In this document: one piece after another, positions 1 to 36,631 of the stretch
Layout: the number at the start of each line of letters is the position of its first letter
How positions within the stretch are numbered: the stretch's first letter is position 1
Source: an uncultured Pirellulaceae bacterium
GTDB taxonomy: Bacteria; Planctomycetota; Planctomycetia; Pirellulales; Pirellulaceae
DNA: 36,631 nt
Reading direction: 5' to 3'
NCBI GenBank assembly: GCA_938010615.1
Contig: CALLUY010000138.1
Coordinates: forward strand, 1-36,631
The notes under the pieces: model-generated
Databases searched by the model: none
Told to the model about the DNA's origin: nothing
The model's input: only the letters and a program-made list of their open reading frames with translations
Position numbers and translations under genes: made by a program

Positions 1-1414
1 ACGCGCCGCCGAGTACGTTGCTTGTGTTTCCGGAAAACGTTGAATTGGTCGCTGTGAATCTGCCAGAAGCGTGGACTGCTCCACCTGAGTTGGCAATATT
101 GTTGGCTATGATGACGTTGTCAACAAAGATCGACGTCCCCGAATCCCCAAGGATTCCACCGCCTTCACCACTGCCATCACCAAAGGGGGCGACACCACCG
201 GTAATCGTTAGATTGCGAAACGTTGCTGTGCCGAAGAAACTGACCTGAAAGACGCGATCATTCAATCCGCTGGCATCAATGACAGTGCTGCCATCATCGG
301 CACCGACGAACTCGACTTCGAAGAAGATATCGAGATCACCAAGGTTGCCACTTCCGCTTAATGAGAGCAGATGGGTTCCCGATCCCAGTCTAATCGTGTT
401 CACGCCGGAGGGCGTTCCATTGGCCGCGATTACTGCTTCGCGAAGTGAGATCCCATCACCACCATCGTTCGCAATCAGACTGTTGATGTCCGTCGTATCG
501 CCATTGATTACGTCATCAAGCGTTGTGACCGAAACGGTTGCAAACGTGCCAAGGTATTGAGCTTGAACTTCGGAGCTGAATATGACGCCAGACTCTATTG
601 CGCCAACGGTGTACTCAAAATTCCAATCGCCGCCGAGTGACTCGTGACCGGTTAAGTCATCGCTGGCCGCGACATCGGCGCCGGTAAGCTCACCAATCTG
701 ATCGACGAGCCAGCGTCCTTCCTGATTGCCAGCTACCTCGCATCCATAAATGACAATGTCTGCGTCCAAGCCAAGGCCAGGAGCCCAACCTGAAAGTTCA
801 TCTTCGTACTGAGACATCGTCTCTGACGTCAATTCTGCGGATCCAAGCTGAATCAGATCTTCGTCGCCATGCCCCACAATATGGACTGACTCATAGAGTC
901 GAGAACCATTCAGATATTGCGAGATGAGTTCGATTCCGTTTTCGTCACGACCGACTGTTACAACTTCAAAGTCCGTTGCGGCATCACGACTCATGCTAAT
1001 GTCGTGCACGAGCGTTTCGAAACCTTCAATTCGCTCATCGATCACAATTAGTTGGCGGGAGACGATATCGATGGGGGCAAAATCGTCATTGAGGGCGGTG
1101 GCATCAACAACCACACAGTCCTCGGACTCGTCGATCGAAATCGATGGATGGTCCACTTCTGCTTCGAAACAAAGTTGAGCCAATTCATCAAGTTGTAATT
1201 CAGCTTGTGCCTCAAGTGATTCGCCAGTAACTGCAAACAAAGGAGATGCGTCGTAAAGAACTCGTGCTTCGAGCGATTGAAGCTCCAAGTTGGGCGCAGC
1301 AGATTTGTCTGAACTGAATTTCTCGACGAATTTCTGAAGCGTTGAAGCTAACGAAAACGGCGAGTTTGTTGACGGGATTGTCGATCCAGACTGGTTGGAT
1401 TGTTTTTCAGTCAT
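1..1414 (-). CDS. DUF4347-domain surface protein with beta-helix region, partial (C-terminus beyond left edge)
   Basis: The reading frame is open from an ATG at 1412-1414 to the window edge (about 471 codons). Near residue 40 it carries LEARVLYDAS, a form of the LEPRVL(F/Y)DA motif seen at the start of many very large planctomycete and proteobacterial surface proteins. A DUF4347 domain follows, recognised from ESVHIVGHGDEDLIQLG, DADIVIYGCEVAGN, LTGADVAASDDLTG and LGGDWNFEYTVG. After it comes a CSLREA-like ISLREAVIAAN segment and then short Asn/Gly/Ser-rich turns (IANSGGAV, NSTFSGNTSNV) typical of right-handed parallel beta-helix (pectin-lyase-like) proteins. DUF4347 is usually the N-terminal module of giant secreted adhesin-like proteins; an extracellular role is inferred. 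No classical signal peptide is seen, which is common for this N-terminal type. The upstream GCAGAGA is a weak ribosome binding site. Confidence 0.85.
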   Translation of the reverse strand, partial: MTEKQSNQSGSTIPSTNSPFSLASTLQKFVEKFSSDKSAAPNLELQSLEARVLYDASPLFAVTGESLEAQAELQLDELAQLCFEAEVDHPSISIDESEDCVVVDATALNDDFAPIDIVSRQLIVIDERIEGFETLVHDISMSRDAATDFEVVTVGRDENGIELISQYLNGSRLYESVHIVGHGDEDLIQLGSAELTSETMSQYEDELSGWAPGLGLDADIVIYGCEVAGNQEGRWLVDQIGELTGADVAASDDLTGHESLGGDWNFEYTVGAIESGVIFSSEVQAQYLGTFATVSVTTLDDVINGDTTDINSLIANDGGDGISLREAVIAANGTPSGVNTIRLGSGTHLLSLSGSGNLGDLDIFFEVEFVGADDGSTVIDASGLNDRVFQVSFFGTATFRNLTITGGVAPFGDGSGEGGGILGDSGTSIFVDNVIIANNIANSGGAVHASGRFTATNSTFSGNTSNVLGGA

Positions 1415-2423
1415 TCTCTGCAATGAACGGAATGCTAGCTGGCGGGTTACATATTGTGGATCGGGTCGTGTTTGGCAATCCGGTAGTAATCTTTCAGAAC
1501 GTCGGTGTTAACGATTACTCGAACCGTCCGAACTCTACCTCGATTTCCGGCATTTCGTCGGCGTTCCTTGGAACCAAATAAATTCCAAAGACACATGCTC
1601 TCATCGCTGCCTGCAAAACTAAGTGATTCGACACAACCGGTACAACAGGCTTTGATTCCAAGCGTGCTAGTCAGCCGTTTCGAGCATCCGGAAACGTCCC
1701 GTGATCCTTGAGTTCGCTTGAGGCAATTATTTGCTCGGTCGCAAGGCAAATGAGTGAATTCTGCCGGCGATTGGCAGTTAAGGGTGCGTTCACTTAATTT
1801 GTAGTTCGAGGCGTCCGCAGAAAGCGACCGCTCAATCTTCGAGTTTGACGCACAAGGACGGTGCGGTCTTTAGTGCCGCGAGAACGAATTGACACGGCTT
1901 GGAAAAGGCGGCATTTGGCGGCATTTGGCGTAATTTGAGTACGAGGTTACGAATCGAGACCAGTTTCATCATTCCCCAAGCCACAAGACTTAGTTCTTCC
2001 GGCACTAGCAACCAAGAAATTGGGCATGCAATGCCAAACGTTGCGTTCGAAATGCCTTGTTTTTCGGCTAGTTCCGAGGAATATGGTCGTTTTATTCGAG
2101 TTCGGTTCCGTTTCGAGAATTTTCGAAGTGCAAACTTGCTTTTGTTTAATGTTTTACAAAACTTTTTGTCTGGACACTTATTGCATTTTGGGGCGAACGT
2201 CTCAGATCGCGACAAAAAGCGATCCGATTACACCTAATAATCGAGATTTATGCTCTACTCGCTTTGGCCTGCTTTTTGCACTCATCTTTTTTCGGACGAA
2301 CAGACGAATTTGCGCCGAATTGTCCGCCTTTCTCCTAGCGGAAAGACGAGACTTTGGTTAGACTACATGAGCGATATTGGTTTATCGCGATTCTCAGTTA
2401 TTTTTTTATCTTTGGAGTGATTT
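1415..2423. other. long intergenic region, no supported gene
   Basis: About 1 kb separates the divergent DUF4347 and DUF1559 genes. Several open frames of 60-130 codons overlap here on both strands (for example 1447-1749 and 1832-2215 on the minus strand), but none has a recognisable family, a plausible ribosome binding site or a consistent composition. A perfect tandem duplication of a 10-mer (gcatttggcg) lies at 1911-1930. The stretch 2100-2423 is AT-richer and probably holds the promoter of the DUF1559 gene, but no clear -35/-10 pair was picked out. Confidence 0.5.
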
Positions 2424-3437
2424 ATGAAACTTTCACTGAAACGGGGTGGTTTCACCCTTGTGGAGCTTCTGGTTGTGATTGCGATCATCGGCATCCTTAT
2501 CGGAATGCTTCTGCCTGCTGTCCAGCAAGTTCGCGAAGCGGCCCGCCGTACACAATGCATGAACAATCTGCGCCAAGTTGCACTGGCGTCGTTGAACTAC
2601 GAAAGTGCATTCATGAACTTCCCACCGGGGCAGCTCAACGAATCAATCGCTGGGACTCAGACCCAGTTGAACGGCACCGATGGCAACATGCAGCGGATGG
2701 GCGTTTTGGTTCACATCCTGTCTCAAATCGAGCAGGGCAATCTCGAGCCAAGCATTCTGCCAAATCGTAGTGCAAGAAGTTACGACTTCGAAGGCACTGG
2801 ACCTTGGTGGAACTACGGTGACGCAGATGACGTTACATGGTTTGCATCTCACAACAGGTTGCCTGCATTCATTTGTCCTTCGGACAATGCATCGAACACA
2901 CCTGCTGCGATGATTTTGGTATACCCTCGAAACAACACTGTCGGTGGTAGTTTCTTCGGAGGACCTTTTGGCGCGGAACTTGGTCGTACGAACTACGTTG
3001 GTGTTGGCGGCGGCTTGGGCCCTCGTGATGCTGATGGTGTTGGCGACACAGCTTCTACTTGGAGTGAGTGGGAAGGCGTTTACACAAACCGAAGCCAGAC
3101 AACGTTTGGCAACATGACAGACGGTTCTAGCAACACGGTTATGTTCGGCGAAGTGGCAACGTTCACTGATCCGTTCTTCGAGAGCTTCGGTGGTTCTGCT
3201 GATTGTCAGTATGGTTGGATGGGCGAGTGCATCATTCCAATGGCATGGTGGGGCAACAATGATCCATGGGGCAACGGTGCTGATGGATACTTCCAGTTCA
3301 AGAGTAATCACCCTGGAACAATCAACTTTGCTCGTGGCGACGGTTCGGTACAAGCAATCAGCAAGGATGCAGATCGCAACAGCGTTATGCTTCCATTGTC
3401 TGGGATGAAAGACGGACGAATTAACGAGGATTTTTAA
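2424..3437 (+). CDS. DUF1559 protein with type IV prepilin-like N-terminus
   Basis: The 337-residue product begins with a short basic leader (MKLSLKRGG) followed by [14 protein letters not shown], the classic class III prepilin signal: prepilin peptidase would cut after Gly9, leaving Phe at +1 and Glu at +5. The hydrophobic helix runs into [11 protein letters not shown], the hallmark start of the DUF1559 family (also called SBP_bac_10-like), which is hugely expanded in planctomycetes. The C-terminal [18 protein letters not shown] matches the family's closing H-x-G...DGSV motif. The protein is presumably inner-membrane anchored or assembled in a pseudopilus-like structure; the function of the family is not established. 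The ATG is preceded by GGAGTG at good spacing. A small lipoprotein gene starts two bases after the stop, so the two are probably co-transcribed. Confidence 0.95.
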
Positions 3438-3438
3438 G

Positions 3439-3606
3439 ATGCGTATTTTGGGACTGTGCTTTGCCACTCTTCTGTTCAGCGTTTCGCTGATCGGATGCTC
3501 TAGCGAAGAGACCGAGAAGGCTGAAAAGGCTACGATTGAAGAAGGCGAGGAGATGTCATCTACGATGGCGTCACCAAAGGCGCCGGATCCACCACCGCCT
3601 CGTTAA
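3439..3606 (+). CDS. small lipoprotein, 55 residues
   Basis: An ATG one base after the DUF1559 stop opens a 55-codon frame that starts MRILGLCFATLLFSVSLIGC. This is a textbook lipoprotein signal: basic n-region, hydrophobic core and the lipobox LIGC with the lipidated cysteine at residue 20. The mature part is only 35 residues, first Glu/Lys-rich and then ending in PKAPDPPPPR. I recognise no family. The tight linkage (one-base gap) and a terminator right after the stop suggest a two-gene unit with the pilin-like gene. Small lipoproteins following DUF1559 genes are a recurrent planctomycete arrangement to my knowledge. The Pro-rich tail might reach into or cross a wall layer, but this is speculation. 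Confidence 0.8.
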   Translation: MRILGLCFATLLFSVSLIGCSSEETEKAEKATIEEGEEMSSTMASPKAPDPPPPR

Positions 3607-3634
3607 CATTTTACCGATTAATCGGAACTCTAGA

Positions 3635-3670
3635 CCCGTGGTCATTTTAATGGCCACGGGCCTTTTTTTT
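3635..3670 (+). terminator. Rho-independent terminator after DUF1559/lipoprotein pair
   Basis: An 11-bp stem (CCCGTGGTCAT pairing with ATGGCCACGGG, one G-U pair) closes a 4-base loop (TTTA) at 3635-3660. It is followed by CC and eight consecutive T residues (3663-3670). It lies 28 bases after the lipoprotein stop codon. Confidence 0.92.
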
Positions 3671-3736
3671 ATCTCCCTGAAAACAAACGTCATTTTGCAT
3701 ACTTCGCTTTCCACTAAATGGTAGCAATCAAAGCGA

Positions 3737-3751
3737 ATTCACATTGTGAAT
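3737..3751. promoter_or_regulatory. 15-bp palindrome upstream of PH-domain operon
   Basis: ATTCACA-T-TGTGAAT is a perfect inverted repeat with a one-base centre, ending 57 bases before the start of the first PH-domain gene. Size and placement would fit a dimeric regulator's operator. No matching second copy was seen in the window, so this is only a candidate. Confidence 0.3.
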
Positions 3752-3808
3752 ATTCGTAAGTAACCACTCCGATCGAATCCAGATCCTCGAAGCTCACAAG
3801 AGCCCTGA

Positions 3809-4417
3809 ATGGAAAACACCGAAACCCCGCATCCAATTTCATCTGATCACCGGCCGAATGTTGCGTCGTCCGCCGACGAGAAAACTTCGATAGTAAGTCC
3901 TGATGGATCATTTGATTCGCTTTCCGCTCAAATTGGGTTCCAACATTTCGACGCGCGAAACGTTGCTGTCGAGAGAATTGCAGGGCTCATTTTCACCGGT
4001 GTCGTTGTGGTCGGCGCGATCGTGGGCATCATCCTTCTCTTGATGGCCGTCGGCTTGGGCTGGATCTTTTATGGTCTACTCACTGCAGCGATCATCGTCA
4101 TCGCAGTTTTACTTTGGTCCTCGATCGTTTGGCCCGGGATTGAACATCGGCACCGCAGTTGGCGTCTGACGGATGTTGGACTGGAGGTTCGTCATGGCGT
4201 CTGGTGGAAGCATATGCAGGCCATTCCGTGGGCTCGAGTTCAACATGCAGACGTCTCACAAGGTCCACTGCAACGCATGTATGGCGTTGGCACGCTGACC
4301 GTACATACCGCCGGAACTAGTAACTCCTCGGTCAATCTTGCAGGACTTTCGCACGAAGTCGCAATCGAATTGCGAGACGAGATCATCCGACAAAGGACGG
4401 TCGGCGATGTCGTTTGA
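3809..4417 (+). CDS. bacterial PH domain (YdbS-like) membrane protein
   Basis: The 202-residue product has a hydrophilic N-terminus of about 65 residues, two adjacent membrane helices (roughly residues 65-85 and 88-112), then a bacterial PH domain (bPH2, formerly DUF304). Diagnostic pieces are WRLTDVGLEVRHGVWWKHMQAIPWARVQHADVSQGPLQRMYGVGTLTVHTAG, given here in parts: the LTDxGLEVRxG strand, the IPWARVQ turn and the GVGTLTVHTAG strand. This is the layout of YdbS in Bacillus, which is encoded with YdbT. The next gene overlaps by 11 bases and is YdbT-like, so the pair probably forms one inner-membrane complex. YdbS/YdbT have been linked to resistance to antimicrobial compounds in Bacillus; the biochemical role is unknown. 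A palindrome at 3737-3751 could be a regulatory site. Confidence 0.88.
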   Translation: MENTETPHPISSDHRPNVASSADEKTSIVSPDGSFDSLSAQIGFQHFDARNVAVERIAGLIFTGVVVVGAIVGIILLLMAVGLGWIFYGLLTAAIIVIAVLLWSSIVWPGIEHRHRSWRLTDVGLEVRHGVWWKHMQAIPWARVQHADVSQGPLQRMYGVGTLTVHTAGTSNSSVNLAGLSHEVAIELRDEIIRQRTVGDVV

Positions 4418-6059
4418 ACCCGACAAATCTGAAGACAATTCAGAAGAATTTCTCGACGAGGAAGTTCTACATATTCACGACCCTTATCTGATCGATGAAT
4501 CAGACAACATCCCAATGGCCGAGTCCGTCGAACTCGAGACCAGTTTTCTTCACCCAAGTTCTTTAGTCTTCACAGTGATCGCTCAGCTTCGGCAGAACCT
4601 GATCCCGGCAGTGATCGCGTTGTTTGGAGCCGCCAAGGGTAACTACGTTTTCCTTGGAATCGCGGCTGCGATTTTTGTTTTGTCGATCGTCGCTGCAACC
4701 GTCCGATATTTGACGCTGCGGTACAGCATTCAAGATGGTGAACTCACGGTCCAATCCGGATTGTTTTTCCGTCGCCTAAGAAAAGTACCGACATCGCAAA
4801 TTCAAAACATTGACTTAGTACAGAACATCTTGCATCGTCTTTTCCGAGTCGCCGAAGTTCGCGTTGAAACAGCGAGTGGAACAGAACCCGAAGCAACACT
4901 ACGAGTTTTATCACTTTCACAAGTCGAAAATCTAAGAGCCAAAGTTCGTTCGGCATCTCAACGATCCATCAGCGATTCGAAAGCCACAGAGTCATCTGGC
5001 GTCGCGGCATCGGATCGCGAAGCGACCACAGCACAAGAGATACTTCGAATTCCCAGCTCCTGGTTATTGAAGGCAGGTCTGGCAAGCAATCGCGGCATGG
5101 TGTTGCTCGGTTTCATATTGGGCCTCTATTACCAAAACCTGCCGAACGACGGACGTGACTTCCGCAATGTCCGCGACCAACTTCGAGGCGTCTCCAGTTA
5201 CCTTCCTGACTTCGGCCAAGGCTGGCAATTGTGGTTGGCGATTGCAGGGGCAACCATTGTGCTACTGGCTCTCGTTCGCTTGTTTGGGATCGGCTGGTTT
5301 ATCCTCAGATTCTTTGGCTATCGTCTTTCCCAACAAGGCGACGACTTCAAAATCTCGTGCGGTCTATTCACCAAAGTCAGCGCAACGGTTCCAGTTCGAC
5401 GGATTCAATTTGTCTCAATTCATCGTTCGATGATTATGCGCTGGTTTGGACTGGCATCAATTCGAATTGAAACCGCTGGTGGCGCCGGCAAGAACAATGA
5501 GAACGCAACAACGACTGTTTCCAAACGTTGGTTCGTCCCTGTCGTTCCGGAATCACAAATCTCCGAGTTGATGAGTACGATCCGTCCTGAGCTTAGTTGG
5601 AAGGAGCAAGATTTTGATTGGAAGCCTTTGGCTCCTAGAGCCGCATCGCGTTTTGTCCGCATCGGAATCATCGTTTCGATTTTCCTGATCATCGTTGGCG
5701 TTGCTGCATCGCGGCCGTGGGGCTGGGTTCCCGGTTTGGCATTGAGCCCACTGATCGTTTGGTATTGGCTCAAGCGCAGTCGCAGCACAAAGTATGCGCG
5801 GATTGGAAAAGGAGTCATCTTTCGAAGCGGCGTTTTCACTCGAAAGACCAGCATCACGTTTTTCGAGAAAATACAGGGAGCGAGCGTGTCCCAGTCTCCA
5901 TTCGATCGGCGTTGGGGAATGGGCACTTTGTCGGTCGACACAGCAGCTGCAGGCCCGGCCAACCACACGATTTCGATTCGCTATTTGGACGCGTCCTTCG
6001 CCGCGCAGGAGTACCGCGAGATCGTGCGTCTTTCATCGCAACAGGCTTCTGCGGTATAG
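4407..6059 (+). CDS. multi-PH-domain (YdbT-like) membrane protein
   Basis: The ATG at 4407 overlaps the end of the preceding gene (ATG TCG TTTGA) and has AAAGGA upstream, so I prefer it to a start 69 bases earlier that lies deep inside the neighbour; this gives 550 residues. There are three hydrophobic pairs, each followed by a bPH2 domain: residues about 50-185 (LRYSIQDGELTVQSGLFFRRLRKVP in part, then QNIDLVQNILHRLFRVAEVRVETASG), about 235-395 (GDDFKISCGLFTKVSATVPVRRIQ, then RWFGLASIRIETAGG) and about 420-545 (RIGKGVIFRSGVFTRKTSITFFEKIQ, then RRWGMGTLSVDTAAAG). Repeated IQ and G(x)LSV-type strands show internal triplication. It is the expected partner of the upstream YdbS-like gene. Function beyond membrane location is not established. 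Confidence 0.88.
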   Translation: MSFEPDKSEDNSEEFLDEEVLHIHDPYLIDESDNIPMAESVELETSFLHPSSLVFTVIAQLRQNLIPAVIALFGAAKGNYVFLGIAAAIFVLSIVAATVRYLTLRYSIQDGELTVQSGLFFRRLRKVPTSQIQNIDLVQNILHRLFRVAEVRVETASGTEPEATLRVLSLSQVENLRAKVRSASQRSISDSKATESSGVAASDREATTAQEILRIPSSWLLKAGLASNRGMVLLGFILGLYYQNLPNDGRDFRNVRDQLRGVSSYLPDFGQGWQLWLAIAGATIVLLALVRLFGIGWFILRFFGYRLSQQGDDFKISCGLFTKVSATVPVRRIQFVSIHRSMIMRWFGLASIRIETAGGAGKNNENATTTVSKRWFVPVVPESQISELMSTIRPELSWKEQDFDWKPLAPRAASRFVRIGIIVSIFLIIVGVAASRPWGWVPGLALSPLIVWYWLKRSRSTKYARIGKGVIFRSGVFTRKTSITFFEKIQGASVSQSPFDRRWGMGTLSVDTAAAGPANHTISIRYLDASFAAQEYREIVRLSSQQASAV

Positions 6060-6169
6060 CTGCAGCGTTCCCGAACTGTCGCCAATCCGGCTTCGCTCAG
6101 CGAGCTTGACAAACGTCTCTGACACAGCGACATTCTTTGGTTGCAACCACCACTTCTGGAGACGCAAGA

Positions 6170-7876
6170 ATGCTTGGACAATTCGCATTGCTGGCTCAAG
6201 ACACCGAACTGCTGGGCCCGCTCGACTGGTCCATCGTGCTTATCTATTTCGCAATTTTGATCTTGATCGTATGGCTAACGTCGCGAAAACAGGATTCAAC
6301 TGACGAATACTTTCTTGCAGGGCGAAACGTCGGTTGGTTCGTGATCGGGTGCTCGCTGTTCGCATCCAACGTCGGTTCCGAACACATCGTTGGCCTTGCC
6401 GGATCAGGAGCAACACAAGGCGCGGGAATGGCTCACTGGGAGTTGCACGCGTGGGTACTGATCATGCTGGGCTGGATCTTTGTCCCCTTCTATTACACTT
6501 CGGGCGTGTCCACGATGCCCGAGTTCCTCGAGAAGCGTTTCGGATCGACGACTCGCTGGATCCTGTCTGTCGTTTCACTTGCTGCTTACGTGTTGACCAA
6601 AGTATCCGTCAACGTGTACGCCGGAGCCATCGTTTTTGAAACACTGCTGCCTACCACGTTTGGTTCTCCTGCCGCCGCGTTTTGGGTGGGTGCACTCACA
6701 ACGGTGATCCTCACCGGAATCTACACGATCTTCGGTGGCTTTCGAGCGGTTCTGTTCACTGACACGGCGCAAGCATTCATTTTGCTGATTGGATCGGCGC
6801 TGATCACATGGATCGGGCTCGGGAAGCTTGGCGGCTGGGGAGAACTTCAAGCCTTCGCACAAACGAACGTCGCTGACTATGCGCTCTGGCGTCCGATGAA
6901 CGATCCTGATTTTCCGTGGTTGGGAATTTTGATGGCGTCGCCAATCGTCGGAATCTGGTATTGGTGCACCGACCAATACATCGTGCAACGAACGCTTGCT
7001 GCAAAGAATCTGACCACCGCGAGGCGAGGAACGATTTGGGGGGCTTTCTTGAAAGTCTGGCCAGTCATGATCTTCTTGGTGCCTGGCATGATCGCTGCAG
7101 CATTAAATGAAAAAGGAATCATCGAGCTTCCGTTGACTGACAGCGGTGGAATCAATGGAGACAAAGTATTCGCAACGATGGTGGCCGAGATGTTACCAAT
7201 AGGTCTGCGAGGTTTGGTCATCGGAGGATTGTTGGCTGCCCTAATGAGTTCACTATCGTCGCTGTTCAATTCGTGCGCAACGCTGTTTACGATCGACATC
7301 TACCAAAAGCTTAAACCGAAATCGACTCAGGTTCAGCTTGTTCGCGTTGGGCGAATTGCAACTGCGGTCGTTGTCATTCTTGGTATTCTTTGGATCCCAA
7401 TCTTGCGTAGCATGTCCGAGGACTCGGGACTCTATAAATATTTGCAGGACGTGCAAGGATACCTTGCGCCATCGATCACCGCAGTGTTTTTGCTGGGGCT
7501 GTTTTATCAACGAACAAATTCGGCTGGTGCAATTGTCGGGCTGGTCGCCGGCTTCATGATGGGGATGGGCAAGCTAACAATTCAACTCTTGCACAAGACT
7601 CCAGAAGGCCAAGAGCCGGCAACCCTCTTGAATCGAGTAGCGGATTTCAACTTCCTTTATTCTTCAGGAGTACTCTTCGCGGCGACCGTCATCTTGATCG
7701 TGATTGTTTCCAACGTAACACCGGCTCCGAAAGAGGAGCGTTTGAAAGGCCTAACGTGGTACTCGATCGACAAGAAACTGGTTCGAGACAGTTGGACGAC
7801 AATCGACTTGATCACGACAGGAATCGTTCTCGCATGCGTGATTGGAATCTACGGATACTTCAGTTTTTGGATCTAG
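6170..7876 (+). CDS. sodium/solute symporter, SSS family (SglT-like)
   Basis: The 568-residue product has about 14 membrane helices. It carries DEYFLAGRNVGWFVIG in the first loop and SNVGSEHIVGLAGSGA in the second helix, both typical of the sodium:solute symporter family and close to the vSGLT/SGLT sugar branch. LMSSLSSLFNSCATLFTIDIY corresponds to the helix that contributes the sodium site (paired serines) in vSGLT. The likely job is sodium-driven uptake of a sugar or a similar solute across the inner membrane; substrate cannot be told from sequence alone. I chose the ATG at 6170, preceded by GGAG at suitable spacing; a TTG 33 bases upstream lacks a ribosome binding site. It sits alone between the PH-domain pair and the ABC exporter, all on the plus strand. 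Confidence 0.92.
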   Translation: MLGQFALLAQDTELLGPLDWSIVLIYFAILILIVWLTSRKQDSTDEYFLAGRNVGWFVIGCSLFASNVGSEHIVGLAGSGATQGAGMAHWELHAWVLIMLGWIFVPFYYTSGVSTMPEFLEKRFGSTTRWILSVVSLAAYVLTKVSVNVYAGAIVFETLLPTTFGSPAAAFWVGALTTVILTGIYTIFGGFRAVLFTDTAQAFILLIGSALITWIGLGKLGGWGELQAFAQTNVADYALWRPMNDPDFPWLGILMASPIVGIWYWCTDQYIVQRTLAAKNLTTARRGTIWGAFLKVWPVMIFLVPGMIAAALNEKGIIELPLTDSGGINGDKVFATMVAEMLPIGLRGLVIGGLLAALMSSLSSLFNSCATLFTIDIYQKLKPKSTQVQLVRVGRIATAVVVILGILWIPILRSMSEDSGLYKYLQDVQGYLAPSITAVFLLGLFYQRTNSAGAIVGLVAGFMMGMGKLTIQLLHKTPEGQEPATLLNRVADFNFLYSSGVLFAATVILIVIVSNVTPAPKEERLKGLTWYSIDKKLVRDSWTTIDLITTGIVLACVIGIYGYFSFWI

Positions 7877-7926
7877 GAATCACTCGCTTGCGATTCGGGT
7901 TTGGCATCGGGTTTGTATTGTTATTT

Positions 7927-7997
7927 AGGTTCCAATATTTGAAACAAGTCGTCGAACAATGCGTAAGACTAACGCAACGTATTCTTACTTGGAACCT
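7927..7997 (+). promoter_or_regulatory. inverted repeat covering the ribosome-binding region of the ABC operon
   Basis: AGGTTCCAA at 7927-7935 is the exact reverse complement of TTGGAACCT at 7989-7997. Allowing one mismatch the arms extend outwards to 12 bp, the right arm ending at 8000, the first base of the ATG. If transcribed, the right arm would pair the only purine-rich sequence before the start (GGAACC). This could be a leader hairpin limiting translation, or a widely spaced operator pair. The 53-base spacing weakens the case. Confidence 0.3.
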
Positions 7998-7999
7998 GA

Positions 8000-8947
8000 A
8001 TGGAAATTGAGCTGCAAAACGTCTCCAAGACCTACGGTCGTGGAGCGAATCTTAAAATCGCGGTCGACAATGTGTCATGGAAATCTGGCGGTGGAGAGAT
8101 CTTTGGATTACTCGGTCCAAATGGCGCGGGGAAAACCACGATGATTCGCATGATGCTCGACATCATCCGCCCCGACCAAGGACAAATCTTGCTCGACGGC
8201 GACGCGACCGCAAACCGAACGATCGAATTCAAGCGTCGTATCGGATACTTGCCAGAAGAGCGTGGGCTTTATCAGAAACGCAAAGTCATGGACGTGCTGC
8301 TGTATTTTGCGGCGTTGAAAGGTTTCGATCGAGCCGCGGCAAAAGTCAAAGCCATGGAGTTGCTTGAGCGATTCGAATTGGCTCACTGTGCCAACAAGAA
8401 AATTCACGACCTGTCAAAAGGCATGGGCCAGAAAATCCAAATCGCTTCCTGTGTGTTGCACGATCCAGACTTGGTTGTCCTTGACGAACCCTTCTCCGGT
8501 CTCGATCCGGTGAACACTCGGTTGATTCGCGAGACGATTCTCGATTTGCGTGCTGCAGGCAAGCTTGTTTTCCTCTCGACGCACATGATGGCAGAAGTCG
8601 AAGCACTCTGCGATCGGATCTTCATGATCAACGATGGAAAACAGGTTCTCTATGGTTCGCTGGACGAAATTCGAAAGTCGTACACGAAATACGAAGTCCA
8701 AATGGACCACGAAGCAGAGACTCATGGACTAAAGTCCATCGAATCAATTACACGATCTGCCCAAGGACAATGTATTCACCTAAAAAATGGCAGCTCGGTT
8801 CATGACCTGATGGCCGAGTTGGCCGCTGGACAACGAGCTTTTCACCGATTCGAAGAAGCTCGCATGCCGATCGAAGATATCTTCGTCGAAGTCGTCGGCA
8901 AGTCACCTCACGACGCAGTTGCCGAAACCGAAGGAGCCTCTTCATGA
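8000..8947 (+). CDS. ABC transporter ATP-binding protein, NatA-like
   Basis: The 315-residue protein is a single ABC ATPase. Walker A is GPNGAGKTT (39-47), the signature is LSKGM (138-142) rather than LSGGQ, Walker B is LVVLDEP (to residue 164), the D-loop is SGLDP, and the H-loop histidine is in STHMM (His195). LSKGM followed by QKIQIA is characteristic of the NatA/drug-and-sodium export branch. A C-terminal DUF4162-like region (from about residue 225) ends with PIEDIFVEVVG, as usual in this branch. Its stop overlaps the permease start (ATGA at 8944-8947), so the two are translationally coupled. The pair should form an exporter; sodium, a peptide or a lipid-like compound are all possible cargoes. 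Confidence 0.93.
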   Translation: MEIELQNVSKTYGRGANLKIAVDNVSWKSGGGEIFGLLGPNGAGKTTMIRMMLDIIRPDQGQILLDGDATANRTIEFKRRIGYLPEERGLYQKRKVMDVLLYFAALKGFDRAAAKVKAMELLERFELAHCANKKIHDLSKGMGQKIQIASCVLHDPDLVVLDEPFSGLDPVNTRLIRETILDLRAAGKLVFLSTHMMAEVEALCDRIFMINDGKQVLYGSLDEIRKSYTKYEVQMDHEAETHGLKSIESITRSAQGQCIHLKNGSSVHDLMAELAAGQRAFHRFEEARMPIEDIFVEVVGKSPHDAVAETEGASS

Positions 8948-10281
8948 TCCGCACGGTCGCTTGGCATGAGTTCTGGTTTACGGTTCGAAAGAAATCGTAC
9001 TATCTAGTAACCCTTGGGATGCCGCTGTTGGTCCTAGGATACCTTGGCATCATCACGCTGATTGTTTTGATGATGGTCCCAGGCGAGATCAGTAAAATGA
9101 ACATGCCAACTGGCATTGTCGATCAATCTGGAATCTTGACTGCCGCTGGAGCACCTTTGGCCGACGCACCGATCGGTGAAGAGGTTGAAGTCGAACTCGA
9201 CAATTTTGCGGAAGAAATACCGGAAGAGCTGCGGAAGCTGGCGGGTGATACCAAGTTGAAAAGCGAAAGTAATCGCAAAGTCATCTTGCTGGAGAATATA
9301 GATTCTGGACGCCCGAGTTTGGAAGACAAAACGTGGAAAGGAATCGTCGTCATTCCGGACGACTATATTGAATCCGGGAAAGTCGAAGTCTACACACGCC
9401 GCAGCGATCTGTTTGGTTCAGCACTGAAAACAGGTTGGATTTCGCAGATGCTTCGCAAAGAGATCCTTAAGAAAACGACGCTTACCGAAAATGAAGTCGA
9501 TCGGATTCGCAATTTTGCATCTCCGACTGAGTATGAAATTAACGAACAAGGTGAATTCGAAGAAGTTAACCTGCTTTCTAAAGGACTGTCGCTTGGAATT
9601 CCGTTAGCTGTCGCGGGACTGCTTGTTCTTGCCCTGATGATGAATGCAAGTGCATTGCTCGCTTCCATCGCCGAGGAAAAAGAGAACAAGGTGATGGAAG
9701 TCATCGTTTCTTCAGTCTCTTCAGATCAGCTGCTGTTTGGTAAAGTTCTAGGGATCGTTTGCGCGGGGTTGTTGCAGATTACGATCTGGATGGCGATGGT
9801 CTCGATCATTCCAATCATTTTGCAAACGGCGATGAATGAATTTGTTGACTACGATGTGAACCTTCTGCAACTCGCGATCAGCGGGATCTTTATGGTGACC
9901 GGGTTTATGTTCTACGGAAGCTTGCTCGCTGGAATGGGGTCGCTGGGATCGACTTACAAAGACTGCCAGCAGCTTTCGGCAGCCGTCATCATTTGCGCGT
10001 GCGTACCGATGATGTTTTTCCACGCATTCCTTTCGGACCCAAATACGATCGCCCCGCGAACATTGTCGATGATTCCTTTTTTCTCTCCGGTTGGGATGAC
10101 GTTGCGGCTCGGATCGGGCGATGTCGCGATGTGGGAAGTGGGACTTTCGTTTTTGATTTTGGTCGTTGCAACATGGTTCGCAGTTAAAATTGCTGCGAGG
10201 CTTTTCCGGGCTGGAACGTTGATGCGTGGAAAGATACCAGGCATCCGTGAGATCTGGAAAGTTCTGATTCAGGGCTCCTGA
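8944..10281 (+). CDS. ABC-2 type permease, NatB-like
   Basis: The 445-residue product has one N-terminal membrane helix (about residues 22-45), a large extracytoplasmic domain (about 50-215) rich in charged residues, and then about five or six helices (about 220-420). This is the ABC2_membrane_3 / NatB layout. SIAEEKENKVMEVIVSSVSS is the conserved coupling segment of this family (the E-K-E-x-x-x-xME motif). It follows the ATPase gene with a 4-base overlap and is therefore its dedicated membrane partner. Start ATG at 8944 is fixed by that overlap. Substrate unknown. Confidence 0.92.
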   Translation: MIRTVAWHEFWFTVRKKSYYLVTLGMPLLVLGYLGIITLIVLMMVPGEISKMNMPTGIVDQSGILTAAGAPLADAPIGEEVEVELDNFAEEIPEELRKLAGDTKLKSESNRKVILLENIDSGRPSLEDKTWKGIVVIPDDYIESGKVEVYTRRSDLFGSALKTGWISQMLRKEILKKTTLTENEVDRIRNFASPTEYEINEQGEFEEVNLLSKGLSLGIPLAVAGLLVLALMMNASALLASIAEEKENKVMEVIVSSVSSDQLLFGKVLGIVCAGLLQITIWMAMVSIIPIILQTAMNEFVDYDVNLLQLAISGIFMVTGFMFYGSLLAGMGSLGSTYKDCQQLSAAVIICACVPMMFFHAFLSDPNTIAPRTLSMIPFFSPVGMTLRLGSGDVAMWEVGLSFLILVVATWFAVKIAARLFRAGTLMRGKIPGIREIWKVLIQGS

Positions 10282-10385
10282 AGACGCCCTCTTGGCACAA
10301 CCATTTTCGAAAATATGATCTCAGCTATAAATTCTGCAGCCGGGATCTATTTTTCCCGCATCAAACCAAGCAAATGGATAGATAG

Positions 10386-10586
10386 ATGGCAAGCAAATCT
10401 CAGTGCCTCGTGATCGTCTCTGATTCTGGTGAATCGTGGTCGCTCAATGGTGACAATCAAAATTCGGACGACAAAAATGAATTGCTTCCCAGTCTGCTCG
10501 CGGACGGCTGGAAAGTTGAAAGTGTGACTCCGGGCTCCGGCGCCAAAGACGACACTTCATACTGGTTGGTATTGATATCGAAGTAA
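10386..10586 (+). CDS. small hypothetical protein, 66 residues, DUF4177-like
   Basis: The product is soluble with no signal peptide. Its second half (LLADGWKVESVTPGSG, then SYWLVLISK) has the short helix followed by GW-x-V-x-S(V) and a final beta strand, reminiscent of DUF4177 and related small alpha/beta proteins; the match is by eye and tentative. It lies 104 bases after the permease and 98 bases before the DNA ligase-like gene on the same strand. The region upstream contains a 12-bp perfect palindrome (ATTTTCGAAAAT). Codon use resembles the neighbours, which supports it being real. Function unknown. Confidence 0.6.
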   Translation: MASKSQCLVIVSDSGESWSLNGDNQNSDDKNELLPSLLADGWKVESVTPGSGAKDDTSYWLVLISK

Positions 10587-10684
10587 CTTCTACGCTCAAT
10601 TTCGACGGAAGAATGATCTTGAGGCAGTTTCTGGCTACAATCTGACGGTCATTTTCTTTCACTTCCACCATGCACGGAATTCTC

Positions 10685-12166
10685 ATGAGCGAACCATTGC
10701 TCGAACCGGGACTGATCGGAATCAAATTGGGATCCTACGGCGTAGGTGCCGGAACTTCGATCAATGACCCCAAGATCGTTCCGACGGTACAGAACTACAA
10801 ACGCCAAATCGCTTCCCGGATGTTTCCGCTAGGAAGGCGAGACATCGATCGCAAAGTTGCCGATGCAGAATATTTTGTCAGCCGAAAGATCGATGGCGAA
10901 TTTACGGTTTGCGTCTATCGAGACGGCCAACTCTATAGCGTCAATCCCGGCGGAACGGTTCGCACCGGCATGCCGTGGCAGGAGGAAGCTCTTGACGTTT
11001 TAAAAACGGCAAACATCCAGTCGGCATTGATCGCTGGCGAATTACACAAAGTCATCGATGACGATCGGCGTTGTCGTGTGCACGATGTCGTCAGTTCTGC
11101 CAGACAACCGAAATCAGAAGACGATCTTCAGCGGCTACATTTCGCGGTGTTTGACCTGATTTCCATCGACGGAGAAACGGTCGATCAACCATATGAACAA
11201 ACTTGGTCGAAAATAGAAGAACTGTTTTCGGGCGGCGATAAAATCAAACCCGTCGAAACGGTCAAAGTAAAAGGCCGCAAGGAAGTTCAACGCAAATTTG
11301 ATCAATGGGTCGATCACGAAAAGGCTGAAGGCATTGTTGTCCGCAGTGACGTTGCTGGAAACTTCAAAATTAAGCCACTGCACACTCTCGATGCTCTGGT
11401 TCTTGGTTTCACCGAATCAACTGACGATCGCGAAGGCATGATGCACGACCTTCTCCTTGGTGTCGTTCGCGAAGACGGAGCGATTCAAGTCATGTGCCGG
11501 GTCGGTGGAGGGTTTTCTGACGAAGACCGACGCGAGATGTTAAGCGATCTGAAAGATATGGTTGTCGAAAGTGAATATGCCGAAGTCAACTCGGATCACG
11601 TGGCCTATCAAATGGTCAGCCCAAAGTGGGTTGTCGAAATCAATTGCCTCGACATCATCTCGCAAAACACGCGAGGCGGTCCGATCAATCGAATGGTGCT
11701 GAATTGGAACAAGGAAACTAACGCCTACGAAGTGGTCCGACGATTACCACTGGTCAGTGTCATCTCGCCTCAATTTGTACGCGTCCGAGAGGACAAGTCT
11801 TTCAACAAGGACGACGTTCGGATCGCTCAAATCACGAGCGTCGTGCCAGTTCAGAAAGTCGATGTTAACGCAACCGAACTGCAACTCGCCAAATCATCGA
11901 TCATGAAACGAGAGGTCTACACGAAGACTCTCAAAGGCAAGCTGATGGTTCGCAAATTCCTGATGTGGAAAACCAACAAGGAGAACGAAGGTTCGGAATA
12001 CCCGTCCTACGTTGTCCACTTCACTGACTACAGTCCAGGACGAAAAGTTCCAATGGATCGTGAAGTCAGAATTTCCAACTCAGAGGAACAGATCAACGAA
12101 CTGTTCGAACAGCTGAAAAAGGAAAACATCAAAAAGGGCTGGAGCATTCACGAAGCCGAAGCTTAA
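10685..12166 (+). CDS. ATP-dependent DNA ligase family protein with extra C-terminal domain
   Basis: The nucleotidyltransferase core is complete: motif I SRKIDGEF with the adenylated lysine about residue 68, AGELHKV with the metal-binding glutamate, FAVFDLISIDG (motif IIIa), AEGIVVRS (motif IV) and FKIKPLHTLDALVLGF (motif V). An OB-fold-like part follows (CRVGGGFSDEDRREML, then PKWVVEINCLDI), as in ATP-dependent DNA ligases. Motif I lacks the usual arginine of KxDGxR, having phenylalanine instead. A further stretch of roughly 130 residues beyond the OB fold has no family I recognise. The ATG at 10685 (ACGGA upstream) is preferred; an in-frame ATG at 10670 would add five residues. Nick sealing in a repair setting is likely, but RNA or other end-joining substrates are possible. 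No Ku or LigD partner gene is nearby. Confidence 0.85.
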   Translation: MSEPLLEPGLIGIKLGSYGVGAGTSINDPKIVPTVQNYKRQIASRMFPLGRRDIDRKVADAEYFVSRKIDGEFTVCVYRDGQLYSVNPGGTVRTGMPWQEEALDVLKTANIQSALIAGELHKVIDDDRRCRVHDVVSSARQPKSEDDLQRLHFAVFDLISIDGETVDQPYEQTWSKIEELFSGGDKIKPVETVKVKGRKEVQRKFDQWVDHEKAEGIVVRSDVAGNFKIKPLHTLDALVLGFTESTDDREGMMHDLLLGVVREDGAIQVMCRVGGGFSDEDRREMLSDLKDMVVESEYAEVNSDHVAYQMVSPKWVVEINCLDIISQNTRGGPINRMVLNWNKETNAYEVVRRLPLVSVISPQFVRVREDKSFNKDDVRIAQITSVVPVQKVDVNATELQLAKSSIMKREVYTKTLKGKLMVRKFLMWKTNKENEGSEYPSYVVHFTDYSPGRKVPMDREVRISNSEEQINELFEQLKKENIKKGWSIHEAEA

Positions 12167-12178
12167 CAGCTGCACACG

Positions 12179-12212
12179 TTGTCGCTCGGTTCTCCGAACC
12201 GATAGCGTGCAA
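12179..12212. terminator. hairpin between convergent ligase and outer-membrane genes
   Basis: CGGTTC-TCC-GAACCG (12187-12201... centre 12193-12195) is extended outward by CGCT/AGCG with a two-base bulge and TTG/CAA. It lies in the 50 bases between two convergent stop codons, where a shared terminator is expected, but there is no T-run on either strand. Confidence 0.4.
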
Positions 12213-12216
12213 CGAT

Positions 12217-13044
12217 CTAGAATTCAAACCGCATACCCATGAACAGATCGTGAGCATTGTAGGTACTGTTGTCTTGAAGTACGCCAAGTTGAGTCACTTC
12301 CAAATCCGTGGTCGAGAAATATCGGTACTCGACGTAGAAATTTGCTCTTTCAGTCAACTGCAATGAAACACCACCGATTGGCTGCCACGCGAACGAACCA
12401 GAATTTGCCAACTCAACGCCACTGTTTCGACTGAAGTCTGCGTCCACGTATGCATATCCAATTCCAATACCCACGTAAGGTTTCAGGAACTCAGAGGGAA
12501 CTTCGATGTCAATGATGAAGTTTTTCATGATCGACAGAACGCGAACTTCTCCGGTCAGCGGCTCGGGAATGACTGCGGGAAGGACGTCCGCACTGGATTC
12601 GTTTGAACGGTAGGTAAACTCAAATTCGCTACGCAGTCGTGTGCTATGACGACGTCCGTAGGCGATACCAACGGCGAAATCATCATCAAAGACGTCGCCG
12701 CCGTCGGCATCTGATCCAAACCCGACAATGCGGTTCCAACCACCAAACACACTGGCCGTCAGCTCAAAGTCCGGTGCAAATAGTCCCGCCAATGGGCGGG
12801 TCTCGTTGAAAGCATAGGTCGAGTCGCGATTGAATCTTCCACGGTTATCAAAAGTTGGAATGATTCGTCCAGCTCCACCTCGAACCCGCTGGGCGACTCG
12901 GCGAGCAGGTCCAACATTCGATGGCGCAACCATCGAAGACGCAAAGCCGTCACCCATCGAATAGCTCACTTGGCCATCGGCGAGCGAACAACATGCGTTG
13001 AGGAACAGGGCAGCGAGAAAACAGACGGTGGTGTTCAATTTCAT
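12217..13044 (-). CDS. outer membrane beta-barrel protein
   Basis: The 275-residue product has a signal peptide (MKLNTTVCFLAALFLNACCSLADG, cleavage probably near residue 24). From about residue 90 it shows amphipathic beta strands of alternating hydrophobic residues: FELTASVFGGWN, DFAVGIAYGRR, LRSEFEFTYRS, VRVLSIMKNFIIDI, LKPYVGIGIGYAYVDA, FAWQPIGGVSLQLTERANFYVEYRYFS, ending HDLFMGMRFEF with a terminal phenylalanine, the usual beta-barrel signature. This looks like an 8-stranded OmpA/OmpW-type barrel (OMP_b-brl class). The pattern supports an outer membrane in this organism. LNACC could also be read as a lipobox, so lipidation at Cys18 or Cys19 is an alternative. It is divergent from the next secreted protein gene; ligand unknown. 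Confidence 0.8.
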   Translation of the reverse strand: MKLNTTVCFLAALFLNACCSLADGQVSYSMGDGFASSMVAPSNVGPARRVAQRVRGGAGRIIPTFDNRGRFNRDSTYAFNETRPLAGLFAPDFELTASVFGGWNRIVGFGSDADGGDVFDDDFAVGIAYGRRHSTRLRSEFEFTYRSNESSADVLPAVIPEPLTGEVRVLSIMKNFIIDIEVPSEFLKPYVGIGIGYAYVDADFSRNSGVELANSGSFAWQPIGGVSLQLTERANFYVEYRYFSTTDLEVTQLGVLQDNSTYNAHDLFMGMRFEF

Positions 13045-13416
13045 GGCAGAGTCAACGTGACCAGATCAATGAGTAGTTTGCGTACTTTCGCTACTGTCGT
13101 CGCAACTGCACATCAAGCTGTGGCACACTCTTCGGAAGCTTCAGACACAACGCATTGCTGAAGGTCAACTTCTTTGTATCAGCTTGGCTAATCGGTAAAC
13201 CCGAAGCTCATTTTCGTTGACCGGCTCCAGAGTTTCCCGGGTCATGTCGCTTTTAAAAGTGCTGTCACAAATGTTAAGCGAGGTAAGGAGAAAGAGTTTT
13301 TCCGATTATCCCAGATTTTACGAAAGACCAAGGCTTGCCGGTTCCGATAACTTTTCAGACGCGACAAATGCAATGCGCTTTCGCTGCGTAACTCAGTTTA
13401 AGGACAGGACGATCCG
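13045..13416. other. divergent intergenic region between two envelope genes
   Basis: The 372 bases between divergent starts should hold both promoters. A 10-bp perfect palindrome (CTTTTAAAAG, about 13251-13260) and the sequence TTTCCCGGGT (about 13236) are visible; the latter also occurs near 18490, upstream of another plus-strand gene. Neither is convincing alone. The plus-strand gene has AAGGACAGGACG as its ribosome-binding region. Confidence 0.35.
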
Positions 13417-14781
13417 ATGTTTTCCCCCAAAACAAAACACACGCTATTCGCTTTAACGCTTGCGATGGCGACGATATCCGCCGCAAATGTGGATGCTCAG
13501 AACACTGCATCAGCACAGTATCAAGCTAGAGTGGCTGCAATGCAGCAGGCTCAAGCCCGAGCCCAAATGCAGGTTCAACAGGTAGAGCCTCAACAGATTC
13601 GCGTTGCATCAAACGAACAGCAACGCGTCATTCGACAAGTTGTGCCGGCACAATCTGCCAGCACGCCAGTTCGAACGGCACCAGTTCGATCAGCCAGAAC
13701 GTACCAACCGCGTCACACGCGAACGGCTCAGCTGATTACCGAAGGAAGTATTGTCGACGGCGGCGCTCCAATCATGGGAGAGACAGTTTTGTCTCAGCCG
13801 ATCATGGGCGGCAATGTCATCAGTGCACCAATGGAATCAGAAGTCGTTTACGGCAACGAAGTCGACCTGAGTGGATGCGACTCGTGCGGAGACTCTGGAA
13901 GTTACTTTACTGACGACTGCTGCGGACGTGGCGGTTGCCCAGATAACGCTCCTTGCTGGAGCGGTCCGCTGGGAAGAGCTTTGCGAAGTGGTAGTTACTT
14001 CTTCGGAGCAACAGCTTTTCGTCATCCCGCTTACACAAGCCCTGTTGGGACAGACTTGATTCACGATTGTAATTTTGGAGCTTACTACGGTTTCAACTTT
14101 GGAATTCCGCTATGCCGTCTATTTTGTGGTCGGCTATCGGGACAATTCGGAATGCGAAGCGTTCAATCGAATTTCGGCGGCAATGAGTTCTCAGACGTAG
14201 GCCGTGATCAACTTTTCATCACAGCCGGTCTCTACCGTCGAGTCGACTATGGATTGCAAGCTGGATTGGTCATCGACGTGTTGGCCGAAGAGTTTTTCGC
14301 CGAATCCGATGTCGCACAGCTTCGTGGAGAAGTTAGCTGGGCATATCCTACCGGAGCAGCTCTTGGATTCCGATTCACAAGCAGTCAGCAGAGCGATTCC
14401 AGCTCAGGTACTTTTAGTGGCACGCCATTTAGCGGTTTCGCTACCACAACGGACGAAAACTATCGCATCTTCTTGCGGAAGGCAGTCGCCACAGGTGGAT
14501 GGGAAGAAATCTTTGCAGGATGGACCAGTGAAGAACACTTCGCTATTGGAGCGGACTTTGATCTTCCGGTTGCTCAATACATGGCCTTGCAAGCGGGAGT
14601 CGCTTATTACCTCAGCGATGAGGGAGCTCCGAACACAAACCTCGGGTCAACGCGAGTGGAAGACTCTTTCAACATCTACGTCGGATTCGCGTTCCGTCCT
14701 CAAGGTCGAGATTACTATCGGTCATACGATCGTCCATTGTTGCCAGTTGCTGATAACTGCACGATGCTGATTCGTCGATAG
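13417..14781 (+). CDS. secreted planctomycete beta-barrel-like protein with Gln- and Cys-rich N-terminal region
   Basis: The 454-residue product starts with a signal peptide (to about VDAQ, residue 28), then a Gln/Ala/Arg-rich low-complexity stretch (about 30-105), then short Gly/Met repeats (GGAPIMGETV, QPIMGGNVIS) and a Cys cluster (about 150-190: CDSC, CC, C, C). The remainder (about 190-435) alternates strands such as YYGFNFGIPLCRLFCGRLSGQFGMRS, LFITAGLYRRVDYGLQAGLVIDVL and QYMALQAGVAYYLS, consistent with a beta-barrel or beta-sandwich in the outer envelope. I believe it belongs to a planctomycete-restricted secreted family but cannot name it safely. Cys-rich and GG(x)IMGG-like segments resemble those of the YTV protein encoded convergently downstream; the two share a bidirectional terminator. 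Role in the wall or outer membrane is inferred. Confidence 0.75.
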   Translation: MFSPKTKHTLFALTLAMATISAANVDAQNTASAQYQARVAAMQQAQARAQMQVQQVEPQQIRVASNEQQRVIRQVVPAQSASTPVRTAPVRSARTYQPRHTRTAQLITEGSIVDGGAPIMGETVLSQPIMGGNVISAPMESEVVYGNEVDLSGCDSCGDSGSYFTDDCCGRGGCPDNAPCWSGPLGRALRSGSYFFGATAFRHPAYTSPVGTDLIHDCNFGAYYGFNFGIPLCRLFCGRLSGQFGMRSVQSNFGGNEFSDVGRDQLFITAGLYRRVDYGLQAGLVIDVLAEEFFAESDVAQLRGEVSWAYPTGAALGFRFTSSQQSDSSSGTFSGTPFSGFATTTDENYRIFLRKAVATGGWEEIFAGWTSEEHFAIGADFDLPVAQYMALQAGVAYYLSDEGAPNTNLGSTRVEDSFNIYVGFAFRPQGRDYYRSYDRPLLPVADNCTMLIRR

Positions 14782-14846
14782 TGATTGAGTTGCAAATCAA
14801 GTATCGCTTCGGATTGTGACTTAATCAAAACTCAAGATACCAAAGA

Positions 14847-14877
14847 AAAGGGCGTGTCCAGAATGGACACGCCCTTT
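14847..14877. terminator. bidirectional terminator between convergent envelope genes
   Basis: A 13-bp perfect stem (AAAGGGCGTGTCC / GGACACGCCCTTT) closes a 5-base loop (AGAAT). Reading rightward it ends in TTTATTTAT; reading leftward the A-rich flank (caaagaaaag) supplies the T-run. It lies 66 bases after the plus-strand stop and 42 bases beyond the end of the minus-strand repeat-protein gene, so it can serve both. Confidence 0.9.
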
Positions 14878-14918
14878 ATTTATCAATGTTCGTCTGATGT
14901 TTTCACATCAGATTCGCA

Positions 14919-17900
14919 CTAGTTGCAACCGCAGCGTGAACGACGGCTACCAAGACGGCAACCCTTGAACAAACGGCAACCGCCACCAAGACGTGAACCG
15001 AGGCCAGCACCAGCACCACAACCGCCAGCAGCACCGCCACCAACGCTTACGTAGCTTCCAGCACCACCAGAAACAGCAGCAGCAACTGGAGCACCGAATG
15101 AAGCACCGTAAGATGCACCATCAAGAACTGCACCAGCTGAACCAGCACCACCGTCGATGATTGCGCCACCATTAACAGGAGCTCCGAATGAGCCTCCGTC
15201 CATGATCGCACCACCAACAGGAGCACCCATAACGCCACCGTCCATGATAGCTCCACCGACAGGAGCGCCCATGACGCCACCATCGATAACAGAACCACCC
15301 ATGCCACCATCAATGACAGTTCCGCCCATTGCTGGAGCAGACATCATTGCTGGAGCAGCCATAGATGCACCACAGCCACTGTTGACAACAACAGGAACTG
15401 AGATGGTCTTAGGAACACGTGTGCATACCTGGTAAGGAACTTGCTCAGTGTAAGTCTCTGGAACCTGAACTGTGAAGTTCCGGGTACGAGTCTGTGGCTG
15501 AGAAGTCATTACTGTAACGGTACGTGTGCGAGTCTGTGGAACCTGTACTGTGTAAGGAACTTCGCGTGTGCGAGTTTCTTGACGTGATTTCTGAACAGCA
15601 ACTGTACGAGACTTAGTTTCAGTCTTGTAAGTTGTGAAAGGAACCGTACGAGTACGAGTTTCAAGACGAGTTTTAGTAACGTTGTACGTACGAGTACGAG
15701 TTTCAGAGCGTTGCTTCTGAACAGCAACAGTCCGCTGACGAGTCTCAGTACGCTGACGAGTAACAGGAACTGTACGAGTACGAGTTTCAGTGCGTGTGCG
15801 CTGAACAGGTACCTGACGTGTACGAGCTTCTGTCTTCATCTTTGTAACAGCAACAGTACGAGTGCGTGTCTCAAGACGAGTACGCTGAACTGGAACCTGA
15901 CGAGTACGAGTCTCAGTTCGTGACTTCTGAACTTGAGTTGTACGCTGACGAGTTTCCATCTTCGTGCGAGTTACTGGAACCTGACGAGTACGAGTTTCAG
16001 TGCGAGTACGCTGAACTGGAACAGTACGTGTCTTAGTTTCAACGCGAGTACGCTGAACAGGAACTTGACGAGTACGAGTTTCAGTCTTCATACGCTGAAC
16101 TGGAACCTGACGAGTACGAGTTTCCATGCGAGTGCGAGTTACTGGAGTCGTACGAGTACGAGTTTCAGTTCTGCAACGCTGTACAGCAACCATACGTTGA
16201 CGAGTCTCAGTACGGTAAGAAGTTTGGTTAACCATGCGAGTCTGAGTCTGAGGAACGTTAACAGTCACATTGTATGTGTACTGCTGTGGAACCTGACGAT
16301 TCATTGTCACTTGGTAAGGAACTTGCTGCTGAACGCGACGTGGAACGTAAACGCGAGTAGTAACAGTCTGGTAAGAAGGACCACAACCGCCGCCACTTAC
16401 AACAGCACCGCCGCCGTAAGAACCACCAGCTCCGCCAGCGAGAATTCCGCCGCCGAGAAGTCCGCCGCCAGAACCGCATCCACCGCCACAAGCTGATCCG
16501 CATCCACCACAGCTGCTTGCGCAACCACAGCTAGAGCAACCACAGCTTGAACGTGCACGACATCCGCCACCACCAAGAAGGCCACATCCGCCGCCGCCGA
16601 AGATTCCTCCGCCGCCGCCGAGACCAGCACCACCGCTAACAACTCCGCCGCCACCGTAAGAAACAACACCGCTGTTTACAGGAACAACACGAGTTACGTT
16701 CTGGAATGAACCAGCATCAACGCACTGTGTGCGGTAACGAGTAACAGTGTAAGGCTGACAAACCATACGAGTCGCAGTTCGCTGCTGAGTTGTTGGAACC
16801 ATGACTGTGTAGTTCTGTGCGACCTGAGTCGTAACAGGAACTTGAACAGTGTAAGGCTGTGCAACTTGCTCAGTGTAAGGAACTTGAACTGTGTAGTTCG
16901 AAGTAACGTTTTCAGTGTAAGGAACGCTAACCTGGTACGACTGAGTGATGTTCTCAGTGTAAGGAACCTGAACTGTGTAGTTCTGGGCAACCATTTCCTG
17001 GTAAGGAACTGTAACCTGATAAGTTTGAGTAGTGTTCTCAGTGTATGGAACCTGAACTGTGTAGTTCTGAGTTGTCATTTCCGTGTAAGGAACTGAGACC
17101 TGGTAAGACTGAGTAACGTTTTCAGTGTATGGAACCTGAACTGTGTAGTTCTGAGTTGTCATTTCCTGGTAAGGAACGCTTACTTGATAGTTCTGAGAAA
17201 CATTCTCAGTGTAAGGAACCTGAACGTTGTAAGTCTGAGTAGTCATTTCAGTGTAAGGAACAGTAACCTGGAACGACTGAGTAGTGTTCTCAGTGTAAGG
17301 AACCTGAACCGTGTAGTTCTGAGTAACGTTCTCAGTGTAGGGAACCATAACTGTGTAGTTCTGAGAAACAGGCTCAGTGTAAGGAACGCTTACAGAGTAA
17401 GATTCTTCACGAGTCTGCTGAACAGGAACAGTTACGTTGTACTGCTGAGTGACATTTTCAGTGTAAGGCACTGTAACGCTGTAAGACTCAGTTCGTGTGC
17501 GTGGCTCAGACACCATGACGGTGTAGTTCTGAGTTTGCTGAACTGGAACTTGAACGTTCACAGTGTAATTCTGTGTGCGAGTTTCAGTACGCATACGAGT
17601 ACGTGTAACTGTTCGCATCTGAGTAGTCATTTGGCTTTGGTAGATCGTACGAGTTTCGTAACGAATTGATTGACCGCAGCATCCGCCGCCACCAACTGCA
17701 CCGCCATCGACGATACCGCCCATGACTGCACCACCGGCTGCGCCGATAACTTCTCCGCCGCCGACGATAGCTCCACCGTCAACCATGCCGCCGGACATCA
17801 TGCCAGCTCCACCGTCAACAACTCCGCCGCCGTATGAAACGCCGCTAGACATTCCATCGTATACCATTCCACCCGCGTTATACGGGTTAACTACAGAGCT

Positions 17901-18026
17901 TCCGTAGCAATCTCCACATGGTGCAACAACTTGGCCGCAACCACATGGTGTGTCAGCGTTGGCAGTAGTTGACGCAAAAGATGCGACAACACACGCTACC
18001 AACATGCCGAAAAAACGCTTCGACAT
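14919..18026 (-). CDS. YTV-repeat cell envelope protein with Tyr-type and Arg-type 14-residue repeats
   Basis: The 1035-residue product has a signal peptide (cleavage near ANA-DT, residue 25), a Gly/Met/Cys-rich segment (28-118), 19 tandem 14-residue units of the form NYTVQVPYTENVTQ (153-418), a Gly/Cys-rich linker (about 451-550), 18 tandem 14-residue units of the form ETRTRQVPVQRTRT (607-858), and a Gly/Ala tail with three 14- to 15-residue DGGVMGAPVGGAIM-like repeats (915-957) ending in a basic Cys-containing tip (RSRCGCN). The first block is the planctomycete-specific YTV repeat (Pfam YTV), known from Rhodopirellula and thought to belong to the protein-rich cell wall. The many cysteines (about 25-30) suggest disulfide cross-linking. 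An AGGAGGA ribosome binding site, unusually strong for this window, suggests high expression. Secretion and structural role are inferred. Confidence 0.9.
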   Translation of the reverse strand: MSKRFFGMLVACVVASFASTTANADTPCGCGQVVAPCGDCYGSSVVNPYNAGGMVYDGMSSGVSYGGGVVDGGAGMMSGGMVDGGAIVGGGEVIGAAGGAVMGGIVDGGAVGGGGCCGQSIRYETRTIYQSQMTTQMRTVTRTRMRTETRTQNYTVNVQVPVQQTQNYTVMVSEPRTRTESYSVTVPYTENVTQQYNVTVPVQQTREESYSVSVPYTEPVSQNYTVMVPYTENVTQNYTVQVPYTENTTQSFQVTVPYTEMTTQTYNVQVPYTENVSQNYQVSVPYQEMTTQNYTVQVPYTENVTQSYQVSVPYTEMTTQNYTVQVPYTENTTQTYQVTVPYQEMVAQNYTVQVPYTENITQSYQVSVPYTENVTSNYTVQVPYTEQVAQPYTVQVPVTTQVAQNYTVMVPTTQQRTATRMVCQPYTVTRYRTQCVDAGSFQNVTRVVPVNSGVVSYGGGGVVSGGAGLGGGGGIFGGGGCGLLGGGGCRARSSCGCSSCGCASSCGGCGSACGGGCGSGGGLLGGGILAGGAGGSYGGGAVVSGGGCGPSYQTVTTRVYVPRRVQQQVPYQVTMNRQVPQQYTYNVTVNVPQTQTRMVNQTSYRTETRQRMVAVQRCRTETRTRTTPVTRTRMETRTRQVPVQRMKTETRTRQVPVQRTRVETKTRTVPVQRTRTETRTRQVPVTRTKMETRQRTTQVQKSRTETRTRQVPVQRTRLETRTRTVAVTKMKTEARTRQVPVQRTRTETRTRTVPVTRQRTETRQRTVAVQKQRSETRTRTYNVTKTRLETRTRTVPFTTYKTETKSRTVAVQKSRQETRTREVPYTVQVPQTRTRTVTVMTSQPQTRTRNFTVQVPETYTEQVPYQVCTRVPKTISVPVVVNSGCGASMAAPAMMSAPAMGGTVIDGGMGGSVIDGGVMGAPVGGAIMDGGVMGAPVGGAIMDGGSFGAPVNGGAIIDGGAGSAGAVLDGASYGASFGAPVAAAVSGGAGSYVSVGGGAAGGCGAGAGLGSRLGGGCRLFKGCRLGSRRSRCGCN
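15156..15284 (-). repeat. C-terminal Gly/Ala repeats with 14-residue period
   Basis: Residues 915-957 contain two identical units DGGVMGAPVGGAIM and a third diverged unit of 15 residues (DGGSFGAPVNGGAII). The N-terminal region of the same protein has looser relatives (MSGGMVDGGAIVGG). Confidence 0.85.
15453..16208 (-). repeat. RTR repeat block: 18 units of 42 bp
   Basis: Residues 607-858 divide into 18 consecutive 14-residue units such as ETRTRQVPVQRTRT, ETKTRTVPVQRTRT and ETRQRTVAVQKQRS; the last two start QTRTR. Each central unit carries four to six Arg/Lys. Re-phased by one residue, the unit places Val-Pro exactly where the YTV unit has it. Confidence 0.92.
16377..16676 (-). repeat. Gly/Cys-rich low-complexity linker within the YTV protein
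   Basis: Residues about 451-550 are mostly glycine with about twelve cysteines, including CGCSSCGCASSCGGCGSACG. It separates the tyrosine-type and arginine-type repeat blocks and could be a flexible, cross-linkable hinge. Confidence 0.85.
16773..17570 (-). repeat. YTV repeat block: 19 units of 42 bp
   Basis: Residues 153-418 divide without gaps into 19 units of exactly 14 residues, such as SYSVTVPYTENVTQ, NYTVQVPYTENTTQ and TYQVTVPYQEMVAQ. Position 2 is aromatic (Tyr, once Phe) in every unit and position 4 is Val in every unit; Val-Pro is at positions 6-7 in nearly all. Units partly alternate between an NYTVQV and an SYQVSV/TYQVTV type, suggesting an 84-bp higher-order period. Confidence 0.93.
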
Positions 18027-18033
18027 AAAAGGG

Positions 18034-18040
18034 TCCTCCT
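18034..18040 (-). promoter_or_regulatory. strong Shine-Dalgarno site of the YTV gene
   Basis: On the minus strand AGGAGGA ends seven bases before the ATG (18024-18026). Most other genes here have weak or no such site, so this supports both the start choice and high expression. Confidence 0.8.
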
Positions 18041-18589
18041 CGAACGAGACTCAAACAAATTTCAATCGATATCACCACGATGTGACATCACGAATTCAAA
18101 ACAAAGGGCAAAATCAACTCATCGTTGATTCCGCGGTGATACGCAAAAACAGGGCGATTGTTCCCAGTTCTCATCGCGGCAGATTCTAACTAGCCCGCTA
18201 GGACTGTCAATCAGCCACATTTATGCCTACCACCGCAGCTTGCGCGAACGCTGAACCCAGCTTTTCCCGCAAACCCATTGATTCGAGCTATAACTTAACC
18301 TAGCCCACGCCGTTTTCCATGTTTTACAAACTACTTTCGCAAAATAATCCGGATTTTCTTCGTAGCCTACCTACAGCCCATTTTTCCGTCTTTTTACCGG
18401 ATCGGTTTACGTTTACACCGCCGGACACCGAAGCGGTAACCTTTTACTGCCTGTTGCTGTTTTGAATCACTCCCCGCTAATGTCAGTGTTTCCCGGGTTA
18501 TACGCCATTAGAGTTAGCCTCCGACGCCATTTTCGATCCGAACCAACTGCTTCTGACAATCCTCAACCTCAATTTATCGAGCTCAAAAT
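18041..18589. other. divergent intergenic region upstream of the YTV gene
   Basis: About 550 bases lie between the YTV gene and the PepSY-type gene. No open frame is convincing (one of 79 codons at 17950-18189 overlaps the YTV start antisense). Promoters for both genes must be here; I could not choose a -35/-10 pair. A small hairpin, CTAGC-CC-GCTAG, lies near 18191-18202. Confidence 0.4.
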
Positions 18590-19129
18590 ATGAATCGATG
18601 GTCCAGAAAGCTTCATCGGTGGGGTGCGATCCTGATCGCTGTTCCGACTTTGCTGGTAATCACAACAGGCTTGATGCTGCAATTGAAGAAAGAAGTTTCT
18701 TGGATTCAGCCGCCCACGATCAAAGGATCTTCATCGCAGCCTTCGATAAGTTGGGAAACCGTGCTCGATTCAGCCATCGCTATTGATGAAGCAGGCGTCA
18801 GCACCTGGGATGACATCGATCGATTAGACGTTCGACCGGCTAAAGGAGTGATCAAAATTCGCTGCAAGAACAACTGGGAAGTTCAACTCGACGCCAGCAA
18901 TGCAAACGTTTTGTCTTCCGCCTATCGACGTAGTGACCTAATAGAGTCACTTCACGACGGTTCTTTCTTCTCCGACTACACCAAGCTCTACGTATTCTTC
19001 GCCAATGGCTTGGTCCTTTTCGGATTGTGGCTAACCGGAATGTACCTTTGGTACTTGCCCATCAAAGCCAGATCGCAAAAGAAGAAACGATTGGCGTCCA
19101 AGAATAAGCGTTCAACTCAACCGGAGTAA
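18590..19129 (+). CDS. PepSY-associated membrane protein
   Basis: The 179-residue product starts MNRWSRKLHRWGAILIAVP, the R-K-x-HRW(x)G start of PepSY-associated transmembrane proteins, with the first helix at about residues 12-30. A periplasmic PepSY-like domain follows (about 50-125: SWETVLDSAIAID, then RLDVRPAKGVIKIRCKNNWEVQLDA), then SLHDGSFFSDYTKLYVFFANGLVLFGLWLTGMYLWYLP containing the second helix. The L-H-D-G-x-F motif before that helix is typical. Such proteins are inner-membrane proteins often tied to metal, heme or siderophore reduction, but no specific role can be assigned. Here it stands alone, convergent with galE (13 bases between stops). Confidence 0.8.
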   Translation: MNRWSRKLHRWGAILIAVPTLLVITTGLMLQLKKEVSWIQPPTIKGSSSQPSISWETVLDSAIAIDEAGVSTWDDIDRLDVRPAKGVIKIRCKNNWEVQLDASNANVLSSAYRRSDLIESLHDGSFFSDYTKLYVFFANGLVLFGLWLTGMYLWYLPIKARSQKKKRLASKNKRSTQPE

Positions 19130-19142
19130 ATTCTGGATCTGC

Positions 19143-20153
19143 CTAGTCGAGTTTCGATTCGACCAACATTTTGTTTGCGTAACCGTTCGGGTTGTTGCGA
19201 TGCCAATTCCATGCAGTTTCAATGATCGGCTTCGCGGTCGTGTACTGCGGTTCCCAACCGAGTTCTTTTTTTGCACGCGATGCGTTGGCAACAAGTTCAG
19301 GTGGATCTCCTGCGCGACGGTCGCCATCAACACTCGCAATGTCGACGCCGGAAACTTCGCGACACGTTTCAATAATCTGCCGAACACTGAGACCGGTTCC
19401 AGTCCCAAGATTTAGTTCGATTCCTTTTCCGTGTTTCAATCGCTCCATCGCCCGCAGGTGAGCATCCGCCAAGTCATCAACATGAATGTAGTCCCGAACG
19501 CAACTGCCATCAGCCGTTGGCCAATCAGAACCAAACACGGTGACATTTTCTCGCTGCCCCAATGCAACTTGCAACACAATTGGAATCAAATGAGATTCCG
19601 GTGAATGATCTTCGCCGATACCTCCCAGCGGCGATGCGCCGGCGGCATTGAAGTATCGCAACGTCGCGAAACCAAAATTGTGCGCTTCAGAATAATCGCG
19701 AAGCGCCCTTTCAATCACGAGCTTCGTAAACCCGTACGGGTTCACTGGATCCTGCGGCGTCGCTTCAGAAATTGGAACCGACGCTGGAACACCGTAGGTT
19801 GCACAGGTACTCGAAAAAACAATTTTCCGCACGTTGGTCTCTCGCATCGCCTCAAGCATCGTCAGCGTGTTGACCACATTATTCTGATAGTACTTGGCAG
19901 GGTTCACGCACGATTCACCGACCAGTGCACAAGCGGCAAAGTGCATCACGATGTCGATCTTGTTGTCGCCAAGAATACTCTTCACCAACGCCGAATCGTT
20001 CATATTCCCAACGATCAACTCTCCGGCGGTCACGGCTTGCATAAAGCCCGACGACAGATTGTCGAGAACCCAGACTTTGTGGCCCGCACTGTCCAACAGT
20101 CGCACCATGTGCGATCCAATATAGCCGGCTCCACCAATTACAAGAACGTTCAT
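19143..20153 (-). CDS. galE: UDP-glucose 4-epimerase
   Basis: This 336-residue protein (E. coli GalE is 338) is an extended short-chain dehydrogenase. The NAD-binding motif is GGAGYIGS (7-14), followed by LDNLSSG. The catalytic serine/threonine lies in FSSTCATYG (about 113-121), and the Tyr-x-x-x-Lys pair is YGFTK (Tyr140, Lys144). NPYGFTK, AAGA and VRDYIHVDDLADAH are GalE-specific landmarks. It interconverts UDP-glucose and UDP-galactose (perhaps also the N-acetyl forms), feeding galactose into surface glycans. It lies 45 bases downstream of a large glycosyltransferase gene on the same strand, so they are probably co-transcribed. Confidence 0.95.
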   Translation of the reverse strand: MNVLVIGGAGYIGSHMVRLLDSAGHKVWVLDNLSSGFMQAVTAGELIVGNMNDSALVKSILGDNKIDIVMHFAACALVGESCVNPAKYYQNNVVNTLTMLEAMRETNVRKIVFSSTCATYGVPASVPISEATPQDPVNPYGFTKLVIERALRDYSEAHNFGFATLRYFNAAGASPLGGIGEDHSPESHLIPIVLQVALGQRENVTVFGSDWPTADGSCVRDYIHVDDLADAHLRAMERLKHGKGIELNLGTGTGLSVRQIIETCREVSGVDIASVDGDRRAGDPPELVANASRAKKELGWEPQYTTAKPIIETAWNWHRNNPNGYANKMLVESKLD

Positions 20154-20198
20154 AAGTCACACAAGCTCTACAGAGACAGTTGGATCAAAAATCCCAAG

Positions 20199-22169
20199 TC
20201 AGGCAACGCGTCGGCCAGCATCACGTCCACCGACCATAAATTCAAGAGTTCGGTTCGGGTCATGCATCCTCCACCACGGATGTGAGAACTCTTGCGCTGA
20301 TTGAAGATAGTGATCCAAATGCTCCACCATTTCAACAACCGCATCATCAATCGACTCAGCATCAGCAAAAATCAATCCTACTCGGCCCAAAGGAATCTCG
20401 CTCGCATCGGGAACATCGTACAGGTCAACCGAAAGATTGCCGATCGTTGCCGTTGAGTCATGAAAAGCATTTTCGAATTCAAAGCAAATTTTTTCGCCAC
20501 CCTTTTCCACTCGGAAGATCGCCCTACACTGCCCAGCCGAAAATCGATGCCCAACAATCTGAGTCGACTCTGACACACTGCCATCTCTGCAAGTCTCGAT
20601 GCAACGGATTCGAGCATCAACACCTTGAGTTCGTGGATGACGCCAATCGAAACTAACAATGGCAATATTTTCCTCGGTCGTCTTGGACGCGGTCGCACGA
20701 AATGGATGTCGCTTGCGATCAAATGAAACGAGTCCTCCACTGAGCGGCACATTATGGATATCGAATTGCAACGACCCTAATTCAAGACGATTTGAATGCT
20801 GCATCGACTGCATCATCGAATCAATGTGCCGAAACTGTGGCTCCTGAAGTTGATGAGCCAACCAGCAACCAGCTGGAACGATCACGGGCTTTCCACACGC
20901 TAACAATTCGCCAAGCACTCCGGCTCTTCGACTGTAGTAAGCGCGACTATCGTACAGCAACAAACCGAAATCGGATCCGCGTATGAAATCACAATAATCA
21001 TTCTCTGATAGCGGATGCTGCAAGTAATCAACCACCGGATCACGAAATTGATTCGGTTCACCACTAGGCAACTCCAGCTCCAACTTCTCTTTCCGCAACA
21101 TCTTTCGCTTCGGACGTTGCAGCGCGACCTGTAACCGACCACAGGAAAGATACTCACCCCACAGTGAATCAATAACTCGTTGCAAATGAGCCGCACTGCC
21201 CTTCTCGCGTCGCAGCTCACCAGGACAGACCATTCGAATCGGCGAAGTAGGCTGGGCGATTCGAGGCACCGGCAATTCCGCATCAATGACATCCATCGTC
21301 GTGGCCGATTCTTCGTAGTCTTCACCGACATGCATGGCCAGCTTGATGACATCGCTCCTCGCGCTACCTGATACAGTCGGAGCAAACCTTTCGTTGACGG
21401 GATAGGGCATGCGATAAAATTCGGCGACGTTCAATCGACTGTATTGCTCAACCAGTTCACTCGACGTGCAATAAAAATTCAGTTTATGATCTGGCACGCG
21501 AGACAACGCTGCCAGAAAACAACCACGAACTTTTCGATGCACCTCAGATTGCGTTTCAAATTCTGGTGTCCGCCCGTCGAACAGGTTGTAATGGAATTGC
21601 AAATGCCAATTGGCCAGCCGCGACGATGGCGAACTGGCGAGGTAAATTGCCAACCCCATCAGCTCGAGTTCAGATACCGTCGTCAGAAAGACATGGTCAT
21701 CCGGCATGAATTCCTTTTTCGGAATCGTCTCAAAGAAGCGACTGCAATCACACGCGAACTGCGAGATCAATTTCCGTCTTCGATTTCGGAAGGACTGGGC
21801 TCGATACCATTTGGCACATTTAACGATCGAAGATGTTTTATCAGCACGATCGGTGTCGGCCTCATCCACCATTTTGGCTCGCTTGAGATGCCGCAATCCT
21901 GAAAGCCAGCTCTCTCGCTGATACGTTGTGTTTCGAAAGCTTGGCACAACGGTCGCGATCGAGTGCAGTGAATCGTCTCGTTCCACTGAACTTTCACGAT
22001 TGCGTTTGAATCGGCGATTCGTCGCGACGAAAGTTTCGAACTGACCTTTGCTGGCGGCTCGCGCGATGCAATTCACGTAGTCGAAATGGTGACCACCATT
22101 GCTGCAAAGCGATTGATCGATGATATGAAGCCGTGGCACAGCTGCGTTCCTGCTAGCGAGTTTTGTCAT
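20199..22169 (-). CDS. GT-B-like glycosyltransferase with inserted domain
   Basis: The 656-residue protein has no signal peptide. The N-terminal part has a Rossmann-like first strand and Gly-rich turn (LHIIDQSLCSNGGHHFDYV, residues about 14-32), and the middle part has LANWHLQFHYNLFDG and IRMVCPGELRREKG, the latter like the strand that opens the donor-binding domain of GT-B enzymes. SDFGLLLYDSRAYYSRRAGVLGELLACGKPVIVP (in part; about 399-432) is the donor-site segment that binds nucleotide sugar in GT4-type enzymes. Residues about 460-595 look like a beta-rich insertion, after which VVEMVEHLDHYLQSAQEFSHPWW (in part) resembles the closing GT-B helices. Likely role: a sugar transferase in exopolysaccharide or lipopolysaccharide synthesis, consistent with galE next door. 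Exact family uncertain. Confidence 0.75.
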   Translation of the reverse strand: MTKLASRNAAVPRLHIIDQSLCSNGGHHFDYVNCIARAASKGQFETFVATNRRFKRNRESSVERDDSLHSIATVVPSFRNTTYQRESWLSGLRHLKRAKMVDEADTDRADKTSSIVKCAKWYRAQSFRNRRRKLISQFACDCSRFFETIPKKEFMPDDHVFLTTVSELELMGLAIYLASSPSSRLANWHLQFHYNLFDGRTPEFETQSEVHRKVRGCFLAALSRVPDHKLNFYCTSSELVEQYSRLNVAEFYRMPYPVNERFAPTVSGSARSDVIKLAMHVGEDYEESATTMDVIDAELPVPRIAQPTSPIRMVCPGELRREKGSAAHLQRVIDSLWGEYLSCGRLQVALQRPKRKMLRKEKLELELPSGEPNQFRDPVVDYLQHPLSENDYCDFIRGSDFGLLLYDSRAYYSRRAGVLGELLACGKPVIVPAGCWLAHQLQEPQFRHIDSMMQSMQHSNRLELGSLQFDIHNVPLSGGLVSFDRKRHPFRATASKTTEENIAIVSFDWRHPRTQGVDARIRCIETCRDGSVSESTQIVGHRFSAGQCRAIFRVEKGGEKICFEFENAFHDSTATIGNLSVDLYDVPDASEIPLGRVGLIFADAESIDDAVVEMVEHLDHYLQSAQEFSHPWWRMHDPNRTLEFMVGGRDAGRRVA

Positions 22170-22292
22170 CCTGACACGCCGTATCGTATCTCTTTGCCGC
22201 GTTTCGAATCAACCTCAACTGCCGTCCAAATTTTGCGTTCCACGCAATCCATCCCGCCTCCCTGCGAATCACGCCATGCTACCGGTTGCTTG

Positions 22293-24563
22293 CTAACCTC
22301 CGAAACCGCGGCGTCCTCCGCCACCTTCGTTGTTTTCTCTATCCTTTTTCATTTTCTCATCCTCGTCCTCAAAAGCTTTCTTTCGATCCTCTTCTGCTTT
22401 CTCATCGGCAGCAAATGGGTCAGCTTCCCGGCCCGGAGGTGAAGTCGAAATCACTTCGATGCCACGCAATCCCAGCTTGGAGACTCCGAAACCGCGACTG
22501 TACTTTGGATCAATGATCTCAATGTCAGGTTCAACGTTCTTAAAAAAGTTCAACTGAGGCTTTTGATATTTATTCAACTCAGTTTGAACATCGCCTTCGA
22601 TATAACTCGGAGCTCCCGTTGACGTTCCTGACTGCCACAGGATCGTATCGTCTCGATAAATTTTCAGATTCGAATAGTGAGGTCTGAAAGTGGCCTTTTC
22701 AGTTTTCGTGGAATCCAAACCGGCGTGAAATGGGCGGTACTCCACCGTCTGCGATTTTCCTCGCCCCATAGAAGCCACCAAAACGATTTCAGCGTCGTCC
22801 GAAAACTTCCAGCCGTTGTCTTTGATGACATCCATCAGCCAATCTTCAACCTGCTCCGGATCCGTCGTATCTTTGGCGTCGATCGCTACGGGAGTCCCTT
22901 CCTTCAAGATCATCAAAGATTGTCGATCGATATCCTGCGTGGTTTCCGCCACTCCGGGGCCGGGCAAGCTCACGCATCCGACCGCAATCGATCCGCCAAA
23001 CGGATCAGGCTGGGCCACGTAGAACACTTTGCCGTCAACCATTCGACTCTTATAAGGATCCTTGTTCAGAAAGTACTGGCTCACATCCATTTCGTAACTC
23101 CAGACCGGCAGCCTGAGCGATAATCGGTAGAGCGTTCGATTGCGTGAGTTCTGTCCGACGACGTGATCGTCATCCACCCAATCAATTCGTGACGAAAATG
23201 GAGAACCCATCAAAGGAGCCGGATAAACTTTTGGCTCCGATTCGCCGGAAGCCAAATCCCATACATAAATGTTCCTTTCAGACAACGCAGCGAGTTTCGT
23301 GCCGTCCGGATTTACATTTGCTCCTGAAACATGCCGATCAGGTACTGTGAACACATTGGTCGTTTCTCCAGTCGCCGCATCCACGATTCGAACATTCCCA
23401 TCTTCGGGAACGATTAAGTGCTTTCTGTCAGGACTAATGACTAATGGAGCATCGAAGAAGCTGCCAACCTTGAATCGATACAACTCTTTCTTATCGACAA
23501 AGTCCCATGCGATATATTCCTGTCGACCGCCCTTGGCCACCACGATCCGGTCGTTGACAACCCTTGTAAACTCAGACCCCATAAACCAATCACTCCAAGG
23601 AATATCATGTTCCCAGCAGACGACTGGTTTGACTTCTTTGCTCTTGGGCTTCATTTTCCAAACCGTAAAGAAGCTTGCATCATTGTCACCATCTGCTTTT
23701 CGAAACGTAACCAACAAGCTGTGCCTCGGGTTGTAATCCAACGGGTGATGTTCGTGTGGAACGGCGACGGCGCTGAGCGCCTTCTTTGACTTCAACGAAA
23801 CCCAGTACACTTGGCTCTGAAACCTTGCTCCGCTGTCAAACGGATTCCGCTCCCAGGCGGACATCAACACCAACTGATCCGGGCCACCGACAGGGATCAT
23901 GGCGACCAAATCTTGTCTCTTGCGAACGAATCCAAAACCAACTCCAGCCTGCTTGAAGTCTCGCATGTATTTTGGCAATTCACCCAGCGGTGCGATGTCA
24001 CCACCACCGGAACCAGCGCCGGAACTGGCAAACGTTGATTGACTCCCAAAGCTGCTGCCCTCAAAGCGTTCAATTTCTGGCAGCCGGGGAGTTCTGGCCG
24101 GAATCTCGCCTCGCAACGCGGCCTTGTCAATTTTGGCGACCAACTTGGCGACATACTTATTGTCTTTGTCACATAGCTTTGAAAGTTCAATCTCCAATTC
24201 TGATTCATCTTCTTTCATGACGGTGATCTTGCCATCATCACCGAGACTCATCAGAGCTCCGTTAATGGTGAACTTGCCGCTGGTGCTGGCCCACTTTCTC
24301 GAGTAATCCATCGCATCGATTTCATTGAGTTTCCGCACGTTGCTTCGCAGGAACACATCCTGCTTGGAATTGACGAACGTGTACTCGACCAGCAACTTCT
24401 TGCTCTTCCGATCGATCACGACGCCACGGCGCCATTCGCCCAGAAAATATACGTAGACTTCTTCGTCAATTTCCACTCTCGATTGAGCTTGTGCCGCAGA
24501 CACAAATAGAGAGCAAAACAGAAACGCCACGATAAAGATCAATCTTTGAATTTTCTGAGACAT
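22293..24563 (-). CDS. SHD1-domain secreted protein with WD40-like propeller
   Basis: I chose the ATG at 24563 because the signal peptide (MSQKIQRLIFIVAFLFCSLFV to AQAQ, about 27 residues) starts there; an upstream in-frame start would add 36 residues before it. This gives 756 residues. Residues about 86-139 form an SHD1 (SLA1 homology domain 1) module as found across planctomycetes: SRKWASTSGKFTINGALMSL, then KITVMKEDESELEIELSKL and DNKYV. A long region (about 190-520) has WD40/YncE-like strands, for example ISPDRKHLIVPEDGNVRIVDAATGE and DGTKLAALSERNIYVWDLASGE. The C-terminal part is mixed and ends with a Glu/Asp/Lys-rich helix and a Gly-rich tail (GGGGRRGFGG). Extracytoplasmic location is likely; function unknown. 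Confidence 0.85.
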   Translation of the reverse strand: MSQKIQRLIFIVAFLFCSLFVSAAQAQSRVEIDEEVYVYFLGEWRRGVVIDRKSKKLLVEYTFVNSKQDVFLRSNVRKLNEIDAMDYSRKWASTSGKFTINGALMSLGDDGKITVMKEDESELEIELSKLCDKDNKYVAKLVAKIDKAALRGEIPARTPRLPEIERFEGSSFGSQSTFASSGAGSGGGDIAPLGELPKYMRDFKQAGVGFGFVRKRQDLVAMIPVGGPDQLVLMSAWERNPFDSGARFQSQVYWVSLKSKKALSAVAVPHEHHPLDYNPRHSLLVTFRKADGDNDASFFTVWKMKPKSKEVKPVVCWEHDIPWSDWFMGSEFTRVVNDRIVVAKGGRQEYIAWDFVDKKELYRFKVGSFFDAPLVISPDRKHLIVPEDGNVRIVDAATGETTNVFTVPDRHVSGANVNPDGTKLAALSERNIYVWDLASGESEPKVYPAPLMGSPFSSRIDWVDDDHVVGQNSRNRTLYRLSLRLPVWSYEMDVSQYFLNKDPYKSRMVDGKVFYVAQPDPFGGSIAVGCVSLPGPGVAETTQDIDRQSLMILKEGTPVAIDAKDTTDPEQVEDWLMDVIKDNGWKFSDDAEIVLVASMGRGKSQTVEYRPFHAGLDSTKTEKATFRPHYSNLKIYRDDTILWQSGTSTGAPSYIEGDVQTELNKYQKPQLNFFKNVEPDIEIIDPKYSRGFGVSKLGLRGIEVISTSPPGREADPFAADEKAEEDRKKAFEDEDEKMKKDRENNEGGGGRRGFGG

Positions 24564-24778
24564 TGGATATTCACATGCACCGAGAAGAATGAGTAACGCC
24601 ACCGCGTCAAGCCAGAACCAACACAGTTTTTCTGCCAGCATTATTACAGTTTCAAATTGCGATTGACGCAAGATTACGCAATTTCATAAATTGCCCCACG
24701 CAGGCAGGCTGAGGGAACCAAGGATGGTTCTGTGGCCGCAAATGGATTTCACGCCTGCATTTTCAAAACATTGGTGCC

Positions 24779-25711
24779 ATGACAAAGACCCGCAAACACG
24801 TCGTCATCCTGCCTCACTTTTGCGAAGAGGAAGTCGATCGTTACGTTCAGATCGCTGAGCTCATGAAATCGTGGCCCAAGCCCAAAGTCGAAACGGACTT
24901 CCTGCTGGCAGCGAGCCCGAAGCGCGAACCTTCTCAACGTCTCGTCGAAGCCTACAGCGGCTTGGGTAATGCCATCCCTTTCCAATGCCCGACTCAGATT
25001 TTTGGATATCCAGAAGGGCCCGGAGCCATGTTTTGGGACTGCATGCAGTTCATCGAGCAAAACTACGCGGGCAACGACGGTTTCAGTTTGTGGCTCGAAT
25101 CTGACATGTGCCCGACGCAAACGGATTGGGTCGATCGCCTTTCGGATATGTGGTACACCGGCCAGCAACGACCGCTCATGATGGGCTGCTACGTTCCAGA
25201 AGTTTACAAATACAGAATCCTTAAACGACCTAAACGAATCCTCGAACCGCACATTAACGGCGGAGCCTGCTACGCCATGAACTTCGCGTCGCAAATGCCT
25301 CCTGAAGCTCGCGAAGGCGTCTTTGACATGGCCGTTTACCAATTCGCCAAAGAACGCGGATTGGCTCGTGAATGTCGAGCGATCTCATTTTCTACGACGG
25401 ATCGCGTTCGCCGAGACTTAATGGATTCTTCCAAGGTCCTACTTCATGGATTCATGCAAGAAAAAGATCAGTTCATCGAAGATTGCATTCGTCCGCTGGA
25501 AGAATCAGAGCTTCAGAAAGCGAAGTGGAACGTCTTGCGGGAACAAATTGAAACGACTCGTCGCCGACTACGCGTCTGGTTTGTGCGACGCGGACGACAA
25601 GCAATGCTGGAGAATATGTTTTTGGCAAAGCAACGCCATGAAAATAAAAATCCAGTTGAAAACTTACTGAGTGAAGTTTCACCAAAACTGACATCCCGAA
25701 GAGCAGCGTGA
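24779..25711 (+). CDS. GT-A-like glycosyltransferase-related protein
   Basis: The 310-residue product has no signal peptide or membrane segment. It starts with a beta strand after a basic tip (RKHVVILPHFCEEEVDRYVQ), and residues about 101-112 (GFSLWLESDMCP) resemble the acidic metal-site strand (DxD-like, here ESD) of GT-A enzymes. EPHINGGACYAMNF (about 156-169) resembles the acceptor-side motif after that strand. The C-terminal third is helical and Arg-rich. Its neighbours (an interrupted GT4 enzyme downstream on the same strand; GT and galE upstream on the other strand) support a sugar-transfer role, but I cannot name a family. It is divergent from the SHD1 gene. Confidence 0.65.
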   Translation: MTKTRKHVVILPHFCEEEVDRYVQIAELMKSWPKPKVETDFLLAASPKREPSQRLVEAYSGLGNAIPFQCPTQIFGYPEGPGAMFWDCMQFIEQNYAGNDGFSLWLESDMCPTQTDWVDRLSDMWYTGQQRPLMMGCYVPEVYKYRILKRPKRILEPHINGGACYAMNFASQMPPEAREGVFDMAVYQFAKERGLARECRAISFSTTDRVRRDLMDSSKVLLHGFMQEKDQFIEDCIRPLEESELQKAKWNVLREQIETTRRRLRVWFVRRGRQAMLENMFLAKQRHENKNPVENLLSEVSPKLTSRRAA

Positions 25712-25730
25712 CACGACAGGAAGCTTTGTA

Positions 25731-25753
25731 GCGGAAGTCGTAACGAGTTCCGC
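25731..25753. repeat. near-palindromic intergenic element
   Basis: GCGGAA-gTCGTaACGAg-TTCCGC is a 23-base near-perfect palindrome; only the centre and one symmetric pair fail to match. It sits in the 84-base gap between two glycosyltransferase-type genes. I recall similar short palindromes in planctomycete intergenic regions, but cannot verify copy number here. Confidence 0.5.
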
Positions 25754-25795
25754 GACGTTCTTGAACGGCATTGCGATTAACGCAGGAGCGAAAAC

Positions 25796-27118
25796 ATGAA
25801 GGTCAGTCACTTCAACACGTTTCCCTACGGCGGCGCGGCAACAGCGGCACGGCGGCTAAGCAGACGTTTGCAAAAATCTGGAGTCAAAAGCACGTTCTAC
25901 TACAGTCGCTCAGATCGCGATGATCTTTTGCAGATCGGCAACAAAACCGAATCAATCGAACAGGCTCAGATTCTCCCAAAAGAGCAATCGCGTGGCATGT
26001 CGCTATTCACAAAGCGACGTGAAAAGAAACGGCTCCGTGAAATCTATCAGCTGCACAACGAACACATCGCGACTCGGCCACCGGGAGAAGAAACTTTCTC
26101 GATGGCTCGGCTGCCAGATCAATCTCGTTTGAACTGGTTCCAAATCAATTCGGACGTCGTGCATCTACACTGGATCTCTTTTTTCGCAGACTACCCAACC
26201 TTTTTTCAATCGATCCCGGAACATGTTCCGCTGGTTTGGACCTTGCACGATCAGAACGCGTTCACCGGAGGCTGTCACTATTCAGGTGGTTGCACGCAGT
26301 ACGAAACGGGTTGCGGCAGTTGCCCACAAGTCACCGAATCTCACAGCCGCGACGTTTCCGCGGACTCGTTTGCGACGAAACGGAAATCGCTCAACGGACG
26401 AAACATTCACGTCGTCGCGCCCAGCAAATGGATGCTTGAGCTGGCAGAGAAAAGTCCGATTTGGCCGAAGACTGCTTCGTTCCATCACATTCGACTCGGT
26501 TTCAACCTGAAGAAATTTCATCCCGTTGACAAGCATCACGCTCGCAAACAATTGGGAATTCGCTCTGATGCTTTCCTCATCTGCTTTGGAGCCGACGACG
26601 TGCACAACAAACGCAAAGGGATGGGCTCGCTGCTGGAATCGCTCAACCACCTTTCCACTTCCGAAAACGTTGAAGGCCTTGTGTTTGGATCCGGAGAAGT
26701 TCCAGCAACGTGACAAGTCAAAAAGATTCATCAGCTTGGTTACGTCAATTCAGTGGATCGCCAACGCCTGATCTATTCGGCGGCTGATGTAGTTGTGGTT
26801 CCTTCCTCAGAAGATAACCAACCACAGGTTGGACTCGAAGCGATGGCATGTGGCACACCGGTTGTCGGATTCGACACTTGTGGCATCCCAGAAATGGTGC
26901 AGCATGAAAGAACTGGACTGCTCGCCAAAGCAGGGGATCCTGTCGACCTCGCCAAACAAATTTCGTGGATCATCGACAACCCATTGCAGCGTCAACGCAT
27001 GGGCATGGAAGCTCGCAAAATGATGGAGCTAAATCACGACTCCGAAATCCAAGCCGCGCGATACATTCAACTGTATGAGAACGCCAGCCAATTCGGTCGC
27101 AGCTTGAAAGCGGCTTAG
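25796..27118 (+). pseudogene. GT4 family glycosyltransferase interrupted by one in-frame TGA
   Basis: One continuous frame of 441 codons encodes a GT4 glycosyltransferase except for a TGA at 26711-26713 (codon 306). The first part (305 residues) carries FNTFPYGGAATAARRLSRRL at the N-terminus, VVHLHWIS, and WTLHDQNAFTGGCHYSGGC with further cysteines (YETGCGSCPQ), a signature of one GT4 branch. The part after the stop continues without frame change (VKKIHQLGYVNSVDRQRLIYSAADVVVVP in part), then EDNQPQVGLEAMACGTPVV, the nucleotide-sugar site, and GIPEMVQHERTGLLA. No start codon with a ribosome binding site follows the stop (first candidate GTG at 26753), and neither half would hold a full active site. 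A recent nonsense mutation, a sequencing error or read-through all fit. Confidence 0.85.
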
Positions 27119-27189
27119 TCGTTGCGAAGATTTACGAACGCAATTAGCTTTCGATGCGCAAGTTCACGTGTTAACCAAAACCAAAAAAA

Positions 27190-27221
27190 CGGCCCGTCCG
27201 CAAGTTGTTGCTGACGGGCCG
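27190..27221 (-). terminator. terminator downstream of amt
   Basis: CGGCCCGTC pairs with GACGGGCCG (9 bp), then after a C/T mismatch GCAA pairs with TTGC around a GTTG loop. On the minus strand the hairpin is followed by GTTTTTTTGG, the T-run expected for the amt transcript, whose stop is about 157 bases upstream. On the plus strand the T-run is weak, so service to the glycosyltransferase gene is secondary. Confidence 0.82.
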
Positions 27222-27377
27222 CATTGTTTCGAACTCAAATGAAAGCGGAGAGCACGCAAGCCACAAGTGACTACACGTACTCTCCAACCACCATTGACCA
27301 CTTTGTACAGTTGGTAATCAGCCAACCGTGTCTCGTTCAGAAAAATCCGTGGTCAGACTTTCCTTCCTTTTGCTTCG

Positions 27378-28934
27378 CTACAGGCTGTAGGCATGAATTC
27401 CATGCTCGCCCAAATCGAGGCCCTTTTGTTCTTCTTCGAGTGGAACTCTCAAACCCATTGTGACTTTGAGTAGTAAACCAAGCACAAGGCAGAAGATGAC
27501 GGTGAAAGCACCGATTGCTGCGATACCGATAACTTGGGCCTTCAATTGTTCCGCTCCTGCAGATGCTCCGAAGAGTCCGACAGCAAGAGTTCCCCAGATG
27601 CCGCAAACAAGATGAACACTGATCGCACCAACTGGATCATCAATTTTGATAACGCCATCGATGAAGATCACGGCAATGTAGACAAGCACACCGGCGATCA
27701 AACCAATGATGATCGCGTCCAGCAGGCTCATCTGGTCAGCTCCAGCAGTGATGCCGACCAAGCCAGCGAGAATTCCGTTGAGCGTCATTGAAAGGTCTGG
27801 CTTTTTGCCGTGTACCGTTGAAATCAATGCTGCCGCCAATCCGCCAGCCGCTGCCGCCATGGAAGTGGTGCAGAGCGTAAGAGAAACGAGCCCCGGATCC
27901 GCAGAAAGTACTGAGCCTCCGTTGAATCCAAACCAACCGAACCAAAGTAGAAAGACTCCAATTGCGGCCAACGGCATGTTGCTTGGCTGAATCGCCATTG
28001 CCTTCCCGTTAACGTACTTACCTGTGCGAGGACCAAGCAAGAATGCCATCACGAGTGCTCCCCAACCGCCGACGGAGTGAACCAACGTTGATCCTGCGAA
28101 ATCGTAGAAACCAATTCGATCTAGCCAGCCGTATCCCCATTTCCAAGAACCGGTGATTGGGTAGCTGATACTTACAAAGAACAAACAGAAAACCAGAAAA
28201 GTCCCCAACTTAATACGGCCGGCAACCGCACCGGAGACGATCGTGCAACATGTCGCTGCAAACATCGCCTGGAAGAAGAAGTCAGTGAAAATTGTGTAGT
28301 CGCCGTACTCTTGCGTGCTGTTTTTATTGAACGAAGCGATTGACTCCGCACTCGCGTCTTCAGCGGCCGCAGCTTGCTCGAGGCCGTTCAAAGCAAAATC
28401 TGCTCCTGCGAATGCGAGATAGCCAGACTTCTCAAACGAACCGAGTTCTGACGATTCCATGTGTGCTGTTTGCTCAGCTTCTGACATGTCGCCCCAGACC
28501 GGGAACCCAGGATACATCAGATTGAACCCAACCACTGCGTAGGTAATCAAACCAAGGCATACGATGGCAGTGTTTTTGAAAAGAATGTTGACGGTGTTTT
28601 TGGAACGGGTGAGACCACTTTCCAAAGTGGCGAACCCGAGGTGCATGATGAAAACAAGCATCCCCGCGATCATGATCCACAGGTTGCTTGTAATGAATCC
28701 ATCTGTGACTGTGATCGCTGTCGTGTCACCTGCGGATCCTTCTTCTGCCTCAGTTTCTTCAGCGGGAGTTTCACCAGCTTCGGTTTCAGTTTCATCGGCT
28801 GATGCTTCTTCCTGCCAAGTGACGGCGGGAGTCGCGAGAGAAATGTTTGGGCAAGAGAACGTAAACGCGAAAGCAACAATCAAAAATGCGAGAGTTGAGA
28901 AGAGCGACGTACTCTTCCGGGAAATGGTGGTCAT
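27378..28934 (-). CDS. amt: ammonium transporter
   Basis: The 518-residue protein belongs to the Amt/Mep/Rh family. The two pore histidines are present: His286 in STLVHSVGGWGALV and His441 in SVHLVCGIWGTLAVG. FATLESGLTRSKNTVNIL and NGGSVLSADPGL are further family landmarks. A signal-peptide-like N-terminus (to about residue 35) is followed by an acidic low-complexity stretch (about 41-70, ETEAGETPAEETEAEEG) that should lie outside the membrane. About 60 extra residues sit between two early helices (about 150-212). The ATG at 28934 is preceded by GGAG; a TTG 15 bases earlier would overlap that site. A sigma-54 promoter match at 28979-28995 indicates nitrogen control. No glnK neighbour is seen. 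Confidence 0.95.
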   Translation of the reverse strand: MTTISRKSTSLFSTLAFLIVAFAFTFSCPNISLATPAVTWQEEASADETETEAGETPAEETEAEEGSAGDTTAITVTDGFITSNLWIMIAGMLVFIMHLGFATLESGLTRSKNTVNILFKNTAIVCLGLITYAVVGFNLMYPGFPVWGDMSEAEQTAHMESSELGSFEKSGYLAFAGADFALNGLEQAAAAEDASAESIASFNKNSTQEYGDYTIFTDFFFQAMFAATCCTIVSGAVAGRIKLGTFLVFCLFFVSISYPITGSWKWGYGWLDRIGFYDFAGSTLVHSVGGWGALVMAFLLGPRTGKYVNGKAMAIQPSNMPLAAIGVFLLWFGWFGFNGGSVLSADPGLVSLTLCTTSMAAAAGGLAAALISTVHGKKPDLSMTLNGILAGLVGITAGADQMSLLDAIIIGLIAGVLVYIAVIFIDGVIKIDDPVGAISVHLVCGIWGTLAVGLFGASAGAEQLKAQVIGIAAIGAFTVIFCLVLGLLLKVTMGLRVPLEEEQKGLDLGEHGIHAYSL

Positions 28935-28978
28935 TAGCAGTGTCTCCAAAGGTTAAATGGTGGTTACTGCCCTCTAAG

Positions 28979-28995
28979 AGCATGCCCCGTACCAA
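28979..28995 (-). promoter_or_regulatory. sigma-54 (-24/-12) promoter of amt
   Basis: On the minus strand the sequence TTGGTACGGGGCATGCT matches the consensus TTGGCACG-N4-TTGCT at all but two informative positions and keeps the invariant GG-N10-GC (GG at 28992-28993, GC at 28980-28981). Transcription would start near 28969, giving a leader of about 35 bases before the ATG, with GGAG correctly placed. amt genes are classic NtrC/sigma-54 targets. No clear NtrC site was found upstream. Confidence 0.72.
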
Positions 28996-29348
28996 TCGCT
29001 ACAACTGCCAGCACTTTTTTCGGATGCGAATCGTTGACCACGGTTTTTCCTTACGTGATCACTAAAAAAAAGATTCTCGGCGGTGAAAAAGAAGCTATGG
29101 GCGACCTGCAGTTGCCAAATGGTTAGGCAGTAGAAAAAACCACTGTTGATAGCCGTTTCAAGCAAATAACCACGCCTAAGGGAATCACGCCGCCATTGTT
29201 GAATCGCGACGGAACCGAATTTACCGGTCATTGGTCGCCCGAAAAACGGGCAACTTCAACGGAACGGTGGCATAGGCCTGTGTTCTGCATGTCCACTAGC
29301 CAGAGGCTTATGCCACCAGCCACGCCAAAACGAATGATGACATCACCT
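28996..29348. other. intergenic region between mutY and amt
   Basis: This holds the upstream regulatory region of amt and the 3' end of the mutY transcript. A hairpin GCCCG-AAAAA-CGGGC at 29237-29251 lies about 100 bases after the mutY stop but lacks a T-run. The larger inverted repeat at 29266-29317 is listed separately. No open frame here is convincing. Confidence 0.5.
29266..29317. repeat. inverted repeat, REP-like
   Basis: GGTGGCATAGGCCT (29266-29279) and AGGCTTATGCCACC (29304-29317) form 14-bp arms with one G-U-type mismatch around a 24-base spacer. The GTGGCATA-AGGC(C/T)T wording resembles intergenic palindromes I associate with planctomycete genomes. It lies 31 bases after the mutY stop and could also act as a transcript-end hairpin. 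Confidence 0.6.
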
Positions 29349-30467
29349 TCATTGGCAACATCGAATCGCAATCTTGCGCCCTGTCGTACTCATCGGCAAC
29401 GCTTCAATTTCTTCTGCCGTCGCCCATCGAAGCGATTTATCTTTTGCAGTTTTTAAACGCCCACGTGGATCATTACCTTCAAACACGTCAAGCGTAATTC
29501 GAAATCGGGTTACTGCATGGTTCAGTCGCACTTCAGAAGACTGTATCGAAACCGAGAGGCCACTCAACGATTCAAGATCTCGTCGCAATTGTTCACCAAC
29601 ATCACCTTCTTTGAATTCGAACCGCGGGAAGTCCCAAAGTCCGGTCCACCTTTCGTCGGCACCGCATTGCCGGACGAGATATTGCTTTTGCCCATTCTTC
29701 TTCGTCGGCTTGGCTACCAGCACAACCGCTTCATGAAGGCTTTCGTACTTCATCTTCTTCGAACTCGCAGGAATCTGATCCTGCAAGCCAGCCACGAACG
29801 TCGGACAAAACTTGACGATTGGACATTCCGAACACTTGGGAGACGTCGGTGTGCAAACCTCACTGCCAATTTCCATCAGCGCTTGGTTAAAATCACCCGC
29901 ACGCTTCTTGGGCACAAGCGTCTCGGAGAACTGCCACAGCAATTTTTGACTCGCCGAAACCTTCGGGTCTTCCGCCATCTTCATCAGCCTTGCAAACAGC
30001 CGAACGGTATTGCCTTCGAGAATCGGAAGTTGCTGGTCAAGCGAAATCGAAAGGATGGCTCCCGCTGTATAACGTCCAATCCCCGGCAGCGCCAACACAT
30101 CGTCAAACGTTTCTGGAAACTTTCCGCCGTGATTCTCAACAACCATCTGTGCTGCGGCATGCAACTGCCGAGCTCTTCGGTAGTAGCCCAATCCTTCCCA
30201 AAGCTTCAGAACTTCGCTCTGGTCTGCTGCCGCCAGTTTCCTGACCGTAGGAAACGATTTCATAAACCGCTTGTAGTAGCTGATCACCGTTGCAACCTGA
30301 GTTTGCTGCAGCATGATCTCACTGATCCAGATTCGATACGGCGTTCTGCTCTTTCGCCACGGCAAATCCCGTTGATTCGCATCGAACCATTTCATCAGCG
30401 CCCGGCGGAACTTGGTTTTCTCAGCAGCGGTCGAATCGAGCAGCGGAATTGGTAAGTTACTTTTCAA
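29349..30467 (-). CDS. mutY: adenine DNA glycosylase MutY
   Basis: The 372-residue protein removes adenine paired with 8-oxoguanine. Landmarks: RDLPWRK (33-39), SEIMLQQTQV with catalytic Glu50, the helix-hairpin-helix LPGIGRYTAGAI, and a [4Fe-4S] cluster motif Cys205-x6-Cys212-x2-Cys215-x5-Cys221. The C-terminal part (from about 245) is the NUDIX-like 8-oxoguanine recognition domain (HEAVVLVAK, ERWTGLWDFPRFEF). The residue matching the second catalytic acid (Asp138 in E. coli, in ILDGN) is glutamate here (ILEGN, Glu151), and the recognition loop usually reading FSH is VTR (NHAVTRFRI). The start is a TTG; the only nearby ATG (residue 25) would remove a helix typical of the family. Confidence 0.92.
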   Translation of the reverse strand: MKSNLPIPLLDSTAAEKTKFRRALMKWFDANQRDLPWRKSRTPYRIWISEIMLQQTQVATVISYYKRFMKSFPTVRKLAAADQSEVLKLWEGLGYYRRARQLHAAAQMVVENHGGKFPETFDDVLALPGIGRYTAGAILSISLDQQLPILEGNTVRLFARLMKMAEDPKVSASQKLLWQFSETLVPKKRAGDFNQALMEIGSEVCTPTSPKCSECPIVKFCPTFVAGLQDQIPASSKKMKYESLHEAVVLVAKPTKKNGQKQYLVRQCGADERWTGLWDFPRFEFKEGDVGEQLRRDLESLSGLSVSIQSSEVRLNHAVTRFRITLDVFEGNDPRGRLKTAKDKSLRWATAEEIEALPMSTTGRKIAIRCCQ

Positions 30468-30778
30468 ATTAGCTTCGAATCGACCAGCAGTTTTGGAAAT
30501 CAGACGCTTAGTGTTCCACAGTGTAACTCAATCACGAGCGACACAGTGATGCTACCGCCAAGACACTTCATCAAGCCGGAAAAGCTTCCTTTTTGAAGGA
30601 TGGCCAGCTTCTCGGAGGTACAATTGAAACCATAAGCCAATTTTTACGTATTGGGCAATGGGGACCGCCATCAGTTGCAAAAACCGGGACCACGGATCAC
30701 TCCGTTCACTTGGGCTCTTGGAGTTGAATCGCTAAACTTTATCTCGACGACGCGTGTTCCTATTGTGATGGTTTCGAA
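30468..30778. other. divergent intergenic region between mutY and the FG-GAP lipoprotein gene
   Basis: The 311 bases should carry two divergent promoters. I see no strong repeat, terminator or gene in it. Confidence 0.4.
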
Positions 30779-33700
30779 ATGCTAAAAAAGACTGACTCTT
30801 GTCAAACGACCTTCTGCCTGTGGAGCATCGGTATCAGCGTGATGCTTTTGGCCGCCGGGTGCAGCGGCGACAAGAAAAAGGTCGCAATCAATGATTTTTC
30901 ATCGTTGAACATCAACAATGATGTCGCGAACATTTTTGACGCGATCCCGTCAGAATTCGAATCTGTGTCTCCGTTTCTTTTTCGAAAACCCATCGAAGCC
31001 ACAGCCGCCACGGAATCCGAAACTCTTTTCACGAAGGTTTCCGACTCGGGTATCAAATATAAAAACACCCACGATCGCATCAACTCAAACCTGTATCTTG
31101 AAACTGGATCCGGAGTCGCGATTGGAGATTTCGACAACGATGGACGCAAGGACATCTATTTGACCGGCACCAACATCGACAATCGCCTCTTTCGGAACGT
31201 TGGTGGTTTCAAATTCGAAGATGTCACTGACGCCGCAGGAGTCGACGGACGAATCAATGGAGCAAACGTTCAATCGGCAGGCGCTTCGTTCGCCGACATC
31301 GATAACGATGGCGACCTTGATTTGTACGTCTGCAACATGGCCGCCCGCAACCTTCTCTACATAAACCAGAACGATGGAACCTTTCTGGAGCAGGCGAACT
31401 CTCGAAGCGCTTCGTATCTGGGGGCGAGCAAACAGGCGAGTTTTTGCGACTACGATCGCGATGGCGACCTGGATTTCTATCTGGTGACTTATCAGGATGA
31501 GATTTTCAAAGACCCAGTCGTACGAATGCCCGATGGAAAACTGGCTCTTAAAAAAGGGGCCGAGGAGTACGCGCAGGTAATCAACGAACACAAGGAGAAG
31601 GCGGGTGAACTTGACCTGTTTTTTCGCAATGAAGGTGATGGAACGTTCAAGAACATTCGCGATGAGGTTGGCATCCACGGCTACGATGCAAATCTGGCCT
31701 GCGTCTGGATCGACTACGATGATGACGGGTGGCAGGATCTGTATGTCGGAAGCGATTTCAAACAGGCTGACCACCTTTATAAAAATAACCGAGATGGAAC
31801 GTTCACTGATGTGCTGGGAGATTCCGTCAGGCGAACGTCGTGGTTCTCGATGGGCATGGACGCCGGCGACTTAAACAACGATGGCTTGTTGGATTTGATC
31901 GTCGGTGACATGGCCGACCCCGATCATTACGGACAGAAAGTCAACATGGGAGACATGTCTGTCAGCGGATGGTTTTTGACGTGGGGACACCCGAGACAGT
32001 TCATGCAGAACTGCGTTTTTATCAACGCTGGAAACGGGAGGCTGATGGAGCACGCCGCAATTACAGGACTCGCGAAAACCGATTGGACATGGAGCATTCG
32101 AACCGTTGACCTCGACAACGATGGCATGCTCGACGTCTTTTTCACAAACGGCCACTCACGCGACAACATGAATGCGGATCTGCCCGAGCAACTGAAAAAA
32201 CTGCGCACCCAAGGGAAAGAAAAAGAGTTTGAATTTGTGATGCAGATGCCAAGACGAAATGACACCAACATGGTGTTTCGCAACGAAGGCAATTTGAAAT
32301 TTGCGTCTAAAGGTTCGGAGTGGGGACTCGATCACACAGGAATCAGCCATGCCGCATCGTTTGCGGATCTCGATGGCGATGGAGACCTTGATGCAATCGT
32401 AAACAACTACCACGAAAACGCTTTGATCTACCGAAACGAATCCAATGCTGGTGGACGGCTGTTGGTACAGCTCAGATGCAAGGACAATAACTATTTCGGA
32501 ATCGGTTCCAAAATCGAAGTTTGGCAAGGTGATCAGTATCAGCGTCGCGACCTGATTCCTGGACGTGGCTATTTGGGATCGGATCCCATGGAACTTCACT
32601 TTGGTGTGAATCCGGATGCAAAAATCGATCGCCTGAAGATCACTTGGCCGGACGCAACCACACAAGAATTCTCCAACCTAGACATCAATTTCGTTTACCG
32701 CGTTATCGAATCGTCCGAGCGAAATTCCGCATCGCCCGCAGAAGTCACCAAGCCGATGTTCGCCAGCCTTAACGATGCGATGGGGGTCGACGTTCAGCAC
32801 TCCGAAAACGAGTACAACGACTTCGAGCGGGAACCTCTGTTGCCCTATCAACTATCGCGTCTTGGCGGCAGCGTTGCGACCGGTGATGTCAATGGAGATG
32901 GTTTCCCTGACGCATTTTGCGGCGGGGCAGCGGGACAACCTGGAACACTCTTAATTAACCAAAACGGCAGCTCGTTCCAACGGTCAACCGGCCCATGGGA
33001 GTTGCATGCGTCCAGCGAAGATATGGGGCTGCTATTTTTTGACGCCGATCAAGACGGTGATCTCGATCTCTACGTCGTCAGCGGTGGTAACGAATTTGAT
33101 GTTGATTCTGCGCTGTATCGCGACCGACTCTACCTCAATGATGGCACTGGAAAATTCGAACATTCAACGGACGCGTTACCAGAACTATTCGACAGCGGAA
33201 GTTGCGTTGCTGCCGCAGACTTCGATCGCGATGGCGATCTTGATCTGTTTGTTGGATCGCGAAGCATTCCCGGCCAATATCCACTTACTCCTGTCAGTCG
33301 TCTGCTGATCAATGAAGGTGGAAATTTCAGCGAAGCATCCGACGATGCTGCTTCAGGATTGGCATCCAAAGGTATGGTTAATTCCGCAATCTGGAGTGAC
33401 TTCGATGGAGATGGCTGGACAGATTTAATCGTGGCAATTGAGTGGGGGCCGGTTGCATTTTTCAAAAATCGCGAAGGCAAACTGTTCGATGTGACCGGTG
33501 ACACAGGAGTCGAAGGCAATCTCGGATGGTGGCACGGAATTGCTGCAGGTGACTTGGACGCCGATGGTGACATCGATTACGTTGTCACCAATCAGGGCAC
33601 CAACACGAAGTACCATACTTCCGCAGAGCATCCGCATCGACTTTACTACGAGGACTTCGATGGGAGCGGTACGCTCGACCTCGTCGAGGCCGAATACGAA

Positions 33701-34516
33701 GGCGAAACAGAGTATCCAGTTCGCGGCAGAAGTTGCTCGTCCCGATGCATGCCGTTTATCGCAGAAAAGTTTGGCACGTTCCACGATTTCTCGAAGGCAT
33801 CGCTTTCGGATATCTATGAAATAGACAAAGGCAAGAAGCGGTTTCACGAAGTCACGACGCTGGAATCCGTCGTGCTGTGGAACGATGGCGAAGGATTTTT
33901 CGACGCCGAACCGCTCGGCTACCTCGCTCAATCGAGTCCAGCTTACGGTGTCGCCGTTGTGGATGTGGATGGCGATTCCAACTTGGACATTCTCCTCGCG
34001 AACAATTTCTTCGGCTCGCAACCGGAAACAAACTACATGGATGGTGGCCTTTGCCTGCTGGTGCGTGGAAATGGCGACAAGACGTTTGATGAAGTGTGGC
34101 CCGATAAAAGTGGACTCTCGATCAGCGGCGACTCAAACGGGTTGGCGATCGCAGATTTTGATCGCGATGGAAAGATGGACGCGATGATTGCTGTCAACAA
34201 TGAACCGCTCGAGATCCTTGGCAATCAAACCGGCACGAAGCCCGGCGTCGTGATTGAATTGATTGGTTCTCCTGAAAATCGGTTTGCCGTTGGAGCTCAG
34301 GTGATTGTGGAATCAGATTCCGATAAACAAGCGTTTGAATTGTCCTCAGGCGGCAGCTATCTCTCGTCGTCGGTCGCTAACGAAGTCTCAATTGGAGCGA
34401 CGCAGTTCGAAAAGCTGAAAAAAGTTACGGTTCGCTGGCCAGATGGAAAATACACCGTCAAAGAACCCAGTGACATTCAAGACGGCATGTTGCGCATTGA
34501 ATACGAATCTCAGTAG
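30779..34516 (+). CDS. FG-GAP/VCBS repeat lipoprotein with two UnbV (ASPIC) domains
   Basis: The 1245-residue product has a lipoprotein signal (hydrophobic core, then LLAAGC with Cys at about residue 28). It contains about 15 calcium-binding loops of the DxDxDGxxD type, for example IGDFDNDGRKDIYLTG, FADIDNDGDLDLYV, AGDLNNDGLLDLIVGD, AADFDRDGDLDLFVGS and IADFDRDGKMDAMIAV. These form two beta-propeller-like halves, each followed by an ASPIC/UnbV domain: about residues 570-645 (GRGYLGSDPMELHFGV, LKITWPDAT) and about 1150-1240 (GGSYLSSSVANEVSIGA, VTVRWPDGK). Such CRTAC1-like proteins are abundant in planctomycetes and presumed cell-surface, calcium-dependent binding proteins. It is flanked by mutY (divergent) and a convergent acyltransferase gene, so no operon clue exists. 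Confidence 0.92.
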   Translation: MLKKTDSCQTTFCLWSIGISVMLLAAGCSGDKKKVAINDFSSLNINNDVANIFDAIPSEFESVSPFLFRKPIEATAATESETLFTKVSDSGIKYKNTHDRINSNLYLETGSGVAIGDFDNDGRKDIYLTGTNIDNRLFRNVGGFKFEDVTDAAGVDGRINGANVQSAGASFADIDNDGDLDLYVCNMAARNLLYINQNDGTFLEQANSRSASYLGASKQASFCDYDRDGDLDFYLVTYQDEIFKDPVVRMPDGKLALKKGAEEYAQVINEHKEKAGELDLFFRNEGDGTFKNIRDEVGIHGYDANLACVWIDYDDDGWQDLYVGSDFKQADHLYKNNRDGTFTDVLGDSVRRTSWFSMGMDAGDLNNDGLLDLIVGDMADPDHYGQKVNMGDMSVSGWFLTWGHPRQFMQNCVFINAGNGRLMEHAAITGLAKTDWTWSIRTVDLDNDGMLDVFFTNGHSRDNMNADLPEQLKKLRTQGKEKEFEFVMQMPRRNDTNMVFRNEGNLKFASKGSEWGLDHTGISHAASFADLDGDGDLDAIVNNYHENALIYRNESNAGGRLLVQLRCKDNNYFGIGSKIEVWQGDQYQRRDLIPGRGYLGSDPMELHFGVNPDAKIDRLKITWPDATTQEFSNLDINFVYRVIESSERNSASPAEVTKPMFASLNDAMGVDVQHSENEYNDFEREPLLPYQLSRLGGSVATGDVNGDGFPDAFCGGAAGQPGTLLINQNGSSFQRSTGPWELHASSEDMGLLFFDADQDGDLDLYVVSGGNEFDVDSALYRDRLYLNDGTGKFEHSTDALPELFDSGSCVAAADFDRDGDLDLFVGSRSIPGQYPLTPVSRLLINEGGNFSEASDDAASGLASKGMVNSAIWSDFDGDGWTDLIVAIEWGPVAFFKNREGKLFDVTGDTGVEGNLGWWHGIAAGDLDADGDIDYVVTNQGTNTKYHTSAEHPHRLYYEDFDGSGTLDLVEAEYEGETEYPVRGRSCSSRCMPFIAEKFGTFHDFSKASLSDIYEIDKGKKRFHEVTTLESVVLWNDGEGFFDAEPLGYLAQSSPAYGVAVVDVDGDSNLDILLANNFFGSQPETNYMDGGLCLLVRGNGDKTFDEVWPDKSGLSISGDSNGLAIADFDRDGKMDAMIAVNNEPLEILGNQTGTKPGVVIELIGSPENRFAVGAQVIVESDSDKQAFELSSGGSYLSSSVANEVSIGATQFEKLKKVTVRWPDGKYTVKEPSDIQDGMLRIEYESQ

Positions 34517-34549
34517 AAAATCGGAACATTGCTTTTACACAACGTCAAA

Positions 34550-34599
34550 GTAGCACGTCTCTCCGAGACGTGGAAAATCGTCTCGGAGAGACGAGCTAC
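34550..34599. repeat. long inverted repeat, REP/MITE-like
   Basis: Two 21-base arms (34550-34570 and 34579-34599) with one mismatch flank an 8-base loop (TGGAAAAT). The core is CGTCTCTCCGAGACG against CGTCTCGGAGAGACG, and each arm is itself partly palindromic (CGTCTC...GAGACG). It lies between convergent genes, 33 bases after the FG-GAP stop, with no T-run. Similar CGTCTCGGAGAGACG elements are, as I recall, frequent in planctomycete intergenic DNA. Confidence 0.75.
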
Positions 34600-34687
34600 G
34601 TAATTGCAACCCTAATTCTTAGCTGTATCGTTGCCCCAAAGAGCGCCGTTAGGTTTTTGAAACGACGAAGTCATTCTTCCCTTGATC

Positions 34688-35473
34688 CTAAGCCGCCTTC
34701 TTCTCTAGTGGCTGCAATGTCGCCGGATGCACTCCAGCCATGCGAGCAAGTTCTTGGCGAATCGCCGTGTTGAGCATTCGATGAACTTTGAAAACGACTT
34801 CCGTCGCTGGTGCACCATCGACCACACGATGGTCAAACGTCAACAGAACGCGACCGACTCCCCTCCGAGGCATCGGATCGACTCCGATCGTTGTCGTGTT
34901 CGGACCAAGGTGCATACTGCCGTACATTCCACGATGACCTGAAATGCTCATTCCAAACGTCCCCATGTGGAACGCTCTTTTGATGGGCCACACGTTGAAC
35001 AATGTCCACCAAGCAAACCGTCGCAGCAGCGAAGGACATTTCGCGAACGTGATCTGATGTTTGAACTGCTTGATCTCTTCAACAGGAGCTTTTCGAAAGA
35101 AATCGTATTGCTCTTGCAAGTCGACCAACGTGTGATTGTTCGGCTCGTTAAATCGTGCGAACAGAAGTCGTTCCTCGCCGCGATACTCTCGAGACATCGT
35201 CATCATGGCGACGCTTTGATGGTGCTCATAGAGATGTCCCCAAGGAAACGAAACGTATCCTTGGCGGAGCATCGGTTCTTGCTCCGCGACCGCCGCGTAG
35301 GCTTTCATCACCAAAACGTTCCAACTGATCTTGGGTCTGGCCATGCGACGCAGTTTTGCAACCTCCTCCAATTCCCAATCGCCAGAAATTGAGGCAATAG
35401 GAATCCGGCTGGCCATACGAATCACGTCGTCAACCAGTCGTCGTCCATTTGTGAGTGCAATGCGTTTTCCCAT
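34688..35473 (-). CDS. free-standing 2-oxoacid dehydrogenase E2-type acyltransferase domain
   Basis: The 261-residue product matches the catalytic domain of E2 acyltransferases. It ends with the active-site motif DHRVVDGAPATEV (His215, Asp219) and has GTFGMSISG and TTTIGVDPMPRR, which match the strands around the coenzyme A site. The usual N-terminal lipoyl and E1/E3-binding domains are absent, and no E1 or E3 gene is nearby. The start ATG is fixed by MGKRIALTNGRRLVDDVIRMA, which resembles the first helix of the catalytic domain. The trimeric fold may use another acyl donor and acceptor, as in chloramphenicol acetyltransferase, which shares the H-x-x-x-D-G motif. Substrate unknown. Confidence 0.85.
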   Translation of the reverse strand: MGKRIALTNGRRLVDDVIRMASRIPIASISGDWELEEVAKLRRMARPKISWNVLVMKAYAAVAEQEPMLRQGYVSFPWGHLYEHHQSVAMMTMSREYRGEERLLFARFNEPNNHTLVDLQEQYDFFRKAPVEEIKQFKHQITFAKCPSLLRRFAWWTLFNVWPIKRAFHMGTFGMSISGHRGMYGSMHLGPNTTTIGVDPMPRRGVGRVLLTFDHRVVDGAPATEVVFKVHRMLNTAIRQELARMAGVHPATLQPLEKKAA

Positions 35474-35518
35474 GGACGAATTGTTGCAATTTCGACGATT
35501 TGCAACAACATCGATTTG

Positions 35519-36631
35519 TTACTCCCAATATTGCTCACAGCCGTCTTCGACTTTGAATTCGTCATGCGTTTCCAAAAACAATTTCATTTTCGAAGGTTTC
35601 GCAAACATCACAAATCGAACGTAGGAATTTCCGTAGGCATGTTGAAAAACGAAAAATCGTTCTTCGATTCCACGGCGTTCCAAAATTGCATTCAGCGCAT
35701 CGCAAGCTGGTGCATTTTCGTACCAGCTCCAACTATTGCTCATTTGAAATTCATAAACGTACGGTGCTACCAATAATCGAACTCGATACCGATCATCCAT
35801 ATCATGGCATTCGACTTTCAAGCTGTCGCCCGTGAGCTCACAGATCCTCTCAAACAGACTCCCATCGAACCCAAAGTATTCTGGGTCAACAATGAATCCA
35901 AATCCAGCTGCTTGCAACGCAGCAAGCTTAAACTTCCTGATGCGAAAGGCTCCTTGCGATTCGCGCACACTATATTGGTAACCGGCTTTGGATTTAATGA
36001 CGTCTTTAACCGTCAAAGGCCGTTCCAATTCGAAATTCTCATTGAACCAAACCATGAATTCGATCGCTCCGTCGGAATCTTCGAACCAGTAGTCTTCAAT
36101 TTCTGGAATTCGCCTGGCAAACTTTTTCGCCAGATCAACAAAGCCAAACTTACGCGTAAACGCGAGGACTTCGAAGCGTTGAATTTCACTTTGGAATTCA
36201 AAAACATCGGGATCAGGTTTTAATGACACCTCAAACGCTTCACTCAAAAACGACCCCATTTCCTGACCTTGATCCAATGGCGTGTTTTCGCAGATCCGTT
36301 TGAAGATCCAATGAGCTTTATCAGACTTCCAACGTTCTTTCAAAATCCGAATCGTCTCCTCGACGCCAAAGTATTCGACACAAAGATCAAAGATCGTTCC
36401 AGCATGCTTTGATTTACTGAGTGCAGCGCGAAGGAGAGCTCGGTATTCGGACTCATCTGTCCAAGATTTGGCAGCCAAAACCGCCGACTCCAATTCGAAA
36501 CGGCCTTGCGGATTCGAGATCGACTCCCGCATGAAAGGTTCAAACAACTTTCCACCGTGATTGGCAATTTCGCTGAAACATTGGCCGTGCAACGCCCCCA
36601 ACCGTTCGGCCAGTTCTACAAATCGCTCCTG
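35519..36631 (-). CDS. hypothetical protein, partial (N-terminus beyond right edge)
   Basis: The frame is open to the window edge (at least 371 codons); residues QERFVELAERL precede the first internal start, so the true start lies outside. No signal peptide or membrane helix is visible in the part seen. The first two-thirds is helical and charged, perhaps a helical repeat (ILKERWKSDKAHWIFKRICENTP in part). The last about 150 residues are mixed alpha/beta (GDSLKVECHDMDDRYRVRLLVAPYVYEF in part, then RFFVFQHAYGNSYVRFVMF). I recognise no family. It lies 45 bases upstream of the acyltransferase gene on the same strand, so the two may be co-transcribed. Confidence 0.7.
   Translation of the reverse strand, partial: QERFVELAERLGALHGQCFSEIANHGGKLFEPFMRESISNPQGRFELESAVLAAKSWTDESEYRALLRAALSKSKHAGTIFDLCVEYFGVEETIRILKERWKSDKAHWIFKRICENTPLDQGQEMGSFLSEAFEVSLKPDPDVFEFQSEIQRFEVLAFTRKFGFVDLAKKFARRIPEIEDYWFEDSDGAIEFMVWFNENFELERPLTVKDVIKSKAGYQYSVRESQGAFRIRKFKLAALQAAGFGFIVDPEYFGFDGSLFERICELTGDSLKVECHDMDDRYRVRLLVAPYVYEFQMSNSWSWYENAPACDALNAILERRGIEERFFVFQHAYGNSYVRFVMFAKPSKMKLFLETHDEFKVEDGCEQYWE

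Follow-up and report, generated by a model that had tools for sequence, protein, structure and literature searches.

The DNA analysed here, called the window, is a contig of 36,631 nucleotides from an uncultured Pirellulaceae bacterium, and it carries a gene for a protein of 1035 residues in which two long repeat blocks, the arms, flank a Gly/Cys-rich hinge (Table 1). The reading frame, its coordinates and the two gapless blocks are as an earlier, sequence-only reading had described them. Relatives of the protein occur in G040 (91% identity over residues 1-931) and G015 (82% over residues 1-1035), and the five relatives that carry names all belong to uncultured Pirellulaceae. A repeat of 42 bp (14 codons), GAPVGGAIMDGGVM, occurs about 3.5 times in the C-terminal tail, at 15148-15299, and just one of the 28 cysteines of the protein lies within the two repeat blocks. 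In the hinge, TRVYVP stands where relatives have a K.VW.P motif, a pattern that is present in 77 of 102 repeat ORFs and that does not match the window protein.

Table 1. The two-armed gene, the segments of its product and candidate flanking signals (window positions; residue numbers are those of the protein)
Feature	Position	Strand	Basis
Two-armed YTV protein, probably of the wall, 1035 aa	14919..18026	minus	ORF; PF07639 99.3 bits, E 1.2e-28
Putative N-terminal signal peptide, residues 1-24	17955..18026	minus	Lys/Arg, hydrophobic core, ANA before DTPCG; boundary by eye
N-terminal Gly/Cys-rich segment, residues 25-111	17694..17954	minus	sequence
Arm 1 lead-in, residues 112-152 (RYETRTIYQSQ...)	17571..17693	minus	sequence
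Arm 1, 19 x 14-aa units of type NYTVQVPYTENVTQ, residues 153-418	16773..17570	minus	sequence, segmentation, YTV match
Hinge (Gly/Cys-rich linker plus run-up to arm 2), residues 419-606	16209..16772	minus	sequence
Arm 2, 18 x 14-aa units of type TRTRQVPVQRTRTE, residues 607-858	15453..16208	minus	sequence, segmentation
Arm 2 end, residues 859-881	15384..15452	minus	sequence
Gly/Ala/Cys-rich C-terminal tail, residues 882-1035	14922..15383	minus	sequence
Terminator-like stem of 14 pairs, directly 3' of the stop codon	14847..14877	minus	4 found vs 4.1 expected in shuffles; longest stem
Possible promoter TTGACA-16-TAGAAT	18183..18210	minus	2 found vs 2.8 expected in shuffles

Membership of the YTV family (PF07639) is well supported: the whole protein scores 99.3 bits over nine stretches, against a curated cut-off of 21 bits. 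Taken separately, residues 112-419 (arm 1) reach 147.5 bits (E 1.1e-43) and residues 563-882 (arm 2) 17.5 bits, under the Pfam cut-off. The sequence-only reading had named this family as known in planctomycetes, and matches over the cut-off indeed occur in all 40 genomes searched (the bacterium's own and 39 relatives) and in none of 14 controls. YTV proteins are reported as major constituents of SDS-boiled Gemmata walls (PMC5287468); in Tuwongella they are listed among the top-scoring wall proteins but, as a point against the reading below, were in the SDS-soluble fraction (PMC8567305), and the essential genes reported for Planctopirus include one (PMC10632474). The window gene product is probably a secreted YTV wall protein: wall location is published for relatives, and its N-terminus looks signal-like by eye. 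Unlike most segmented relatives, whose units have 16 residues, it has 14-residue units in both arms, and it differs further in its Arg-rich arm 2 and in the lone cysteine of its repeat blocks.

The 14-residue periodicity of the blocks was confirmed. Identity between residues 14 apart is 0.56 in block 1 and 0.54 in block 2 (0.64 and 0.61 at lag 28), the best of the other lags, multiples of 14 left aside, gives 0.22 and 0.36, and an independent anchor segmentation found each arm to run through 18 successive steps of exactly 14; by eye, units 1 and 2 of arm 1 and the final three of arm 2 look irregular. Val-Pro falls in the same register in both blocks, as had been noted, and the reported switch of columns 2, 4, 10 and 12 is confirmed: counted on 17 of the 19 units of block 1 and 16 of the 18 of block 2, these positions hold Tyr (94%), Val (100%), Glu (82%) and Val (53%) in arm 1 and Arg (88%), Arg (100%), Arg plus Lys (56% and 31%) and Arg plus Lys (69% and 25%) in arm 2. 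The sequence-only reading had concluded that the Arg block is a YTV block with one face turned cationic. A profile comparison of the two blocks does fit best at the register it proposed (p = 0.006, 3001 free column permutations), but the fit is not significant once the odd/even alternation is kept (p = 0.18), the window protein alone being considered, and that register is slightly outscored by a unit profile in mirrored order (-11.4 for the mirrored profile vs -16.0). The derivation is nonetheless plausible, because the arm consensuses of relatives, YTVCKPVWETKT and YKVCKMVPEQRV, are alike.

Comparison with relatives started from the 102 repeat ORFs and yielded 77 segmented proteins, the window protein included: 60 with 16-residue or mixed units (the 16-aa set) and 17 in a 14-aa set. 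Seven ORFs without the hinge motif and three with open ends were dropped from the 16-aa set, and 15 more (two of type B, 12 of the degenerate type C, and L051) were excluded from the segmentation, covariance, charge and mirror-peak analyses; two ORFs that touch the edge of a fetched contig were kept (L095, N-terminal end; L110, C-terminal end). Segmentations whose minimum step was too short halved the units and were replaced by later ones. Regex landmarks for the arm ends proved unreliable across families and were abandoned; in the 14-aa set they made both arms measurable in only 8 of 15 proteins, the arm lengths differing by one residue in seven and by 27 in L089. Covariation in a degenerate paralogue (C134, L082) was likewise set aside, its order-level genome matches being mostly partial and many of them lying around the hinge.

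Homologues whose two blocks differ in unit length, which the sequence-only reading had held out as evidence against itself, had no clear case among the 77 segmented proteins. The modal lengths of the two arms are 16/16 in 51, 14/14 in 18 and 14/16 in eight, and by our reading of their unit strings these eight are near-ties, both arms carrying mixed 14/16 patterns. Parity is almost absolute, 2180 of 2181 unit steps being even. As to arm length, 12 of 13 proteins of the 14-aa set, the window protein among them, have equal step numbers in both arms (18/18, 19/19, 20/20, 14/14 or 15/15), four of the 17 (L111, L112, L178, L179) having been left out of this set's tree for steps other than 14. Unit number in the window's lineage ranges from 14 to 20, and the tree requires five changes of the arm-1 step number. 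Arms are unequal in L089 (20/18) and, in sixteen-residue steps, in L102 (26/19) and L103 (24/20). In the 16-aa set the arms differ by at most one unit in 15 of 18 proteins from well-assembled genomes (20 contigs or fewer, by contig numbers taken from rounded tables) and in 24 of 42 from fragmented ones, with differences of up to 11. Outside the order, 20 proteins have mainly 16-residue steps in both arms, and their unit numbers agree only roughly.

Since the window units all have 14 residues, the succession of short and long units can be read in mixed-unit relatives only, and there arm 2 tends to repeat the succession of arm 1 backwards, though not in every protein. Counting coinciding anchor pairs in 29 mixed proteins, the mirrored peak was above the forward one in 16, equal in 12 and below in one (Wilcoxon p = 0.00026, related proteins counted as separate). 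With anchors common to both arms, 25 of 60 proteins qualified (at least eight steps and two short units per arm; best ungapped offset within three steps): the fraction of units at which the arms match is 0.954 when arm 1 is reversed (15 of the 25 perfect), 0.879 in forward order (10 of the 25 perfect) and 0.783 when the arms come from different proteins; per protein, the reversed match was better in nine, equal in 13 and worse in three. Perfect reversed matches were found in 9 of 9 proteins from genomes of 20 contigs or fewer and in 6 of 16 from more fragmented ones, and six of those nine are equally perfect forward. A segmentation trained arm by arm (33 qualifying of 99) gave 0.945 reversed, 0.875 forward and 0.760 shuffled, with the reversed match better in 16, equal in 13 and worse in four. 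In a test on ten chosen proteins, the sums of paired anchor positions stay constant despite mixed 14/16 units in L122 (17 of 17 anchors), L106 (18 of 20) and L110 (16 of 17), and drift by two residues in L107 and L168. Many unit patterns, that of L144 among them, are self-palindromic and hence neutral as to direction.

The equal unit length might instead come from duplication and gene conversion, the arms being mere copies that do not pair. The two arm consensuses are alike, as are by eye the starts and ends of the arms of L106, and in many patterns the forward match is as good as the reversed one. Copying predicts forward order, however, whereas the three counts above run 16:1, 9:3 and 16:4 in favour of the reversed one (with 12, 13 and 13 ties). 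Moreover, L018 and L020 differ from L019 by 10 residues both near the start of arm 1 and near the end of arm 2, that is, at opposite ends of the two arms and at mirror-image sites. We regard copying without pairing as already disfavoured and highly improbable.

Residue covariance points the same way in part. With two end units trimmed, the mirrored pairing gives the peak both in proteins of constant 16-residue units (z 8.4, against no more than 4.1 at any other reversed or forward offset) and in mixed ones (5.7, against no more than 3.7). Untrimmed, the all-16 set gives 17.0 forward and 16.8 reversed, so the directional signal depends on the trimming; in the 14-aa set, a peak of 27.5 stands over a background of 8-20 that is inflated by relatedness. 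Position-pair covariance, examined for the residue register, gave no consistent antidiagonal.

The sequence-only reading had supposed that two blocks of equal pitch could pair through chemically opposite faces. The pairing itself has gained support from the mirrored unit lengths, the lockstep arm lengths and the mirrored length difference in relatives; the chemical opposition has not fared well as a family rule. None of the 60 relatives in the 16-aa set shows it, both of their arms being net cationic (mean charge per residue +0.08 and +0.14), and complementarity as a general principle was rejected on that count. In the 14-aa set, arm 1 is net negative and arm 2 net positive in 17 of 17 proteins (means -0.05 and +0.14), and the Tyr/Arg opposition is a trait of this lineage.

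We suggest that each arm forms a single unbroken alternating beta-strand, free of glycine and about 270 residues long, some 90 nm when fully extended, and that the chain, built as arm 1, flexible Gly/Cys hinge and arm 2, folds back at the hinge so that arm 2 would run antiparallel along arm 1, unit against unit. Such in-register pairing would need arms of equal length and mirrored unit lengths. One face would carry mainly Thr, Pro and Asn and the other Tyr, Val and Glu in arm 1 and Arg, Lys, Val and Glu in arm 2, so that in the window's lineage Tyr and Glu would lie opposite Arg on one face. We give this fold-back arrangement of a YTV wall protein a probability of roughly 60%, a figure lowered by the six of nine well-assembled matches that are neutral as to direction and by the equal neutrality of the untrimmed covariance. 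The ribbons may be joined into the wall through their Cys-rich hinges and tails and, in relatives, also through arm cysteines. We know of no two-strand ribbon of 90 nm.

Structure prediction gave no reliable model for the window core (residues 112-882, three sequences, AlphaFold pLDDT 27) or for the relative L019 (three sequences, pLDDT 28). In the former, by a reading of the strand list, i+j is about 779 for the long strands at both ends, at a confidence that makes the agreement meaningless; in the latter, also at low confidence, strands are confined to arm 2. Among solved structures the window protein had no convincing relative, and four weak matches (E 0.0019-0.035; three over residues 61-195, one over 428-527) were dismissed as compositional.

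It is also possible that the arms are stacks of short hairpins, as in a beta-meander or a small beta-solenoid, packed face to face and antiparallel, with no 90-nm strand. Wide rungs facing wide rungs would explain the mirror code, the equal arm lengths and the even units equally well, and the arm-2 strands of the low-confidence L019 model could pair as hairpins. Tight turns, however, usually need Gly, Asp or Asn, and Gly and Asp are both absent from the window arms and rare in both sets (arm means of 0.10% Gly and 0.31% Asp in the 14-aa set, 0.02% and 0.49% in the 16-aa set). A two-residue turn also flips the side-chain face, yet most residue types keep to one: in window arm 1 all 32 Tyr, 51 Val and 21 Pro, and in arm 2 56 of 57 Arg and all 15 Pro, the exceptions in arm 1 being Gln, found on both faces, and 7 of 53 Thr. 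We consider hairpin stacks unlikely. The triple beta-spiral of the adenovirus fibre and the small beta-helices are fibrous proteins with alternating strands and repeats of about 12-15 residues; they depend on turn residues, and to our knowledge do not have two arms of one chain paired by unit length.

The partner of arm 1 might also be arm 2 of a neighbouring molecule, laid antiparallel in a staggered sheet in which the hinges would be cross-link nodes. The constraints on length and register are identical to those of the fold-back, the results fit both alike, and wall proteins must associate across molecules anyway (PMC5287468). Pairing of arm 1 with another arm 1 is improbable in proteins that lack a self-palindromic arm 1 (L110 0.73, L149 0.71). 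We hold pairing between molecules to be a serious, if rather unlikely, alternative to the fold-back within one chain.

The YTV wall family is already known; the mirror matching of its two arms across relatives is the new part, and it takes the sequence-only reading further in that the match is antiparallel and reaches to the order of unit lengths. The 43-position PF07639 model contains neither two arms nor a hinge nor a mirrored unit order, and our literature search turned up no description of how YTV proteins fold or how their arms are arranged. A repeat-family survey lists the family as lacking a known structure and offers a contact-predicted model (D5SU36, predicted TM-score 0.59), with two arms and antiparallel matching absent from the description available to us (PMC8078820).

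More tentatively, and at somewhat less than even odds, we propose that the wall of the Planctomycetia is woven from fold-back beta-ribbons of up to about 100 nm, kept in register by a two-letter 14/16 length code read antiparallel, with arm length as a tunable ruler changed jointly in both arms and with a face chemistry particular to each lineage (disulfides in many, Tyr/Glu against Arg here). For the construction of the protein-rich planctomycete wall, mirror-matched arms offer a testable idea: they turn a 43-residue motif into a concrete architecture that predicts cross-links of constant i+j and a tolerance of paired but not of single deletions. If true, this would show with unusual clarity how coevolving repeat lengths can expose a fold, and it would perhaps offer a designable fibre.

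The protein encoded by the window's repeat ORF runs from a signal-like N-terminus through a Gly/Cys-rich segment, a first repeat block (arm 1), a Gly/Cys-rich hinge and a second block (arm 2) to a Gly/Ala/Cys tail, and the 19 and 18 gapless units of 14 residues that the sequence-only reading had counted in the two blocks are borne out by the sequence. Within the Gly-rich C-terminal tail, window positions 15148-15299 hold a separate 42-bp repeat, likewise of 14 codons (GAPVGGAIMDGGVM), in a region dissimilar to the arms. The same reading held that the two blocks are related beyond composition. Their 14-column profiles do fit best at its Val-Pro register (p = 0.006 under free column permutation), but p rises to 0.18 once permutation is confined to within the odd and within the even columns, and a mirrored unit profile scores slightly higher than the Val-Pro register. 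A relation beyond composition is not clearly indicated by the window protein alone, and relatives were therefore brought in. Six neighbouring genes were also sought at 13 loci with short flanks; all six were found at locus L083 only, with one at L087 and a weak galE match at L096.

Repeat ORF of the window and neighbouring genes with profile matches
Feature	Position	Strand	Detail
YTV wall-family ORF	14919-18026	minus	1035 residues
DUF6666 protein	13417-14781	plus	profile match (PF20371, 230 bits)
Outer-membrane beta-barrel protein	12217-13044	minus	profile match
ATP-dependent DNA ligase-like protein	10670-12166	plus	498 aa; profile match (PF01068, PF04679)

Same-genus and order-level genomes yielded 102 repeat ORFs, 77 of which carry a K.VW.P-like hinge motif by pattern search. 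Common-anchor segmentation covered 77 proteins, 17 from the window's lineage (the 14-aa set) and 60 with 16-residue or mixed units. Fifty-one proteins have a modal unit length of 16 in both arms, 18 have 14 in both, and eight are 14/16, which we read as near-ties, mixed patterns occurring in both arms; in 20 proteins from outside the order, 16-residue steps predominate on either side. The two sides of the hinge thus match in period. Opposite charge does not generalize in this way: mean net charge per residue (arms 1/2) is -0.05/+0.14 for the 14-aa set, whereas the 60 others average +0.08/+0.14 and all have two net positive arms. This rules out opposite arm charge as a general trait, and so the suggested cation-pi pairing can hold only in the window's lineage.

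The arms also agree in the order of their units. Units of 14 (S) and 16 (L) residues occur together in the arms of some relatives, and in L110 (LSLSLSSLSLLSLLLL vs LSLSLSSLSLLSLLL) and L122 (LLLLSLLLSLLSLLLL vs LLLLSLLLSLLSLLLLL) arm 1 read backwards gives the order of arm 2. Among the 25 qualifying proteins of the 60, the fraction of matched units is 0.954 reversed (15 perfect), 0.879 forward (10 perfect) and 0.783 between arms of different proteins; protein by protein, the reversed reading wins in 9, ties in 13 and loses in 3. A second segmentation, with each arm trained apart (33 qualifying of 99 proteins), gave 0.945 reversed, 0.875 forward and 0.760 shuffled (better in 16, equal in 13, worse in 4). 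Perfect reversed matches occur in 9/9 proteins from assemblies of at most 20 contigs and in 6/16 from fragmented genomes, a difference that the collapse of near-identical repeats during assembly would produce. Six of those nine match equally well forward and several share one pattern within a single protein family, so that only L106, L120 and L122 among them inform direction.

A pair-sum statistic over 29 proteins places the mirror peak above the forward one in 16, level in 12 and below in 1 (p = 0.00026, related proteins being counted as independent); with plain regex anchors the counts are 7, 22 and 0 (p = 0.008). In ten proteins picked for inspection, paired-anchor sums are constant for 17/17 anchors in L122, 18/20 in L106, 16/17 in L110, 10/10 in L137, 12/13 in L163, 18/19 in L160 and 19/19 in L144, but L144 is self-palindromic; L107 and L168 show a drift of 2 in their sums, and L102 consists of 16s only. 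Wherever the mirror match holds, the register is residue-exact over 150-300 residues; unmatched units occur in L107, L125, L127, L160, L168 and L171, among others.

In the window's lineage, arm lengths change largely in lockstep: steps of 14 number 18/18 in the window protein, L083, L087, L097 and L114, and elsewhere 19/19, 20/20 (three), 14/14 (two) and 15/15, with L089 (20/18) the sole mismatch; the tree requires five changes of arm-1 step number, that of L089 included. Four further proteins of the 14-aa set have steps other than 14 as well: L178 and L179, with 15 steps of 14 in each arm, and L111 and L112, with one internal 12-residue step per arm at roughly mirrored positions. Relative to L019, the type-B proteins L018 and L020 (16-residue units) are longer by 10 residues close to where arm 1 begins and by another 10 close to where arm 2 ends, which may be one event, the two proteins being alike. 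Several proteins from fragmented genomes are mismatched too; arms are equal within one unit in 15/18 proteins from well-assembled and 24/42 from fragmented genomes, with differences of up to 11. In the order-level L102 and L103, with 16-residue units only, arm 1 appears to be the longer (26/19 and 24/20 steps).

With two end units trimmed, between-arm residue covariance peaks at the mirrored offset, at z 8.4 in constant-16 proteins (other reversed or forward offsets at most 4.1) and 5.7 in mixed-unit proteins (all others 3.7 or lower). When the end units are kept, reversed and forward values of the all-16 set are about level (16.8 and 17.0), which we attribute to special end units; the 14-aa set peaks at 27.5 on an inflated background of 8-20. 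Position-pair covariance showed no consistent antidiagonal by which to fix the exact residue register between arms.

Side chains are segregated by face in both arms of the window protein. Tyr (32/32), Val (51/51), Asn (20/20) and Pro (21/21) each keep to one face in arm 1, as do Arg (56/57), Lys (11/11), Val (40/41) and Pro (15/15) in arm 2; Thr lies mostly on one (46/53 and 73/78), Gln in arm 1 is split 21 and 18, and Gly and Asp are absent from the arms. We infer that the arms would be extended strands. Unit steps are even in 2180 of 2181 cases across the 77 proteins, odd steps having been permitted. A two-residue turn would reverse the side-chain face. By general beta-sheet geometry, proline in an antiparallel ribbon suits only the non-hydrogen-bonded pairs, of which there is one at every second residue; this spacing would account for the even unit lengths and would require the Pro/Thr faces of the two arms to coincide, with Tyr/Val/Glu then opposite Arg/Lys/Val/Glu. 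AlphaFold models cannot decide the fold (mean pLDDT 27 for the window core, 28 for L019); end strands in the former would fit i+j ~779, as in a fold-back ribbon, and at pLDDT 27 are given no weight.

The YTV family (PF07639) is already known. Its model scores the window protein at 99.3 bits, block 1 with its flank at 147.5 and block 2 at 17.5, below the cut-off of 21; it exceeds the cut-off in 40/40 genomes searched (the window's own and 39 relatives, the five named ones being uncultured Pirellulaceae) and in 0/14 controls, and the window protein is matched in 26/28 same-genus genomes. The own genome encodes further two-block proteins: C8, above the cut-off; C120 (L051, 604 aa), borderline at 19.2 bits whole and 23.7 bits for one stretch in the genome search, over the cut-off; and C134 (L082, 930 aa), at 15.3 bits whole, below it. 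L082 and L051 have a two-block plan similar to that of the window protein, with degenerate repeats. Because this plan extends below the Pfam cut-off, the family probably has more members than its annotation shows.

Published work describes YTV proteins as cysteine-rich wall proteins (PMC5287468, PMC8567305, PMC10632474): major constituents of SDS-boiled Gemmata walls (PMC5287468), and top-scoring wall proteins of Tuwongella, there located in the SDS-soluble fraction, in a paper that cites earlier Rhodopirellula work (PMC8567305). One belongs to the planctomycete-restricted group of Planctopirus essential genes (PMC10632474), and a table row of one survey lists YTV as modelled from predicted contacts (PMC8078820). 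The passages returned by literature searches on YTV proteins hold nothing on two arms, a hinge or a mirrored unit order, and what is new here is a probable antiparallel architecture, so far unrecognised, in a known wall-protein family.
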